64,000 nucleotides of DNA from the NCBI RefSeq assembly GCF_002272245.1, contig NZ_NPDD01000069.1, positions 1 to 64,000 on the forward strand, given 5' to 3'. Below, piece after piece: positions 1-64,000 of this stretch; the stretch's first letter is position 1, and each line of letters opens with the position of its first letter. This DNA comes from Bacillus sp. 7884-1. Lineage in GTDB: Bacteria; Bacillota; Bacilli; Bacillales; Cytobacillaceae. The notes under the pieces are model-generated. The model was not told the origin of the DNA, made no database searches, and saw nothing but the letters and a program-made list of their open reading frames with translations. The translations under genes were made by a program, and so were the position numbers.

Positions 1-112
1 AAACCAATGTCCTGCAGGAGGACGGGACAGGGGAGACCCCGCTTATCTCTTAGCGCCGAGGAGGCTTCCCGAAGCGCCTGGAGCAAAATCAACAGCCAAG
101 TTTAACAGAGCC
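1..112. repeat. GC-rich intergenic repeat fragment, truncated by window edge
   Basis: This stretch is clearly more GC-rich than everything around it, with short self-complementary words (GGGGAGACCCC, GGCTTCCCGAAGC) and no open frame of note. It resembles the dispersed GC-rich repeats seen between genes in many Bacillus-type genomes; that identification is from general knowledge and is not proven here. The 5' part is missing. Confidence 0.4.
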
Positions 113-121
113 AAAATTATA

Positions 122-159
122 AAAGGCACTTATCAGAAATAAAATTGATAAGTGCCTTT
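122..159 (-). terminator. Intrinsic terminator of the araR-linked ABC transporter operon
   Basis: A perfect 14-bp inverted repeat (AAAGGCACTTATCA at 122-135 and its complement at 146-159) with a 10-nt loop. Read on the minus strand it is followed by a T-rich stretch. It lies about 65 bp after the stop of the last permease gene. Confidence 0.75.
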
Positions 160-223
160 CTACATATTCTATTAACTTTATTAACTACGAATCAAAATTG
201 CACCTGCATATGATTTAGTTGTC

Positions 224-1111
224 TTAACCTTTTACACCTGAAATAGCAATTGATTCGATGATTTGCTTTTGGAAGACAATAAACACAATCAACATTGGCA
301 ATAACGCAATGACAGAAGCCGCCATAATTAACGGGTAATCACTTTGGATTGCATATGACGCGTTAAAGTTTGCAATAACTAGCTGCAGTGTTTGTTTTTC
401 TGGAGAATTCAAGTACAGGATTGGACCTAAGTAATCATTCCAAATTCCCATGAACCACAAGATTAACTGTGCAGCAACAGCAGGCTTAATCAACGGAAAG
501 ATAATTTTGTAAAAGATTTGAAAATAAGAGCACCCATCGATCTTTGCCGCTTCTATAATAGATGTAGGAATACTTGATAAATACTGACGTAAGAAGAAAA
601 TCATGAATATGTTACCAAACAATCCCGGAATGATTAATGGTAATAAACTATCAATCCATCCCACAGAAGAAAACATGATGAACTGTGGAATCATAATGAC
701 AGGATAGGGAATCATTACAGATGCAAATAATAGTAAAAATATTTTATTTTTTCCGCGGAACTGCAGCTTTGCAAAAGCAAAGGCAGCTAAGCTGGATGTA
801 AATGTTCCAATAATGGTCACCGATATCGCAACGATTAAGCTATTACTAATACCAGATAACAACGGCCCCATAGACCAGATTTCAGCATACTTAGCAAAAG
901 AGATCGTTTCAGGAATCCATACTGGAGGTAAGGCAAATACATCTTCTTTTGATTTAAGTGAAGTTGAAAACATCCATAACAGCGGTGCCACCATGAAGAT
1001 AGCTCCTACACTTAGAAAGGCAAAAACAAAGATACTTGTAATTCTATTTTTTTTCTTTTCAGACATTGGTTCTGCTTTAACTTTCTTTTTATCTGCAATT
1101 GCAACTTCCAT
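224..1111 (-). CDS. Carbohydrate ABC transporter permease, MalG/AraQ type
   Basis: Inner-membrane subunit of a CUT1-type sugar importer (binding-protein-dependent permease family). The 295-aa protein has a basic N-terminus, a first membrane helix at about 26-50 and further helices to the C-terminus. The ATPase-contact EAA loop reads EAAKIDG at about 187-193. The ATG start is preceded by AAAGGGG at a 9-nt spacing. It follows the partner permease with a 41-bp gap. No ATPase gene is present, so a shared MsmX-type ATPase is inferred, as for other Bacillus CUT1 systems. The substrate is not readable from the sequence; AraR control (see upstream) suggests an arabinose-containing oligosaccharide. 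Confidence 0.92.
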   Translation of the reverse strand: MEVAIADKKKVKAEPMSEKKKNRITSIFVFAFLSVGAIFMVAPLLWMFSTSLKSKEDVFALPPVWIPETISFAKYAEIWSMGPLLSGISNSLIVAISVTIIGTFTSSLAAFAFAKLQFRGKNKIFLLLFASVMIPYPVIMIPQFIMFSSVGWIDSLLPLIIPGLFGNIFMIFFLRQYLSSIPTSIIEAAKIDGCSYFQIFYKIIFPLIKPAVAAQLILWFMGIWNDYLGPILYLNSPEKQTLQLVIANFNASYAIQSDYPLIMAASVIALLPMLIVFIVFQKQIIESIAISGVKG

Positions 1112-1152
1112 TATTAAATGCCCCTTTCTATTACTCTGTTAATCATCTGTTA

Positions 1153-2043
1153 TTAATCCAATTCAAAGGATGATTTTTCATTTATCTTAAATTGGATTAG
1201 GGTAATAATAAAGATGAAAAGTCCCAGTATTAAGGCCATTGCAGACGCATAACCTAATTGGAAGTTACCAAATGCTTTTTGCCAAACATAAAATACAACG
1301 GATGCTGAACTATATTCAGGACCGCCTGTTGGTGTCATAACGTTAATCTCAGTAAAGATTTGGGCGCCGCCAATAATATTCGTGACAATAATAAAGAATG
1401 TTACTGGTTTCACCATTGGCAGTGTAATATGCCAAAACGCTTGAAATGCATTAGCACCGTCTAGTTTCGCTGCCTCATAAAATGATTTTGGTACGCTTTG
1501 CAGTGCTGCTAAGTATAGAAGCATCGTATAGCCTAGACCCTTCCAAACTGCCATGATAATTAATGCTGGTTTAACGGTAGAAGTATTTTGCAGCCAGTTT
1601 GGACCTTCAATTCCAAATAGAGCAAGGAACTGGTTTACTAACCCGTAATCCCCATTATAAGCCCACTGCCATAAAATAGAGATCGCAGCGATAGAAGATA
1701 CAACTGGAATATAGTATAGCACCCTAAATGTATTCGTTCCTGGAATTCCTCGGTTTAATGCAAGAGCAAGCAATAATGCCAGCACAATACCAATCGGAAT
1801 TCCCAGCATCATATAAATAGTGTTAAACATAGACTTATAGAAATACTCATCTTGGAATACATTAATAAAGTTTTCTAGTCCAATAAAGTTCATTTGTCCT
1901 AGACCGTCCCAGTCAGTAAAAGCACCATAGATAGAATAAATGAGGGGAGCCATAGCAAATATGAGGAATCCTATGACAGGTGCTGCAATGAAAAAATAGG
2001 CGTTTCTTTGTTCTGTCCGATACAGTTTGGACGTAGCTTTCAT
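1153..2043 (-). CDS. Carbohydrate ABC transporter permease, MalF/AraP type
   Basis: Second membrane subunit of the same CUT1 importer. The 296-aa protein has six predicted helices starting at about residue 15, and its EAA loop is EAAKLDG at about 190-196. It starts with ATG behind a GGGTGAGG ribosome site. It lies between the binding protein (148-bp gap holding a hairpin) and the MalG-type permease (41-bp gap), the usual order binding protein-MalF-MalG. It would be transcribed from the AraR/CcpA-controlled promoter upstream of the binding-protein gene. Confidence 0.92.
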   Translation of the reverse strand: MKATSKLYRTEQRNAYFFIAAPVIGFLIFAMAPLIYSIYGAFTDWDGLGQMNFIGLENFINVFQDEYFYKSMFNTIYMMLGIPIGIVLALLLALALNRGIPGTNTFRVLYYIPVVSSIAAISILWQWAYNGDYGLVNQFLALFGIEGPNWLQNTSTVKPALIIMAVWKGLGYTMLLYLAALQSVPKSFYEAAKLDGANAFQAFWHITLPMVKPVTFFIIVTNIIGGAQIFTEINVMTPTGGPEYSSASVVFYVWQKAFGNFQLGYASAMALILGLFIFIITLIQFKINEKSSFELD

Positions 2044-2124
2044 CTTACCTCACCCTTTCAAAACATGAATGAACATTTCCCTATTTCTAAATTTCTTTTT
2101 ATAAAAAATTTAGATAAAAGGAAT

Positions 2125-2162
2125 AAATGGTGCTAGCAGATTTCTTAAAACTAGCACCATTT
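2125..2162 (-). terminator. Intra-operon hairpin between binding protein and permease genes
   Basis: A perfect 12-bp inverted repeat, AAATGGTGCTAG (2125-2136) with its complement at 2151-2162, in the gap between the binding-protein stop and the first permease start. On the minus strand it is followed by loosely T-rich sequence without a clean U-run. It may act as a partial terminator or 3'-end stabiliser giving more binding protein than permease, a known arrangement in importer operons; this function is inferred. Confidence 0.55.
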
Positions 2163-2191
2163 ACACTATGTCAGAGCATCAATTTATTTTA

Positions 2192-3556
2192 TTACTTAGA
2201 AGATTTCTTTTCTTGCTCGATTGCAGCATCTAATAATTTTTGCATCTTAGGTTGAGCTTCTTTCACGTATTCTTCAGCTGTCATCTTTCCATCAAGAACT
2301 GGCTGGATATTCTTAAAGAATTCATCATACCATTCAGCTGTGTAAGTCTTTTCAGCAGGGAATCCACGTCCATAATCATTGATAATATCTAAGAACTCTT
2401 GCTTATTTGCAGGTTTAATAGATGTATCAGCAGCCCATTCTTCTGCAACTGTTACGCTGTTTGGCAATTGAACTTGAGCGTCTACTAATGCTTGTTGTCC
2501 TTCTTGGTCAGCAGATAGGTACATTGCTAACTCAGCAGCTGCTTCTGCATTTTTCGTTGTAGCTCCTACACCGATACCTAATGATCCAACCCAAGCAGCA
2601 GGTTTACCTGTTTTACCAGCAGGCCATGGAATTAAATCATATTCAAACTTTAATTGTTCTGCATATGTTGCCATATCCCAAGGTCCAACAGGGAAAAATG
2701 CTAATTCGCCTTTCATCCATCTTTGGTACGTATCTAGTGTTTGTGCTTCTGCAATAGAAGGAGTGATTTCGTATTTATTTTGTTGATCTGCAAACCATTG
2801 TACCGCTTCAGCAAATTCAGGAGTATCAATCGTTACTTTTGTGCCAGTTTCATCAATCCAGTCTGCACCATTACTCCAAGCAATTGGCTGTAATGCCCAT
2901 TGAATGTTAAATCCAGCACCAAATTGATCATTTTTTCCATCGCCGTTTTTATCTTTTGTTAATTTTTGTGCTACTTCAATGAATTGCTCCAATGAATAAG
3001 GCTTATCTTTGTCAGGAAGTGGAATTCCTGCTTCTTCAAACATTGTTTTGTTGTAACCTAATGCAAATGGACCTAAGTCTTTTGGCAATCCGTAAATTGC
3101 ACCTTCACCAAGTGTTTCGCCATCAAAGCGATATTTTGCGATACCTTTTTCCCAAATATCGTCGATTTTAACATCTTCTGACCCTTCAACGAATTCAGTA
3201 ATATCTTTTAATACACCAGAGTTAACATATGCTTTAACTTGAGCTGGGTTATAGAAGAAAACATCTGGAATCTTCTTACCAGCAATCGCTGCTTTTAACT
3301 TCGTATCATATTGATCTGGAGCAACTTGAACCAATGTAACTTTAACATCTGGATGTGACTTTTCAAATCTTTTTACAGTAGCTGTATAAGCTTCAAGTTC
3401 TTTAGGCTGACCTCTAAACATAAATGTAATGGCTGTTTTTCCGTCCTTAGTCTTACCTGAGGTGCTTTCCTTGCTAGCACAACCACTAAGAATAGTACTG
3501 ATAATCAATAATACAAGCAGCGTCATAACTCCGAATTTTTTAGATATTTTAAACAA
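2192..3556 (-). CDS. Sugar ABC transporter substrate-binding lipoprotein
   Basis: Extracellular solute-binding protein (family 1 type, 454 aa) that captures the sugar for the two permeases downstream. The N-terminus is a lipoprotein signal: basic start, hydrophobic core 8-22 and lipobox LSGC with the acylated Cys at 26. A TTG start is chosen because GGAGGG lies 6 nt ahead. Opposite in orientation to araR, with a 452-bp gap holding operators and cre-like sites, so arabinose-type induction and catabolite repression are likely. It does not look like AraN itself beyond the family fold, so the exact ligand is open. Confidence 0.93.
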
Positions 3557-3617
3557 TTGAATCCCTCCACAAACTATTTTATAATTTCTTAAGAATAAAA
3601 CAATTTCGTGAAAACCT

Positions 3618-3633
3618 TTGAAAGCGTAACCAC
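3618..3633. promoter_or_regulatory. cre-like site (CcpA), near the binding-protein gene
   Basis: TTGAAAGCGTAACCAC fits the catabolite-responsive element consensus WTGNNARCGNWWWCAW with two mismatches. It lies between the candidate promoter and the start of the binding-protein gene, where CcpA binding would block transcription. Confidence 0.6.
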
Positions 3634-3651
3634 TTTTTTAAAAAAAATGAA

Positions 3652-3685
3652 AGTATAAGTTACCGGATTTTATATGTACGTACAT
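3652..3685 (-). promoter_or_regulatory. Candidate promoter of the transporter operon overlapping an AraR operator
   Basis: On the minus strand TATACT (3652-3657) could be a -10 box, with the -35 position falling on the palindrome ATGTACGTACAT (3674-3685). That palindrome matches the core of the AraR operator (GTNCGTAC). The overlap of operator and -35 region fits direct repression by AraR. The -35 hexamer itself is poor, so the exact promoter is uncertain while the operator is a strong match. Confidence 0.6.
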
Positions 3686-3783
3686 GTTGAATGATTACAT
3701 TTAAGACCCCCTAGACTCTATTTTTCATAAACGCCATAATAGAAATACCTTCTATTTTTCAAAAGTTGTACTTCTATGAAACT

Positions 3784-3799
3784 TTGAAAGCGTATTCTC
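3784..3799. promoter_or_regulatory. Second cre-like site in the araR intergenic region
   Basis: TTGAAAGCGTATTCTC matches the cre consensus through the conserved TG..ARCG..WWWC core, failing only in the last two positions. It lies mid-way between the two divergent genes. Confidence 0.6.
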
Positions 3800-3822
3800 T
3801 ATACTTCAAATAATAATATGCC

Positions 3823-3836
3823 TGTTCGTACATGTC
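3823..3836. promoter_or_regulatory. AraR-type operator 2
   Basis: The core TGTTCGTACATG fits the AraR half-palindrome pattern GTNCGTAC. It is one of four such sites in the araR/transporter intergenic region. Confidence 0.6.
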
Positions 3837-3863
3837 AATCGCTTTTATTAAAAATTTTTATTT

Positions 3864-3877
3864 ATGTCCGTACGTGT
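3864..3877. promoter_or_regulatory. AraR-type operator 3
   Basis: ATGTCCGTACGTGT contains GTCCGTAC, the AraR operator core. It lies about 41 bp (four helical turns) from operator 2, a spacing compatible with cooperative binding on one DNA face. Confidence 0.6.
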
Positions 3878-3957
3878 TTAACAATAACTTTATCCGTGTA
3901 TAATTTAACCATAGCAAATAATTATTCTATTTGATAATATAAGACTATACATTATTC

Positions 3958-3971
3958 GTTGTACGTATAAC
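3958..3971. promoter_or_regulatory. AraR-type operator 4, next to the araR start
   Basis: GTTGTACGTATAAC is a near-perfect palindrome around GTACGTA, 38 bp before the araR start codon. Its position fits autoregulation of araR. Confidence 0.6.
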
Positions 3972-4008
3972 TTAACAATTTAGTATACAAGTTGAAAGTG
4001 GTGAAACC

Positions 4009-5133
4009 GTGGCACAAAAAACCAAGTATAATATGGTAAAAGAGAAAATAACAGAATGGATCACTAGTGGAATCGTCAAACCAGGTGAAAAAATCTATTC
4101 CGAAAATGAACTTGTTAAAATGTTTGGTGTCTCTAGACACACCGTTCGCCAGGCTGTTGGAGATTTAGTTCACGAAGGATGGCTCTATCGTGAACAAGGA
4201 GCAGGGACGTTCTGTTCATTAAAAAAAGAACCCGTCGAGCCTCAGGTTCAAATCTCAAATGGAAATGGGAAAAATATTGGTGTAATAACAACCTATATTT
4301 CAGATTATATCTTCCCTTCTATTATTAAAGGTATTGAGTCCTATTTAACAACCCAGGGATATTCCTTAACATTTGCATGTACAGACAATGATGTAGAAAA
4401 AGAGAAACAATGCCTGCAAACAATGTTGAGCAGAAATATTAATGGGCTAATTGTTGAACCAACAAAAAGCAGCAATTATAATCCTAATATTAGTTACTAT
4501 TTAGAACTAGAACAAAACAATACCCCTTATCTAATGATTAACCAATACTATTCACAGCTGATGCCGCCTCATATTATTATGAATGATGAGCATGGCGGCT
4601 TTATTGCTACGGAACATTTAATTAAATTAGGCCACCAAAAGATAATAGGGATTTTCAAAACGGATGACCTTCAAGGGGTTAACCGGATGCAAGGCTTTAT
4701 CCGGGCTTTTAGAGAGCACGGAATAACGTTCTTTCCAGATATGGTTATTACCTATACAACAGAAGATCAGCATAGCAAAATAGTAGAACAATTAAAGCAT
4801 TTTTATACTAATGAAAAAATGCCTACAGCCATTGTGTGCTATAATGACCAATCAGCATTAAGTGTTATTGAAATGTTAAGAGGCCTTGATTTGAGCGTCC
4901 CAGAGGATGTTTCCATTGTTGGGTATGATGACTCCTTCTTAGCAGAGGCAACCGAGGTAAAATTAACATCTGTTTCCCACCCGAAAATGGAGATGGGTAT
5001 TGAAGCTGCGAAGTGGATTGTTTCAGCAGTCGAAGGGCACAGCAGCAGTAATCCACAGTCTATCATATACGAACCAGAGTTGATTATACGAAATTCTACT
5101 GCAGAAGTGAAAAAGCCGAACTTAGTTAGTTAA
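4009..5133 (+). CDS. araR: Arabinose-responsive transcriptional repressor AraR
   Basis: A 374-aa repressor with the two-part AraR build: a GntR-type winged helix at about 1-70 (recognition region SRHTVRQAVGDLV) and a LacI/periplasmic-binding-type effector domain at about 83-365. The effector domain carries stretches I recognise from B. subtilis AraR (TYISDYIFPSII, GLIVEPTKS, VGYDDS, EPELIIR). AraR binds GTNCGTAC-type operators and is released by L-arabinose; four such sites lie directly upstream. The GTG start at 4009 is the first codon in frame with family homology, behind a weak GAAAGTGGTG. It is divergent from the sugar importer that it very likely controls; araABD are not in this window. 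Confidence 0.93.
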   Translation: MAQKTKYNMVKEKITEWITSGIVKPGEKIYSENELVKMFGVSRHTVRQAVGDLVHEGWLYREQGAGTFCSLKKEPVEPQVQISNGNGKNIGVITTYISDYIFPSIIKGIESYLTTQGYSLTFACTDNDVEKEKQCLQTMLSRNINGLIVEPTKSSNYNPNISYYLELEQNNTPYLMINQYYSQLMPPHIIMNDEHGGFIATEHLIKLGHQKIIGIFKTDDLQGVNRMQGFIRAFREHGITFFPDMVITYTTEDQHSKIVEQLKHFYTNEKMPTAIVCYNDQSALSVIEMLRGLDLSVPEDVSIVGYDDSFLAEATEVKLTSVSHPKMEMGIEAAKWIVSAVEGHSSSNPQSIIYEPELIIRNSTAEVKKPNLVS

Positions 5134-5164
5134 TACCCCTTCAATTAGTTTACTTTCTAAACAA

Positions 5165-5200
5165 AATTAAACACCCTATTAGGTAACGGGGTGTTTAATT
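5165..5200 (+). terminator. Terminator after araR
   Basis: A 12-bp inverted repeat, AATTAAACACCC (5165-5176) and its complement (5189-5200), whose distal arm is itself T-rich. It separates araR from the DUF624 gene that starts just beyond. Confidence 0.7.
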
Positions 5201-5231
5201 TACATCTTTGATGAGGAAACATGGTGAGAAT

Positions 5232-5822
5232 ATGAAACAGTTATTCAAAGTACTTGAGTTTGTAACCGCTTTTTTTCAATTAAATATCCTCTGGTTGTTA
5301 TTTTGTCTGCCGGTCATTACGATTTTCCCTGCTTCCGTTGCTATGTTCTGTGTCATTCGCCAATGGATTTTGCATAAAGACTACAGTGTCTTTCGTTCCT
5401 TTTTTCAATATTTCAAAGAGAACTTTAAACAAAGTTTTATCTTAGGGATAATCTGGATTGTTTTTGCCGGAGTGTTTTATCTTGATTTTATGTTAATTAA
5501 AAATCTCGGTACTTTCCAGTATATTCTCTTACCGGTTTTGTCTTTAATCGGTATCGTCATTCTATTCATTACTATTTTTATTTTTTCAACCATAGCCAAT
5601 TATAATGTCAATTGGCTGACTGCTATAAAGAACTCTCTGTTCTTTTCAGTCAGATATTTCTTTGTAACTCTGTCTGTAATTGTTTTATTTGTTTTGATGG
5701 TATTGATTCTATATACTTGGTCCGTTACTTTTCTATTTATTTTCTGTGTTTTTGCCTATTGCAATTACTATTTGTGTCATCTTGTCTTTAATAAAATTCA
5801 ACCAGCCCAGTCTCCAAATTGA
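5232..5822 (+). CDS. DUF624 (YesL-like) integral membrane protein
   Basis: Membrane protein of about 196 aa with around five predicted helices. It shows the family signature near the N-terminus (LLFCLPVITIFPASVAMF). DUF624/YesL proteins usually sit beside CUT1 sugar importers and glycan-degrading genes; their biochemical role is not established. The ATG at 5232 is chosen because homology starts at MKQLF; GGTGAG lies only 3 nt before it, so a TTG/ATG start at 5208-5211 is possible. A decayed copy of the 3' half of this gene lies near 42.0 kb, and a second intact family member is at 62.8 kb. Confidence 0.85.
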   Translation: MKQLFKVLEFVTAFFQLNILWLLFCLPVITIFPASVAMFCVIRQWILHKDYSVFRSFFQYFKENFKQSFILGIIWIVFAGVFYLDFMLIKNLGTFQYILLPVLSLIGIVILFITIFIFSTIANYNVNWLTAIKNSLFFSVRYFFVTLSVIVLFVLMVLILYTWSVTFLFIFCVFAYCNYYLCHLVFNKIQPAQSPN

Positions 5823-5845
5823 TTCAACATTTTTATACTTAAAAG

Positions 5846-5874
5846 AAAAAATGCCCATTTTATGGGCATTTTTT
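5846..5874 (+). terminator. Strong intrinsic terminator after the DUF624 gene
   Basis: Inverted repeat AAAAAATGCCCAT (5846-5858) and ATGGGCATTTTTT (5862-5874) with a 3-nt loop and a T-run. By symmetry it may also stop minus-strand transcripts from the small SinI-like gene. Confidence 0.85.
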
Positions 5875-5953
5875 GTGTTCATATTTCATTAAATCCTTAT
5901 TGCAACGTTCATGCAAGATTTGGTATGTAGGTAAATATCGAAGGAGGACATAA

Positions 5954-6082
5954 TTATGTGTTAGAAGGATCTTTTAGGAAGTCCTTAATTTCATTGATAG
6001 TAATTCCTAAATTTTGAGCTTCTAAAATGAGGTCTAGCCATTCCTTATCTAATTCTTTTTGATTTAATAGAGGTGTTAACAT
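5954..6082 (-). CDS. sinI: SinI-like antirepressor peptide (42 aa)
   Basis: A small gene that reads MLTPLLNQKELDKEW at the start and then matches the SinI/SinR dimerisation domain. The segment LDKEWLDLILEAQNLGITIN aligns residue by residue with the SinI helix (LDQEWVELMVEAKE...) and with the C-terminal domain of the SinR homologue at 29.3 kb. SinI family peptides bind SinR as heterodimers and release it from matrix-gene operators. The ATG has GGGGGA about 12 nt upstream. It stands alone, not next to sinR, and its 5' leader is a c-di-GMP-I riboswitch. SinI in B. subtilis is 57 aa; this version lacks the tail after the helical hairpin. Confidence 0.82.
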   Translation of the reverse strand: MLTPLLNQKELDKEWLDLILEAQNLGITINEIKDFLKDPSNT

Positions 6083-6111
6083 AGTACTAGGTGTCCCCCT
6101 AAAATATTAGT

Positions 6112-6190
6112 TTTTAAGTAGCTCAGCTTCATTGTTTAGCACTTTAGACCCGTAGCTTTGCATCCCATTTCGAGAGGTTTGCCTTTATCT
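6112..6190 (-). ncRNA. Cyclic-di-GMP-I (GEMM-I) riboswitch aptamer
   Basis: On the minus strand the leader shows the conserved GEMM-I elements in order: GGCAAACC (rc of 6176-6183), a CUCGAAAUGGG hairpin with a GAAA tetraloop, the invariant GAUGCAAAGC, then UACGGGUCUAAAG (tetraloop receptor and second stem) and the closing AUGAAGCUGAGCUACUU. These match the class consensus GGCAAACC...GACGCAAAGCCACGGGUCUAA...AUGAUAGCCGGGUUGCC. The first stem is short and imperfect. No U-tailed terminator lies between aptamer and start codon (about 30 nt), so control at the ribosome binding site is more likely than attenuation. The only gene in position is the SinI-like ORF. Confidence 0.9.
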
Positions 6191-6367
6191 GTATAACGTT
6201 ATAAAGTTCATAAGAAAATAGTACCACATTTATTCTATATATCGAACATAAAAGATTCTAAAAATTACGACATTTTTTTATGCTTTTTTAATAAAACTGT
6301 TACCAATTTGAACAAAGGAATACACAAGTGTAAAATAAAATGATGATATTTCATTGAAGGAGTTTAA

Positions 6368-7429
6368 ATGATGACTGAAAAAAAACATTTCACGGGTTAT
6401 ATTGGAACCTACACAAAAGGCGAAAGCGAGGGAATCTATTCCTTCACACTAGACACGGATGAAAGGAAGATCGTTGACGTTAAAGTTGCAGCTAGGTTAG
6501 ATAACCCAACCTACCTAACAATTAGTTCCAATAATCGTTACCTTTACTCAGTTGTAAAAGAAGGAGGACAAGGAGGATTAGCCGCTTTTTCTATTAATGA
6601 AAATGGTGAGTTAACAGCAATAAACAGCCAATTCTCTGAAGGATCACCACCTTGTCATGTAAGTGTAGACACTAAAAACAACTATGTTTTTAGCGCTAAT
6701 TATCATAAAGGAACGGTAGAATCCTCTTTGCTTAATCAGGAAGACGGCTCCGTACAACCTGCTGTGTCGATCCTTAAACATGAGGGTTCAGGACCGGATC
6801 CACGACAGGAAAAAGCTCATACCCATTATGCAGGATTAACACCTGATGAAAAATATTTAGCAGCTGTTGAACTGGGTATTGATGCCCTGATTACTTATAA
6901 AGTAAAAGACGATGGCACACTTGAAAAAGTAAACCTTCTTCCTTTAAAAGCTGGCAGTGGTCCGAGGCACCTTGCTTTTCATCCCAATGGCAAATATGCT
7001 TATATTATGACTGAGTTCAGTTCTGAGGTAATTACGTTAAACTATCATCCGGAAAACGGTCATTTTACTGAAATACAATATATTTCTACTCTGCCGGAGG
7101 ATTTTACAGAAAATAACCAAGGAAGTGCCATTCATATTTCAGCGGACGGTCGTTTTGTTTATGCTGGCAACCGTGGTCATAACAGTATTGCTCTATTTCA
7201 AATCAATCAAGATTCCGGTGAACTAAGCTTTGTGGAGCACACTTCAACAGAGGGGGATTGGCCAAGGGATTTTGAGATTGATCCTTCTGAAAAATTCATT
7301 GTTGCTTCTAATCAAGAATCCAGCAATATAGTTTTATATTCAAGAGATGAAAGCACCGGGAGATTAACTCTGTTAGAATCTGATATAAAGGTACCACACC
7401 CGGTTTGTGTTAAGTTTTTTGGAAATTAG
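6368..7429 (+). CDS. pgl: 6-phosphogluconolactonase, seven-bladed propeller type
   Basis: A 353-aa cytoplasmic lactonase of the Pgl/YkgB beta-propeller family, hydrolysing 6-phosphogluconolactone in the oxidative pentose phosphate pathway. Family landmarks are YIGTYTKGESEGIY at the start, HTHYAG near residue 155, GSGPRHLAFHP in the middle and a late GDWPRDFEIDP. The ATG is preceded by GAAGGAG at 5 nt. Length matches the family (about 350). The DUF421 gene follows by 27 bp and may be cotranscribed. A decayed copy of its 3' end is fused to DUF624 remnants near 42.2 kb. Confidence 0.9.
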   Translation: MMTEKKHFTGYIGTYTKGESEGIYSFTLDTDERKIVDVKVAARLDNPTYLTISSNNRYLYSVVKEGGQGGLAAFSINENGELTAINSQFSEGSPPCHVSVDTKNNYVFSANYHKGTVESSLLNQEDGSVQPAVSILKHEGSGPDPRQEKAHTHYAGLTPDEKYLAAVELGIDALITYKVKDDGTLEKVNLLPLKAGSGPRHLAFHPNGKYAYIMTEFSSEVITLNYHPENGHFTEIQYISTLPEDFTENNQGSAIHISADGRFVYAGNRGHNSIALFQINQDSGELSFVEHTSTEGDWPRDFEIDPSEKFIVASNQESSNIVLYSRDESTGRLTLLESDIKVPHPVCVKFFGN

Positions 7430-7456
7430 ACTTAACTAATAAAGGATGTGTCTTCG

Positions 7457-8161
7457 ATGAATTTCTTTAATAGTCAGGAATCCTTAACGACAATAGAGTG
7501 GGTTCTACGTGCTATTGTTGCCTATTTCTTTTTGATAATTGTAGCAAAAGCAATGGGGCAGCGTTCCATTGCTCAGCTCAGATTGATTGATTTCGCTATT
7601 GCTTTGATAATTGGGAACATCCTTGCCCACCCATTGTCAGATGAACACCTTGGACTTAAGGGTTCTATTACAACCACAGTGGTACTGGTGCTATTGTATA
7701 TTGGCAGTGTCTATACTATATTAAAATTCCCACGAATAAGAAACCTAATTACTCCTCCACCTATTACACTTGTTAAAGACGGAGAGATTATTTCTAAAGG
7801 TTTGAAAAAAGCAAGAATATCAATCGATATTTTATTAGAAGAATTACGGGAAGAGAAAGTAGAAGATGTTAAAAAAGTTGCACTGGCATTATGGGAAGCC
7901 GATGGGAAGGTTTCTGTTTTTTTGGATCCAAAATACGAAGCACTCACCCCATCAACCTATAACTTTGTTACCGAACCCTTTGACCTCCCTAAGACCATAA
8001 TTAAAGAAGGCAAAATTGAACTACATGAGCTCCGACAACTGAATAAGGATGAAGGGTGGCTCATAAACACACTAAGGAGTCAGTATCAGACTGAAGTAGG
8101 TAATGTATTATTTGCAACAATCGACCGTAAAAATAACCTTTCCCTTTTTTTATACCACTAA
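7457..8161 (+). CDS. DUF421 (YetF/YrbG-like) membrane protein
   Basis: About 234 aa: three N-terminal membrane helices (residues about 16-100), with the family motif AKAMGQRSIAQL after the first helix, then a cytoplasmic domain (from about 100) with PPPITLVKDGEI. YetF-type proteins occur in the membranes of many Bacilli; function is poorly known, with a spore-related role shown for some homologues. The ATG at 7457 is preferred: AAAGGA sits 10 nt ahead, while a GTG at 7448 would be only 1 nt from it. Confidence 0.87.
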   Translation: MNFFNSQESLTTIEWVLRAIVAYFFLIIVAKAMGQRSIAQLRLIDFAIALIIGNILAHPLSDEHLGLKGSITTTVVLVLLYIGSVYTILKFPRIRNLITPPPITLVKDGEIISKGLKKARISIDILLEELREEKVEDVKKVALALWEADGKVSVFLDPKYEALTPSTYNFVTEPFDLPKTIIKEGKIELHELRQLNKDEGWLINTLRSQYQTEVGNVLFATIDRKNNLSLFLYH

Positions 8162-8170
8162 TGGTGAAGA

Positions 8171-8193
8171 GGGTGTCTCTTTTAGAGACACCC
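8171..8193. terminator. Bidirectional hairpin between convergent genes
   Basis: A 10-bp perfect stem GGGTGTCTCT/AGAGACACCC with a 3-nt loop between the convergent DUF421 gene and the end of the eps cluster. T-tracts are weak on both sides, but the position makes a shared terminator likely. Confidence 0.7.
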
Positions 8194-8208
8194 CCTTTGT
8201 TTATCCAA

Positions 8209-9315
8209 TTACCCTTGTATCGTTTTTGCCTTAGGAACAGTTCGTTTATTCTTTTTGTTATTATTAATACCTATAGATATTTTCCCAATAAAATAGTGTC
8301 CATATGGAATTTTATTGAGGACAAATGTGGAGGCAATTGACAATAAAAGACCTACAAAGAAGTATAATACTGTAAGCAAAGCTGGATTTATTTCAATAGG
8401 TAATCGAGTAAAAGCCAGATACATAACAGCTAAAAAGACTGAATGCATTAAATAGATTCCAAATGAATACTGGCTGATCCATACGACAACTCTAGGTACT
8501 TTGTGTAATTTTGTTGCAATATAATAAATCAAGAAAATCATACTTGTAGTAAATAAAACCATATCTACTCTTTTGGATGAGATAACAGGAATTATTTTTG
8601 AGTCATATAAAAATAAAACAACCGCCCCAGCTAGGAAAGGACTTACTATTACCCATCTTGAATATTTATTAATATATTTGATGAATACTGAAAAGTTCCT
8701 GCCACAGTAAAAAGCGAGAGTAAAATAGAAAAGCCAGCCAAGAAAAGGTACCCAATAAAACTTCTCCCAAATGTAAAGCCCGATTTCTGATTGAGGCGGT
8801 TTGACAAAATTAAAGAATCCTAAATAGGCTAAATGAATTAGCAGGGCACTACCCATAACTATAAATGGGTTCCACTTTTTCAAATATTTATGGAAGAAAT
8901 AATGTAGTAAATAAAATTGAAAGATCACTAGAATAAAATAACCATGGTAATCCCCCAATAATATATGTTTCCATAGAAAACCTCCAAAAGAGCCTAGGAA
9001 ATCGTTTCCGGAACTTAATGATTGCTCGAACCCCTTCATCAGAGCATAAAATGTACCAAATAAAATATAAGGTACCATAATAAACTTTAGTCTTTTAGAC
9101 CAAAAATTGGCTGGCAGTTCTTGAGGATAAGAACGTGCCAAGATAAATTCAGAGATAAAAACAAAAGTAGGTGTCCCGAAAGTTAATAAAACTTGCATCA
9201 GGTTAACAATATTGTTGTCATGAGCATAAGCTCTTGCAAGTGAATGAAGAAGTAATATACTTAAACAAGAAATAGTTCTCATTAGAAAAATTTCATTTAC
9301 CAATTTTTTCTCCAA
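8209..9315 (-). CDS. Acyltransferase 3 family membrane protein (last gene of eps cluster)
   Basis: A 368-aa protein with about ten membrane helices and the acyltransferase-3 signature: a conserved Arg at about 13 and His at about 24 in the first helix. This family O-acylates extracytoplasmic glycans using cytoplasmic acyl-CoA. It is the distal gene of the minus-strand polysaccharide cluster, 37 bp after the YdcF-like gene, and likely decorates the polymer with acetyl or succinyl groups (inferred). The gene ends just before the bidirectional terminator. Confidence 0.85.
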   Translation of the reverse strand: MEKKLVNEIFLMRTISCLSILLLHSLARAYAHDNNIVNLMQVLLTFGTPTFVFISEFILARSYPQELPANFWSKRLKFIMVPYILFGTFYALMKGFEQSLSSGNDFLGSFGGFLWKHILLGDYHGYFILVIFQFYLLHYFFHKYLKKWNPFIVMGSALLIHLAYLGFFNFVKPPQSEIGLYIWEKFYWVPFLGWLFYFTLAFYCGRNFSVFIKYINKYSRWVIVSPFLAGAVVLFLYDSKIIPVISSKRVDMVLFTTSMIFLIYYIATKLHKVPRVVVWISQYSFGIYLMHSVFLAVMYLAFTRLPIEINPALLTVLYFFVGLLLSIASTFVLNKIPYGHYFIGKISIGINNNKKNKRTVPKAKTIQG

Positions 9316-9352
9316 AACTGATTCCTCCTTCTATTAAAAAATAATATTTCTG

Positions 9353-10006
9353 CTATTCATAAAAGAACATTTCAAAATATCTATATAATGTTCTTTTTGC
9401 TTCATTTCCATGAACACCAAAGGTATTTCCAATTATTTTTACATATTCACTAATGGTAATACCAAAACTGCGTTTATTCATCCACCATACCTTAGGATTA
9501 TACGAAGTATCACTTGCTACATAAATAAGCTCATGATCGCTGCCCTTATAGACTCTCTGAAAATTATATTTCACCCTCCTCATATGGAAATCAGAAGAGA
9601 CTAGGATGGCTGTATGAAATTTATTCTTATTCATGAGTTTCTTTACGTAGACGGCGCTATCATATGTGCTATCTGCCTTTTCCTCCAATATTATGGAACT
9701 AGGTGGCAGAAGTCTAACAGCATTTTCCCATAAACCGTCAGCCAATCCATTAGATACAATCAGTTTACTTGCATACCCCGACTCAAAAAGTTCAATTGCT
9801 TTTTCCAGTCGCCCATCTCCTCCACTTAATACAACAATCGTGTCCACTTTTTTCGGTTCTTCATTAAGCACTAAAAATCGCCCTGCAAACAATAGAAAAA
9901 GTAGAAAAAAAAGCAGAACTGAAAAAAACATATTTCGAAACTTTTTAGTAGTAGACAGGGTTCCTTTATTTCTTTTCTGTGAAGACATTATCTTTGGAGG
10001 TACCAT
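9353..10006 (-). CDS. YdcF/SanA-like DUF218 membrane-anchored protein
   Basis: 217 aa with one N-terminal membrane anchor (about 25-46) and a DUF218 domain outside the membrane: VVLSGGDGR at 58-66, then DSTYDSA and SSDFHMRR, all typical of the family. DUF218 proteins are linked to envelope glycan and lipid-carrier metabolism, though the reaction is usually unknown. GGTGAT lies just ahead of the ATG. Within the eps operon it may act in polymer or lipid-carrier turnover (inferred). Confidence 0.82.
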   Translation of the reverse strand: MVPPKIMSSQKRNKGTLSTTKKFRNMFFSVLLFFLLFLLFAGRFLVLNEEPKKVDTIVVLSGGDGRLEKAIELFESGYASKLIVSNGLADGLWENAVRLLPPSSIILEEKADSTYDSAVYVKKLMNKNKFHTAILVSSDFHMRRVKYNFQRVYKGSDHELIYVASDTSYNPKVWWMNKRSFGITISEYVKIIGNTFGVHGNEAKRTLYRYFEMFFYE

Positions 10007-10045
10007 TTTATCACCTATAATAATCTATTTAACTATGGTTCGTCT

Positions 10046-11275
10046 TTAAACGGTTGCTTGTTCAATAATGCTATAAATATCTCTGTAGGAATGTCTTCTA
10101 TCAAATTTTTCTTCTGCCAATCTCCTGGCATTTCCTCCAAATGCTGCTCGTAAACCCTTATTATTATAAAGTTGTTCAATTAGGGCAGCTAATTTTACCG
10201 AATCTCCAGGATTGTAGTTATATCCAATACTTTCCGTCGTGACCATGTCCATAAATTCCTTATTAAGACTGCTATTTAGTACTGGTAATCCTGCTGATAA
10301 AAAATCTCCAATCTTGTTTGTAATACTTTGTTGAGCACCTTTACTGATTGCATTTGCTGCTATATCCGAACATACTAGAAAAGGAATCATTTCCTCATAT
10401 TTAAAATGACCCATAAAATCCACAGGAGCATCCAGCTGATTGGCCAACTTCTCAAACTTTGGCTGTAAAGGTCCGGAACCAAATACTTTAAAAACGATAT
10501 TATTGATTCCTTTATTTTTGAGAATCGAAACTGCACGAATTACTGTTTCAAGATCATAACTATAGCTAATGGTACCGATATAGGTTATCCAAAATTCATT
10601 AGGATCTTTCTTTACATGTTTATCTTTATAACTATCAAAAACACCTAAGTCTGTTCCGATAAAAATGGGTAAGTAACTTTTGGCATTTACATGGACTTTA
10701 TTTACTCGTTGAACATAACTTTTTGAAACACCCACAACGTAATCTGCTAAACTATAAATTTTATTGGCATAGACTGTAAGTGGATATAATAAGAAATCAA
10801 CCAATATCTCTGGAAGGGGGATAGCATTTTTGATTGCTTCTGGCCATACGTCCTGAATATCCATAACAAATGGAATTTTATATTGTTTGGCATGTCTTCC
10901 AGCAATAAAAGCAGCATCCATCATAGGATAGGCACAATAAATCACATCGGGTTTTTGTTTACTATTTTTTAAATATAGTGCCAGTTGTTTCGAAAAGTGT
11001 CTATGACTTTGAATTCGATCAATACCAATATTCTTTTTGTATCCTAGTTCTTCTATCATGACGATTTTATACTTTAGGCTCCTACCGATTTTTTCAATTT
11101 TAGCGATGTCTCTAAAGTTTTTATCACTGTGCTTAAAATTACTTGTAAGTAATGTAACCTTATGACCTTTGCCGCTTAATTTTTCTGCAATATAAGTAAA
11201 TCTATTAAATCCTTTTTCCCCGGGAAGTATTGTAAAGGGAGCGACTAAAAGAATCTCTCTTTTATTTAAAAACAT
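10046..11275 (-). CDS. Glycosyltransferase family 4, EPS assembly
   Basis: A GT-B fold retaining glycosyltransferase of about 409 aa. The N-terminal acceptor domain opens with REILLVAPFTILPGEKGFNR, and the C-terminal nucleotide-sugar domain has TYIGTISYSYDLET, VFGSGPL and the loop NKIGDFLSAGLPVL. It adds one sugar to the lipid-linked repeat unit on the cytoplasmic face. The start at 11275 is chosen because GGAGAG lies 7 nt before it; an upstream ATG at 11290 has no ribosome site. It follows the EpsC-like gene by 38 bp. Confidence 0.85.
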   Translation of the reverse strand: MFLNKREILLVAPFTILPGEKGFNRFTYIAEKLSGKGHKVTLLTSNFKHSDKNFRDIAKIEKIGRSLKYKIVMIEELGYKKNIGIDRIQSHRHFSKQLALYLKNSKQKPDVIYCAYPMMDAAFIAGRHAKQYKIPFVMDIQDVWPEAIKNAIPLPEILVDFLLYPLTVYANKIYSLADYVVGVSKSYVQRVNKVHVNAKSYLPIFIGTDLGVFDSYKDKHVKKDPNEFWITYIGTISYSYDLETVIRAVSILKNKGINNIVFKVFGSGPLQPKFEKLANQLDAPVDFMGHFKYEEMIPFLVCSDIAANAISKGAQQSITNKIGDFLSAGLPVLNSSLNKEFMDMVTTESIGYNYNPGDSVKLAALIEQLYNNKGLRAAFGGNARRLAEEKFDRRHSYRDIYSIIEQATV

Positions 11276-11313
11276 CCTTACACTCTCCATCCGACATTGA
11301 GTTAGCCTGACTG

Positions 11314-13131
11314 CTAAACAACTACTTTTATATTTTCTGTTGATTGATTGGTCATATACAACAGGATTCCTTTTAGTGTTTCTCTATCGAGATAGCTATA
11401 AGTCTCAAGTAAATCTGTAATTTTCGTACTTTCCAAATTCACAGGTTTACCTACGAAAATCTTTGGATGCACCTGATAATCCTTTGCTTCATTTTGGTTT
11501 AGAATTTCTTCAAACAATTTCTCACCTGGTCTTATTCCTGAGTAAGTAATTTCTATCTCATCCTCTGAATAGCCGGATAAGCGAATCAAATTTTTAGCTA
11601 AATCAACTATTTTTACTGGTTCTCCCATATCAAGAACAAAAATCTCCCCGCCTTCTGCACGCGCTCCAGCTTGTAAAACAAGTCTAGAGGCTTCGGGGAT
11701 GGTCATAAAATATCTTGTCATATCAGGGTGTGTTACCGTAATAGGACCACCTTTCGAGATTTGATTCTTGAACAGCGGAATAACACTCCCTCTGCTTCCT
11801 AATACATTCCCAAACCGGACTGCTACGAACCTTGTATTGCTTTTTTGATTTAACTCCTGAACTATCATCTCTGCAATTCTCTTCGTAGCTCCCATTACAC
11901 TTGTTGGGTTTACAGCCTTGTCAGTCGAGATCATGACAAATGTTTCAACATAATTTTCCCCTGCTGCCTCTGCTACATTTTTTGTACCTATGACATTATT
12001 CTTTATTGCTTCTTCTGGATTTCTTTCCATTAACGGAACATGCTTATGAGCAGCTGCATGAAATACTACTCTTGGTCTATATTCATTCATAATAGAGAAT
12101 ATTTTATCCCTGTCCGTAATATCAGCAATTTCAGTTACAATTTCAATGTTGTTACATAACGAAGATTTCAATTCCATTTCAATCGTATAAATACTATTCT
12201 CCCCGTGACCAAGCAGAATAAGTTTAGATGGTTTAAATTGAGAGACTTGCCTGCAAATTTCGGAGCCAATCGATCCACCGGCACCGGTTACAAGGACCAC
12301 ACTATTAGTAATGAATTTCGAAATCGAGTTTGTATCTAATTCAACAGGCATCCTGCCCAAAAGATCTCCCGGTTCTACATTACGAATCTCACTAACTGAG
12401 ACCTTACCAGTTACCAAATCTTCAAACATTGGCATCATTTGCGTATTAACCATTGTTTTGGAACACTCCTCATAAATATTGTGCAATTCTCTTTTATTTA
12501 GGGACGGGATAGCAATAATAATATTTTCTATCTTTAGATCTTTGACCGCATCTTTAAGCATATTCAAGCCGCCAAGTACTGGTAAACCTAAAATTTCAAG
12601 GTGTTGCTTTTGTTTATCGTCATCAATAAATGCGAGAGGAATAAGTTCACCATTGCTATGTTTTAATTGTCTTGCAACCAAAATGCCAGCAGACCCAGCA
12701 CCGATAATAAGCGTTCGTTTTTTAACTTTAGTTTTTTCTGAAAAATGTTTATCTTTATAAATACGCCAAGAAAAACGTGATCCGCCAATTAAAAACATAT
12801 GCATCATCCATGTTGTTGTTAAAATCCGAAAATATACATGCTGTCCAATAATAAGTTGAATAATCGCTGCAGTGATTATTGAAAAGGTTACTGCCTTTAG
12901 AACCGTTACCATCTCACTTACACTTGCATACTCCCACGCTCTTTGATACATCTTGTATTTATAAGCAAATATATGATGACTTAAAAGCAATGTTGTTGAT
13001 ATAAGTACCAACTGTTTTACTGCAGGCATAATAAAGCCTGGGAACAAGATAAAACAGCATATATATACCGATGTAAATACAATTAAAGAATCAATTACTA
13101 TTAAAGAAAGAACCCGTTTTTGGTAACTCAC
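11314..13131 (-). CDS. epsC: EpsC/CapD-type UDP-sugar 4,6-dehydratase, membrane-anchored
   Basis: 605 aa: four N-terminal membrane helices (about 10-115), a CoA-binding-like Rossmann domain with GAGSAG at 144-149, and an extended SDR domain with TGAGGSIG at 282-289. The active-site segment is STDKAVNPTSVMGATK (402-417), where the SDR Tyr is Met, as is normal for EpsC/PglF dehydratases. It makes UDP-4-keto-6-deoxy-HexNAc from UDP-GlcNAc, the first step to bacillosamine-type sugars, feeding the EpsN-like aminotransferase upstream in the operon. The start is GTG. A SinR-like box lies 63-78 bp upstream. Confidence 0.9.
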   Translation of the reverse strand: MSYQKRVLSLIVIDSLIVFTSVYICCFILFPGFIMPAVKQLVLISTTLLLSHHIFAYKYKMYQRAWEYASVSEMVTVLKAVTFSIITAAIIQLIIGQHVYFRILTTTWMMHMFLIGGSRFSWRIYKDKHFSEKTKVKKRTLIIGAGSAGILVARQLKHSNGELIPLAFIDDDKQKQHLEILGLPVLGGLNMLKDAVKDLKIENIIIAIPSLNKRELHNIYEECSKTMVNTQMMPMFEDLVTGKVSVSEIRNVEPGDLLGRMPVELDTNSISKFITNSVVLVTGAGGSIGSEICRQVSQFKPSKLILLGHGENSIYTIEMELKSSLCNNIEIVTEIADITDRDKIFSIMNEYRPRVVFHAAAHKHVPLMERNPEEAIKNNVIGTKNVAEAAGENYVETFVMISTDKAVNPTSVMGATKRIAEMIVQELNQKSNTRFVAVRFGNVLGSRGSVIPLFKNQISKGGPITVTHPDMTRYFMTIPEASRLVLQAGARAEGGEIFVLDMGEPVKIVDLAKNLIRLSGYSEDEIEITYSGIRPGEKLFEEILNQNEAKDYQVHPKIFVGKPVNLESTKITDLLETYSYLDRETLKGILLYMTNQSTENIKVVV

Positions 13132-13193
13132 TCTTGGCCCACTTCTTTCTAAATTTTTTTATTGTATTTAGATATGTCCTTTAGAATTGTTTC

Positions 13194-13209
13194 GTTCTTA
13201 TTAAAGAAC
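13194..13209. promoter_or_regulatory. SinR-like operator inside the eps cluster (upstream of epsC)
   Basis: GTTCTTATTAAAGAAC has two 7-bp arms (GTTCTTA and the complement of GTTCTTT) with a 2-bp spacer, the same geometry as the box at 28922. SinR recognises GTTCTYT. It lies in the 153-bp gap between the EpsN-like and EpsC-like genes; TACAAT (rc of 13160-13165) downstream could be a -10 box. Confidence 0.55.
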
Positions 13210-13284
13210 GCTTATGCAAAATAATATCACCGTGGATTATAAATTCACGATTCTGATCCAATAATTTGAATCCTAACCAGACCC

Positions 13285-14463
13285 CTATGTTGCAATAAAA
13301 TATCGGCTCTTTCTGCGACTTACAAAAGATAGGATAGTTTGTATAACCCGTGTTTGTTCCTCTTCGGTCATGTTCGTCCCTGAAGGTAAGCATAGCCCTC
13401 TTTCAAATAAATAATTACCAACGCATATTTGGTTAGAATGTGGGTAGTACCTGTATTCATTTAGTAATGGTTGTAAATGCATTGGTTTCCATACTAATCT
13501 CGCTTCAATGTTTTCTTTTTCCAGTTCCTGTATTAGCTCAAGTGGTGTAAATGATGGTCGATTCGAATCAATAAATAGTGTAGTTAACCATCGGTTATGA
13601 CGTGTCCCTTGGTATTCCGGCATAAAAACAAACTCTTTAACATCACATAACTCACGTACATATCGCTGAAAAATAGCCTGTTTTTGTTTTACTCTTTCTT
13701 CAATTACAGCTAGTTGAGCAACGCCAATTCCAGCAAGGATATTGCTCATCCGATAATTGTAGCCTAGCTCACTATGCTGATAAAACGGCTTATTGTCTCG
13801 TGCTTGGGTAGCGAGAAACTTTCCTTTTATTAGTGCTTCCTTATCATCCGAAATCAGCATTCCTCCACCCGAGGTAGAAATAATTTTATTACCATTAAAT
13901 GAATACACACCAAATTTACCGATCGTACCACTTTTTCTCCCCTTATAAGTAGAACCAAGTGATTCAGCCGCATCTTCAATAACTGGAACCTGATAAAAAT
14001 TGCAAATATCCATTATTTCGTCCATTTTGGCATTCTGTCCATAAAGATGAACTACAATTACTGCTTTGGGCAAGTTTCCCTCTTTTTCAGCGTCCATAAA
14101 TGCTTTTTTCAAAGCTTTAGGGGACATATTCCATGTATCAAACTCTGAATCTATAAACACTGGTTCAGCTTGTTGATAAAGAATCGGACAAGCACTTGCC
14201 ACAAATGTAAGAGAGGAGCAAAAAACTAAATCCCCAGCTTGCACATTAAGTAATCTCAATGCCAGATGGATTGCTGCTGTACCTGAACTAACTGCTAGAG
14301 CACCCATTGTTCCAGCATATTGGGATAGGTCCTCTTCAAATCTGTCAACATTAGGTCCTAAAGGAGCAATCCAATTTGTTTCAAAGGACTGATCGATGTA
14401 TTTCTGCTCATTGCCAGTCATATGTGGAGACGAGAGATAAATTCTCTTATTATTACTATCCAT
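13285..14463 (-). CDS. epsN: EpsN-type PLP-dependent sugar aminotransferase
   Basis: DegT/DnrJ/EryC1-family aminotransferase of about 392 aa. It transfers an amino group to the 4-keto sugar nucleotide made by the EpsC-like enzyme. Visible landmarks: IYLSSPHM and NWIAPLGPNV near the start (the same as in B. subtilis EpsN), VSSGTAAIHLAL, VIEDAAESLGS and the PLP lysine in SFNGNKIIS (about Lys193). The ATG at 14463 is chosen from family alignment; 13 codons upstream to 14502 are open but not conserved. It follows the FemAB-like gene by 54 bp. Confidence 0.9.
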   Translation of the reverse strand: MDSNNKRIYLSSPHMTGNEQKYIDQSFETNWIAPLGPNVDRFEEDLSQYAGTMGALAVSSGTAAIHLALRLLNVQAGDLVFCSSLTFVASACPILYQQAEPVFIDSEFDTWNMSPKALKKAFMDAEKEGNLPKAVIVVHLYGQNAKMDEIMDICNFYQVPVIEDAAESLGSTYKGRKSGTIGKFGVYSFNGNKIISTSGGGMLISDDKEALIKGKFLATQARDNKPFYQHSELGYNYRMSNILAGIGVAQLAVIEERVKQKQAIFQRYVRELCDVKEFVFMPEYQGTRHNRWLTTLFIDSNRPSFTPLELIQELEKENIEARLVWKPMHLQPLLNEYRYYPHSNQICVGNYLFERGLCLPSGTNMTEEEQTRVIQTILSFVSRRKSRYFIAT

Positions 14464-14517
14464 GAACTCACATCCACTCCCTAAAGGCGTATTTATACTC
14501 AAATATAAAAGCTAAGG

Positions 14518-15609
14518 TTATCGTTTACTAAGATGAGTTTGTAAAGTAAAATCCGGATGTCTGTACAAAGGAAAATAATTTTCGGTAACTGGCAAGTCTT
14601 TAACTAACTGATGATAAATTTCCTCATTACGAATTCTTTTTCCAATGTAAAAAGGCAAATCTCCATATTTATTAAAACGCTTTTTAAAACGATATAATGT
14701 ATCAGTATCTCCAGCGTATCCTCCGCCCAAATGTAAAAATTTCTTGCCTTTAGACTTTGCCCATTCCACAACATAATGAATTAAAGAATTATTAGGTGAG
14801 TAGTTCATATATTCCTCATCTGAACCTAATAAGTGATAATGAATGAAATCTCCATAGTGCATAAAAAAGCAAGACAAAATAACTTTATCGCCCATCAAAA
14901 CTTCGATTAATTCCAAGTGATCCCGTAAAAGTTCAACACTGTTTTCAAAATAGGCTCTCTGAAAATAGTAATACTCATAAGCGTTTTTCTTATCCATAGT
15001 TTTATAATATAGATTCATAAAGTTATCAAGTTCGCTAGGAGACCGATGGACCATTGTAAAATATTCATTGGTTTGTGCCTTCCGTAGTCTATTTCTGTTT
15101 TTATTATCATAATTAGCCCAAATATCATGTAAATCCAGAGATAAATCAACGTAAATAGTATGACGGTTTAATGTTGATTCAATATCTTTATAATCCTTAT
15201 CATTCCTAATCAATGGATGAAACCGTACAAACTCCGAAATAATATTGTTTTGAGAACAAAAAGAATGAAATGATTCCTCAAATTGTCTAAACAATTGTTT
15301 TTTATCGGATTCTTCCGTCATATTAGTAATTGGGCCTCCATAACCGTATGGAGTTGTAATATCATAGAGGTCTCCATATTTTCTCCTGATGCCTTCTGCA
15401 TATGGAATGTCATTAAGACTCCTCAATAAAAACGGGTAATAGACAAAATCCTGACCATTCTCGTAGATAAAGAGCTGAGCCTTCCCCTCCCCATTTCTCT
15501 CGGAAATTTCAAAATATTCAGGCGTAAAATATATATCCTGACTTACTGTCCTTTCTAAGAATTCGTACCAGCTCTCTTTTTCACTTAAATCAAATATTTT
15601 ATAAACCAC
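14518..15609 (-). CDS. FemAB/GNAT-like aminoacyl- or acyltransferase
   Basis: A 363-aa protein of the FemAB-like branch of the GNAT superfamily (two GNAT-like halves). The C-terminal half has NRNRLRKAQ at about 170-180, YYYKTMDKKNA-type spacing, and HYHLLGSDEEYMNYSPNN followed by the glycine-rich FLHLGGGYAGD. Such proteins in polysaccharide loci attach amino acids or acyl groups to amino sugars. Substrate is not readable. Its place directly before the aminotransferase suggests a role on the amino sugar. Confidence 0.75.
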   Translation of the reverse strand: MVYKIFDLSEKESWYEFLERTVSQDIYFTPEYFEISERNGEGKAQLFIYENGQDFVYYPFLLRSLNDIPYAEGIRRKYGDLYDITTPYGYGGPITNMTEESDKKQLFRQFEESFHSFCSQNNIISEFVRFHPLIRNDKDYKDIESTLNRHTIYVDLSLDLHDIWANYDNKNRNRLRKAQTNEYFTMVHRSPSELDNFMNLYYKTMDKKNAYEYYYFQRAYFENSVELLRDHLELIEVLMGDKVILSCFFMHYGDFIHYHLLGSDEEYMNYSPNNSLIHYVVEWAKSKGKKFLHLGGGYAGDTDTLYRFKKRFNKYGDLPFYIGKRIRNEEIYHQLVKDLPVTENYFPLYRHPDFTLQTHLSKR

Positions 15610-15685
15610 TAAAGTCCCCCCAATAGTTCAATAAAGTAAATTCAAACCAGTTATCTATAATCAATCGAAATTGCAAATTCACATC

Positions 15686-16450
15686 TTAAATCTCTATTTT
15701 CATCCTGTTGCTTACACACGACAGGGTGAACGAAAATTCACTGGAGAATTCATCACTAGTTAATAGAAGCAACTTCCTTTTTGGATCAAACTGATAAAGA
15801 AAGTGGAGTAAATCATCATTATTTAAAGACTCAGGATTTGTTAGTCGATAGAATTGATTTCTAATTCTACCTATTTGATAAACTCCATTTTTTGTTGAAC
15901 ATGTAAACATGGAAAAATCGTATGACTTTTGTTCCACTTCCGCATTTGGATAATTCTCTATATAACATTCATAAGTAAGGTTATCACGGGTTAAAGCAAG
16001 CTGCTCCCCAACATACCAGTTAGTGGAATTTTGTTTTACAAAGCCGATTTTTTCATACCACCTCACTGCTTCTGCATTATTATCAAAAACATCTAAGGTT
16101 ATGTTAGATTTCCCATATTCCACCACTAACTTATTACCGTGTTTTTCTAAAAGAGATTTTCCAATGCCTAATCCCTGATATTCAGGGAAAACATAAATAT
16201 TATTTAAAAAAAGACTATTCTCAAAGATACGCCATTCTGTATAACCCGCTAAATGGTCACCAACAAAGGCCCCATAAAGTTTCACTCTTCGATTTTCCTC
16301 AGGAATTGTAAGCAAATTTTCCAGGTATGCCTCATATCTATTTGAACTAAAAATGGTGAGTGAAAAAGTATCCTTATCCATTCCGGACTCAATCAGCTTG
16401 GGTATAAGATGAGCGTCTTTACTTTTTAAAGGTTCAATACGTATTTTCAT
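15686..16450 (-). CDS. GNAT N-acetyltransferase with C-terminal extension
   Basis: 254 aa. The GNAT core spans about 1-145, with the acetyl-CoA loop QGLGIG at 92-97 after NNIYVFPEY and the NNAEAVRWYEKIGF motif at 124-137. A further 100 aa at the C-terminus is not recognised. In B. subtilis the acetylation of the 4-amino sugar is done by hexapeptide-repeat EpsM; no such gene is seen here, so this GNAT may take that role (inferred). It lies 6 bp after the EpsL-like gene. Confidence 0.78.
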   Translation of the reverse strand: MKIRIEPLKSKDAHLIPKLIESGMDKDTFSLTIFSSNRYEAYLENLLTIPEENRRVKLYGAFVGDHLAGYTEWRIFENSLFLNNIYVFPEYQGLGIGKSLLEKHGNKLVVEYGKSNITLDVFDNNAEAVRWYEKIGFVKQNSTNWYVGEQLALTRDNLTYECYIENYPNAEVEQKSYDFSMFTCSTKNGVYQIGRIRNQFYRLTNPESLNNDDLLHFLYQFDPKRKLLLLTSDEFSSEFSFTLSCVSNRMKIEI

Positions 16451-16456
16451 TAAATT

Positions 16457-17077
16457 TTATTCCACCTTTTGAATACTAGCTTTCATCATTCGTTCTACAT
16501 CAAAATCTAACATTTGTTGGTCAGGCACATCAGCAATCCCTTCTCGTTTGAGTGTTTTACTGATTGTCTTGAAAATAATCCTTAAGTCTAATAGAAAAGA
16601 CAGTTTTTCTACATATATAACATCCAATTTGAATCTGCTGCTCCAATCTAACTGATTCCTTCCCTCCACTTGTGCATACCCCGTAATTCCGGGTCTTACT
16701 AAATGTCTTTTTCTTTCTTCCGGAGTATAGTAAGGTAAATATCGAACTAGAAGAGGACGTGGTCCAACCAAACTCATGTCACCTTTTACGACATTTAGTA
16801 ATTGTGGTAACTCATCCATACTCAGCCTTCTTAGCAAAAGCCCGATCTTTGTTAATCGAACAGAATCCGATAAATCCTTTCCAGCTTCATCCTTTTGATT
16901 TGTCATTGTTCTAAACTTATATAGAGTGAAAATTCGTTCATGATAGCCGACTCGTTCTTGTTTAAAAAGAATCGGAGAACCTATTTTCACTCTGACCAGA
17001 ATTGCAACTCCCAGCATGATCGGGCAAAAGACACACAATAGGAGCAAACCTGTAACAATATCAAACAATCTTTTCAT
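16457..17077 (-). CDS. epsL: EpsL-type undecaprenyl-phosphate sugar-1-phosphate transferase
   Basis: 206 aa, the length of EpsL (about 200). A single N-terminal hydrophobic segment (8-28) is followed by the catalytic domain shared with PglC/WbaP: KQERVGY, YKFRTM, DELPQLLNVVKGDMSLVGPRP, then RPGITGYAQV. It moves a sugar-1-phosphate, in EpsL a bacillosamine-type sugar, onto undecaprenyl phosphate to begin repeat-unit synthesis. It is one of two such initiators in this cluster; the other, larger one starts at 20482. A degenerate SinR-like box is 40 bp upstream. Confidence 0.9.
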   Translation of the reverse strand: MKRLFDIVTGLLLLCVFCPIMLGVAILVRVKIGSPILFKQERVGYHERIFTLYKFRTMTNQKDEAGKDLSDSVRLTKIGLLLRRLSMDELPQLLNVVKGDMSLVGPRPLLVRYLPYYTPEERKRHLVRPGITGYAQVEGRNQLDWSSRFKLDVIYVEKLSFLLDLRIIFKTISKTLKREGIADVPDQQMLDFDVERMMKASIQKVE

Positions 17078-17116
17078 CTTTACCTCCTATTTTTTTTTAA
17101 TATAACAGTGTGATCT

Positions 17117-17132
17117 GTTCCCAAAAACGAAC
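17117..17132. promoter_or_regulatory. Degenerate SinR-like box upstream of epsL
   Basis: GTTCCCAAAAACGAAC keeps the outer GTTC/GAAC arms and the 16-bp overall length of the better boxes in this cluster, but the inner bases differ. It lies in the gap between the acyltransferase and EpsL-like genes. Confidence 0.3.
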
Positions 17133-17152
17133 AAAATGAGTAAAAAAATGCC

Positions 17153-18208
17153 TTATTTTGCAATTCCAATAGGTATTTCCGCAGGACGGATTTTTTTTGT
17201 AAACACTAACTTTCTTAAATATTTTGATATAGGCTTTTCAATAACTTTATAGATGATACATGACGAAATTATCGTTAAAATAATCACGATTGCCATCGAA
17301 AAAAAGTAGCCTAAAGGACCGATTAAATGAAGCCTTATCAATAAAAAGAGATAGAGGTGTAATAATGGTGTATGAGCAATGTAGATAGAATAAGAAGCAT
17401 CCCCCAAGAATGAAAGTATTTTCGGGACTTTTCGCTCCTTCTTGTCTTTTTCTGAGATACCTAACATAAGTACCATGGAAAATAAGGAGAAGAACAAAGC
17501 TCCATGTAAATACGTAAAGTTGTATATATTATTTACCCAAACTGCTAAATATCCAAGTAGTCCAATTGAGATCAATAGGGTAGAATGTCTAAATGAATAA
17601 TTAAGGGTCAAATATGCGACTAAACACCCAAATAAGATTTCCAAACTACTAAAGCTAAAAATAAACGACTCCTCTGGATATGGGATAATCTTTAACTCTA
17701 ATAATATAGTTGCTACAATCCACATAAATATAATGGGCTTGAAAATTTTTGGCCGGAATAGAAAAGCACTAAATAATAGATAGAAAAACACTATATGACA
17801 AAGTGACCAAGCTGAATCAAGAATAGGTACAGAGGGCAGAATAATTAGGGACTTAATAATAATTTCCCAGGTATATCCCTCAAATTTGGAAGGAGAAATC
17901 AAGGGTAAAGCAATCAAAATTAAAGTAAATATCCAGTAAAGCGGGTAAATTCTAATTGCACGCTTTAAGATAAATTCAGTAGTCTTTCCTGGTACACCAG
18001 CATGTTTATAATAAAGGTAGTAAATCATAAATCCTGTTACGATAAAAAAGAAATCCACACCACCCGTTCTTTCCCACTGCCCCATATTAAACCAGTCGTA
18101 TTGGAAGTTTGTATAAAATAAAGTGTTCACATGTCCTAAGAGGACAAATATAATGGCTATTGCCCTAGATATCTGTACATATGATAAAGTTCTTCTTCCA
18201 CTTGCCAT
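17153..18208 (-). CDS. Acyltransferase 3 family membrane protein, EPS modification
   Basis: 351 aa, about ten helices. The conserved Arg15 and His26 of the acyltransferase-3 family lie in the first helix (SRAIAIIFVLLGHV), followed by GGVDFFFIVTGFMIYY. It is predicted to O-acylate the growing polysaccharide. It is the second family member in the cluster, so two different acylations are possible. It starts 50 bp after the GT2 gene. Confidence 0.85.
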   Translation of the reverse strand: MASGRRTLSYVQISRAIAIIFVLLGHVNTLFYTNFQYDWFNMGQWERTGGVDFFFIVTGFMIYYLYYKHAGVPGKTTEFILKRAIRIYPLYWIFTLILIALPLISPSKFEGYTWEIIIKSLIILPSVPILDSAWSLCHIVFFYLLFSAFLFRPKIFKPIIFMWIVATILLELKIIPYPEESFIFSFSSLEILFGCLVAYLTLNYSFRHSTLLISIGLLGYLAVWVNNIYNFTYLHGALFFSLFSMVLMLGISEKDKKERKVPKILSFLGDASYSIYIAHTPLLHLYLFLLIRLHLIGPLGYFFSMAIVIILTIISSCIIYKVIEKPISKYLRKLVFTKKIRPAEIPIGIAK

Positions 18209-18258
18209 TGGTTATCCCTCTATTCCAAAAAATCTTCATTTCCATTAATCTATTATTT

Positions 18259-19029
18259 CTACGTTTTTGAGTGTTTCTTTAAAGCATGAAGTGAATAATT
18301 TGCTAAATACCATATTGAAGAAGGGATAGTAATTTTTTCTACCTTTCTATATGTGTTCCATGTTTTCTGAGCAGATTTCAGTTTGTTACTTGACAGTGAT
18401 TTTTCACGCTTTCTGTATATTGCTAACTCCTCATTCATTCCATATGCTTGGATTCCTTTAGATAAGATTGAAAGCCATAATCCATAATCTTCGGAGCAGT
18501 CCCGATGTATTGGCATCTGTACCTTGCCTACTTTCCTTCTATCAAGCATGACAGTCAGTGTCCCAATTATTGTATTTTTTAGCAGGCTCTTATAATCAAT
18601 CTTACCTGGTACATGAAATACAACATCTGTTCTTTCACCATCTTCTGTCATAATCCTGTATGCTGAATAGGAAAAAGCGAGATTCTTTTGGTCCATAAAC
18701 ATTAGCTGCCGCTCCAATTTTTGAGGGAGCCAAAGATCATCACTGTCTAGAAAGGCAAGATAGTTCCCAGATGCAGCAGTAATAGCTCTATTTCGTGCAT
18801 TGGCAGGTCCGCTATTTTTTTTAAGCTCTATTAACTTAATTCTTGAATCCTTCTCCATTTCTTTCTTTACAATTTCAACCGTGTTATCTAACGAGGAATC
18901 ATCTACAATAATCATTTCCCAGTTTGTAAAAGTTTGTTCTTTAACAGAAAAAATGGTTTCAGTAATAAATCTTGCAGCGTTATAGGTTGGAGTAATAACT
19001 GAAACAATCGGTTTAGTGGAATTTTCCAT
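18259..19029 (-). CDS. Glycosyltransferase family 2, EPS assembly
   Basis: A 256-aa GT-A fold enzyme. It shows the GT2 signature VSVITPTYNAARFI at the start, IIVDDSSLDNT near 40-50, NRAITAASG and the metal-binding DSDDLW (DXD-type) at about 95-100. It should transfer one sugar from a nucleotide donor to the lipid-linked intermediate in the cytoplasm. Donor and acceptor are not readable. It sits 55 bp downstream of the large sugar transferase gene. Confidence 0.87.
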   Translation of the reverse strand: MENSTKPIVSVITPTYNAARFITETIFSVKEQTFTNWEMIIVDDSSLDNTVEIVKKEMEKDSRIKLIELKKNSGPANARNRAITAASGNYLAFLDSDDLWLPQKLERQLMFMDQKNLAFSYSAYRIMTEDGERTDVVFHVPGKIDYKSLLKNTIIGTLTVMLDRRKVGKVQMPIHRDCSEDYGLWLSILSKGIQAYGMNEELAIYRKREKSLSSNKLKSAQKTWNTYRKVEKITIPSSIWYLANYSLHALKKHSKT

Positions 19030-19084
19030 TTTTGTTCCCTGCCTTCTCCCTACGAATACAGAAATTTAGTTTATTACAAAATAA

Positions 19085-20482
19085 CTAGTGATTAATCACC
19101 TTGTTTTGATCAATATTTTTTACTAATTGTTGTTTTCGAACATTTCCTTCTTTTAACCCTCGAGCTTGTTCACGTTGTAGAACAACTCTAATCGTTTGCA
19201 GCAGGATTTTAAAATCCAGCAAGGACGAAAAATTTAGAATGTATAATAGGTCAAACCGCAATTTTTCTTCTACAGGGGTGGTATAGTTAGCTAAGACTTG
19301 CCCCAATCCTGTTATTCCTGGCTTTACCGTTAATCGAAGAGAATATTCCGGCAGTTCTTGCTTAAATTGATTAATGAAAAATTCTCTTTCTGGTCTTGGT
19401 CCAACTATGCTCATTTCACCTTTTAGCACATTAAATAGTTGTGGTAGCTCATCTAAACGAACAGCCCGAATCACTCTTCCAATTACCGTAATTCTTGGAT
19501 CCTTATCTGTCGCTAATACTGGTCCTGTTCTTTTTTCTGCATCATGAACCATACTTCTGAACTTATAAATCCAATATGGATTCCCATTCACTCCAATGCG
19601 TTCCTGTCTATAAAGAGCTGGTCCCTTCGAAGTAAGTGGTATTAATAAAAATAAAGCCATTAAAATAGGACTAGAGATTACTAATAAAATCAATGATACA
19701 ATTACGTCAAACAGCCGTTTACTAATCTGTTGACTAACGCTTAAGCGCGGAGGCTTTATGGAAATGACCAGCATATCATCTATTTGTAGTGTATTAGCCC
19801 CTATAAGTGACAATTCAAATAATTGTGGTATCACCATTATTTCTTTTCCGTGCTTGATACATTGCCTCACAATTTCCTCTTTATCCGACCTGTTAATAGT
19901 AGGGCTAAGTAGGAAAAGGTCACCCCTTTCTACAAACTCATGGATGGAACCCTTTTTGGTTAAAGGAATATAACCCGATATTTCGAACCACCCTTTATTA
20001 TGGTTTAAGAATTTACCAGCTAAATACAGTCCCATATTTGAATCTTCGCCGATTATATAGACTTTCTTTTTACAGTATAATTTCTTGTTAACCAACCAAA
20101 AACATAAACGGATACACATTAGCAGATTAGTTTGAATAAGAAATGCTGCAAAAATAAAGCTTAACTGAAAAGATAGAAAAGGGGTCCATATTGAGATTCC
20201 CAATTCGAAACCAGAAAAGACAACCATCGATAAAATAATGGAATAGACTAAATTTTGTTTACCTTTTCGGCGCCAATCCGTATATAGGTCATATAGATAA
20301 AATACAAAAAATGAGGAAGCCGAGAGTACAATCAATCTATCGTGATCCATCATTCCCCCTACAGTCGGGATTGAAAATAGATTCAAGACCCAATATGTCA
20401 GGATAAATCCTACATACACGAATGTGACATCGATAATTGCCATGAAGAGCTTTACAAATCGCCCCTTATAGTCTTCCTTCAT
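19085..20482 (-). CDS. WbaP-like polyprenyl glycosylphosphotransferase, multi-pass
   Basis: About 465 aa: four N-terminal membrane helices, a middle CoA-binding-like domain (VYIIGEDSNMGLYL) and a C-terminal transferase domain with RLFDVIVSLILL, YKFRSM, RLDELPQLFNVLKGEMSIVGPRPE and KPGITGLGQV. It initiates repeat-unit synthesis by putting a hexose- or HexNAc-1-phosphate on undecaprenyl phosphate. The start at 20482 is picked for GGAGG 7 nt ahead; ATG at 20509 is less well placed. A candidate SinR box lies about 50 bp upstream. Confidence 0.9.
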   Translation of the reverse strand: MKEDYKGRFVKLFMAIIDVTFVYVGFILTYWVLNLFSIPTVGGMMDHDRLIVLSASSFFVFYLYDLYTDWRRKGKQNLVYSIILSMVVFSGFELGISIWTPFLSFQLSFIFAAFLIQTNLLMCIRLCFWLVNKKLYCKKKVYIIGEDSNMGLYLAGKFLNHNKGWFEISGYIPLTKKGSIHEFVERGDLFLLSPTINRSDKEEIVRQCIKHGKEIMVIPQLFELSLIGANTLQIDDMLVISIKPPRLSVSQQISKRLFDVIVSLILLVISSPILMALFLLIPLTSKGPALYRQERIGVNGNPYWIYKFRSMVHDAEKRTGPVLATDKDPRITVIGRVIRAVRLDELPQLFNVLKGEMSIVGPRPEREFFINQFKQELPEYSLRLTVKPGITGLGQVLANYTTPVEEKLRFDLLYILNFSSLLDFKILLQTIRVVLQREQARGLKEGNVRKQQLVKNIDQNKVINH

Positions 20483-20532
20483 GTCAAACCTCCTTTCTTT
20501 ACACTCCATTTTTTCTTAATAAATAAAAGTCC

Positions 20533-20548
20533 GTTCTCAATAAAGAAT
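20533..20548. promoter_or_regulatory. SinR-like box upstream of the large sugar transferase gene
   Basis: GTTCTCAATAAAGAAT has arms GTTCTCA and the complement of ATTCTTT with a 2-bp spacer; a further half-site (GTTCTAT, minus strand) is at 20550-20556. Same 16-bp geometry as at 13194 and 28922. It lies in an 80-bp gap within the cluster. Confidence 0.45.
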
Positions 20549-20589
20549 AATAGAACGAAAAAAATTTTGTCTCCTCTTTCCTTCATATC

Positions 20590-22266
20590 TCAAAGAGTAT
20601 CCAATGTTTTAGATACTTTCTCGAGCTGGCCGGATTTCACATTTTTTAGATTTGTTACTGGTTTATATTTATATAGCTTTCTGAAAAGGTGAAAAAAGCT
20701 GTAATCGAAACGTTTACCATCTATAAGGGTAACTCCTCCTACACTTGATAGTGTATGGACTCCATCTCGATACAGGCTATCGCTTTGAGGTTCGACAAAA
20801 CAAACCGATTCCTCTTCAAATTGCGAAATGGTTAATATCTTAATTCTATTCAAAACAATTCTACCGCCATAAGTTCTTGAACAATCCTGAGCAGGGCGAT
20901 AGAGCATCCCTTCATGAATGAATGGTGTTCCTGCCGGCCGAGAAGACCGTATATCAATTTTAACCGGGTTTAAACAATGGGGCTTCCATTCACCAAATAA
21001 GTCAGCAGCATAAAAAATATGCAGTTCATTATTATGACTTTGAATCGTTGAAAATGATTTTGTACAAAACAACCACCAATAATCTCCATATTTTACGATA
21101 GATGAATCAACAGCATTAAAATCCTTAATTAAAGTTTTCACCTTTTTCCATTCTTTACTTGATTTATTTAATTGATAAATGGACGCTTCCTTCGCCTCCG
21201 AAGTTTCTGGTACGCAATAGACTTCATTTTCATGTTCCAAAATAAATGGATATGACATATGACAGGGGAATTTCATCATTGCCTGATTAAATGTACCGAT
21301 ATCCCATTCCTCTTTTTTCTTTACATTTATGCCACTTATATAACCTTTTACAACTTTATAATCTAGTTCTTCCATTAAAATACGAAGACCGCCTTCCTCT
21401 TCATACGCAAATGGATCAGCAAAATATAAATCTTTCTTTTGAAATAACCAATTTATATTTACTTTTGAATCGTTTAGAACCTCATGTATAGGTTTAGGAA
21501 TGATACCAATGTTCCAATATTCATATGAAAACAATTTTGTAAACAACTTTTGAAACTTATTTTTAAGCATCTTGCCAAAAAATCCCGCCATTTGCTTAGG
21601 AATAGGCTTCATAAAGTAAGGCGGTGGTGCAGCAATAGAACCTTTTTGCATATAAGTAGCATTATTATTCAATACATCTTGGCAGACTTTAGCTGGCCAT
21701 TCTGAGATTACTGAAGTAATGTGCATTTTATTTTTCTTAAATGAATCTTTAATAATAGAAAAACAGCCTTTTTTTAGTAGATTATTTTGGTGTGATAATT
21801 GGTTCAATGAAGCAAAGGTAACGTGTTCATCATTATAAATTTCCCAAAAATAATGAGGAAGGTTTGAACTATGCTGAAAGGACCATACACCAAGTCGTGG
21901 AAATTTTGTTATTCCTCCCCCGATATTGCCTACACTAAGATTTAGCAAAAAATCTAGTTCATAGCCATTAACCTTATCCAGATCTTTCTCAGAAAAATGG
22001 TCTTCACCAATAGCAGTTCTCACAGAATCACATTCTAAAATTGCGACGTTTTTCATAAGGCTTGTAAGACTCGTTGTCCTTTTCGGATAGAAAGACCAAA
22101 AATCATTCTTTCCAACTATTTGCTTTCTTTGTTTGGAATCAATCAGAATTATCAAGTTTGCTTCAACAAGCTCCAATTCCAGCATTTTCCTAATACAATT
22201 TAATTGCCATTCTTCAACGTTAATGTTGTCACAAATAACGCCAAACCGAAGTCCTTTTATTCCCAT
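20590..22266 (-). CDS. Two-domain protein: formyltransferase-like N-terminus and GH43-like propeller C-terminus
   Basis: 558 aa. The N-terminal about 230 residues (FGVICDNINVEEWQLNCIRK...) look like the formyltransferase-fold domains fused to bacterial relatives of GINT1 (glucosamine inositolphosphorylceramide transferase N-domain). From about 265 there is a beta-propeller with repeated aromatic/acid motifs (DLYFADPFAYEE, YPFILEHENEVYCVPETSEA, WWLFCT, RPAGTPF, RPAQDCS). No signal peptide. Function in EPS is unknown; sugar transfer or modification is plausible from family context. It lies 78 bp after the GT4 gene. Confidence 0.68.
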   Translation of the reverse strand: MGIKGLRFGVICDNINVEEWQLNCIRKMLELELVEANLIILIDSKQRKQIVGKNDFWSFYPKRTTSLTSLMKNVAILECDSVRTAIGEDHFSEKDLDKVNGYELDFLLNLSVGNIGGGITKFPRLGVWSFQHSSNLPHYFWEIYNDEHVTFASLNQLSHQNNLLKKGCFSIIKDSFKKNKMHITSVISEWPAKVCQDVLNNNATYMQKGSIAAPPPYFMKPIPKQMAGFFGKMLKNKFQKLFTKLFSYEYWNIGIIPKPIHEVLNDSKVNINWLFQKKDLYFADPFAYEEEGGLRILMEELDYKVVKGYISGINVKKKEEWDIGTFNQAMMKFPCHMSYPFILEHENEVYCVPETSEAKEASIYQLNKSSKEWKKVKTLIKDFNAVDSSIVKYGDYWWLFCTKSFSTIQSHNNELHIFYAADLFGEWKPHCLNPVKIDIRSSRPAGTPFIHEGMLYRPAQDCSRTYGGRIVLNRIKILTISQFEEESVCFVEPQSDSLYRDGVHTLSSVGGVTLIDGKRFDYSFFHLFRKLYKYKPVTNLKNVKSGQLEKVSKTLDTL

Positions 22267-22344
22267 TACTTAACACTCCCAGGGTTTTACATAATAAAGC
22301 TGTTCATTATGACATTGCAGCTAGTTAATATTATGTCGATACTA

Positions 22345-23397
22345 TCAGCTACAATTTAAGTACTCTTTTAACGTATTACTCACCATTTGTTCTAACGAAA
22401 AATCCACTTGGACCTTTCTTCGGGCATTATCAATGAAATGTTTCTTAAGATCTTCGTTGGATTTAATATCCAAGATTTTATTACAGAAGTCCTCTACTGA
22501 ATGATCATTAATGAGGACACCAGTCTTATTCCCGATAATGGCTTCCCCAATCCCCCCTCTATTAATAGAGATGATTGGAGTCCCAACTGCCATACCTTCT
22601 AATATAACCATTGGGAATACTTCTCGGTGGGATGTCAGTAATAATAAGTCCATTTCTTTAATAAACTCCTGCGGATTGTGAACAACTCCTACCATCTTTA
22701 TCTTGTCAAGTAGATTTTGTGATTGAATCATATTCTTAATTTTTTCTTTCTCTGGTCCATCACCTGCGATATAAAACATTAGATTTGGAATGTTGCGAAG
22801 CTGGTTTGCGATCTTGATAAAAAACTCATGATTCTTTTCTTCTGATAACCTTGCTAATATCCCAACTTTAAAAATATTTCCATTTTCTTTTTGATGAAAA
22901 GAGAACTGCTGTAAATCTACACCGTTATAAACAGTGGTTATTTTGTTAGGCTCTATTCCTGCATTGACAAGATTCCTCTTTTCAAAATCACTTACAGTAA
23001 TGATTCTTTCGACATATTTATTTAATAAATGAGAGAAAATAACAGGGTTTTTTTCCTCCAAAACTGTAACATTATGCTTCGTGTAAACAATTTTGAATTT
23101 CCTTTTTGTGAACCTTTTTACAAATATACAGTAGAGAACCATCCTCAAACTATTCGCATGAACAAGGTCGATCTGTTTATCGTTAATCAACTTTCTAAGC
23201 TTTTTTACATTCTGGAGGTGTTTTGTTCTGCTCATCTCATTAAAGTTGTTTTGATGTTTGATTTTCTCGTACAATTCCCCAGGACCTGCAGCATAGTAAA
23301 AAGAAATGTTTGGGTGCTGTAATTGATTCTCCAATTTACAAAAATACATTTCTGCACCTCCGTGAATTAGCTTATCCGTTATGACTAGAATATTCAT
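22345..23397 (-). CDS. Glycosyltransferase family 4, EPS assembly
   Basis: A 350-aa GT-B enzyme. The start MNILVITDKLIHGGAEMYF has the family's glycine loop; the C-terminal half holds VGILARLSEEKNHEFF, FYIAGDGPEKEKIK and the donor-binding EVFPMVILEGMAVGTPII with the conserved Glu pair. It adds a sugar to the lipid-linked repeat. The ATG at 23397 has AAGGAAGTGAT upstream; ten further upstream codons are open but not homologous. It overlaps the end of the polymerase gene by 26 bp, showing tight coupling. Confidence 0.88.
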   Translation of the reverse strand: MNILVITDKLIHGGAEMYFCKLENQLQHPNISFYYAAGPGELYEKIKHQNNFNEMSRTKHLQNVKKLRKLINDKQIDLVHANSLRMVLYCIFVKRFTKRKFKIVYTKHNVTVLEEKNPVIFSHLLNKYVERIITVSDFEKRNLVNAGIEPNKITTVYNGVDLQQFSFHQKENGNIFKVGILARLSEEKNHEFFIKIANQLRNIPNLMFYIAGDGPEKEKIKNMIQSQNLLDKIKMVGVVHNPQEFIKEMDLLLLTSHREVFPMVILEGMAVGTPIISINRGGIGEAIIGNKTGVLINDHSVEDFCNKILDIKSNEDLKKHFIDNARRKVQVDFSLEQMVSNTLKEYLNCS

Positions 23398-24682
23398 GTG
23401 TTGGATCACTTCCTTTATATTTAACATTCATTTTTAATATTTGCTTATCGGTAGTTAAGGTGGAAAACAAAGATGTCTTTTTATTTATTAACTCATGACT
23501 TTCTTTATGTAAATAAGTAGTTACAATCGCAATATACATGAAAAACATGTCGTTAATAATGACAGAAAGGAACCCCATTTGAAGAATCATTCCTATAAAA
23601 GCTAAAAATAAGTAGGGTTTATTTTTATGTATTTTGCTTTGGAATAGTTGGAATAATAATAAAAAGAGAAATAAACAAAAACATGTCATCCCCACTAAAC
23701 CAGACTCTGATAAGATATCTAAAAATGTATTATGAACCTCCAAACTATCTCCATATTGGAATAAGTTGTATTCTGAATAGTTAAAAGCCCCAATTCCAAT
23801 AATCATATGAGAAGAAAAGAAATCCAACGCTCTTCCCCACAATTCGAACCTCCCGCTTCCACCATCCTGGGAAAGATCTTCAATTCTTAACAGTAAGATT
23901 CCAAATATATCAAATTTCATATAAACTATTGCAACATACACGGTCACAAATAGTGAAAAAACAACACCAAGCACTAATTTAATCTGTTTAATTGGGTTCT
24001 TGATGATAATAAAAAGAAGGAATATGAGTGCCATGACTAAAATTCCGCCTCTTGAAAAGGTTAAAATGTTTGCAAATATGCATAGAATTAACCCAAGCTT
24101 ATTTTTCAAGGACTTCACATTACAAAGATAATATGAAAAAAACAGGGTATTATAAAAAACAAAGAAATTAGGGTCTTGTAATAACCCGATTAATCGTGGG
24201 TAATCTCTATCTAACATGACTCCGAATTGATAAACCCTATCTCCCTCAAACACAAAACCAAGACTTTTCAATCCAACTAAATATAGTGTTAGACTTGCCA
24301 CATTAAAGAATATTCCTGCATCTGAAAGGGCTCTTTCAATCACCGAATCTTTGGCATTTCCAATAACTGATTTCATAATAAAATAGCAAAAGATATAAAG
24401 GATAATTCCACAGATGATTCTAATACTTGATGCTGGATATAATGCAAAGGCCCCACTAAAGCTATACACCAAGTAAAATAACAACATCGCAACTTCAAAC
24501 AGGTGAAGCCTTTGGAAGTAAAATAATCCAATATTTATAATCAAAAACAAGATTAAGAAAATCATATACGGCTTTATAGCAAACCCTACATAAATGTAAT
24601 AATTTGCAAGTGTTACTAATAAAAAGAGAAAGAAGATTGTGAAGTTGTATTTATGTGAATTTAGAGTCATTTTATCACTCAT
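23372..24682 (-). CDS. Wzy/O-antigen-ligase-type polysaccharide polymerase
   Basis: 436 aa, about eleven membrane helices. The large extracellular loop region shows the O-antigen ligase/polymerase family pattern: LLQDPNFFVFYNTLFF, then NILTFSRGGILVMAL, and GSGRFELWGRALDFF before HMIIGIG and HNTFLDILSESGLVG. It would polymerise flipped repeat units outside the membrane. It lies 1 bp after the flippase gene and overlaps the following glycosyltransferase start. Confidence 0.87.
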   Translation of the reverse strand: MSDKMTLNSHKYNFTIFFLFLLVTLANYYIYVGFAIKPYMIFLILFLIINIGLFYFQRLHLFEVAMLLFYLVYSFSGAFALYPASSIRIICGIILYIFCYFIMKSVIGNAKDSVIERALSDAGIFFNVASLTLYLVGLKSLGFVFEGDRVYQFGVMLDRDYPRLIGLLQDPNFFVFYNTLFFSYYLCNVKSLKNKLGLILCIFANILTFSRGGILVMALIFLLFIIIKNPIKQIKLVLGVVFSLFVTVYVAIVYMKFDIFGILLLRIEDLSQDGGSGRFELWGRALDFFSSHMIIGIGAFNYSEYNLFQYGDSLEVHNTFLDILSESGLVGMTCFCLFLFLLLFQLFQSKIHKNKPYLFLAFIGMILQMGFLSVIINDMFFMYIAIVTTYLHKESHELINKKTSLFSTLTTDKQILKMNVKYKGSDPTHEYSSHNG

Positions 24683-24683
24683 C

Positions 24684-26141
24684 TTAACCCCCCTCGGATT
24701 TCTTTGATTTCCATTTTTGATTGATTCCCAATGGTTTTAAATAGCCATTAATCTTTTCTATATTTTCTTTATCGAAAACTACTACTAATGCCAATAAAAT
24801 GAAGTGGATTGCCACCGCTAGAAATGGGATTGAATCTAGAAAAAAGTCAATGCTACCTAAACAAAATATGAAAAAGCTCAAGTAAGGAATGATTACCCTT
24901 TTGGCAATAATCCAGCGATTTGGAATGCATATCCAAAACCCTAAAAAGGCTATTACTTCAATTATTACACCTGCAAAAGCTGCACCAGTTACACCAAATG
25001 ATTTACTAAAGAACATATAAAGAAAGATACCCGATATCACAGAGATAAATTGAACACCAGTACGATAAGACTGTAGTGCTCTAGATGTTAATCCATCTGC
25101 CAAGGCAATATTGATTGCCTGTAATGTCAACATTAATGATAATATTTTCAGTGGAAGAGCTGCTTGAATCCACTCCTCACCAAACAACAAATCTATAATA
25201 TAATCTGACATATAGTAAAATGGGATTGTTATGGCCATTCCAACTAAGGAAATTATTTTTAATAACTCTATGTTATATCTTAAGTGATCGTCCAATAGGT
25301 TATTATTAAATGACCTAAACAGTACCGGATAATATGCCCCAGCAACAATAAATGGTATTTGCTGCAGTGCTTGTGGGATTCGATACGCAACCGCAAATAA
25401 GCCAACTTCTTTTAAGGTAATAGTCTTTTCCAATACAAGGGGACCTAATTGAGGAAGCATGACAAAAATTAATCCACCTAAAGTAAATGACCCTAAATTT
25501 TGCAATAAGCCCTTATGGAAAGGGCTTGTCAAACGGATTTGAACATTTTTACTAACCAGGTAGACCCCAATAATCCCAGCAGTAAGATAAGAAAGTCCAT
25601 ATAATGTACAAATAAACATTGGATTAAGATGAAAGATCATTCCAACTGATAACGTGAGTACCAAACAAACAGATGAAATGATTCGGATTAGGCCGTAATA
25701 TTGCATTTTCTCTATCAGTTGAAAATATGTTGTTCCTATGCTTTGTAAAGCGACCCCAGTAACCATCGGAATAATTAAAAAATAAGCAGTTTGAATTAGT
25801 TCTTGATGCCCTGAGTTTGATAAATGAATGAAAAAAAATCCACATAGAAAGGTGACAACCAATAAACCAAGTCTCATTTTCACATATGAGGAAATAAGAA
25901 TGGATGTATTTACCTCTTTCTTGGATCCTTCCCTTAAGACGATGTCACTTAGTCCAGCATCTGTAAAATATCCCATAATCATCGCAAATGCTAAAACGAC
26001 GCTAAACATTCCATAATAATAGGACTGTAAATAATAGGCTAACACGATTAATGCTACAGCATTCAAGACACTAGATAATGCTGTACTATAAAATAGATGT
26101 ATAATATTCTTAGCGATTGAATTTTTTTTTGATTTCTCCAT
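24684..26141 (-). CDS. Wzx-type polysaccharide flippase
   Basis: A membrane protein of about 485 aa with 12-14 helices in the MOP/polysaccharide biosynthesis flippase family. Evidence is overall hydropathy and early segments such as LFYSTALSSVLNAVALIVLAYYL and YFTDAGLSDIVLREGSK. It moves undecaprenyl-linked repeat units across the membrane for polymerisation by the next gene's product. The start at 26141 has AAGGTGG 8 nt upstream; the 17 codons before it are not conserved. Confidence 0.88.
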   Translation of the reverse strand: MEKSKKNSIAKNIIHLFYSTALSSVLNAVALIVLAYYLQSYYYGMFSVVLAFAMIMGYFTDAGLSDIVLREGSKKEVNTSILISSYVKMRLGLLVVTFLCGFFFIHLSNSGHQELIQTAYFLIIPMVTGVALQSIGTTYFQLIEKMQYYGLIRIISSVCLVLTLSVGMIFHLNPMFICTLYGLSYLTAGIIGVYLVSKNVQIRLTSPFHKGLLQNLGSFTLGGLIFVMLPQLGPLVLEKTITLKEVGLFAVAYRIPQALQQIPFIVAGAYYPVLFRSFNNNLLDDHLRYNIELLKIISLVGMAITIPFYYMSDYIIDLLFGEEWIQAALPLKILSLMLTLQAINIALADGLTSRALQSYRTGVQFISVISGIFLYMFFSKSFGVTGAAFAGVIIEVIAFLGFWICIPNRWIIAKRVIIPYLSFFIFCLGSIDFFLDSIPFLAVAIHFILLALVVVFDKENIEKINGYLKPLGINQKWKSKKSEGG

Positions 26142-26192
26142 AAAAATAGCCACCTTATTACGACACTTCGTACCGTGATTGAATGCCTGCAA

Positions 26193-26828
26193 TTATCCTG
26201 TTTGATAAATGACTCCTAAAATACTGTTACTTGTTTTTTCAAGGTAATCTTTAGTCTTAAGTACATCTGCTTTCTTAGTTTTATTAGCTTTTACGACTAA
26301 AATTACACCATCACACTGGTTTGCAAGAATTTGAGAATCCGATACATTTAAGAAGGGTGGAGCCTCAAAAATAACGACATCATATTCCAATTGGACTTTT
26401 CTTACCATTCCTTTTATTTTACTTGTGACCCATAGGTCTGAAAGATTCAGGGGATTAGGACCTGTTGGTAAAACAAACAATCCTGGAAATAACGTTTCTT
26501 TTATATGATGTTGGATATCTTCCTCTTTTACGATTACATTCGTTAATCCACTTTGGTTTGTTAGTTGAAACCAATTATGGATAGAAGGATTCCTTAAATT
26601 AGCATCAACTAAAAGTACCTTTTTTCCTTGTTCAGCAAATGATATGGCTAACTTAGATGAAATAATTGATTTTTCTCCATCATCAGTAGGGGAGGTCAAC
26701 ATAAATGAAGTCGAATGACAATCTAATTTTTGATCAATATTCACTTGAATCATTCGGATTTGTTCCTTACTTATTGATTCTTCCATTAACTGATACCTTT
26801 TGTTTATACTAACCCTCTTCTTATACAC
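26193..26828 (-). CDS. EpsB/CapB-like tyrosine kinase homologue with altered active site
   Basis: 211 aa with the fold landmarks of bacterial tyrosine (BY) kinases that pair with a Wzz-like activator. All three nucleotide-site motifs deviate. Walker A reads SPTDDGEKS (46-54) in place of the usual PGEGKS. Walker A' is VDANLR with Asn77 instead of Asp. Walker B is VVIFEAPP with Glu155 instead of Asp. The C-terminus stops at GVIYQTG with no tyrosine cluster. Lys53 is kept. It may be a pseudokinase that still regulates polymer length (inferred). GTG start, overlapping the upstream gene by 8 bp. Confidence 0.8.
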   Translation of the reverse strand: MYKKRVSINKRYQLMEESISKEQIRMIQVNIDQKLDCHSTSFMLTSPTDDGEKSIISSKLAISFAEQGKKVLLVDANLRNPSIHNWFQLTNQSGLTNVIVKEEDIQHHIKETLFPGLFVLPTGPNPLNLSDLWVTSKIKGMVRKVQLEYDVVIFEAPPFLNVSDSQILANQCDGVILVVKANKTKKADVLKTKDYLEKTSNSILGVIYQTG

Positions 26829-27558
26829 TGATTTGCCCCCCGCTTCTCTTTAAGATTTCATGCTGCTGCTTTGTAATTGTTTGGTTTCTTGAATTCCCTC
26901 TTTTATTTTTAAAATTTATTTCTCCTAAAACAGGTAAACCAAGAATATCTTCCACTTCCCTGGTATTCTTTACAGAATCATCCCAATACTCTCTAAGCAT
27001 GGAAAGACCGACTCCCAAAAGAAAACCAACAGCTATTCCAATTGCGATATTTAACGTCGTGCTTCCCACTTGCTTTACCGAAGGCTCTCCATCAGTTTCA
27101 CTCAATAGTTTAATATCTGTAACACCAAACATTTCCTTCATTTTATCAACGGATACCCTAGCAGCGGTATTGGCTAACTCTGTCGTATTGTCCATATCAT
27201 GATCCCTGACCACCACATTAACAATTTGTGAATTTCTATTGTTTTGAACAACTATCTTTTCCTCTAATTGATCGTCCGTTATGTTTAGCTCCTTCTGAAT
27301 AGAATTAAGCACAACTGGACTCTTTATGAAGTCGATGGTTGAAGCAAGTAACATACTGAGTTCCTGTGAATCATATGCACTTTCGTTCTTCACCAAAGAG
27401 CCAATAATAATATTTTCAGTTGCCTCATAGGTTGGCTTTAGGTAGAAAATAGATATTGCAGCTGTTAATAAAGATACTGTTAGGACCGTAATAATCAAGG
27501 TGAGAATTCTCTTTCGAATGATGTGTAAGAATGTTCTTAAATTTATTCTTTCGTCCAT
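26821..27558 (-). CDS. epsA: EpsA/Wzz-like chain-length determinant and kinase activator
   Basis: 245 aa: short cytoplasmic N-terminus, membrane helix at about 16-38, an extracellular Wzz domain (YEATENIIIG onward) and a second helix at about 168-190, then a cytoplasmic tail with EDILGLPVLGEI. The tail in this family activates the partner BY-kinase, encoded immediately downstream. The ATG at 27558 is chosen for GGAGG 5 nt upstream rather than the ATG at 27570, which overlaps that ribosome site. Confidence 0.9.
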   Translation of the reverse strand: MDERINLRTFLHIIRKRILTLIITVLTVSLLTAAISIFYLKPTYEATENIIIGSLVKNESAYDSQELSMLLASTIDFIKSPVVLNSIQKELNITDDQLEEKIVVQNNRNSQIVNVVVRDHDMDNTTELANTAARVSVDKMKEMFGVTDIKLLSETDGEPSVKQVGSTTLNIAIGIAVGFLLGVGLSMLREYWDDSVKNTREVEDILGLPVLGEINFKNKRGNSRNQTITKQQHEILKRSGGQISV

Positions 27559-27596
27559 GATAACCTCCAAAGAAAATCATTTTATATGGTTGCGTT

Positions 27597-28616
27597 CTAT
27601 TTTTTATTCTTTGAGTCTTCTTCAGGTGAAGTATAATAGTTATTTTTACCTTTATCTTTAATATAGTCTGACCCTAGATTGGAATCTAAACGATTTCTCA
27701 TAGAGTCATTTGTAAATTCTACGATTGATTTATTCTTCTTTAAAATATGAAAATCCCAAATGATTCCTTCAAACTTATTATCAGAGCCGGTTATTCTTAT
27801 TGCTTGTTTAGTATTTTCAGAAATTTGAATTTGAAGGCCGCTAAACTCATTTCCAGAACTTTCATTCGGAATACTTACTGAACTATTAATGTCAATACAT
27901 CTTACACAGTCATCCAGGGTTAGATTAATAAATCGGTTGCCGTTAACAAAACTATATTTATCCTTTTCCTTTGGTTTATCAGCTTCCAATTTAACACCTG
28001 TCTGAAATCCTGCAATTCTTAAATCAGTAAAATTAACAAAAGAAATGAAATGACCAGACTCTCTAGCATAAAGATGTAGACCTGTTCCCATATGCGAATC
28101 AGTTAAGTTTATGATTGTAACATTCCTGATTTGAGTTCTATCCCATGACCAAAACTTTTGATTACCATCAAGGTATATAACATCTGAATTAAAACTATCA
28201 TCCACAATTTCAATAATTCCATTTGAGATTGATGCATTTTTTTTTACATCAATTGCTCTAAAGTTTCCTACTATTCTTAACCTAGTATTTTGACCAAACT
28301 CTAATTCAACTCCTTTTTTTATAACTAGTCCTTGCTTTACTATATAAGTCTTATTTCCTAGTAACTTTACTTTTCCGATCTTCGAATTATGGCTATGATC
28401 TATTGCTTCCTGTATAGATCCGGAGTCATCCTTCGAATCATCTCCATTAGCACCAAATTCATCCACATTCACATACTCATATACAACATTAACTGCCTTT
28501 ACTACGGCTTTGTCTTCCTTTTCCAATTTGTTGTCTACCCCGTTGTTATATAAAAAAAGAAAACCAGCTAACGAAAGAATTGCTGAAAAACTTATGATTA
28601 AACTCCTTCTATTCAT
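27597..28616 (-). CDS. Membrane-anchored right-handed beta-helix protein, first gene of eps cluster
   Basis: 339 aa with an N-terminal signal anchor (about 5-25) and a pectate-lyase-3-like beta-helix: VDEFGANGDDSKDDSGSIQEAI at about 51-72 is the typical opening of polysaccharide lyase/glycosidase helices, followed by repeated short beta rungs (GVELEFG, ASISNGIIEI, TQIRNVTIINL). No catalytic residues can be assigned with confidence. As the first gene behind the SinR-controlled promoter it may process, bind or trim the polymer. The B. subtilis eps operon has no such first gene. Confidence 0.75.
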   Translation of the reverse strand: MNRRSLIISFSAILSLAGFLFLYNNGVDNKLEKEDKAVVKAVNVVYEYVNVDEFGANGDDSKDDSGSIQEAIDHSHNSKIGKVKLLGNKTYIVKQGLVIKKGVELEFGQNTRLRIVGNFRAIDVKKNASISNGIIEIVDDSFNSDVIYLDGNQKFWSWDRTQIRNVTIINLTDSHMGTGLHLYARESGHFISFVNFTDLRIAGFQTGVKLEADKPKEKDKYSFVNGNRFINLTLDDCVRCIDINSSVSIPNESSGNEFSGLQIQISENTKQAIRITGSDNKFEGIIWDFHILKKNKSIVEFTNDSMRNRLDSNLGSDYIKDKGKNNYYTSPEEDSKNKK

Positions 28617-28664
28617 ATATATCTCCTAGTCTATATAAAAGCATATTTACCAAAACTAAAACGC

Positions 28665-28775
28665 TTAATTGTAAATCGTGGTATCACCCCCGTATACAGA
28701 TTACGCCTTTGATAGCTTTATTTCCTAAGGTTTGTCTTAGCTCCTATATGTAGGAGTTCCTTCGTTTCACATAAA
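28665..28775 (-). ncRNA. Structured 5' leader of the eps cluster, EAR-like (eps-associated RNA)
   Basis: The minus-strand leader shows consecutive hairpins: ACTCCTACATATAGGAG, CTAAGACAAACCTTAG, and a nested stem AATC/GATT enclosing GTAT-ACGGGGGTG-ATAC. Bacillales eps and capsule operons often carry EAR, an RNA that lets polymerase read through distant terminators; the size, nested stem and GGGGGTGAT..CCACGAT run fit what I recall of EAR. In B. subtilis EAR sits between epsB and epsC, whereas here it would precede the whole operon. The structural evidence is direct; the family name is provisional. Confidence 0.55.
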
Positions 28776-28780
28776 CAACA

Positions 28781-28796
28781 GTTCTATATTAAGAAC
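28781..28796. promoter_or_regulatory. SinR-type operator at the eps transcription start
   Basis: GTTCTATATTAAGAAC has outer GTTCT/AGAAC arms and the same 16-bp length as the perfect box at 28922. It directly abuts the -10 box at 28797-28802, so it covers the expected start of transcription and would block initiation when SinR binds. Confidence 0.6.
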
Positions 28797-28824
28797 ATTA
28801 TAACATTACAGGTCGAAAAAACAA
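28797..28824 (-). promoter_or_regulatory. SigA-type promoter of the eps cluster
   Basis: On the minus strand a perfect -10 TATAAT (rc of 28797-28802) lies 16 bp from a weak -35 TTGTTT (rc of 28819-28824). The start would fall near 28790, giving a leader of about 170 nt that contains the EAR-like structure. Confidence 0.6.
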
Positions 28825-28921
28825 ATTCAAAAGACACCCTAATTTGTCGGTTTTTCCTTCAATACTTGACAAATTACATTCTTATTTTCAGAAAAATATC
28901 ATCCTTTTTTATCGGAATTTA

Positions 28922-28937
28922 GTTCTTTAAAAAGAAC
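28922..28937. promoter_or_regulatory. Perfect SinR operator upstream of the eps promoter
   Basis: GTTCTTTAAAAAGAAC is a perfect inverted repeat of the SinR box GTTCTYT (7-bp arms, 2-bp spacer). It lies about 100 bp upstream of the eps -35 box and 340 bp upstream of sinR. With the operator at 28781 it could support looping or cooperative repression. Confidence 0.75.
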
Positions 28938-29267
28938 ACATTTTGATTTATACTATGATTAATGTGTAAAAGTTCGCTCCTAAATTAAGTAACTTATCTA
29001 TTTTTTTCCACGGAAGTATAGGTTAATACACTAGCGGATTCGATTTATACTTTCCTACTACATATGTGTATAACATTTCTTTAACTGACTCCAAATTACT
29101 TAACCATGACATGCAGATTGCTTATCTACTTTTTTCTTTTGGAAGTTTCCAGATAGTATGGAATAAAAGAGATTTGGGGAAATGTCTATTTTTCTTTCCG
29201 CTTCAGGTTTCTTCTGCGTTAGTTAAGTTAAATACTTGTTAGAACCAAAAATCTTAAATATGGTAAT
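28938..29267. other. Gene-free region upstream of sinR
   Basis: About 330 bp, AT-rich, without a credible ORF. A lone half-site TTAGAAC (29239-29245, complement of GTTCTAA) lies about 35 bp before sinR. I could not assign the sinR promoter with confidence. Confidence 0.4.
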
Positions 29268-29279
29268 AAGGAGAAGCCT

Positions 29280-29636
29280 ATGATTGGAGACCGATTAAAA
29301 ATCTTAAGAGAACAAAATGGATATTCAATTACAGAATTAGCCGCTCTTGCTAATGTCTCAAAATCCTATTTAAGCTATATCGAACGGAACCTTAATAAAA
29401 ATCCGTCAATTCATTTTCTAATGAAGGTTGCCAAACCTTTAGATATTTCGATTGAATATCTACTTACTGGAATTGATCAAATAGAGGATCAGACGGAAAT
29501 CAATGGGGAAAGGATACTTGATAAGGAATGGGAAATTTTGATTGAAAAAGCCATTAAAGACGGAATTGATAAAGATGATTTTAAAGAATATATAAACTAT
29601 ATTAAATTTAAAATATGGGAAAAAAACAAAAGGTGA
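29280..29636 (+). CDS. sinR: SinR-type biofilm master repressor
   Basis: 118 aa (B. subtilis SinR 111). The N-terminal Xre/434-type helix-turn-helix (MIGDRLKILREQNGYSIT..., then NVSKSYLSYIERNLNKNPSI) is nearly the SinR signature. The C-terminal domain LDKEWEILIEKAIKDGIDKD is the SinI-binding/dimerisation hairpin and parallels the 42-aa SinI-like ORF near 6 kb. SinR represses matrix operons through GTTCTYT boxes; such boxes lie between this gene and the divergent eps cluster and also inside the cluster. The ATG has AAGGAG 6 nt upstream. SlrR is a close paralogue and cannot be fully excluded. Confidence 0.88.
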   Translation: MIGDRLKILREQNGYSITELAALANVSKSYLSYIERNLNKNPSIHFLMKVAKPLDISIEYLLTGIDQIEDQTEINGERILDKEWEILIEKAIKDGIDKDDFKEYINYIKFKIWEKNKR

Positions 29637-29684
29637 TATTAAACGCTTACATTAATATATGATTCAAATAATTTGCGAAATACA

Positions 29685-29713
29685 TTGACACTCCTCCTTT
29701 AGTGTAGTAAATT
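29685..29713 (+). promoter_or_regulatory. Promoter of the S-box met operon
   Basis: A consensus -35 TTGACA (29685-29690), a 17-bp spacer and -10 TAAATT (29708-29713), placing the start about 20 nt before the riboswitch stem. Confidence 0.7.
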
Positions 29714-29740
29714 TTATAAAAAGTCTAAATATTATACTTT

Positions 29741-29854
29741 CTTATCAAGAGAGGCTGAGGGAATGGCCCTATGAAGTCTCAGCAACCTTCAATGTCTATT
29801 TTTCATTGAAAAGGTGCTAAGTCCATCAAGTTATTAGGTAACTTGTGAGATAAG
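29741..29854 (+). ncRNA. SAM-I (S-box) riboswitch aptamer
   Basis: The S-box elements are all visible: P1 strand CTTATC...GATAAG, then AGAGAGGCTGAGGGA, TGGCCCTATGAAG, CTCAGCAACC and AAGGTGCTAAGTCC. When SAM is bound the downstream terminator forms and the met operon is off. Confidence 0.95.
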
Positions 29855-29881
29855 AAGAATGACCTGTGCGAATGTGCATCC

Positions 29882-29912
29882 AAAAGTCTTCTTCTTATAG
29901 AAGACTTTTTTT
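29882..29912 (+). terminator. S-box expression-platform terminator
   Basis: AAAAGTCTTC (29882-29891) pairs with GAAGACTTTT (29900-29909) and is followed by T residues. The 5' side can instead pair within the antiterminator when SAM is low, the usual S-box design. Confidence 0.88.
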
Positions 29913-30127
29913 GTTTTTTAAAAGTCTGTTTTCGTAAAGATTGTTGTTAAAATCCTAAAGCCGATTTTAACGCGGAACAAACTATTTTGTGCTCGAAATT
30001 AAGTTTGCAAGCTCTTTTCTTACGATGGATGGCTAATTTGCGACAATATATAGCCAATTCAAGTGTTTTTAATCTCCAAAAGCAGCAATGTTTAAGAAAA
30101 GAGCTTTATATTAAGGAGGATGAAGAA

Positions 30128-31243
30128 ATGGTATATAAAATTGATACGAAGTTAGCCCAAATTGGAAATAGAAGCGATAAGGTGACAGGCACCGTTAATC
30201 CTCCTGTTTACTTTTCAACAGCTTACCGTCACGAGGGCATTGGCCAATCAACAGGATATGATTATTCAAGGACAGGAAATCCTACTCGGCAGCTACTAGA
30301 AAAGGCGATAGCTGATTTAGAAGGGGCAGATCAAGGATTTGCCTGTAGTTCGGGAATGGCTGCTATTTTTACGATTCTTTCCCTATTTCAGTCTGGGGAC
30401 GAATGGATTGTGAGCGAGGATTTATATGGAGGAACTTACCGTTTACTAGAACAGGGCTTTAAAAAATGGGGTCTGCAGACTCAATATGTGAATACTTGTA
30501 GTCCAGAAGAAATTGAAAGCAGGATTACTCCACAAACCAAGGCGATTTTCCTTGAAACTCCAACCAATCCGCTTATGCAGCAGTCTGACATCAGTGCTGT
30601 CTCAAAAATTGCCAAGAAGAACGGAATTATCCTGATTGTGGATAATACTTTCTATACCCCGCTTCTCCAGCAGCCTATTGTGCTTGGAGCGGATATTGTT
30701 ATTCATAGTGCTACAAAATACTTAGGCGGTCATAATGATGTCCTTGCTGGTCTTATTGTTGCTAAGGGGAAAGAAATTTGTGAGGCGCTGGCATTTCATC
30801 ATAACGGTGCAGGCGGAGTCCTAAGTCCTTTTGATTCTTGGCTGGTGATGCGCGGAATGAAAACTTTATCCCTTCGTATGCAGCGACATGAAAGCAATGC
30901 ACAGACCATCGTGGAATACCTTTCTGCTCACGAAGGAGTAACAGATGTCCTTTACCCAGGAAGAGGTGGAATGGTTTCCTTCCGCTTACAGGATGAGTCC
31001 ATGATTAACCCATTCCTGCAAGAACTTTCACTTATTACGTTTGCTGAAAGTCTTGGCGGGACAGAAAGTTTTATTACCTACCCTGCAACCCAAACCCATG
31101 CTGATATTCCAGAAGAAATTCGAATTCAGTCAGGTGTTTGTAATCGGTTATTGAGGTTTTCTGTAGGCCTTGAAGATCCTACTGATATCATTCATGATCT
31201 TGAACAGGCATTAGCTAAATTAAAAGAAGGAGTGATTAGATAA
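30128..31243 (+). CDS. metI: Cystathionine gamma-synthase / O-acyl-homoserine sulfhydrylase MetI
   Basis: 371-aa PLP enzyme of the Cys/Met metabolism family. It makes cystathionine (or homocysteine directly) from activated homoserine. Motifs: YDYSRTGNPTRQ, CSSGMAAI, LETPTNPL, VDNTFYTP and the PLP lysine in HSATKYLGGHND (Lys197). The ATG at 30128 follows AAGGAGGA with 7-nt spacing; about 47 further upstream codons are open but not homologous and lie in the leader. First gene of the SAM-controlled operon; its stop overlaps the metC start (TAATG). Confidence 0.94.
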   Translation: MVYKIDTKLAQIGNRSDKVTGTVNPPVYFSTAYRHEGIGQSTGYDYSRTGNPTRQLLEKAIADLEGADQGFACSSGMAAIFTILSLFQSGDEWIVSEDLYGGTYRLLEQGFKKWGLQTQYVNTCSPEEIESRITPQTKAIFLETPTNPLMQQSDISAVSKIAKKNGIILIVDNTFYTPLLQQPIVLGADIVIHSATKYLGGHNDVLAGLIVAKGKEICEALAFHHNGAGGVLSPFDSWLVMRGMKTLSLRMQRHESNAQTIVEYLSAHEGVTDVLYPGRGGMVSFRLQDESMINPFLQELSLITFAESLGGTESFITYPATQTHADIPEEIRIQSGVCNRLLRFSVGLEDPTDIIHDLEQALAKLKEGVIR

Positions 31244-32430
31244 TGAGTTTAGAAGATTATAGTTTTGAAACTAAGCTCCTTCATAATCAGCATAAAGTCG
31301 ATCCAAACACTGGAGCCGTAAGTGTGCCGATCCAGCATGCATCAACGTTCCATCAGTTTGATATCGAAAGTTTCGGGAAATACGATTACGCTAGAAGTGC
31401 AAACCCTACACGAGAAGCACTCGAGGATGTAATCGCAGAATTAGAGGGCGGAACAAGAGGCTTTGCTTTTTCATCGGGAATGGCAGCTATTTCAACAGCC
31501 TTCCTCCTCCTTTCTTCTGGAGATCACATCGTCATTACCGAGGATGTGTATGGCGGCACATATCGAATGGTTACAGAGGTACTGACTCGTTTCGGAATAC
31601 AACATACATTTGTAGATATGACAGACCTTTATCAAGTAAAGGCTGCCATTAGACCTAACACCAAAGCATTCTATGTTGAAACGCCGTCTAACCCTACATT
31701 AAAGGTTACGAATATTAAAGCAATTAGTAATTTGGCAAAAGAAATTAATGCCATTACTTATGTAGATAACACTTTTTTAACTCCTGAGTACCAAAGACCT
31801 TTAGAGCTTGGAGCGGATGTAGTTCTTCATAGCGCAACTAAGTTCTTATCTGGTCATAGTGATGTGATTGCTGGCCTCGCGGTTGTAAAAGATGAAGAGT
31901 TAGGAAAGAGACTGTACTCCTTACAGAATTCCTTTGGTGCTGTACTTGGGGTACAAGATGCATGGCTTGTACTTAGGGGATTAAAAACCCTTCATGTCAG
32001 ACTAGAACAATCACAAAAATCAGCTCTTAAGATTGCGCAGTTCCTAGAGGAACATCCTCTTATTGAAAAAGTATATTACCCAGCTCTTAAAAATCATCCA
32101 CAGCATAAATTGCAACAGGAACAGGCAGCTGGAGCAGGCGCTGTATTATCATTCGAACTCCATAATGAAGAAGCTCTAAGGACCTTTGTCTCAAATGTAA
32201 AATTACCTGTATTTGCAGTCAGTCTTGGCGCGGTAGAATCCATTTTATCCTATCCAGCTAAAATGTCACATGCTGCCATGCCTCAAGCAGAGAGAGAAAA
32301 ACGGGGAATCAAAAATAGTCTACTCCGTCTTTCTGTTGGTTTAGAGAATCCTGATGATTTAATAAAGGATTTTTCACAAGCTCTTCAAGTGGTAAATGAA
32401 CAACAACTGACTGTACAAAGAGGCGGATAA
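31243..32430 (+). CDS. metC: Cystathionine beta-lyase MetC
   Basis: 395-aa PLP enzyme of the same family as MetI, splitting cystathionine to homocysteine, pyruvate and ammonia. Motifs: [36 protein letters not shown] and PLP Lys200 in [12 protein letters not shown]. It overlaps metI by one base, implying translational coupling, and is followed after 1 bp by the yitJ-type gene. The order metI-metC is the same as in B. subtilis. Confidence 0.93.
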
Positions 32431-32431
32431 T

Positions 32432-34294
32432 ATGAGTCTATTAGAAAAATTAGAGAAGCAAATATTAATTGCTGATGGTGCCATGGGTACTCTCCTCTAC
32501 TCGTTTGGAAAGGATAGTTGTCTTGAAGAACTAAACCTATCACATCCAGAAAAGATTCAGGAAATCCATAAAGCCTATATTGATGCCGGTGCTGATGTGA
32601 TTCAAACAAACACGTATGCGGCAAATTATTTAAAACTGCAAAGATATGGTTTAGAGGACTCTGTAAAAGCAATAAATAGTGCAGCCGTCCAGAATGCAAA
32701 ATTAGCGGCTCAGCAAAACGCTTATGTTCTTGGTACAGTCGGCGGTAACCGTGGGATTAAGCCTAGTGCATTATCAATAGAAGAATTAAAGCGTAGTTTC
32801 CGTGAACAGCTCTATTGCCTATTGCTAGAAGAGGTAGATGGGATTTTATTAGAAACCTTTTACGACCTTGAGGAACTAGAGACAGTTCTTACAATCGCTC
32901 GAAAAGAAACAAAGCTTCCGATTATTGCACAGGTCTCACTTCAGGAGTTAGGAATTTTACAAGATCAAACACCGATTAATGAAGCTTTTACACGGCTTGA
33001 AAGCATTGGCGCTGATGTCATTGGCTTAAATTGTCGGCTTGGTCCACATCATATGTTGAAAACACTTGAGCAGATTGAATTGCCTAAACATGCTTATCTT
33101 TCTGCCTACCCGAATGCGAGTCTGCCAGCCTATACAGACGGGATATTCCATTATGAGGGTGACGCAGATTATTTTAAAAAATCCGCCCAAAGCTTCCGTC
33201 AGGAGGGTGTCCGTTTGCTTGGCGGATGCTGCGGAACGACCCCGGCGCATATCCAGGCATTTGCGTCAGAACTAAAAAATAGCGTGCCTATTACCGAAAA
33301 AGTAGTTAAATTAAAAACGAAGAAGATCATCATTGAACAAAGTGCAGCTAAAAGGGATTACCAGCCTCTTGAGGAAATCGTTAAGGAACGTCCCTCAGTT
33401 ATCGTAGAATTAGATACTCCAAGAAAGCTTGATACCAGCAAATTTTTTGAAGGCGCTAAGGCTTTGAAAGAAGCAGGAATTGATGCGATTACGATGGCAG
33501 ATAACTCTTTGGCTCAGGTAAGGATTTCCAATGAATCTTTAGGTTATCTTGTTAAACAAGAATTAAGGATGAGACCGCTTATCCATATTGCCTGCAGAGA
33601 CCGGAATATTATTGGTTTGCAATCTCACCTAATGGGGCTTCATACCCTTGGAATGCATGATGTTCTGGCAATCACAGGTGACCCAGCCCGAGTCGGAGAC
33701 TTCCCTGGCGCCTCATCTGTCTATGATGTTTCTTCATTCGAGTTAATACAAATGATTAAACAATTGAACGAAGGCTTATCTTTTTCAGGAAAAGACCTAG
33801 GACAAAAAACCGCTTTTAGCATTGCCGGTGCCTTTAATCCAAATGTTCGTTCAGTAGAAAAGGCAGTTAAACGTCTTGAGAAAAAAATAGAATACGGTGC
33901 TGATTATTTCATTTCACAGCCCGTCTTCTCTGAAGAAAAATTAATTGAAGTCTATGAACATACAAAACACCTTAATGCACCTATTTACATTGGGTTAATG
34001 CCTTTAACAGGCAGCAGAAATGCCGAGTTCCTTCATAATGAAGTTCCAGGAATAAAGATTTCACAACCCATTCGTGAAAGAATGGCAGCATTAAATGATC
34101 AACCGCATCAAGCAGCACGTGAAGGAATTGAAATAACGAAATCGTTAATTGACACAGCACTAGATTTATTCAATGGGATTTATTTAATCACACCATTTTT
34201 ACGGTATGAACTAACAACAGAATTAGCCATATATGCTAAACAGCGTGCAAGTCAAGTAAGGGGGAACAACTATGTTGAAAGCTCCATTCAGTGA
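32432..34294 (+). CDS. yitJ: Bifunctional homocysteine S-methyltransferase / methylenetetrahydrofolate reductase
   Basis: 620 aa in two modules. Residues about 1-290 are a zinc-dependent homocysteine methyltransferase barrel with the metal cysteines in [10 protein letters not shown] and an upstream [10 protein letters not shown]. Residues about 310-605 are a MetF-type barrel ([46 protein letters not shown]). It makes 5-methyl-THF and can pass methyl groups, feeding the MetH encoded next. In B. subtilis yitJ is separate from metIC but also S-box controlled. Its end overlaps metH by 23 bp. Confidence 0.92.
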
Positions 34295-37200
34295 ACAACT
34301 ACAAAAACGGATTCTTGTAATGGATGGCGCCATGGGCACCATGATCCAGGATGCAAATTTAACAGCAGAAGACTTTGGCGGCGAGCAATACGAGGGCTGT
34401 AATGAGTATCTGAATGTAACAGCTCCTGAGACAATCGCGAAAATTCATCGTGAATACTTGGAGGCTGGTGCTGATATTATTGAAACTAACAGCTTCGGGG
34501 CCACAAGCATTGTTCTTGATGACTATAATCTAGGCTTTAAGGCTTATGAATTAAATAAAATTGCCGGTCAACTTGCCAAAAAGGAAGTTGAGAAAATTTC
34601 AACAGCTGACTGGCCGCGATATGTTGCCGGTTCAATGGGACCGACGACAAAAACGCTAAGCGTTACAGGCGGAACCACCTTTGAAGCACTCGCTGCTTCT
34701 TATGAGGAACAAGCGATTGGGCTGATTGACGGTGGTGTTGACCTCCTGCTGCTTGAAACAAGTCAGGATATGCTGAATGTAAAGGCTGGCTTTATTGGGA
34801 TTAAAAATGCATTTGATAAAACAGGCAAGGTTCTTCCCTTAATCGTTTCGGGTACCATTGAGCCGATGGGTACAACCCTTGCAGGACAGTCGATTGAATC
34901 CTTTTATATTTCGCTGGAACATATGAAACCTGTGGCAGTGGGACTGAATTGTGCAACAGGTCCGGAATTTATGCAGGAGCATGTCCGCTCCCTTTCCAAT
35001 CTTGCTTCAACAGCGATTATTTGTTATCCAAATGCTGGGCTGCCTGATGAAGAAGGACATTATCATGAAACACCTGAAACGTTAGCGAAAAAGCTTGCTG
35101 ATTTTGCTGCCCATGGATGGCTGAATATTGTTGGCGGCTGCTGTGGTACAACACCAAATCATATTCGAGCGATTTCAGAAGAGATGAAAAAGTTCTCACC
35201 ACGCGAGGCACAGTCTTCTGATTTTCATATGGTATCAGGAATTGAACCATTCGTTTACGATGACCCGACACTACGTCCGATTATGGTCGGAGAACGTACA
35301 AACGTCATTGGCTCTCGAAAATTCAAACGCCTAATTAACGAAGGTAAGATTGAAGAAGCAGCCGAGATTGCACGTGCACAGGTTAAAGGCGGCGCACATG
35401 TTATTGACATCTGTCTTGCTGACCCTGATCGTGATGAATTAACCGACATGGAGAATTTCATTCCTGAAGTAGTTAAGAAAATAAAAGCTCCGCTAGTTAT
35501 CGATTCCACAGATGAAAAAGTAATCGAAAAAGCACTCAAGTATTCTCAAGGAAAAGCGATTATTAATTCGATTAATCTTGAGGATGGCGAGGAAAGATTT
35601 GAGGCAGTTGTTCCATTAATCCATAAATATGGTGCTGCTGTCGTCGTTGGTACGATTGATGAAAAGGGTATGGGTGTTACAGCTGAAAAGAAATTAGAAA
35701 TTGCCAAGCGATCTCATGACATTCTCGTCAACAAGTATGGTTTAAAGCCCCAGGATCTAATATTTGACCCACTTGTTTTTCCTGTTGGTACAGGTGATGA
35801 ACAGTATATTGGATCTGCAAAAGCAACGGTGGAAGGTATTAAGTTAATCAAAGAACATCTTCCTAAGACACAAACCATTCTTGGAATCAGCAATGTATCC
35901 TTTGGTCTTCCGCCTGTTGGCAGAGAAATATTAAACTCGGTGTTTTTATACCACTGTACATTAGCAGGGCTTGATTATGCGATTGTAAATACTGAAAAAC
36001 TCGAACGGTTCGCTTCTATCTCAAAGGAAGAAGTCACATTAGCAGAAGCCCTTTTATTTAACACGACAGATGAAACCTTAGCAACCTTTACTGAATTTTA
36101 TCGAGGCAAGAAGAAAGAGACAAAGAGTACAGTACCAAATATGAGTTTGGAAGAACGACTCTCTTACTATGTGGTCGAAGGTACGAAGGAAGGTCTTTTG
36201 CCAGATTTGGCTTTAGCAGTTGAAAAGTACCCTGCCCCGCTTGATATTATTAATGGACCATTAATGGAGGGCATGAAAGAAGTAGGAAGACTGTTTAACG
36301 ACAATCAGCTGATTGTTGCCGAAGTTCTCCAAAGTGCTGAAGTTATGAAGGCATCTGTCTCTTATTTAGAACCTTATATGGAAAAGGGTGATGTTTCTTC
36401 TTCCAAAGGAAAAGTCATCTTAGCAACTGTAAAAGGCGATGTACATGATATTGGAAAAAATCTAGTTGACATTATTCTTAGCAATAACGGTTATGATGTA
36501 CATGATTTAGGGATTAAAGTATCACCTACAGAATTGGTTCAAGTGATTCAAAAAGAAAAACCGGACATCGTTGGATTATCTGGCTTGCTGGTGAAATCTG
36601 CACAGCAAATGGTGTTAACAGCACAGGATATGAAAGAAGCTGGAATTTCAACTCCAATCATGGTAGGAGGAGCTGCCCTTTCTAGAAAGTTCACCGATAC
36701 TAAAATTGCAAAAGAGTATGATGGACTTGTTCTTTATGCCAAGGATGCTATGACTGGATTATCACTCGCGAATCAGCTTCAATCGCCAGAAGAGCACGAA
36801 AAACTGATTGCTGAAAAAAGGGAAAAACTAGCCGCGATTGAACTTCCGCGCGATTTGCCTATTCGTTCAGCTGTATCCACCGCAGTTAAAACAAGGCCAT
36901 CTGTTTCGACTGAAGTACCGGTTTTTACACCGATGGATACTAAGAAACATATCTTAAAAACTTATTCACTATCCCATATTGAGCCTTATATTAATATGCA
37001 AATGTTAATTGGACACCACCTAGGGGTAAAAGGAAAAATTGCAAATTTACTAGCTGAAAAGAATGAAAAAGCTGTAAAAGTAAAAGAAGTAGTTGATGGA
37101 TTATTAGCAGATGCTAAACAAGGTAATTGGATTTTACCGGCTGCTGTCTATCAATTCTTCCCTGCTCAGTCTGATGGGAATAAGATATTTATTTATGATC

Positions 37201-37721
37201 CAGAAGAGCCTAATACTGTTATTGAAACATTTGATTTTCCACGTCAGGAATCTGCACCTCATTTATGTTTAGCAGACTTTGTAAAGTCTGTTGACAGTGG
37301 GGAGAAAGATTATGTTGGGTTCTTTACGGTAACTGCGGGAAGAGGAATCCGTGAAAAGGCAGACCAGTTAAAGGCTGGAGGCCGTTTCCTTGAGAGTCAT
37401 GCCCTACAAGCTTTAGCACTTGAATCAGCAGAAGGCTTTGCAGAGTTGATTCATCGTCAAATGCGCGACCGCTGGGGTTTCCCAGACCCGCTAACGTTCA
37501 CCATGCAGGATCGATTTACAGCTAAATATCAGGGGCAGCGCTTCTCATTTGGTTATCCAGCATGCCCGGAATTAGAGGATCAGAAGAAATTATTTGCATT
37601 AATTCATCCTGAGGAAATTGGGATTGAATTAACGGAAGGCTGCATGATGGAGCCAGAAGCATCCGTATCAGCCATGGTATTTGCCCATCCAGAGGCGAGA
37701 TACTTTAATGTTTTAAGATAG
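34272..37721 (+). CDS. metH: Cobalamin-dependent methionine synthase MetH
   Basis: 1149 aa with the full MetH domain order: homocysteine-binding barrel with VGGCCGTTP (about 290-298), pterin-binding barrel opening at [14 protein letters not shown] (about 340), cap domain, B12 domain with the base-off motif GDVHDIG (His ligand) near 725, and the C-terminal SAM reactivation domain with RDRWGFPD near 1060. It transfers methyl from 5-methyl-THF to homocysteine. AAGGGGG precedes the ATG, which lies inside the end of yitJ. It ends the S-box operon. Confidence 0.95.
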
Positions 37722-37727
37722 ATAAAG

Positions 37728-37755
37728 TCCGCGGATTGATTCCGCGGTTTTTTTT
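37728..37755 (+). terminator. Terminator of the met operon
   Basis: TCCGCGGA (37728-37735) and TCCGCGG (37741-37747) form a GC-rich hairpin followed by eight T residues, 7 bp after the metH stop. Confidence 0.88.
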
Positions 37756-37793
37756 AACTTTTGTGATTTACTCGCAATGACTTTGAAACCATT

Positions 37794-38216
37794 TTATTCC
37801 ATCTGGCGATATTCTTGAGGGGATCGCACACTATACGTTTTAAATTGCTTGTTGAAGGTACTTAAAGTCTGGAATCCGCTTGCATAGGCAAGGTCTATCA
37901 TACTCATGTTTGTCGAACGAAGAAAGTCCATTTCGCTTTGTAAGCGCAGCTGTTTAAGAAATTATTGGGACTAAGTCCAGTCAACCTGCGACACTCATTA
38001 AAAAACATTGTTCTCCCCATTTCTGCCTGCCAGGACAATGTCTCAATTTTTATCGGCTTCTGGTAATTTTCAAGCAAGTACCCCACAATTTCAACAATTT
38101 CAGATGATGGTATGTCCAAATAATCTTCAGATTGAGATTCTTTAGTAAACTGATTCACTTGCAGCAAAATATTAATTAAATGTATATTTTACTGGTCACC
38201 CAAAGATTTTCTTTTT
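37794..38216 (-). pseudogene. Decayed 5'-truncated copy of an AraC-family regulator
   Basis: The DNA here aligns almost end to end with the 3' half of the intact AraC gene at 43649-44488 (shared blocks include the reverse complements of GLSPN, MGRTMFFNE and QVNQF coding). The copy has a frameshift near 37955 (one to two bases lost after TTAAGAAAT), a changed stop, and no N-terminal cupin half. Weak similarity with deletions continues to about 38255. The longest surviving frame is 87 codons (37904-38167). The parental gene or a lost paralogue was therefore duplicated and then decayed. Confidence 0.85.
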
Positions 38217-38255
38217 TCAACACAATGGAGCCTTTCTATATAGAAAGACTCTAAT

Positions 38256-38577
38256 TTTTTGTGGTTATTTATATAAATACCTATGGGAGTAAACAAGATA
38301 TTTGTTATGTTTTTCTAGGAGATTAGAACCTACCTTAAGAAATAAAGAAAAAGTGAAGATAAATTTTTTACAATGACGATATAAATAAAAGATCGTCGTA
38401 CTGTTTTTTGGAATAGGTCTTAAAATTGAGAATAAAGGTTTTATAAAGTGAATATTGAAAGATAGTCAGTTGAAAGACCATTGGACATGAAACCTGTCCC
38501 ACTGTCCATTGTCAATCAATAGTGAGAATATTTTTAAGTTTTTAGAAGAAAAATTTACATGTACGGGGGAGGTAAAA
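38256..38577. other. Gene-free leader region before the AraC regulator
   Basis: About 320 bp, AT-rich, no credible ORF. It contains a short inverted repeat GGACA-N7-TGTCC near 38483-38499 and the GGGGGAGG ribosome site at 38565-38572. I see no recognised riboswitch or cre. Confidence 0.4.
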
Positions 38578-38581
38578 ATGC

Positions 38582-39454
38582 TTGAATGAATACAGCCTTT
38601 ATAAAAGTGAATTGCTGCATGATAAATACTATCCAAAGGTTATATCGTATTATTTTAAACAATGGAAGGGTTTTGAAATGCCGTATCATTCTCATAATGA
38701 AATCGAGATTATGTATGTGATTGAGGGAAAATGTGTTGTCGAAACCGCTACCGAAACAGTACCCATGAAAAAAGGAGATTTAATTTTACTCGATTCAAAC
38801 ATTGCGCATCGTTTGGTTGTAGATAATGAAAATCCTTGCAGAATGTTAAATTTAGAGTTTTTTTTTACAAACAAAGAGAATGAGGGATTTTCACCATCTT
38901 TCAAAGAAATTGTCAGAACGAATGGTATGCTGTCTCAGTTCCTTTCAAAAGCTTATCCTTATATTGTGTTAAAAGATTCAAGTGATATTTACCATATACT
39001 AAAAAGTCTTGTACTTGAGTTATACGAGAGAAGTTTAGAGAATAAGTTGATGATTCAACTCCTATTTTCTCAACTATTTATTAAAATTGGCAGATTAGCG
39101 ATTGAATATGAAAATCAGAATTCTTATCAAGTAAATTTATATATCAAACAAATCCTATCTTTCCTTCACCAGAATTATGACTGTGAAATTCAGGTGAAGG
39201 ATATTGCAAATGTCGTTAATCTACACCCTGTTTACCTACATCGTATTTTCAAGGCAGAAATGGGTTATACGGTGATGGAATATTTAACTTCATTGCGAAT
39301 CAAAAAAGCTAAAATGCTGCTTGCTCACACAGAAATACCCATCATTGAGATATCTGAATACGTTGGTATAAACAGCCGTCAGTACTTTAGTACACTCTTT
39401 AAAAAGCACACTGGTAAGACTCCCGTTGATTATCGAAATACGCTTAACAAATAA
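38582..39454 (+). CDS. AraC-family transcriptional regulator (cupin sensor)
   Basis: 290 aa. N-terminal AraC-type cupin (MPYHSHNEIEIMYVIEGKC at about 33-51, then MKKGDLILL), and two C-terminal helix-turn-helix motifs, the second as IIEISEYVGINSRQYFSTLFKKHTGKTP. It likely activates the GH4 and PhyH genes that follow on the same strand. The only in-frame start is TTG at 38582, 9 nt from GGGGGAGG. An out-of-frame ATG at 38578 has better spacing but stops after three codons, which may reflect a one-base insertion (see findings). Confidence 0.88.
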   Translation: MNEYSLYKSELLHDKYYPKVISYYFKQWKGFEMPYHSHNEIEIMYVIEGKCVVETATETVPMKKGDLILLDSNIAHRLVVDNENPCRMLNLEFFFTNKENEGFSPSFKEIVRTNGMLSQFLSKAYPYIVLKDSSDIYHILKSLVLELYERSLENKLMIQLLFSQLFIKIGRLAIEYENQNSYQVNLYIKQILSFLHQNYDCEIQVKDIANVVNLHPVYLHRIFKAEMGYTVMEYLTSLRIKKAKMLLAHTEIPIIEISEYVGINSRQYFSTLFKKHTGKTPVDYRNTLNK

Positions 39455-39520
39455 TTTCAGTCAAGAAAAGATTGTAGAAGTTAGTATTTTATACATCGAT
39501 AGATTGAGAAGGTTAGAATA

Positions 39521-39536
39521 TTGATAACGCTTTCTT
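39521..39536. promoter_or_regulatory. cre site upstream of the GH4 gene
   Basis: TTGATAACGCTTTCTT matches the cre consensus at all defined positions but one. It lies 60 bp before the GH4 start, so CcpA repression is likely. Confidence 0.65.
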
Positions 39537-39595
39537 ATATTGCTTGGTAAGATAAAGAAAGTAATCTACCGTGATCAGCAAAGGGGAGTTACTCA

Positions 39596-41101
39596 TTGAC
39601 ATTTAAAATTGCATTTATTGGGGCAGGTAGTATTGGATTTACAAGAGGGTTATTACGGGATATTTTGTCTGTCTCAGAATTCCATAATATTGAGGTAGCA
39701 TTTACAGATATTAACCCAAAAAACTTGGATAGAGTTACAAAGCTGTGTCAACGAGATATTGATGAAAACAACTTGAATATAAAAATACAATCGACAGTCG
39801 ATCGCAGGAAAGCATTTAGAAATGCAAAATATATATTTTCGCTTGTACGAGTAGGTGGGTTAGAGGCATTTCAATATGATATTGACATTCCATTAAAATA
39901 CGGCATAGACCAATGTGTAGGAGATACACTTTGTGCTGGTGGAATTATGTACGGGCAGCGGGGAATAGCAGAAATTCTTAATATCTGTAAAGATATTCGT
40001 GAAGTTGCAGACCATGAGTGCTTGTTGCTCAATTATGCTAATCCAATGGCAATGATTACATGGGCTTGTAATAAACACGGTGGTGTTAAGACTATTGGAC
40101 TTTGTCATGGTGTACAAGGGGGACACCGACAAATTGCTAAAGTGCTAGGTCTAGAGAAACATGAAGTCGATATAATCTGTGCTGGTATCAACCATCAAAC
40201 ATGGTATATCCAAGTAAAGCACAATGGTGAAGATATGACAGATAAGCTTCTCCATGCATTTGAAAATCACCCGGAATTTAGTAAAACGGAAAAGGTTCGC
40301 ATTGATATGCTAAGACGTTTTGGCTATTACAGCACTGAATCAAATGGTCATTTAAGTGAATATGTGCCTTGGTACCGAAAACGTCCAGAAGAAATTAACG
40401 ATTGGATTGATCTTGGAAGCTGGATAAATGGTGAGACCGGGGGATATTTAAGAGTTTGTACGGAAGGAAGAAATTGGTTTGAGACGGATTTTCCGAACTG
40501 GATGAAAGAACCTGTTCGTGAATATAAAGAGGAAAATCGTGGTGAGGAACACGCATCCTATATTCTTGAAGCCCTAGAAACTGGAAGAGTATACCGAGGA
40601 CACTTTAATGTCGTTAATAATGGGATTATTTCAAATCTACCAGATTACTCGATTATCGAGGCGCCTGGATATGTTGATCGAAATGGTATTAGTATGCCAC
40701 ATGTAGGAGAGCTGCCACTGGGCTGTGCGGCAGTTTGTAATGCTAGTATCACCGTTCAATACCTTGCAGTGGAAGCTGCAATTCATGGAGATGATTATCT
40801 ATTACGTCAAGCCATGATGATGGATCCATTAGTAGGAGCAGTGTGTAATCCGAAAGAAATTTGGCAGCTTGTAGATGAGATGCTAGTGGCGCAGGAACAA
40901 TGGTTACCACAATATCAGGATGCAATCGTAAATGCTAAAAAGCGATTAGAATTTGGAAAATCAATTCAAGCTAAGCACAATAAAGGTGCAGCGCGGTTCA
41001 AAGTCAAAACAGTAGAAGAAATGGCTAAAAACCGAGAAGCAGCAAATAAGAATGCTGGTGAATCTGACAAAGCGAAGGAACGCCCTTCTGCAGTGAAATA
41101 A
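39596..41101 (+). CDS. GH4 family NAD-dependent glycosidase (alpha-galactosidase/uronidase type)
   Basis: 501 aa, cytoplasmic. GH4 enzymes cleave glycosides by a redox-elimination route with NAD and a divalent metal. Seen here: the Rossmann start IAFIGAGSIGF (5-15), VGDTLCAGGI, NYANPMAM (146-153), the metal/specificity motif CHGV (170-173) and INHQTWY (about 198). GH4 clades with CHSV are alpha-galactosidases, and CHG-type motifs occur in uronidase relatives, so the substrate is likely an alpha-galactoside or uronide. TTG start with AAGGGGAG 7 nt upstream. The next gene is a dioxygenase. Confidence 0.9.
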   Translation: MTFKIAFIGAGSIGFTRGLLRDILSVSEFHNIEVAFTDINPKNLDRVTKLCQRDIDENNLNIKIQSTVDRRKAFRNAKYIFSLVRVGGLEAFQYDIDIPLKYGIDQCVGDTLCAGGIMYGQRGIAEILNICKDIREVADHECLLLNYANPMAMITWACNKHGGVKTIGLCHGVQGGHRQIAKVLGLEKHEVDIICAGINHQTWYIQVKHNGEDMTDKLLHAFENHPEFSKTEKVRIDMLRRFGYYSTESNGHLSEYVPWYRKRPEEINDWIDLGSWINGETGGYLRVCTEGRNWFETDFPNWMKEPVREYKEENRGEEHASYILEALETGRVYRGHFNVVNNGIISNLPDYSIIEAPGYVDRNGISMPHVGELPLGCAAVCNASITVQYLAVEAAIHGDDYLLRQAMMMDPLVGAVCNPKEIWQLVDEMLVAQEQWLPQYQDAIVNAKKRLEFGKSIQAKHNKGAARFKVKTVEEMAKNREAANKNAGESDKAKERPSAVK

Positions 41102-41183
41102 ATGGAATAAAACGGGGATGCTGGACGTTACTTTTAAAGGATTTAAGTATTAAACAATTATGAAATAAGGGGGATGGGAAACG

Positions 41184-41957
41184 ATGATTCAAAAAAAGGA
41201 TGTAGAATTTTACAAAGAAGAAGGTTATTTATTAGTTAAAGGCGTGTTTAATATGCAAGAAGTCGAAGCTATGCGAAGTGGTATAGACAATATCATTCGA
41301 CGAGCAGCTGAAGCAAAAAGGGATGAGAATGCCGCATGGGATGGTGATTATTTGCCAAAGGAACAAATAAGAAGACTCGTATTGAAGGGATTTCATAACG
41401 TTCATTATCATGACTCTGTCTTCTTAAATGCCCTATTTCATGTAAATATGGTTTCTGTATTAAAAAAATTAATAGGGCCAAATGTACAACTTCATCATTC
41501 AAAAATGCTTGTTAAGCCACCTGAAAAAGGTGCTGCATTTCCGATGCATCAAGATTACCCTTACTTTCCTCATGAAAAACACAGCATGTTGGCCGCAAGT
41601 GTACATTTAGACGAAAGTAATGAAGAAAACGGCTGTCTGCGTGTCATCCCTAAGTCACACAAACAAGGTGTCCTTTCGCATGTTGGGCGACACTACTTAA
41701 ATCACAAAGAATATCCTATTTCTAGTGGAACACCTTGTCCAGCTGAACCTGGAGATGTATTATTTTTCAATTATTTAACGATTCACGGTTCTGATGTAAA
41801 CAAGAGTGGACGAAATCGCAGAAATGTTTTATTTCAATATCGTGATGCATCGGATTTCCCTATAGAAGATACACATTTTGATTGGGGAATGGGATTAATG
41901 GTTAGTGGTGAAAATCCTCATTTTGATAAGGTGACACCAAAGTATACGCTTGGTTAA
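41184..41957 (+). CDS. Phytanoyl-CoA dioxygenase (PhyH) family Fe(II)/2-oxoglutarate oxygenase
   Basis: 257 aa with the cupin fold of PhyH oxygenases. The iron ligands are visible as His122-x-Asp124 in FPMHQDYPYF and His201 in TIHGSD, and the 2-oxoglutarate Arg as R210 or R212 shortly after. AASVHLDESNEENG and VIPKSHKQG are family landmarks. Substrate unknown; in carbohydrate loci these enzymes may hydroxylate sugar-derived or osmolyte compounds. It lies 82 bp after GH4 with a GGGGGATGGG ribosome region, probably in the same operon. Confidence 0.88.
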   Translation: MIQKKDVEFYKEEGYLLVKGVFNMQEVEAMRSGIDNIIRRAAEAKRDENAAWDGDYLPKEQIRRLVLKGFHNVHYHDSVFLNALFHVNMVSVLKKLIGPNVQLHHSKMLVKPPEKGAAFPMHQDYPYFPHEKHSMLAASVHLDESNEENGCLRVIPKSHKQGVLSHVGRHYLNHKEYPISSGTPCPAEPGDVLFFNYLTIHGSDVNKSGRNRRNVLFQYRDASDFPIEDTHFDWGMGLMVSGENPHFDKVTPKYTLG

Positions 41958-41964
41958 TTTCCAA

Positions 41965-42263
41965 ATATTATAGGAACATTTGAATACCATAATGTCTCTT
42001 TCCGGTTTTGTCTTATTAGGTATAGTGGTTCCTTCATCACTATTTTTATTTTTTCAACCATTGCCAATTATAATGTCAATTGGCTGATTGCGTTAAAGAA
42101 CTCTTTTTTCTTTTCAGTTAAATATCTACTGATTACTCTAATCAAGAATCGAGCAATTTGGTTTTATTTTCAAGAGATGAGAATACATGAAAATTAACTC
42201 TTATACAATCTGATATAACGATGCCACATCCAGTTTGTGTTAAGTTTTTAGGATAATAGACAG
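41965..42263 (+). pseudogene. Chimeric scar: DUF624 fragment joined to the 3' end of pgl
   Basis: The first part (about 41965-42144) closely matches the 3' half of the DUF624 gene (around 5507-5690, for example the shared ATTTTTATTTTTTCAACC). The second part (about 42143-42263) matches the last 120 bp of the pgl gene (around 7312-7433) including its stop region. The joint falls at a short shared word (CTAATC). In the intact locus these genes are about 1.6 kb apart, so a second copy of that block has lost its middle and decayed. No open frame survives. Confidence 0.88.
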
Positions 42264-42313
42264 TTTTTACAATAATTCAACCTTACAATACATCTAATTG
42301 AACAATATAAAAT

Positions 42314-42339
42314 ATGGGTATCTAATTTAAGATACCCAT
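42314..42339 (+). terminator. Terminator after the GH4-PhyH region
   Basis: ATGGGTATCT (42314-42323) and AGATACCCAT (42330-42339) form a 10-bp stem followed by TTTTGTTTT on the plus strand. Confidence 0.8.
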
Positions 42340-42392
42340 TTTTGTTTTATATGGTCCAATAACGCTGGCCGATAACGGCATCTTAACAAAGC

Positions 42393-43544
42393 TTAGGCCT
42401 GATAGACGATTCGCCCTTTTACCATTGTCCACAGGACCTCGAAACGATCGTTCATTAGAACTAAGTCAGCATCTGCACCGGATTTAATCCGGCCTTTTTT
42501 CTCAAATCCCAGTATATCTGCGGGTGACTGTGTCGCCATCTTAACTGCGTCCTTTAAAGAAATTCCCAATTTAACTGTTTTTGCCAATGCTTCATTCATT
42601 GTCACCGTACTTGATGCAAGGGTACCGTCGTCTAACATAGCAACTCCATCCATTACGCGAACTTCATGACCCCCGAATAAGTATGTTCCATCCCCCATTC
42701 CCATAGCTTGAAGGGCATCTGTAATTAACACCATTCTATCTGGACCCTTTTCCCGGTATAAGAGCCTTACAATGGCTGGATGAAGATGGACATCATCCAC
42801 GATTGCTTGAACACTAACACTGCTTTCTTCAAAAGCTGCTAAAATCAAACCCGGGTCACGGTGATGAATTGGCCGCATCCCATTAAAACAATGAGTAACA
42901 TGGCTGGCACCACACTTAAATGCTTGTTTCGCATCATCATAAGTGGCATCAGAATGGGCAATAGCAGCAATGATCCCTTGTTCCTTTAAAAAAGAAATCA
43001 TCTCAAGACCGCCTGGCAATTCAGGCGCCAGCGTCACCATGCGGAGCAATGGACCAGTTTTCTGCATGATGGTTTTCATTTCTTCCAAATCAGGATGCCT
43101 TAAATACCGCTCATTTTGCATACCTTTTCGTTTTACATTTAGATAAGGACCTTCTATATGAATGCCAATGATTTGAGCCCCAGGTTCGCTGCCAGCCAGC
43201 TCTTTTACATTGGTAATCATTTCAAGAAGATCTTCTAAGGAGGAAGAAACTGAGGTGGCTAAGAAGGAGGTGCATCCTGTCTTTGCGCAAGCTTTAGAAA
43301 CTGCTTCCACACTGCCAACAGTACCGTCCATCATATCAAAACCTTCTGCTCCATGAATATGTACATCAATCATTCCTGGAATTAGAATCTGGCCGTTTCC
43401 ATTGATTTCATAATCAGCGGAAAAGTCAGAACACCTATTGCCAGTATGAACCGATTCAATTTGCCCATTCCGAATAAGTATGCTTCCAAGTATTGGTTCT
43501 TCATCGAAGATTACACGAACATTACGAATTAAAATAGAATTCAT
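42393..43544 (-). CDS. nagA: N-acetylglucosamine-6-phosphate deacetylase NagA
   Basis: 383-aa amidohydrolase removing acetate from GlcNAc-6-phosphate in amino-sugar use and wall recycling. Metal and catalytic residues are present: His62 and His64 in VHIHGAEGFD, Glu131 in HIEGPYL, His197 in AHSDATYD, His218 in THCFNGM and the catalytic Asp276 in LITDAL. The ribosome site is weak (AAGGGG about 13 nt away). It follows an AraC regulator on the same strand by 104 bp; nagB and a PTS are not in the window. Confidence 0.94.
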   Translation of the reverse strand: MNSILIRNVRVIFDEEPILGSILIRNGQIESVHTGNRCSDFSADYEINGNGQILIPGMIDVHIHGAEGFDMMDGTVGSVEAVSKACAKTGCTSFLATSVSSSLEDLLEMITNVKELAGSEPGAQIIGIHIEGPYLNVKRKGMQNERYLRHPDLEEMKTIMQKTGPLLRMVTLAPELPGGLEMISFLKEQGIIAAIAHSDATYDDAKQAFKCGASHVTHCFNGMRPIHHRDPGLILAAFEESSVSVQAIVDDVHLHPAIVRLLYREKGPDRMVLITDALQAMGMGDGTYLFGGHEVRVMDGVAMLDDGTLASSTVTMNEALAKTVKLGISLKDAVKMATQSPADILGFEKKGRIKSGADADLVLMNDRFEVLWTMVKGRIVYQA

Positions 43545-43648
43545 GATTTTGATAGCCCCTTATTTTTAATAGTTTTGAAACATTCCTATTTAATATATTT
43601 TCAATGTTTCCCGCTAAACTTAGTTCGCCTATTGAACAAACCAAGTTT

Positions 43649-44488
43649 CTACGAAATTTGATATGCCATCTGGCGATACTCTTTAGGGGATCGCCCCGTA
43701 TACCTTTTAAATTGTTTATTGAAGGTACTTAAGGACTGAAATCCGCTTGCATAGGCAAGGTCAATGATACTCTTGTTCGTCGAACGAAGGAGGTCCATTG
43801 CGCTTTGTAGGCGCAGGAAGTTAAGAAATTCATTTGGACTAAGTCCAGTCAACCTGCGGAACTCATTAAAAAACATTGTTCTCCCCATTTTTGCCTGCCA
43901 GGATAATGTTTCAATATTTATAGGCTTCTGATAATTTTCAAGCATGTACCCCACAATTTCAACAATTCCAGAAGATGGTAATTCCGAATTATCTGCAGAT
44001 TGAGATTCTTTAGCAAACTGATTTACTTGCAGTAAAATATTGATTAAATGCATATATTGACGGGTCACCCAAAGATCTTCTTCCTTTTCTTGATCTTCCA
44101 TCGCAGATACAGCCGCCTGCCTTATTGCTCTTGCGAAAATCGTGTTAGACGGGATAATGGGCTGTATTCCTTGTGCAGTATAGAAAGGCTTAAGAAGCTG
44201 AATTCCATCAGGGATTTTACGTACAGCAGACGGTGTGAACAGGAGGAGAATACATTCGAACGGTTGATCAGGCTGAGCAAAACTCCAGTGCGGCTCGAAT
44301 GGACGGCATAAAAACACATCTCCCGGCTTCCCGAGGTAGGTGTGTTCGTTAAACCTATATTCTAATTCATTATTAATAACTACCCCTATTTCTAAACAAT
44401 CATGGACATGCAAATCATGCTCCTCATGTGACCCCCATACACGGCAAAACGCAAACGATCGCTGTAAACGTAAGTGTTCTACATACAT
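43649..44488 (-). CDS. AraC-family transcriptional regulator (cupin sensor)
   Basis: 279 aa. N-terminal cupin (HEEHDLHVHDCLEIGVVINN..., GDVFLCRPFEPHW) and a C-terminal double helix-turn-helix (METLSWQAKMGRTMFFNEFRRL-type first motif; IIDLAYASGFQSLSTFNKQF and KRYTGRSPKEYRQ second). AGGAG lies 9 nt before the ATG. It is divergent from the oxidoreductase-epimerase pair starting at 44615 (126-bp gap) and likely controls it. A decayed partial copy lies at 37794-38216. Confidence 0.9.
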   Translation of the reverse strand: MYVEHLRLQRSFAFCRVWGSHEEHDLHVHDCLEIGVVINNELEYRFNEHTYLGKPGDVFLCRPFEPHWSFAQPDQPFECILLLFTPSAVRKIPDGIQLLKPFYTAQGIQPIIPSNTIFARAIRQAAVSAMEDQEKEEDLWVTRQYMHLINILLQVNQFAKESQSADNSELPSSGIVEIVGYMLENYQKPINIETLSWQAKMGRTMFFNEFRRLTGLSPNEFLNFLRLQSAMDLLRSTNKSIIDLAYASGFQSLSTFNKQFKRYTGRSPKEYRQMAYQIS

Positions 44489-44614
44489 TTTTCACAACTC
44501 CTAAACAATCTTTTCTTTGAACAAAATGATAAGTTTTCAGCTTAATTGGAGGAGAACTTAATTTATTGGATATGGTAGAGTAAAACCATTAATATTCTAC
44601 AGAGGTGAATAAAT

Positions 44615-45703
44615 TTGAGAATTTATATAATTGGCGCGGGCGTAATTGGCCGGACACATGCGGAAGCGGCAAAAAAACTTTCCGAACAGATTCAATTGAG
44701 AGCTGCTGATACAAATCCTGCTGCACTAGAAGCATTTTGCAGCCAATTTCCTGAGACAATTGGCTTTACAAGTGTGGAAGAAATGCTGAACTCCGAGACT
44801 GCACAAAACGATGATATTGTAATTATCTGTACACCGCCGACGGCACATTTTGATCCCTCAAGACTTTCAATTGAGTCTGGCCGCCATGTTCTTTGTGAGA
44901 AACCTCTAGCGATGAATGGTTCTCAAGCTCAAGAAATGGTCCAGCTTGCAGAAAAGCATAACCGATTATTAGGATGCTGCAGTGTACGTTTTAAAGGCAT
45001 GCCTCACATGGAGGCAGTAAAGAAAGTAATCAAGTCCGGATCTCTAGGTGAAATCTATCATGTTACGTTTGTTAACAAATGGGAACGAAGCCGATCAGGA
45101 ATCGAATATCAGCCTGCAAGCCGCTGGTTTTTAGATTCAACACTAAGCGGCGGAGGCGTGTTAATGGATTGGGGACCTTACGACTTTGCCACATTGAATG
45201 ACATACTCAATCCAACCTCCATTGAGATAAATACTGCATGGACGGCGAAGCCCCATACTGAAATTGATCCCATGGATACACCCTTCGATGTTGAAACTCA
45301 TGTCGGCGCCTTCATGACTTTCAGCAGTGGTAACCATCCAATTCACGTCCATTACGAGCGTGCTTCATGTGCACACGGAGAAAGTTATGTAAGGGCGGAA
45401 ATCGAGGGTACACTTGGTTCACTTAGGTGGACACCATTTGATTCTAGGCAGCCTGTCTTCTTTCGTTACGATAAGCACGGGCAACTTGTAGAGGAACAGG
45501 TAGAAACAGGACCGCGAAGTGAGTACACGATTTTCGACAATCCACTCCTTCACTTTTATCGAAAAGTGAAAGGCATTGAATCACATGCTAACGTTAATCA
45601 ACAAGCACTGAATAATTTTCTCTGCCTTACATCCATATATACAACTGCAGAAACCGGACAAAAACAACTGATAGAAATGGTGCAGAAAGGAGTAACACTT
45701 TGA
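44615..45703 (+). CDS. Gfo/Idh/MocA family NAD(P)-dependent oxidoreductase
   Basis: 362 aa. Rossmann start RIYIIGAGVIGRTHAEA and the family motif HVLCEKPLA near 91-99. The second catalytic motif, usually DxGxHxxD, reads MDWGPYDF, so Tyr stands where the catalytic His is expected; such DWG-type variants form a subgroup. It probably oxidises or reduces a sugar or cyclitol. TTG start, AGAGGTGA 6 nt upstream. It overlaps the next gene by 4 bp, suggesting the two enzymes act in sequence. Confidence 0.88.
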   Translation: MRIYIIGAGVIGRTHAEAAKKLSEQIQLRAADTNPAALEAFCSQFPETIGFTSVEEMLNSETAQNDDIVIICTPPTAHFDPSRLSIESGRHVLCEKPLAMNGSQAQEMVQLAEKHNRLLGCCSVRFKGMPHMEAVKKVIKSGSLGEIYHVTFVNKWERSRSGIEYQPASRWFLDSTLSGGGVLMDWGPYDFATLNDILNPTSIEINTAWTAKPHTEIDPMDTPFDVETHVGAFMTFSSGNHPIHVHYERASCAHGESYVRAEIEGTLGSLRWTPFDSRQPVFFRYDKHGQLVEEQVETGPRSEYTIFDNPLLHFYRKVKGIESHANVNQQALNNFLCLTSIYTTAETGQKQLIEMVQKGVTL

Positions 45704-46524
45704 ACATCAAAGGATTTTCATCAAATATGTACGGCTGGACAGAACGCTGGAAAATGGATGGCAAAAAACCACAGTGGGAAGAATTATTCCGCGCTTGTGC
45801 AGAAGCAGGTCTTGATGCTGTCGAGATTGATGCTGTTACTGAAAAACTAAAATTGGCACGTTCCTTTGGGTTGGCAGTATCTGCCTCCTATATCGGTCTC
45901 CCTTTACATATACCATTCAACGATCTTGGAGTGGAGCAAACGGTGTTACCATTTGCTGAACGCTTGGCAGCAGCAGACGGCACCGATTTACTAATAAATG
46001 CTGACCCTATCAATTGGAAAAACCCAGTTCCTAAGTCGGAGGATCATTTCAAACAGCAGGGTGAAAACCTATCTCGTATATCCGAACTTGTTGCCTCCCT
46101 AGGTTTAAAGGTTTGTCTTCATAACCATGCTGCAGACAATCACAATGCCAGAGGTGACTTAAGATCGGCCATCCAATATGCAGATCCGCATGTTGGACTA
46201 TGTATAGATACTGGCTGGGCATATGTATCTGGCTGCAATCCCATTGAGTGGGTAACTGACTATCCGGATCGAGTCTTTGCCTTCCATTTACGTAATCAAC
46301 GTGGGCATGTACCAAGTGAAGACTTACTTGAAGGAGAGATTAATTTCGTCTCCTTGCTCGATTCCGCAGCAGCTGCAAAGTATAACGGCTGGCTAGCACT
46401 TGAACTATGGCATCCACAAAGCACCCAGCCCGTTCGAACTATGCTGGAGGATGTGGAGCATTCACTCGATTATTTAAGGCATATTCTTCATAATCGTCAT
46501 GTGAAATTAGCGGATAATAAGTAA
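45700..46524 (+). CDS. Sugar phosphate isomerase/epimerase-like TIM barrel (AP endonuclease 2 family)
   Basis: 274 aa of the xylose-isomerase-like barrel family: metal-ligand regions KVCLHNHAADNH (about 143-154), GLCIDTGWAYVSG (about 166-178), FAFHLRNQRGH and GWLALELWHP with the final Glu. Members include IolE/IolH dehydratases, tagatose epimerases and keto-sugar lyases. The exact reaction is not readable. TTG start inside the stop of the preceding oxidoreductase gene. Confidence 0.87.
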   Translation: MNIKGFSSNMYGWTERWKMDGKKPQWEELFRACAEAGLDAVEIDAVTEKLKLARSFGLAVSASYIGLPLHIPFNDLGVEQTVLPFAERLAAADGTDLLINADPINWKNPVPKSEDHFKQQGENLSRISELVASLGLKVCLHNHAADNHNARGDLRSAIQYADPHVGLCIDTGWAYVSGCNPIEWVTDYPDRVFAFHLRNQRGHVPSEDLLEGEINFVSLLDSAAAAKYNGWLALELWHPQSTQPVRTMLEDVEHSLDYLRHILHNRHVKLADNK

Positions 46525-46548
46525 ACACAATTAGATATTCTTCATAAT

Positions 46549-46586
46549 AAAGGCGGAAACCAAACTAAACGGTTTCACGCCTTTTG
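46549..46586 (+). terminator. Terminator after the oxidoreductase-epimerase pair
   Basis: AAAGGCG-GAAACC and GGTTTCACGCCTTTT form a long hairpin with a mismatch bulge and an 8-nt loop, ending in a short T-run, about 25 bp after the stop. It is roughly symmetrical and may serve the converging GH2 gene as well. Confidence 0.8.
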
Positions 46587-46672
46587 TTCGATTTAATTAA
46601 TGATTGTTGAAAGCTCCCCTTTTGTATCTTTTAAAACTGTAAACTATAACATAAACACACCAGGAGTCAGGG

Positions 46673-48448
46673 TTAGTCTTTCACTATAAACGTTAGCTTT
46701 TTACCTTCATTGATTTCACGAATTACGCTAGGGTCAACCTTTGGCTTTCTGTCATATGTTAAAAGACCATTAATCTCCTGTTCGACATCTGTAAGTTGGG
46801 TATAACAGAATCCTTGAACGAGCGGTGATTCCAGCAAACTAGAAACAACATGATAATATCGCTCGATAAAATCTTGATCATTTGAGGCAGATGTATAGCC
46901 CCATCCTTGCCATTCACTTTTCTGATAGGCAATACCGCCAAACTCCGAAACCATAATGGGCTCACCATGATACTGATAGCCAGGGACAAATAAAAAACGG
47001 TCTGCAGGTGTAAACTGTAATGTAGTATCAAGCTTTGAATACCGTTCCTTTAATACTTGCTTTTCACCTTCATAGTCATGAATGGTTAAGACATCTGAAA
47101 CGGTGTGTTCCCATCCGTCATTTGAAATAACTAGACGCGACTGATCCAATGATTTGGTTAAATAGTACATACTTACTAAATGATTCGCTTGATGGGGATC
47201 CCTCTTTAATCGAGGAACACCCCAGCTTTCATTAATAGGTACCCAAGCAACAATAGAAGGGTGATTATAATCGCGTTCTATCGCTTCTTGCCATTCAGAC
47301 GAAATCCGTTTTATGGCTTTGTCTGTAAATGTATGGCTGTTAGCCATTTCACCCCAGACAAGAATTCCTAATTGATCTGCCCAATATAGATAACGAGGCT
47401 CCTCGACCTTTTGGTGTTTCCTCACTCCGTTAAAGCCCATATCTTTCGTTTTTTCGATATCTCTCTTTAAATCTTCATCCGTTGGGGCGGTTAGTAGACT
47501 AGCAGGATAATATCCTTGATCTAGAACCAGTTTCATATAATAAGGCTTATTGTTTAATTCAATTTTTCCGTCATTAATAGAAATTTTTCTCATCCCAAAA
47601 TAGCTTTCAACTTTATCAACAATCTCATTTTCTACATTTAAACAGAGTTTAATCGTATAAAGAAATGGTTGTTCCGGGCTCCAAAGTTTTCCGTTACCGC
47701 TCTCGAAATCCTTCAACAAAACCACTTGTTTATTCTTGCGTTGAACAAGATTTACTTTACAAGACTCTTTTGCAACAACTAAATCTTGAGAATAGATTTC
47801 TATTTCTAGCTCTTGTTTTTCTGATCGGTTCTGAATAAAATATTCAACCGTTACTTCACCTGTATCGATGTTGGGTGTTAGTTTTACTCTATCAATGAAA
47901 GAGTGATTTACTGGCTCCAACCAAACAGTTTGCCAAATGCCGGTTGTTCGGGTATAAAAAATCCCTTCCGATTCCTCCTCCCAGTATTGTTTTCCACGCG
48001 GCTGCTCTAAGTCGGTTGATACATCTTCTACCCTTACAACAACTCTATTTAATCCCTCAATTAAATTATCTGTTATATCAGTAAAAAACGATGTATGCCC
48101 TCCTTCATGAGAAGTAACAAACTTTCCATTAACCCAGACAGCTGCACGATAATCAACGGCACCAAAGTGAAGATGTATTTGTTTCCCCTGCCACTTTTCT
48201 GGAATCATAAATGTTCTTTCATACCAAACAACATCATGGAACTCATTTGTATGAATACCGCTTAGTTTCGATTGAAATGGATACGGAACCGTAATTTCTT
48301 GTTGATAATCATGTTTTACATACCACTCTTCTCTTAAACCAATATTGTGATCATCGAATTCAAAGTTCCATTGGCCGTTAAGATTTAACCACTTATTTCG
48401 ATTGAAATTAGGTCTTGGATATTCCGGTCTAGGAATCATATTAGTCAT
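46673..48448 (-). CDS. Glycoside hydrolase family 2 (beta-glucuronidase/galactosidase-like), intracellular
   Basis: 591 aa with the GH2 order: jelly-roll sugar-binding domain (about 1-180), Ig-like domain (about 180-290) and TIM barrel. Acid/base Glu407 is in WVPINESWG and nucleophile Glu502 in VSEFGG. No signal peptide, so it acts on imported oligosaccharides. It is shorter than E. coli LacZ and close to the glucuronidase/DUF4982-free subgroup; the N-linked KHQKVEEPRYLYWADQLG is common there. The start overlaps the upstream isomerase gene by 4 bp (ATGA). Last gene of the large minus-strand cluster. Confidence 0.9.
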   Translation of the reverse strand: MTNMIPRPEYPRPNFNRNKWLNLNGQWNFEFDDHNIGLREEWYVKHDYQQEITVPYPFQSKLSGIHTNEFHDVVWYERTFMIPEKWQGKQIHLHFGAVDYRAAVWVNGKFVTSHEGGHTSFFTDITDNLIEGLNRVVVRVEDVSTDLEQPRGKQYWEEESEGIFYTRTTGIWQTVWLEPVNHSFIDRVKLTPNIDTGEVTVEYFIQNRSEKQELEIEIYSQDLVVAKESCKVNLVQRKNKQVVLLKDFESGNGKLWSPEQPFLYTIKLCLNVENEIVDKVESYFGMRKISINDGKIELNNKPYYMKLVLDQGYYPASLLTAPTDEDLKRDIEKTKDMGFNGVRKHQKVEEPRYLYWADQLGILVWGEMANSHTFTDKAIKRISSEWQEAIERDYNHPSIVAWVPINESWGVPRLKRDPHQANHLVSMYYLTKSLDQSRLVISNDGWEHTVSDVLTIHDYEGEKQVLKERYSKLDTTLQFTPADRFLFVPGYQYHGEPIMVSEFGGIAYQKSEWQGWGYTSASNDQDFIERYYHVVSSLLESPLVQGFCYTQLTDVEQEINGLLTYDRKPKVDPSVIREINEGKKLTFIVKD

Positions 48449-49215
48449 CGAGTTTTCTCTTCCAACATTAATTGCTTAAGAGTATCAACATTAATCGAAA
48501 GACTTTCATAAGGGTCCCGTTCAAATTCCTCCTGCTCAACCGTGAACCACTCAACACCAACTTTATTCCCTATCTTAATAAGCGAGGCAAAATCAAGTTG
48601 ACCTCTTCCTATTTCAATACCAGTCTTTTTACCTTTAACTATTTTCATATCTTTAATATGCAGGGACACGACACGATTTTTATATATTTGAATGATTTCT
48701 AACGGGTCATGATCCGCGAAGCTAGCCCAATAACAATCTAATTCCATTTTCACTAAATCAGGGTCTGTGTGTCCAAATAGCAGATCAAATCCCGTTTCAC
48801 TTCCAAACTGTTCAAATTCAAATGCATGGTTATGATATCCAAAAGTAAAACCTGCCTTTTTACATGTTTCACCAATTTGATTCAGTGTCTCTGCTGTTTT
48901 CTTATAATCATCAGCTGTCTGTCTCATTTCCTTTGGAAGCGCAGGACAAATAAGTAAGTTATTATCAATGGCACTATGGTATTCAAACGTCCTCTTTAAT
49001 TCATCATCTAAAAGCTTCTCGATCCCTACATGTGCCCCTGCAACTAAGATTCCATTTTCTTTTAATACATTTTGTAGTTTGTCAGCTGGAGTATGATAAA
49101 AGCCCGCAAATTGGATTGCTTCGTATCCAAGCTCTGCCACTTTTTGAATCGTTCCTAAAAAATCTTTTTCGGCATCCTTCCACACAGAAAATAATTGCAA
49201 GCCAATTTTACTCAA
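48445..49215 (-). CDS. Sugar phosphate isomerase/epimerase-like TIM barrel
   Basis: 256 aa, xylose-isomerase-like barrel. Landmarks: KIGLQLFSVW at the start, FGYHNHAFEF (about 125-134), KMELDCYWASFADHDP, VSLHIKDMK and the final WFTVEQEEFERDP. The second member of this family in the window. It sits between a Gfo/Idh/MocA gene and GH2; the same oxidoreductase-plus-barrel pairing occurs at 44.6-46.5 kb. It may isomerise, dehydrate or cleave an oxidised sugar. Confidence 0.87.
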   Translation of the reverse strand: MSKIGLQLFSVWKDAEKDFLGTIQKVAELGYEAIQFAGFYHTPADKLQNVLKENGILVAGAHVGIEKLLDDELKRTFEYHSAIDNNLLICPALPKEMRQTADDYKKTAETLNQIGETCKKAGFTFGYHNHAFEFEQFGSETGFDLLFGHTDPDLVKMELDCYWASFADHDPLEIIQIYKNRVVSLHIKDMKIVKGKKTGIEIGRGQLDFASLIKIGNKVGVEWFTVEQEEFERDPYESLSINVDTLKQLMLEEKTR

Positions 49216-49292
49216 TGGAAATTCCCCCTAATTATTAAATAAGAGGCGACTTAAAGTAATACCTGCCGCCCCTCATTTCTGAAATTTTTTAG

Positions 49293-50354
49293 TTAAACTT
49301 GTACATGTTCACTTAATTTGACAGCTTCACCTTTAGCCGCTGATTCATATAGTCCGTTGATGATTTGTTGGAGATAAACGCCTTGTTTGGCGGTACTTAA
49401 TGGTGTTGTACCTTCTAAACATGCGTCTACAAATCTACTAAGTTCAAGTTCATGATAATCTCTCTTTGGTAAATGTGCTGGAGTGAGATCAATTAACGAT
49501 TCATGTTTTTCTTGATAGATCTTTAGTGGGAAGACATCTGCTCCACCATTGTCCCCCATTAACGTCACATTCATTTCATCAGCCTTCTCGACGTTAGCAG
49601 CAAATGCAGACTCCAATAGAATGGAAGCCCCATTTTTGAAAGTGATCATTCCGCGCGCCATATCTTCAACCGAGAAATTCTCCCAATCCCATGATCCCAT
49701 GAGTCCTAGTCCTTTTCGGTTCCCAAGTTTTTGATAGGTTACTCCAAATACGGTATCCGGCTCTGGATAACCCATTAAATATAATGCCGTATCCAACATA
49801 TGGACACCGATATCAATTAAAGGCCCTCCGCCTTGAAGTTCTTTGTTTGTGAATACACCCCATCCAGGAATTCCCCGGCGGCGCATTGCCGTTACACGTG
49901 CAGCATAAATATCACCAAGTTCGCCAGCGTCGATAAAGCGCTTTAACACTTCTACCTGTGGTGCATGACGATAATGGAATCCATAAGTTAGGATTTTTCC
50001 AGCCTTTTCAGCAGCGATGGCCATTTCCTCTGCTTCTTTTGCGGTCATCGCCGGCGGCTTTTCACATAGAACATGGCATCCTGCATTTAATGCGGCTATT
50101 GTGGCATGATAATGGAATTTATTTGGTGTACAAATACTGACCGCATCCAATTTTAAAGTCTGAAACATTTCTTCATAACTTCTAAAAGCATGAGGAATAT
50201 TGAATTCTGCTGCTAATTGATCAGCCTTTTCCTTTACAACATCACTTACTGCAACTATCTCAACTTTTTCTCCGCATTTTAAATAGTTTGGAATATGTGC
50301 ATGCTTTGCGATGCCGCCCGCTCCGATAATCCCAACTCTTAATGTTTTCCCCAT
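49293..50354 (-). CDS. Gfo/Idh/MocA family oxidoreductase
   Basis: 353 aa. Rossmann start LRVGIIGAGGIAKHAHIPNY, CHVLCEKPPAM with the catalytic Lys, and a complete second motif IDIGVHMLDTAL (Asp-x-Gly-x-His-x-x-Asp). This is the canonical catalytic set, unlike its upstream neighbour. The ATG at 50354 has GGAGGG 8 nt upstream; the codons to 50375 are less likely. It follows the preceding oxidoreductase gene by 17 bp. Confidence 0.9.
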   Translation of the reverse strand: MGKTLRVGIIGAGGIAKHAHIPNYLKCGEKVEIVAVSDVVKEKADQLAAEFNIPHAFRSYEEMFQTLKLDAVSICTPNKFHYHATIAALNAGCHVLCEKPPAMTAKEAEEMAIAAEKAGKILTYGFHYRHAPQVEVLKRFIDAGELGDIYAARVTAMRRRGIPGWGVFTNKELQGGGPLIDIGVHMLDTALYLMGYPEPDTVFGVTYQKLGNRKGLGLMGSWDWENFSVEDMARGMITFKNGASILLESAFAANVEKADEMNVTLMGDNGGADVFPLKIYQEKHESLIDLTPAHLPKRDYHELELSRFVDACLEGTTPLSTAKQGVYLQQIINGLYESAAKGEAVKLSEHVQV

Positions 50355-50371
50355 TTTTCTTTCCCTCCGAT

Positions 50372-51391
50372 TCATACTCTTTGTTTATCTATTATAATTT
50401 CAGCTGTTTCTACTCTTCGGCCTCGATCCTGCGATAGCAGTGCTGCCTGATTGATTAACGTTAACCCTTGAACATCAGTATCCGTAATGGTTGGTACTGT
50501 TTCATCAATGATCGAATTTACCCATTGCTCCATCGGCATAGGAAGTGCGTCTGGCAGCCTTTCAGGGGCATTCCATCCTTCGCCTGCCGATTTAGAATTT
50601 AAGCGAATCTTATTATCTTCTATTAATAAAGCTCCCTCAGTCCCATACAGTTCCAGCTGGAAAGGGCTGCGTCCTGAAAGAAATCCCGTTTCAATCGTTC
50701 CTAAAGCACCGTTTTCATATTCAATAATAGCGACGGAATTAACATCCACTTCATAGCCAAATTGTTTTTGTAACCTAGCTGTCACAGCTTTTACTGGTCC
50801 TGCAAGGCGATTGGTTAAATATATCGGGTGCGCCCCTAGGTCAATAAATGCACCACCGCCGCATTCCTCTTTATTAAAAAAGTGTTTGGGAAGCCATCCG
50901 TTTGGATTTCCCTCAAAGGGAACCGCACCATTATGTGCTAATCGGCAACGAATATAAGTCAGTTTCCCTATCAACCCTTCATTGACAACCTGCTGGGCGT
51001 ATAAATAGTAATCTTCAGTTAGCCGGGGCAAAGAAACCATCAATTTTACTTTGTTTTTTTGGACTTCCTCATAAATCTCTTTACAATCTTCCACCGTAAA
51101 AGCCAGTACTTTTTCTGTAAAAATATGTTTTTTATTTTTTGCCGAAAGAAGTATGATCTCTTTGTGAAGGTTTGTTGGCGTATCTACAATGACTGCCTCA
51201 ATCTCCGGGTTAGATAAAACTTTCATTAAATCTTGTTCAAAAGGAACACCTAGCTTTCTTGCCCACTCTTTCCCACGTTCGGCATTTTCATCCCAGACTA
51301 CTTTGATTTCCAGATGTTTATTTTGATTTGCTTGATGTGCATAATCGTCAGCATGAACATGCCATTTACTTAATAAAGCAACATTTACCAT
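50372..51391 (-). CDS. Gfo/Idh/MocA family oxidoreductase with variant motifs
   Basis: 339 aa. The N-terminal NAD-fold is less canonical (VNVALLSKWHVHADDY in place of a GxGxxG loop). The EKP motif is IFTEKVLAF and the second motif FIDLGAHPIYLTN, keeping His but with Tyr instead of the last Asp. This pattern suggests a divergent subfamily, possibly pairing with the canonical enzyme next to it. AAGGAGG lies before the ATG. It starts the second half of the cluster after a 193-bp gap downstream of the DeoR gene. Confidence 0.85.
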   Translation of the reverse strand: MVNVALLSKWHVHADDYAHQANQNKHLEIKVVWDENAERGKEWARKLGVPFEQDLMKVLSNPEIEAVIVDTPTNLHKEIILLSAKNKKHIFTEKVLAFTVEDCKEIYEEVQKNKVKLMVSLPRLTEDYYLYAQQVVNEGLIGKLTYIRCRLAHNGAVPFEGNPNGWLPKHFFNKEECGGGAFIDLGAHPIYLTNRLAGPVKAVTARLQKQFGYEVDVNSVAIIEYENGALGTIETGFLSGRSPFQLELYGTEGALLIEDNKIRLNSKSAGEGWNAPERLPDALPMPMEQWVNSIIDETVPTITDTDVQGLTLINQAALLSQDRGRRVETAEIIIDKQRV

Positions 51392-51584
51392 TGAGTAACC
51401 TCCTTTTGCAAGTTTGATTTTTTATTAGAATGTAAAATTCATAGAAGTCAGGGGAAAAAACAAACTTATTTGCTTTTTCTCCTCACTACCTTTCTATCTA
51501 GAGAAAGCGTGCGAAACCAATTTACCTATAATAATCCCTCTTGACCTCGCACAAAAAATTCCAAATTAGCTTTGTTAACTCCAT

Positions 51585-52379
51585 TCAAGCAAACGTATCT
51601 TCTGATAGAGGTACTACAATTACTTCCACACCTCTTTTTTCAATTTCTTTCAGGATTTCTTGATCGGCAAGGTCACTGGTAATAAACATATCTGCTTGAT
51701 CAAAAGGGCAAAAAGGAGTTAAACCTGCTCTTTTAAGTTTGCTGTGGTCAGCCACAACAACAATCTTTTGTCCTGCAGAAACCATCGCCCGTTTCATTTC
51801 CGCATCATACAAATCAGAGCTTGTAAACCCATGCCTTAATGAAATTCCGGCTGTCCCAAGGAACACATAATCGGCATTGTAGTTTTGTAATTCAGTCTCT
51901 ACCTGCGGCCCAACAAGACTCATTGAATTCTTCCTTAGTTTCCCGCCTAATAAGTAGATAGAGGCGGTTTCATCCTTGCTGCATTCCTCAGCTACGTTCA
52001 TAGCATTGGAGATAATCGTCAAGTTACTTTTATCAGGTAAGTTTTTCCCCACATACCAAGTTGTCGATCCTGCATCAAATATGATGGTTTGGCCCTCTTT
52101 TATCAATTGGGCTGCGGCCTTCCCAATTAACTCCTTCTCACGAGAATATTGAAGTTTTCTTTTATCCACAGGAGGAATCAAGAATTGGTTTTGGTCTTCC
52201 TCTATTAAGACTGCTCCACCGTAGTTTTTCTCGGCAACGCCTTCTTTTTCAAGCTGGTTCAAATCCCGCCGGATTGTTTCTTCTGATACATGCAGCAAAT
52301 CAACAAGATCAGAAACCTTTACACTCTTATTTTTTATTAATAGCTCTTTTATTAACTTACGACGCTGTGACACAATCAT
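51585..52379 (-). CDS. DeoR-family transcriptional repressor
   Basis: 264 aa: N-terminal DeoR helix-turn-helix (MIVSQRRKLIKELL, then VKVSDLVDLLHVSEETIRRDLNQLE) and a C-terminal sugar-phosphate-binding domain (IIFDAGSTTWYVGKNL, GTAGISLRHGFTS, VVVADHSKLKR). This family senses phosphorylated sugars, here probably the product of the FGGY kinase. ATG at 52379 chosen for GAGGAG 8 nt upstream. It is embedded between the GH38 gene and the oxidoreductases and likely controls the whole cluster. Confidence 0.9.
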   Translation of the reverse strand: MIVSQRRKLIKELLIKNKSVKVSDLVDLLHVSEETIRRDLNQLEKEGVAEKNYGGAVLIEEDQNQFLIPPVDKRKLQYSREKELIGKAAAQLIKEGQTIIFDAGSTTWYVGKNLPDKSNLTIISNAMNVAEECSKDETASIYLLGGKLRKNSMSLVGPQVETELQNYNADYVFLGTAGISLRHGFTSSDLYDAEMKRAMVSAGQKIVVVADHSKLKRAGLTPFCPFDQADMFITSDLADQEILKEIEKRGVEVIVVPLSEDTFA

Positions 52380-52423
52380 GTACTTTACTCCTCTTGTCTT
52401 AAGTAAGTGCTCATTAGACATTC

Positions 52424-54895
52424 TTATTCTTCCCACTCCAGTAAATTATTTTCCATTACTAGTTCGGACGAATCTTTTGGAATACGGAATGTCTTTATTT
52501 CTGACGGCTTAAACTTAGTCTTTATTTTTCGGTTCCATTTAGGAAGAGAAATGATGGCCGTAGTTTCATCATTTGCTGTTTCATAGGCACGCACAATAAG
52601 ATCCTCATTGTCCTCCGCTTGCTTTATGACACTTACTATGACATTCTCAACATCAACAGACAAGAAAGAATCTTTTTGTGGAAGTGAACCTTTATGATAG
52701 GTTTCAATAATGCTAATTGGTTTTTGGTTCAATTCTGCTGCACGTTTTACAGTTCCAGCTGCTTCCCAATTTCCTTCATGCGGCAGCATGGAGTAAGTGA
52801 ATCTTTGAATTCCCTGGTCAATAAATGAATAATATCGGTCTTCTTCCGGTACTAGCGGGTCATGATGTGCATAAATCGGGCTGCGAAGGACCGTCATACT
52901 CATTTCTTTGTTATGGATATCGAAGCTGTATTTGCCATCATTTATTAAGCTGAATCCGTATACTTCGCCTGTTGATGGATGAGTTCCAGAAGTATCAATC
53001 CAGTTTTGTCCAGGCTCTTCTTCTCCATTTCCCTCTCTAACAATGTGCCCATAAGGAATTTCATAGGTTGATTTTCTGAAGATAAGATCGACTGGGAACT
53101 TAAGCTTTAGTGCTTTAAATTGTTCCTGCCAGTTTATTGTACAATGGACATCAATCTGGTTTAACTCATTATACATGGTAAAGTCTTGAACGAGTGTCGA
53201 TTTTCCATAGTCACTGATAACGCGGATGACAGATTTTACTGGACCATGTTCCACCAGTTTGACGCTGGTTGCTTTAAATGTGCCTGCTTCGCCATTAAAT
53301 TGAAGAACATTATGCGACCATGTGTCGCTATGATCGTTAATGACGACTGGTCTTGCTGCTGGCCCTCCTAGTATTTCAAGGTGCTTTTGTTTATCAAATA
53401 TGCTCGTGACAAATCCGGTTTGTTGATCGATTACAACTCGAAAATGGTGATTTTCCAAGCTAGTGTCACTTGCTTTGATGGATGTAAATTCTTTACCAGT
53501 TTCACGTTGAACGATTTTATATACCCGGTATCCCATTGAAGGAAGATTGGCAATAAAGCTGATCCTTGAACGGCCACCAGCCGTTGCCTGCGATTGAACC
53601 ACTTGCATCGGAACTTGATTTCCCTCTTCATCAACTAAAATATCCTCTAGCTTTAATCCGCCTATTTCTTGTTCAACATTTACAGTACTGTTCCACGAAT
53701 GAGGATTAAAGATAACAATCGGTTTCATCCCTTTTTCTTCTTCTATATCAATTCTCCAGGACAAAGATTGAATCGCGTAGTTGACACCCCGTTTAGCAAT
53801 CGACATGGCCTCTCCGTGCATATCCCGGGCATCCTCATATGCTGCTTCAATACTCGTCCCTGCTAAAATGTCATGGAATTGATTGAATAATACATTTTTC
53901 CATGCCTGTTTATATTCAGAAGCCGGATATTTTTGTCCTGTCGTCCATTCCGCAAGTGCCGAGAATTTCTCAGCTTTAATCAGGGAATTTTCTGCCTCAC
54001 GGTTCCATTTTTTAATTCCCGAATGAACAGAGTAGCATCCGCTTGCATGGTGCTGAAGGTCATCATGGACAACCGGGAACGGAAGATTCTTTGCCATGAG
54101 TTCATCAAAAAATTTATTTACTGTGCTAAAAACGAGCGTTGGATATGACGGATTTTCATTTAATTGTTTAATGCTTTCGATATTTTCCTTCGTTGGACCA
54201 CCGCCATGGTTACCAACACCGTAAAATGTCATTAAATCATTAAATGGTGCTTTTAATTCTCCTGCATTTCTACGTATATGTTTTTCAACATCCTTGCCCC
54301 ATGTACAATATTCAAATGGAATACGATAGGCTAAAACGCGTGAGCCGTCATCTGATTCCCACCAGAACAACCTTCCGGGCAGACCTTTTTCCTGCGGGCT
54401 TGGACGCATAAAAATATAATAATCCATGCCGCTTTTCTTTAATATTTGTGGAAGCATACCATGATGTCCAAAACTATCAACATTATAGCCAACCTTTGCG
54501 ATTACCCCAAATTTCTCTTGGAAATAACGCTGTCCATAAAGACCTTGGCGTACAAACGACTCCCCGCTCGGGAGATTGCAATCCGGCTGAATCCACCAGC
54601 CGCCGACAATTTCCCACCGACCTTCTTGAATACGCTGTTTGATTTCTTCAAACATCTCAGGCTCATTGTTTTCAATCCATTCATAATTAGCGGCTGAACT
54701 ATTCGTGAACACGAAATCTGGATACTCCTTCATCCGATCAAGCGCAGACCTAAATGTTGCTTTTGTTTCCTGGAATCCTTCCTGCCATTGCCATAGCCAT
54801 ACGGGGTCAAGATGGGCATTTCCAATCATATGTAAGGTTTTTTCTTTTGTTTTAGGCAATTGTTTTTCCATCATCGAAATATTCTTTTCAGTCAT
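52424..54895 (-). CDS. GH38 family alpha-mannosidase
   Basis: About 823 aa, cytoplasmic (no signal). GH38 signature at the start, MIGNAHLDPVWLWQW with metal ligands His28 and Asp30; the nucleophile position is Asp140 in GYNVDSFGHHG, and NQFHDILAGTSI supplies another metal His. Beta-sandwich domains fill the C-terminal half. It removes terminal alpha-mannose from imported oligosaccharides or glycosides. The ATG at 54895 has AGGAGG 8 nt upstream and overlaps the end of the MBL gene. Confidence 0.92.
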   Translation of the reverse strand: MTEKNISMMEKQLPKTKEKTLHMIGNAHLDPVWLWQWQEGFQETKATFRSALDRMKEYPDFVFTNSSAANYEWIENNEPEMFEEIKQRIQEGRWEIVGGWWIQPDCNLPSGESFVRQGLYGQRYFQEKFGVIAKVGYNVDSFGHHGMLPQILKKSGMDYYIFMRPSPQEKGLPGRLFWWESDDGSRVLAYRIPFEYCTWGKDVEKHIRRNAGELKAPFNDLMTFYGVGNHGGGPTKENIESIKQLNENPSYPTLVFSTVNKFFDELMAKNLPFPVVHDDLQHHASGCYSVHSGIKKWNREAENSLIKAEKFSALAEWTTGQKYPASEYKQAWKNVLFNQFHDILAGTSIEAAYEDARDMHGEAMSIAKRGVNYAIQSLSWRIDIEEEKGMKPIVIFNPHSWNSTVNVEQEIGGLKLEDILVDEEGNQVPMQVVQSQATAGGRSRISFIANLPSMGYRVYKIVQRETGKEFTSIKASDTSLENHHFRVVIDQQTGFVTSIFDKQKHLEILGGPAARPVVINDHSDTWSHNVLQFNGEAGTFKATSVKLVEHGPVKSVIRVISDYGKSTLVQDFTMYNELNQIDVHCTINWQEQFKALKLKFPVDLIFRKSTYEIPYGHIVREGNGEEEPGQNWIDTSGTHPSTGEVYGFSLINDGKYSFDIHNKEMSMTVLRSPIYAHHDPLVPEEDRYYSFIDQGIQRFTYSMLPHEGNWEAAGTVKRAAELNQKPISIIETYHKGSLPQKDSFLSVDVENVIVSVIKQAEDNEDLIVRAYETANDETTAIISLPKWNRKIKTKFKPSEIKTFRIPKDSSELVMENNLLEWEE

Positions 54896-56717
54896 TTTTT
54901 GCACCTCCTAAAATTGGCAAATCCTTTATCGTTATAAGTGCTTCTGCATGCTGGCCGAAACGCCGCTTACCTACCGTAAGATCCACTGCAATTCGTTCCC
55001 TGTAACCCGTTGTTCCTGCAGGAATTGTAATGGATGTTGTAAATTGTGCTTCTTCATTGCCAGGCAGCTTCGTTTTGAACTCTCTCTTATTGATTTCCCA
55101 ACTGGCTGGCGTGATCATTTTTGCCATGACTTCGTTTTCTTCTGGGAAAGGGTTCTTTATTTCAACGGTTACAGAAAAAGTTTGCCCTGACTGTACCTCT
55201 GTTTGGTATGGCTGAATGAACGCTCCAAAGCCTTCCGCCCCAAAATCCAGTTCATCTAATGGCAAAAGGTCTTTATGGAGCTGTTCAAGCACCTTCCCTT
55301 TTTCTTCGATTTGCAAAAGAAATTCCTCCGTTACGATGACAGGATCCCAATGTCCAGAAATAATTAGGTCAGGTTTAACAGACTTATAGAGTTCAGCACT
55401 GTCAATGTAGTCCGATATTCTGAATCGGTTATGGTACACATAATTGAATTGGCCATTTTCACCCTGATATTGGTCTCCAATTGCAAGAACTTTTTTCCCA
55501 TCTACCATAAATTCAATAGCAGCCGCATATAGTGTATGCCCTGCCTGCTCATAAACAATAAATTCAAACTCTTCCCACTTAAATATTTGGTTTAATGGCA
55601 GCTGTTTATCCACTTTTATCGGATCATACCACACACACGGCAAATCATATTTTTTGGGGTTTTCCAATACTTCTGCCACGTTTTCAGGGCACCAAACCTC
55701 AGTTCCTTCTACATCCCGCAATAGGTTTATTCCCGCCACATGATCATCATGAAAATGGGTTGGAATGACAACATCGATTTTTTCAACCCCGTACTGTTCC
55801 TTTAACCTTGAAAGAGTATATAACCAAGGTCTTCTTGAAGCCCTGTCACTCCCAGATCCGATTCCGCCAATAAAATCGTAACCAAAGTCAATAAACAGCG
55901 CTTTGCCACTTTGCGATAAAACGACATAGGCATTGGACATGCTTGTGCAGTTTTGCAATAAATGAGGTGTAATGGCTTGATATGGATTTTCCCGCAATTT
56001 AAATAATCTTGGATTCTGCTTTCTTTGTTCCATCAATACGGCATAACGCTCAATTAGGAGTTCCATAGCTGAAAATGGCTCCTCCATTATTTGCCCATGA
56101 GAGGGCAGAAGCAAATCAGGTTCCCGATCTTTTAAATCCAATAGCGAAAGCACACTTAAAGCAATACCCTCACCACCGTTGTAGGACCATTGTGTAGCCG
56201 CTAACGACCAAACCTTTCCAGGGGCATAAATCAGATCACCTGTAAACGCTGTCTTCTTATCGTCAATTTCCGCTATTATGGTAATGGAACCGATTGAATG
56301 GCCAGGGCTGGGAATAATCGTGAACTTAATCCCGTTTATAACATGTGTAGAATAATCTTTTAATGTTTTATACACTGGTACAGATTGAAGGAGGGAAAAA
56401 CGGTCCTGTCTCATATTGTAGTTGTTATTAATTTCCCTACCCAGCCAATGTTCATCGATATATTGAAATAAATCTTGTTCATTTTGAGGTACCCAAATTC
56501 GGATCCCTTCCTTAACAGCAGCAGGAAGCCCCTGGCACTGATCCCGGTGGTGATGGGTCATGAAAACATCTGTTACGCTCTCAACCCCGATTGTATCAAG
56601 ATGCTTGAGAACATTTCCATCCCCAAAGTCAATTAAGACCGCCTTTTCTTCGGTCTTAATCACGTATACATTACATGTATCTTCATATAAGTAAAGATTT
56701 GTTGAGATTTTCTTCAT
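54888..56717 (-). CDS. Tandem metallo-beta-lactamase-fold protein with C-terminal Ig-like domain
   Basis: About 609 aa. Two MBL domains in one chain. The first (1-240) has H55-x-H57-x-D59-Q60 where the usual motif ends in His, plus His140, Asp161 and His207. The second (255-500) has complete HFHDDH (321-326), His394, Asp415 and His456. Residues about 500-609 form a beta-sandwich like the domains that follow some glycosidases. Function unknown; sugar lactonase or phosphoesterase activity would fit the cluster. The start is uncertain: ATG at 56717 fits the fold but no good ribosome site is seen. Confidence 0.8.
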   Translation of the reverse strand: MKKISTNLYLYEDTCNVYVIKTEEKAVLIDFGDGNVLKHLDTIGVESVTDVFMTHHHRDQCQGLPAAVKEGIRIWVPQNEQDLFQYIDEHWLGREINNNYNMRQDRFSLLQSVPVYKTLKDYSTHVINGIKFTIIPSPGHSIGSITIIAEIDDKKTAFTGDLIYAPGKVWSLAATQWSYNGGEGIALSVLSLLDLKDREPDLLLPSHGQIMEEPFSAMELLIERYAVLMEQRKQNPRLFKLRENPYQAITPHLLQNCTSMSNAYVVLSQSGKALFIDFGYDFIGGIGSGSDRASRRPWLYTLSRLKEQYGVEKIDVVIPTHFHDDHVAGINLLRDVEGTEVWCPENVAEVLENPKKYDLPCVWYDPIKVDKQLPLNQIFKWEEFEFIVYEQAGHTLYAAAIEFMVDGKKVLAIGDQYQGENGQFNYVYHNRFRISDYIDSAELYKSVKPDLIISGHWDPVIVTEEFLLQIEEKGKVLEQLHKDLLPLDELDFGAEGFGAFIQPYQTEVQSGQTFSVTVEIKNPFPEENEVMAKMITPASWEINKREFKTKLPGNEEAQFTTSITIPAGTTGYRERIAVDLTVGKRRFGQHAEALITIKDLPILGGAKND

Positions 56718-56756
56718 CACAATATGAATGACCCCATTTCCCAAAAAACTTTCGAC

Positions 56757-57677
56757 TTATGCCTGAAAGCTTTCTGCCTGTTCAGCGCTACCAAGAAAGT
56801 ACTTGATTTTTTCAATTACTGTTGCCTCAACTGCATTTTGAGCAATTTCTAACTGCTCCTTTGAAAGTCCTTTGCACTCCTCGTTTGTCATTCTTTCTTC
56901 CCTGCCAAGGGCGTTTAAAAGTGCAAGTTCTAAATCGGTTGCGATATTAACTTTACTTATACCGCCATTCGGAAGCTTTGTCGCCTCTTTAATCATTTCA
57001 GATGGTACACCAGATCCTCCGTGGAGAACTAAATGAACCGGGGTTAATTTTCTGATTGCCTTTAAGCGGTCAACGTCGACCTTTGGCTGTTTGACTAGAT
57101 AGACACCATGTGCCGTTCCGACCGAAACAGCCAGCGCATCACAGCCTGTCTCGTTCACAAATTGCAACGCTTCTTCCGGATCGGTGTAAAGCTCTTCATC
57201 GTTGTCAGTTTCTACAAAATCAGTTGTTCCGATTTTTCCTAGCTCCGCTTCGACAGAAACACCTTTTGCATGGGCAAATTCAACTACTTCTTTACTGATG
57301 GCAATATTTTCGTCCAGCTCTTTTTCAGAAGCATCAATCATAACAGAAGTAAACCCAGCTTCAATCGTATCCTCAATAACAGAAAAATTCTTTGTATGGT
57401 CAAGATGAAGGACGACTGGCACTGTGATTTTCTCTTCCTCCATTGCCTTGTAAAATTCTTCACCAAATTCAAACGGGGTAATGCCATAGCGAATTAATTC
57501 TTTTTCGGATATTTGGACAATCAAAGGAGATTTTGTCTTTTCCCCTGCTCGTAAAACCGGACGAATCATCGGTGTATATCGTGGTGAGAATGAACCGATT
57601 GCATACCCCTTTTTTTCAGCTTCTACTAAGACTTCTTTTAGCGGCAGTACATTTAATAGATTAATATTCTTTGCCAT
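56757..57677 (-). CDS. Class II fructose/tagatose-bisphosphate-type aldolase
   Basis: 306 aa zinc-dependent aldolase. Seen: VLHLDHTKN (Asp93 catalytic, His94 zinc), VEAELGKIG, GTAHGVY with the second zinc His, LHGGSG with the third, and KVNIATDLE for phosphate binding. It cleaves a ketose (bis)phosphate to dihydroxyacetone phosphate and an aldehyde. Together with the FGGY kinase encoded just upstream it can form a two-step entry into glycolysis. The ribosome site is AAGGGGG. Confidence 0.9.
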   Translation of the reverse strand: MAKNINLLNVLPLKEVLVEAEKKGYAIGSFSPRYTPMIRPVLRAGEKTKSPLIVQISEKELIRYGITPFEFGEEFYKAMEEEKITVPVVLHLDHTKNFSVIEDTIEAGFTSVMIDASEKELDENIAISKEVVEFAHAKGVSVEAELGKIGTTDFVETDNDEELYTDPEEALQFVNETGCDALAVSVGTAHGVYLVKQPKVDVDRLKAIRKLTPVHLVLHGGSGVPSEMIKEATKLPNGGISKVNIATDLELALLNALGREERMTNEECKGLSKEQLEIAQNAVEATVIEKIKYFLGSAEQAESFQA

Positions 57678-57722
57678 AAACCTTGTCCCCCTTTGATTTC
57701 GTTTTCATTAAACCGTTACAGC

Positions 57723-59219
57723 CTAGCGAAAACTTTGATAAAAGTTCCGCAAATGTAGTTGAAGACCCATATACCCTTCTTCGTACAAGCGTTTATATTC
57801 ATAATGGTATTGCTGATTAGGTGTTATTTCTTTAAGATTAGTATATTGGATTGCTTTCGCAGCTTCTTCTTCGTTCTTATAAATCCCTGAGCAAATCCCT
57901 GCTGTAATAGCCGCTCCAAGCAGGGTCGCTTCATTTAGCTCCGGAATGGTCAAATGGCAGTTTGTAATGTCTGATTTTATTTGCATCCAGTAATGGTTTT
58001 TTGTCCCTCCGCCAACAGAAATCATTTGATTAATCCGATGTCCCGCCATTCTTTCAGCTGCTCTGCGAATCGATTCCAGTTCATATGCAGTTCCCTCCAT
58101 CATCGCTTTCAAAAGATCTTCACGTTTATGAGATGTCTTGAGACCGATGAAAGCTGCTCTTGCGAATGGGTCGGGCTGTGGGGAACCACTCCCAGATAAG
58201 TATGGATAGTATAAAATACCGGACGGCCCCTCAATTACTTTGGCTGATAGACTCATAATTTCATCATAGGACATTTTTTGATCAGAAAACTGCTCTCTAA
58301 ACCATTCAACTGAACCTCCAGAGGCTGAAATTCCTCCCATCCAAAAGAATCTGTCCTTCACGACATGACATCCAAACGTAATACCTGATGCAAATTCCAG
58401 TTCCGTAAGCTGCTTTTTCTCTATCGCCCCTATTAGTGTTTCAGCGGTACCAATAGAATCAAATACATTTCCAGGGGTGATAGCACCAACGGCAAGGGCA
58501 GCTACGAGGTGGTCATGGCCTGCAACTGTAACAGGTATCCCTCTGGATATTCCAAGCTCCTCCAACTCTGTCGACAGAGTAACTCCCATTTTTGTTCCGC
58601 TTTGCAATGCTTCCGGAAATAATTGGTTCGGAAGATTAAAATGCCTAATCCAGTCCTGGTCCCATGCATGTTGATCAATCTGAAACGCATAGGTTCTTGC
58701 CGCCAAAGAATAGTCTGTTGCAAAATTACCGGTAAGCATAAAAGCAATAAAATCTGAAGCTGACAGCCAGACCGCCCCGTCCAAAATGTCTGCTTGCTGC
58801 TTTTTTAAGCGTATGATTTTTGCAAGCCCATATTTGTAACTATTGTGGAGACCGGTTTTCTGAAAGCGATGCAAAGGGTTATCCTCATTGGAAATTTCCT
58901 CAGCTTCGGCTTCAGCACACCGGCTGAACCATGGAATGAAATGGGTCCTTGGTTTTCCTGTTTGCCTGTCCACGAGGAGCCCAGTTTCTGCCATACTTGT
59001 AATGCCGATAGCAGATACTTTTTCATCACAGCAGGGCATAATCTCCTTTAAACAACTTGTAATATTTCCCCATATATCATCAGGTAAATAATACGGTTCT
59101 CCTTGCTTGGTATAATGGGCAATGGTTGGACGAACAGCTATCTGAATAACGGATCCATTATCTTTAAATACCCCTGCCTTACAATGAGTAGTCCCAATAT
59201 CAATCCCAAGTAATGCCAT
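57723..59219 (-). CDS. FGGY-family carbohydrate kinase
   Basis: 498 aa, two-domain ASKHA kinase: phosphate-1 loop GIDIGTTHCKAG (5-16), SMAETGLLVD, catalytic-Asp region VAGHDHLVAALAVGA, and the C-terminal ATP motif SVGGGTKNHYWMQI. It phosphorylates a pentulose, hexulose or polyol imported by the upstream transporter. It lies between the permeases (42-bp gap) and the aldolase (45-bp gap). The exact sugar cannot be read; it is not a clear xylulokinase or glycerol kinase. Confidence 0.9.
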   Translation of the reverse strand: MALLGIDIGTTHCKAGVFKDNGSVIQIAVRPTIAHYTKQGEPYYLPDDIWGNITSCLKEIMPCCDEKVSAIGITSMAETGLLVDRQTGKPRTHFIPWFSRCAEAEAEEISNEDNPLHRFQKTGLHNSYKYGLAKIIRLKKQQADILDGAVWLSASDFIAFMLTGNFATDYSLAARTYAFQIDQHAWDQDWIRHFNLPNQLFPEALQSGTKMGVTLSTELEELGISRGIPVTVAGHDHLVAALAVGAITPGNVFDSIGTAETLIGAIEKKQLTELEFASGITFGCHVVKDRFFWMGGISASGGSVEWFREQFSDQKMSYDEIMSLSAKVIEGPSGILYYPYLSGSGSPQPDPFARAAFIGLKTSHKREDLLKAMMEGTAYELESIRRAAERMAGHRINQMISVGGGTKNHYWMQIKSDITNCHLTIPELNEATLLGAAITAGICSGIYKNEEEAAKAIQYTNLKEITPNQQYHYEYKRLYEEGYMGLQLHLRNFYQSFR

Positions 59220-59261
59220 TAATTAAACAATTCCTTCCTTTAAAATTCCATGAGGTTCGGA

Positions 59262-60137
59262 TTATCCCTTGGATCCTGCTGTTAAGTTCATTCCTTCAAT
59301 GAAGTAACGCTGGAAGAAGAAGAAGATCGTGATAACTGGAAGTAATACCATAATCGATCCTGCCATCAAAAAGTTCCATTGCGTATCATTTTGACCTTTA
59401 AAAATTTGCATTCCCAATTGCAGCGTATAGAGAGACTCATCATTTATGTATAATAATGGACCAAGAAAATCATTCCATGCTCCGTTAAAAGAAAAAATGG
59501 CAACAGTAGCAATCGCAGGTTTTGCCAGTGGAATGAAAATTTTCCACCATATATAAAGATGATTTGCTCCATCAATTTTGGCTGCTTCAATTAGTTCATT
59601 TGGTATCGTCAAAAAGAACTGTCTAAGCAAGAAAATATTAAAGGCACTTCCAAAAAAAGCAGGGAGAATTAACGGTAAATAGGTGTTTAACCATCCCAGC
59701 TTTGCATAAATCACATATTGCGGAACTAGTGTAACAAATCCGGGAATCATCATCGTTGCAAGGACGCACGCGAACAAAACATTCCGGCCTTTAAACTGGA
59801 TCTTTGCAAATCCGTAAGCGATAAACGAGTTTGCCACAACATTTCCGATGACAACGAAAAAAGTAATAAACAGAGTGTTTAAGGTATATTGCAAAAAAGG
59901 ACCTTTTTGAAGTGTTGTTAAATAGTTTTCCCAATGCCATTCTTTCGGTATAAAGGTTGGCGGATAGGTCATGATTTCTTTCATATCCTTCAAAGAGGTG
60001 GCGATCATCCACCAGATTGGAGATAAAATTAACAGACTTCCTAAAATGAGAATGATTAGGACAATGGTTTGACCAGTTTTTTTCTTGAAATTCGCACTTT
60101 TAAAATAATTTTCCTTTGTTTGGGCTGCTGTACTCAT
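59262..60137 (-). CDS. Carbohydrate ABC transporter permease, MalG type
   Basis: 291 aa, six helices, CUT1 family. The EAA loop is IEAAKIDGAN at about 188-197, and the start has a Lys-rich cytoplasmic tail. GGAGG lies 6-7 nt before the ATG. It overlaps the upstream permease by 4 bp. Second importer of the window; like the first it lacks an ATPase gene. Confidence 0.92.
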   Translation of the reverse strand: MSTAAQTKENYFKSANFKKKTGQTIVLIILILGSLLILSPIWWMIATSLKDMKEIMTYPPTFIPKEWHWENYLTTLQKGPFLQYTLNTLFITFFVVIGNVVANSFIAYGFAKIQFKGRNVLFACVLATMMIPGFVTLVPQYVIYAKLGWLNTYLPLILPAFFGSAFNIFLLRQFFLTIPNELIEAAKIDGANHLYIWWKIFIPLAKPAIATVAIFSFNGAWNDFLGPLLYINDESLYTLQLGMQIFKGQNDTQWNFLMAGSIMVLLPVITIFFFFQRYFIEGMNLTAGSKG

Positions 60138-61096
60138 TTCCGATCCTCCCCTTCATAATGAACCCAGCGTGGGGCAATCTTTAGGTTGAAAACTGTTAAT
60201 ACAAGGATAATGATGAATAATACCCATGACATGGCCATTGCGTAACCCATATCGAAAACCTCAAACGCTTTGTTCCACATATGTAAATTGAAGAATACCA
60301 GTGAATTGGCTGGTCCTCCATCTCCACTGTCACTCATTACGTAGGCTTCCTGGAATATCTGGAAGGCCCCAATTGTACTCGTCACAAGATCAAAAAAGAT
60401 AACTGGGGTAATCATTGGCAATGTAATATGAAAAAATTTCCTAAACGAGCTTGCCCCATCAATCTCAGCTGCTTCATATAAGGACGGTGATACACCTTGA
60501 AGGCTTGCTAAGTACAAAAGCATTCCGCCGCCGACACTCCACATTTTCATGAAAATTAAGGCGTTCTTTGTCCAGGAAGGATCTGTCAGCCATGCAGGAC
60601 CTTCAACCCCTACAAAACCAAGCAGTGTGTTTACCAATCCTGAAGAAGGACTTAAAAGCTGCATCCAGAGCAAATAAACGCCTACACCGGATAAAACAGC
60701 CGGTAAATAAAAAATGGTTCGAAATACTCGCATCCCCTTTATTCCCTGATTTAAAAGAACAGCAAGCAGGACAGCCCCTGCTGTTGTTAACGGCACAGAG
60801 ACGATGACAAAATAAAGCGTATTTTTCAGTGAGAGCCAAATGATTGGGTCATTTGTAAACATTTTTTTGAAGTTATCAAGACCGATAAAATCCATTTTTG
60901 AAGTGATGTTGAAATTGGTAAAGCTTCCATAGAGGGAAAATAACAGTGGTCCAGCCATAAAAAACAGAAACCCAATGATCCATGGTGCTATAAAAAGGTA
61001 TCCTTGCAATCCTTCTTTTCGCTGTAACGAGGCGTTAACTTTTGATTTTTTTAATTTTTTTGTAACTACTGGTTTGTCTGAAATCATTCTTTCCAT
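60134..61096 (-). CDS. Carbohydrate ABC transporter permease, MalF type
   Basis: About 320 aa. Cytoplasmic basic N-terminus, first helix at about 34-58 (GYLFIAPWIIGFLFF), EAA loop YEAAEIDGAS. The ATG at 61096 is chosen because GAAGGG lies 9 nt upstream; other Met codons at 61105 and a TTG at 61117 are crowded against it. It follows the binding protein by 75 bp. Confidence 0.9.
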   Translation of the reverse strand: MERMISDKPVVTKKLKKSKVNASLQRKEGLQGYLFIAPWIIGFLFFMAGPLLFSLYGSFTNFNITSKMDFIGLDNFKKMFTNDPIIWLSLKNTLYFVIVSVPLTTAGAVLLAVLLNQGIKGMRVFRTIFYLPAVLSGVGVYLLWMQLLSPSSGLVNTLLGFVGVEGPAWLTDPSWTKNALIFMKMWSVGGGMLLYLASLQGVSPSLYEAAEIDGASSFRKFFHITLPMITPVIFFDLVTSTIGAFQIFQEAYVMSDSGDGGPANSLVFFNLHMWNKAFEVFDMGYAMAMSWVLFIIILVLTVFNLKIAPRWVHYEGEDRK

Positions 61097-61170
61097 CTCG
61101 TCCATCCCTTCTTTCAAGGTTAAACAATCAGGGAGCGAATTGATGTCACTCCCTGAACAATTTACTATTA

Positions 61171-62508
61171 TTATTTGTTACTTTTAACCAACTCTTCTAC
61201 TGCCTTTTGTGCGGCATCCAATCCTTCTTTCGGTGACTTTTTCCCTAATAGAACCAATTCAAGCTCAGGTTTAATTAAATTGATATAGTCAGGTGCTTCA
61301 ATTGGCGTTGGCGTTAGCAAAGTTTGTTTCATGTTCTCATTTGCTGCCGAGTACACCAACTTGCCAGCCTCTGTAAAATCTGCACTACTAGAAGCTTTTT
61401 CTGCTGCTTCTTTGTTTGCAACAATATCAAAGTTTTTCACTGCCCAGAATTCTTGTGCTTGAACGTCAGTTAAATACTTCAGGAATTCCCAAGCTTCATC
61501 AGGATGTTTTGCTCCTTTAGGAATTTCAGCGACAAATCCGCCGCCCCAGCTTGAATTTCCGCTTCCTTCTTCCATTGCTGGCAGAGGTGCAACGCCGAAG
61601 TTTATTCCTTCACCATAATCTCTTAGTTTCGTGAAGAAATTTGCATTATCAGTAGTCATCGCCATTTTACCAGCAACAAATGGATCTGCCGTTTGCTCAC
61701 CAAATTCTGCCTTAAAATTATTAATCGTTTTATCACCGTAATAGTCATAATACTTTTTCACCCATGTTAACGCTTTTACGTTTGTTTCATCATTGATAAC
61801 TGGTTTATTTGCGTCAAAATCCCAGTAGCCTTTTCCGTCTGCATTCATCATCCAGACATCTGATTCAATTCCATAGTTTGGGAGATAACCGATTCGTTCG
61901 AATTTATCTCCTTTTTTCACATCTAGCTTTTTACCCATTTCTTCTAACTCTGCCCATGTTTTTGGTGGTGTATTAGGATCAAGGCCAGCTTCTTTAAACA
62001 TATCTTTATTCCAGAATAAAAGACGTGTATCTGTGTTGAATGGCAATGCGTACGTTTCCCCTTTGTACTGAGTAGCATTAAATAATTCTGGGAAGAAGCG
62101 GTCCTTTACTTCTGGATCCTTCTTCAAATATTTTTCAAGATTCGTAATTTGATTGTTTTCCGCCCTGGTTCCAACTGCGTTTATGTCGTTAATGATTAAG
62201 TCTGCTGGATTTCCGGAGGCGATTGACGCTAAGTTTTTCGTCCAAATATCCCCAAATGGCAGATATGTATGTTTTACTTCAATTCTGTCCTGAGATTTAT
62301 TGAAATCATCGATAATTTTTTCAATGATTGGCCTGCGTATTTCAGAACCCCAAAAAGTCCAGAAATCGATAACAACTTTTTCACCGTCTTTAGAATTGCC
62401 GCTAGACTTTGTCGATCCGGATTCTTTGCTTGAACAGCCAGCTAGGATTAAAGAGAAGCTTATTACTAGGATTAACAGCGACACTAATGTTTTTCTTACT
62501 GTCTTCAT
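61171..62508 (-). CDS. Sugar ABC transporter substrate-binding lipoprotein
   Basis: 445 aa, family-1 extracellular solute-binding protein. Signal region 5-22 with lipobox LAGC (acylated Cys25), then VIDFWTFWGSEIRRP at about 47-61 typical of CUT1 binding proteins. AGGGGG lies 7 nt before the ATG. First gene of the cluster, behind the cre-containing promoter with a leader of about 165 nt. By context it binds mannose- or hexuronide-containing saccharides; this is inferred from the GH38 and GH2 genes downstream. Confidence 0.93.
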   Translation of the reverse strand: MKTVRKTLVSLLILVISFSLILAGCSSKESGSTKSSGNSKDGEKVVIDFWTFWGSEIRRPIIEKIIDDFNKSQDRIEVKHTYLPFGDIWTKNLASIASGNPADLIINDINAVGTRAENNQITNLEKYLKKDPEVKDRFFPELFNATQYKGETYALPFNTDTRLLFWNKDMFKEAGLDPNTPPKTWAELEEMGKKLDVKKGDKFERIGYLPNYGIESDVWMMNADGKGYWDFDANKPVINDETNVKALTWVKKYYDYYGDKTINNFKAEFGEQTADPFVAGKMAMTTDNANFFTKLRDYGEGINFGVAPLPAMEEGSGNSSWGGGFVAEIPKGAKHPDEAWEFLKYLTDVQAQEFWAVKNFDIVANKEAAEKASSSADFTEAGKLVYSAANENMKQTLLTPTPIEAPDYINLIKPELELVLLGKKSPKEGLDAAQKAVEELVKSNK

Positions 62509-62676
62509 TCATTTTCCCCCTAAATATATTATTTTTGTTTGGTCACAACCCCCACAAATTGCTGATCTGTAATTGTAAATTTCTCTCCCTCCATTTTTTC
62601 TCAGAGACTTATGGAATTATATCGTTTCTCGGTGCATTGACTGACGTTTATTGCGGGATATTGTGGGCTTATTACT

Positions 62677-62705
62677 ATTATTATATGAATGCGCTTTCAT
62701 GTCAA
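62677..62705 (-). promoter_or_regulatory. Promoter of the glycoside catabolic cluster with cre in the spacer
   Basis: On the minus strand: perfect -35 TTGACA (rc of 62700-62705), 17-bp spacer, -10 AATAAT (rc of 62677-62682). The spacer contains ATGAAAGCGCATTCAT (rc of 62685-62700), which matches the cre consensus at every position. CcpA binding there would exclude RNA polymerase. This leaves a leader of roughly 160 nt to the binding-protein start, in which I see no known riboswitch. Confidence 0.8.
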
Positions 62706-62775
62706 TTAATTTTTGAAAATTCTATTAATCTTTTTGACCATTTTCTTAAAATTACACAAACAGTAGTCAAAATCC

Positions 62776-63375
62776 TTAATCATTAGCTAATTCTGGTAGC
62801 GCATTAATGATAAAATGTGCAGAAATTGTGCTTATTAAAGCTATTAAACTCACAAACAGTAATATTCCAACGCCCGTAGCAAACATAACAAGCAACAAAA
62901 CCAACAAAAAGCCACACGACATCAAAAATGTGATAACAGGGTTACGGACTCCTAGCATAAAAGAAAAAAATAGGGTTTTATACCACGGGAACTGATAGCG
63001 CAGAAAAACAGGAAAACTATAGGACACGGCAATTAAAAATAATAAGCTAAACAACAATAGTCCATAGCGAATGGTCACAAAGATATCAGAAACCGCATTT
63101 CTTAGAATCAGCAGGTCTAAAAATAATAAACCTCCAATCAGCACAATGGAAAGTCCGAGCGAATAGCTTTTTAGAAATAATCTCTTAAACTCACGGAAAT
63201 AGACTTTAAAATTTGGCTCATACTGATCTCCCCTAACCCATTTGTCCATTACGCTAAACATTGAAGCTGTTGCTGGGATCACGGTAATGACCGGTAATGA
63301 AAACAATATCCAGATTGCGTTTAAATATAATAGTCTCCACAGCCACTCCATTAAAAAAGTAAGCGCTCTGCCCAT
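62776..63375 (-). CDS. DUF624 (YesL-like) integral membrane protein
   Basis: About 199 aa, five or so helices, with the family N-terminal pattern ILFSLPVITVIPATASMFSVM; homologous to the protein encoded at 5232. The ATG at 63375 has AGGAGAG 6 nt upstream. It lies directly ahead of the binding-protein gene of the same strand and behind an oxidoreductase gene, the usual context for this family. Role unknown. Confidence 0.88.
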   Translation of the reverse strand: MGRALTFLMEWLWRLLYLNAIWILFSLPVITVIPATASMFSVMDKWVRGDQYEPNFKVYFREFKRLFLKSYSLGLSIVLIGGLLFLDLLILRNAVSDIFVTIRYGLLLFSLLFLIAVSYSFPVFLRYQFPWYKTLFFSFMLGVRNPVITFLMSCGFLLVLLLVMFATGVGILLFVSLIALISTISAHFIINALPELAND

Positions 63376-63471
63376 ATCACTCTCTCCTCTCATGTAAACA
63401 AAGAGATTGCCGGCGAACACCTTTTAAGCAGTCTCGGCACTCTCTGACGCCGTTCCTATTTAACTATTTAC

Positions 63472-64000
63472 CTATTTATCAGCTTCAAGGACCTCCCGTG
63501 CTTTTAGGGCAACTGATAGAGATTGAATACTATCTGTATAGGTTGCTAGCACAAATTCAGGATTTTTTTCTTCAATAGCCTTCGCGAATGCTTCCAGTTC
63601 AAGCTGATATAGCCCATGTTCCTCCGCCTCGAAGGATACTTCTACCCCCTCCACCTTACCGCTTACACTTCCTTTAACAAGATCAAGTGTTAAATGCAGC
63701 TGGTCGGAAATCAGTTCTATTTGAGTAAATACATCCGGATAGGACCAAGTATGGGTATGATTTTGTAATATTCCATTTTGGTATTTCATCAAAAGGGTAA
63801 AGCTATCCTCAACCGTAAAGTCCCCGCCTTTTTGAACAACCAGATTGCCTTGGTAACCTGTTACTCGCTCTACTTCCCCAAGCAGATAGCGGGAGAGATC
63901 AAAGATATGAATCGCCTGATCAAATACAGGCCCACCTGAAATTTCTTTATTAAAAAACCAGCGCGGCCAGTTTGGACGAAGTGCTAAACCATCAAGCATG
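63472..64000 (-). CDS. Gfo/Idh/MocA family oxidoreductase, C-terminal part (cut by window edge)
   Basis: The last 175 residues of an oxidoreductase of about 340 aa; the N-terminal Rossmann domain lies beyond the window. The second catalytic motif FDQAIHIFDLSRYLLGE is complete (Asp, His, Asp), followed by the C-terminal sheet domain and a typical ending LKAREVLEADK. It is the fourth family member in the window. Confidence 0.85.
   Translation of the reverse strand, partial: MLDGLALRPNWPRWFFNKEISGGPVFDQAIHIFDLSRYLLGEVERVTGYQGNLVVQKGGDFTVEDSFTLLMKYQNGILQNHTHTWSYPDVFTQIELISDQLHLTLDLVKGSVSGKVEGVEVSFEAEEHGLYQLELEAFAKAIEEKNPEFVLATYTDSIQSLSVALKAREVLEADK

Follow-up and report, generated by a model that had tools for sequence, protein, structure and literature searches.

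A class-I c-di-GMP riboswitch conserved before sinI as a probable translational ON switch for a SinR antagonist

Introduction

Sequence comparisons strongly support a conserved arrangement in which a class-I c-di-GMP riboswitch precedes sinI, and we consider it probable, at roughly three chances in four, that this riboswitch acts as a translational ON switch for sinI, which would free EPS genes from SinR. The SinI/SinR pair is a textbook biofilm switch, and c-di-GMP is the signal classically tied to biofilms in Gram-negative species; a conserved riboswitch before sinI would, if real, give this signal a direct entry to that switch. Since sinI lies downstream of a c-di-GMP sensor and SinI releases the biofilm brake in B. 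subtilis, the signal probably activates the matrix programme by way of RNA, and a role of c-di-GMP in the matrix of other Bacillales could be tested with a single leader and reporter.

The resemblance to B. subtilis, as described in the available part of PMC3163267, lies in a small SinI that antagonises SinR, in palindromic GTTCTYT operators and in the control of sinI by Spo0A, the known input to SinI/SinR in that organism. The difference is that the B. subtilis control genome gave no RF01051 match, whereas in the present system RNA would be the point of entry for c-di-GMP; according to the available part of PMC4879592, c-di-GMP plays no part in the biofilm control of B. subtilis. An earlier note on this DNA had held that c-di-GMP was not known to reach SinR by such a route. 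This needs correction, the pairing being already listed for Bacillus methanolicus MGA3, as (c-di-GMP)-sinI, BMMGA3_08510, in Table 4 of a transcriptome paper (PMC4342826, available in part), where a riboswitch is predicted before sinI and labelled as control of biofilm formation. Among the matches listed for literature mentioning both the riboswitch and sinI, a body of text that covers few subscription papers, the pairing was recognised only in that paper. The association is therefore not new; the entry is a table row that, in the available part of the paper, comes with no test and no account of mechanism, distribution or operator, and what is new is the breadth of the distribution, the anatomy of the proposed ON switch and the link to the operator. 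Throughout, the window is the whole stretch of DNA analysed, 64,000 nucleotides of Bacillus sp. 7884-1 (contig NZ_NPDD01000069.1), a genome placed here in Neobacillus.

Conservation of the riboswitch-sinI arrangement

RF01051 was found in 61/61 Neobacillus genomes searched and PF08671 in 60/61. When the riboswitch-SinI pair was sought at individual loci of relatives, as the earlier note had proposed, it was recovered widely. Among 30 sampled Neobacillus sinR loci, the best-scoring among 60 genomes with a match, Rfam places the riboswitch at 29, the sole negative (L061) being truncated at the edge of its contig. In another four Neobacillus loci (L179-L182), searched by regular expression only, the GEMM core is present in 4/4. 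In the other genera of the family, 128 genomes had a match, and RF01051 or its sister RF03167 stands at 49 of 62 sampled sinR/sinI loci (26 from the automatic return and 36 chosen to cover genera), representing 18/21 genera; by Rfam it is absent from the other 13, and the riboswitch-negative genera are g3 (0/4), g13 (0/1) and g25 (0/1). Outside the family, the 26 loci returned by the search include 9 with the riboswitch, in 6 families, and 17 without it by Rfam. These Rfam figures supersede aptamer counts by regular expression, which were 27/30 for Neobacillus and, with sinI downstream, 42/62 for the family. A regular-expression match at L183 was not confirmed by Rfam, and the sinI loci L090 and L098 are likewise without a riboswitch by Rfam.

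Outside Neobacillus, a SinI ORF lies directly downstream of 60/60 aptamers (two loci have two aptamers), and in 60/60 the first start codon of this ORF, which was used to set its beginning, is at most about 36 nt from the aptamer end. The riboswitch-sinI unit is convergent with sinR in most loci of the family and takes the tandem order riboswitch-sinI-sinR in five loci outside it. One locus of the window's family (L154, in G086) reaches 82.2 bits. Two loci, L247 and L250, each carry two consecutive c-di-GMP-I aptamers, every one with its own sinI-like ORF.

Leader anatomy and predicted switching

The Neobacillus leaders fall into two classes, class 1 being adjacent to sinR and class 2 being of the window's type. 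In class 1 the aptamer ends in ACCUGGAAUAC, followed by GUAUUUUAGG(A/G)G, and in class 2 CCUAAAAU is followed by AUUUUAGG(A/G)GG. Both classes possess a hairpin closing on the Shine-Dalgarno (SD) GG, the blocking pairing being CCUGGAAUAC/GUAUUUUAGG in class 1 and CCUAAAAU/AUUUUAGG in class 2. By alignment, the first C of the blocking arm would correspond to C92 of Vc2, a base that contacts the ligand (PMC4744006 and PMC9049102, both available in part), and the three bases after it pair, as P1, with the (C/U)AG immediately 5' of AAAAAGGCAAA. The P1 triplets covary: in 58 leaders, CAG/CUG occurs 25 times, UAG/CUA 12 times and UUG/CAA 3 times, the remainder comprising AAG/CUA, with two of the three pairs, in 6 and other combinations in 12. 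Altogether 152 of 174 P1 pairs are formed, against 138 in the best of 2000 permutations, a comparison which, among related sequences, does not amount to a probability.

In the anti-SD hairpin, 94.4% of cells are paired, compared with 27.5-58.6% when the arms are slid, in an alignment (A5) of 61 of the 82 leader segments; the 21 omitted segments include the divergent platforms L075, L082, L109, L126, L129, L131, L148-L150 and L154, to which this percentage consequently does not extend. Of these, L148-L150 retain a different pairing, CC/GGAGG. Changes on both sides of the hairpin amount to 3 cells, a number reached by 64/500 shuffles, the rest being mostly one-sided G-U/A-U changes, and it is for this one-sidedness that a claim of strong base-pair covariation was dropped. 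In a crude two-state calculation covering 41 of 43 leaders (L064 and L082 dropped out), the median SD pairing falls from 0.75 in the free leader to 0.14 with the ligand-bound pairs imposed, and the drop is at least 0.4 in 28/41 leaders against 69/410 shuffled platforms.

Because the SinI ORF lies so near the aptamer, little room is left for an intrinsic terminator, which makes translation the most likely level of control and a switch of terminator type improbable. The equivalent of C92 and the P1 bases sit within the SD-blocking arm, such that ligand binding and blocking, which use the same bases, would be mutually exclusive, and this makes a translational ON switch the best reading. By eye, several other GEMM leaders in Neobacillus look terminator-like.

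The mechanism that we infer, in its ligand binding and polarity as in the binding of SinI to SinR here, the input of Spo0A and the mapping of bases to Vc2, would run as follows. With little ligand, the C-C that borders the aptamer on its 3' side, together with the next bases, would pair with the Shine-Dalgarno sequence, and SinI would not be made. With c-di-GMP present, the first C (Vc2 C92) would hold the ligand while the next three bases would form P1 with the (C/U)AG upstream of GGCAAA, which would remove the base of the blocking hairpin and open the Shine-Dalgarno sequence. SinI would then titrate SinR off its palindromic operator and the EPS genes would be expressed; transcription of sinI would probably still require Spo0A~P, making an AND gate with c-di-GMP. 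The aptamer family, the G20/A47/C92 contacts and the P1/P2/P3 layout are shared with Vc2/Vc1 and with Bc1 of B. thuringiensis (PMC4744006 and PMC11218506, each available in part). According to the same sources, however, Bc1 uses long terminators and Vc1 is without an apparent anti-SD, whereas the sinI leaders would employ a short anti-SD hairpin on the C92/C93 equivalents and have an antirepressor as their target.

The Spo0A layer and Sda-like targets

The consensus of the Spo0A box is TGTCGAA. This heptamer occurs exactly in 10/15 class-2 leaders, 85-119 nt ahead of the aptamer core, the expectation from mononucleotide shuffles being 0.51 leaders over all 43 and at most 3. Its conservation in class-2 leaders suggests that the Spo0A input was probably kept and c-di-GMP added, Spo0A control then being a second layer and not a replaced one. 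Class-1 leaders (for example in L048, upstream of 1158) have a conserved TGACAAAATnTAACAC-like block and a GGACTAGATATAAT-like promoter, situated some 80-100 nt ahead of the aptamer; in part of these leaders TAGTCC follows and forms an inverted repeat across the -10 region. The TGACAAAATnTAACAC-like block may be a Spo0A box in reverse orientation or some different operator.

Leaders nearly identical to those of class-2 sinI also precede a different protein, of 70-76 aa, in L089, L091, L094, L095, L097 and L099, where they sit at about 1500-1750 in each locus. Five of these proteins were scanned: four match Pfam Sda, all under the cut-off (E 0.0018, 0.0029, 0.033 and 0.047), and one gave no Pfam Sda match. 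A PDB profile search with the 70-76-aa protein placed two Sda chains on top (E 0.038 and 0.048). Sda is a sporulation inhibitor, and c-di-GMP may also control a sporulation checkpoint through Sda-like proteins. A wider reading, which we put forward tentatively and at somewhat less than even odds, is that in much of Bacillales beyond B. subtilis c-di-GMP would set the matrix-or-spore decision through RNA, by means of translational ON riboswitches on multiple SinI paralogues and leaders of the same class on small Sda-like proteins, B. subtilis having, as an exception, lost the RNA layer. If this were true, one signal would both free the matrix genes from SinR and hold back sporulation.

The riboswitch-sinI pair in the window

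The covariance-model check called for by the earlier note, which had read a GEMM-I aptamer on the minus strand by eye, gave a match to the full RF01051 model (c-di-GMP-I) at 6114-6193 (minus strand), with 46.9 bits against an Rfam gathering score of 35 and E 4.9e-06 within the 64-kb window. In the RF01051 alignment this aptamer retains GGCAAACC, GAUGCAAAGC and the CUAA receptor strand, in agreement with the motifs that had been called visible; what that reading overlooked is a 3-nt deletion in the P2 GAAA hairpin and several departures at near-invariant columns. The bases which align with G20, A47 and C92 of Vc2, the ligand contacts in the numbering of PMC4744006 (available in part), all appear to be kept.

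The downstream gene, at 5954-6082 (minus strand), encodes a sinI-like protein of 42 aa that matches PF08671 with 44.2 bits (cut-off 31.4) and is without an HTH. A sub-threshold MerR-DNA-bind match (22.8 versus 25.4) falls on the same residues, and the alignment with the SinI of PDB 1b0n (chain B) is weak (E 0.0088). That this is the sole downstream gene, as had been proposed, agrees with the sequence, in which no other gene follows the aptamer before about 5841-5869 (minus strand), where a terminator-like hairpin and its T run are located; the transcript thus appears to consist of riboswitch and sinI alone. The pair is flanked by a DUF624 gene and a lactonase.

Further elements of the same strand were read from the letters. 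A candidate extended -10 element, TGG-TACTAT, is placed at 6218-6223, and upstream of this promoter a Spo0A-box-like TGTCGTA, one mismatch from TGTCGAA, lies at 6266-6272. The Shine-Dalgarno sequence AGGGGG occupies 6095-6100, and the predicted hairpin that would sequester it has its 5' arm, CUUAAAA, at 6112-6118, where the first C aligns with Vc2 C92, and its 3' arm, UUUUAGG, at 6098-6104, overlapping the Shine-Dalgarno sequence.

The genome has in total four c-di-GMP-I aptamers. The one on contig C109 scores 73.5 bits against RF01051, precedes a sinI of 46 aa, with which it is convergent with sinR, and has a predicted GAAA hairpin of five pairs. The C109 copy, which adjoins sinR, is a better case for a switch than the window copy, and it probably serves as the functional switch in this genome. 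Judged by its sequence, the window copy is an accessory paralogue with a decayed aptamer, the weaker of two sinI copies in the genome. In a same-species genome (G034) that is without this copy, window positions 5833-6330 are replaced by 77 nt, with one flank of 98% identity and another of 78%.

Alternative readings

How far the window copy still functions is a separate matter from the general circuit, and it seems rather probable that the circuit is real while this particular copy is a decayed riboswitch, whose sinI would be expressed without c-di-GMP control or poorly. Its 46.9 bits compare with 77.2 and 77.5 in the orthologues of G022 and G056, and set against 21 related class-2 leaders it shows the 3-nt P2 deletion, which removes the closing pairs and leaves no intact P2 with GNRA tetraloop and receptor, together with departures at 4 of 60 near-invariant columns. 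Of its P1 pairs 2/3 form. The two-state folding estimate predicts no release of the Shine-Dalgarno sequence of this leader (SD pairing 0.74 -> 0.74), whose fold is no better than that of shuffles (z 0.43). Another orthologue, L077, is likewise degraded (47.9 bits), and G043 (C11:68102-68360, in L117) carries a natural allele devoid of both aptamer and 5' anti-SD arm that retains promoter, Shine-Dalgarno sequence and sinI, no Rfam match being found in the G043 locus L078. Decay would have to be reconciled, however, with an aptamer still over the Rfam cut-off, with the retained equivalents of G20, A47 and C92, and with the retained 7-bp anti-SD hairpin, although a stem of that length arises in 31/200 shuffled segments and is hence weak evidence on its own. 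It must also be set against the state of the gene: the window sinI ORF is under purifying selection, with dN/dS 0.21-0.59 against five orthologues over 42 codons, values which do not support a pseudogene.

As to the circuit itself, the polarity could be the reverse, c-di-GMP lowering SinI and restraining the matrix. B. thuringiensis possesses riboswitches of both signs, mcpA being off and cbpA on (table in the available part of PMC7793685); the placing of the ligand-contact C and the P1 bases within the SD-blocking arm nevertheless speaks for the ON direction, as does the observation, in the same source, that high c-di-GMP in B. thuringiensis goes with more biofilm and, from deposited array data, with raised sinI expression, and we regard an OFF switch as unlikely. 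Considerably less probable still is that the aptamer senses another cyclic dinucleotide, for example 3',3'-cGAMP. Homologous aptamers that prefer cGAMP do exist, and an A at the position of Vc2 G20 is the mark of that type, but the first G of the GGCAAA core, aligned with G20, is kept in both the window and the C109 aptamers, and the genome has 11 GGDEF match rows. The notion of a chance neighbourhood, with a riboswitch that serves something else or nothing, could draw on the low score that the window copy has when considered by itself; given the SinI ORFs that directly follow the aptamers outside Neobacillus without exception, and in two gene orders, its probability is negligible, and chance pairing was rejected on this conservation. 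A translational ON switch for sinI accordingly remains our preferred reading of the circuit. One GGDEF gene, at G000:C77:11458-11939, appears in the sequence as two adjacent fragments, of which one contains an in-frame TGA.

The EPS cluster and the SinR operator

The window does contain the eps cluster that the earlier note had placed in it, as an EPS biosynthesis cluster at 8209-28616 (minus strand) with Wzz, a tyrosine-kinase-like ATPase, a flippase, Wzy, two sugar transferases, a glycosyltransferase and an acyltransferase. Divergent from this operon, at 29280-29636 (plus strand), lies a sinR-like gene with HTH_3 and a SinI-type C-terminus, the latter at 30.5 bits and thus just below the cut-off of 31.4; its protein is 41% identical to the SinR of C109. 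The SinR consensus is GTTCTYT, of which an inverted repeat is bound about ten times tighter (PMC3163267, available in part). A search with the pattern GTTCTYT-N0-4-ARAGAAC found exactly one place in the 6.0-Mb genome, the palindrome GTTCTTTAAAAAGAAC at 28922-28937, in the interval that separates the EPS operon from the sinR-like gene, and the reversed pattern, used as control, found none in the same 6.0 Mb. By its sequence, this site has what would be expected of a SinR-regulated EPS operon, a palindromic GTTCTYT near the promoter. With two mismatches allowed, the window has four operator-like sites against 0.85 expected; they include one with two mismatches at 28781-28796 and one with a single mismatch at 13194-13209, before the polysaccharide gene starting at 13131.

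Across 61 Neobacillus genomes the exact pattern has 92 occurrences and the reversed control 56, from which it follows that a lone site is weak evidence and can arise by chance. An exact operator lies within 40 kb of sinI at 9/24 class-2 loci against 0.49 expected, the limit having been set after the distances were seen, and the remaining 15/24 have no exact operator within 40 kb; the 24 include some loci without a riboswitch (G004, G019, G043 and one in G020), and the count leaves out six class-2 sinI loci (G053, G056, G057 twice and G058 twice). The region 27600-29700, comprising the EPS promoter and the sinR-like gene, was not found whole in any of six relatives searched: three gave pieces of 51-79 bases, that of G008 covering the operator, and three gave no match, so that the set-up of this EPS cluster is itself accessory. 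The direct link from c-di-GMP through SinI and SinR to EPS, which had been proposed for this window, thus stands in part. The conserved arrangement and the unique operator before the cluster argue for it, and the worn state of the window copy, with no predicted SD release, argues against it. Directly behind the sinR-like gene, at 29739-29856, is a SAM riboswitch (96.5 bits) with an apparent methionine gene cluster downstream.
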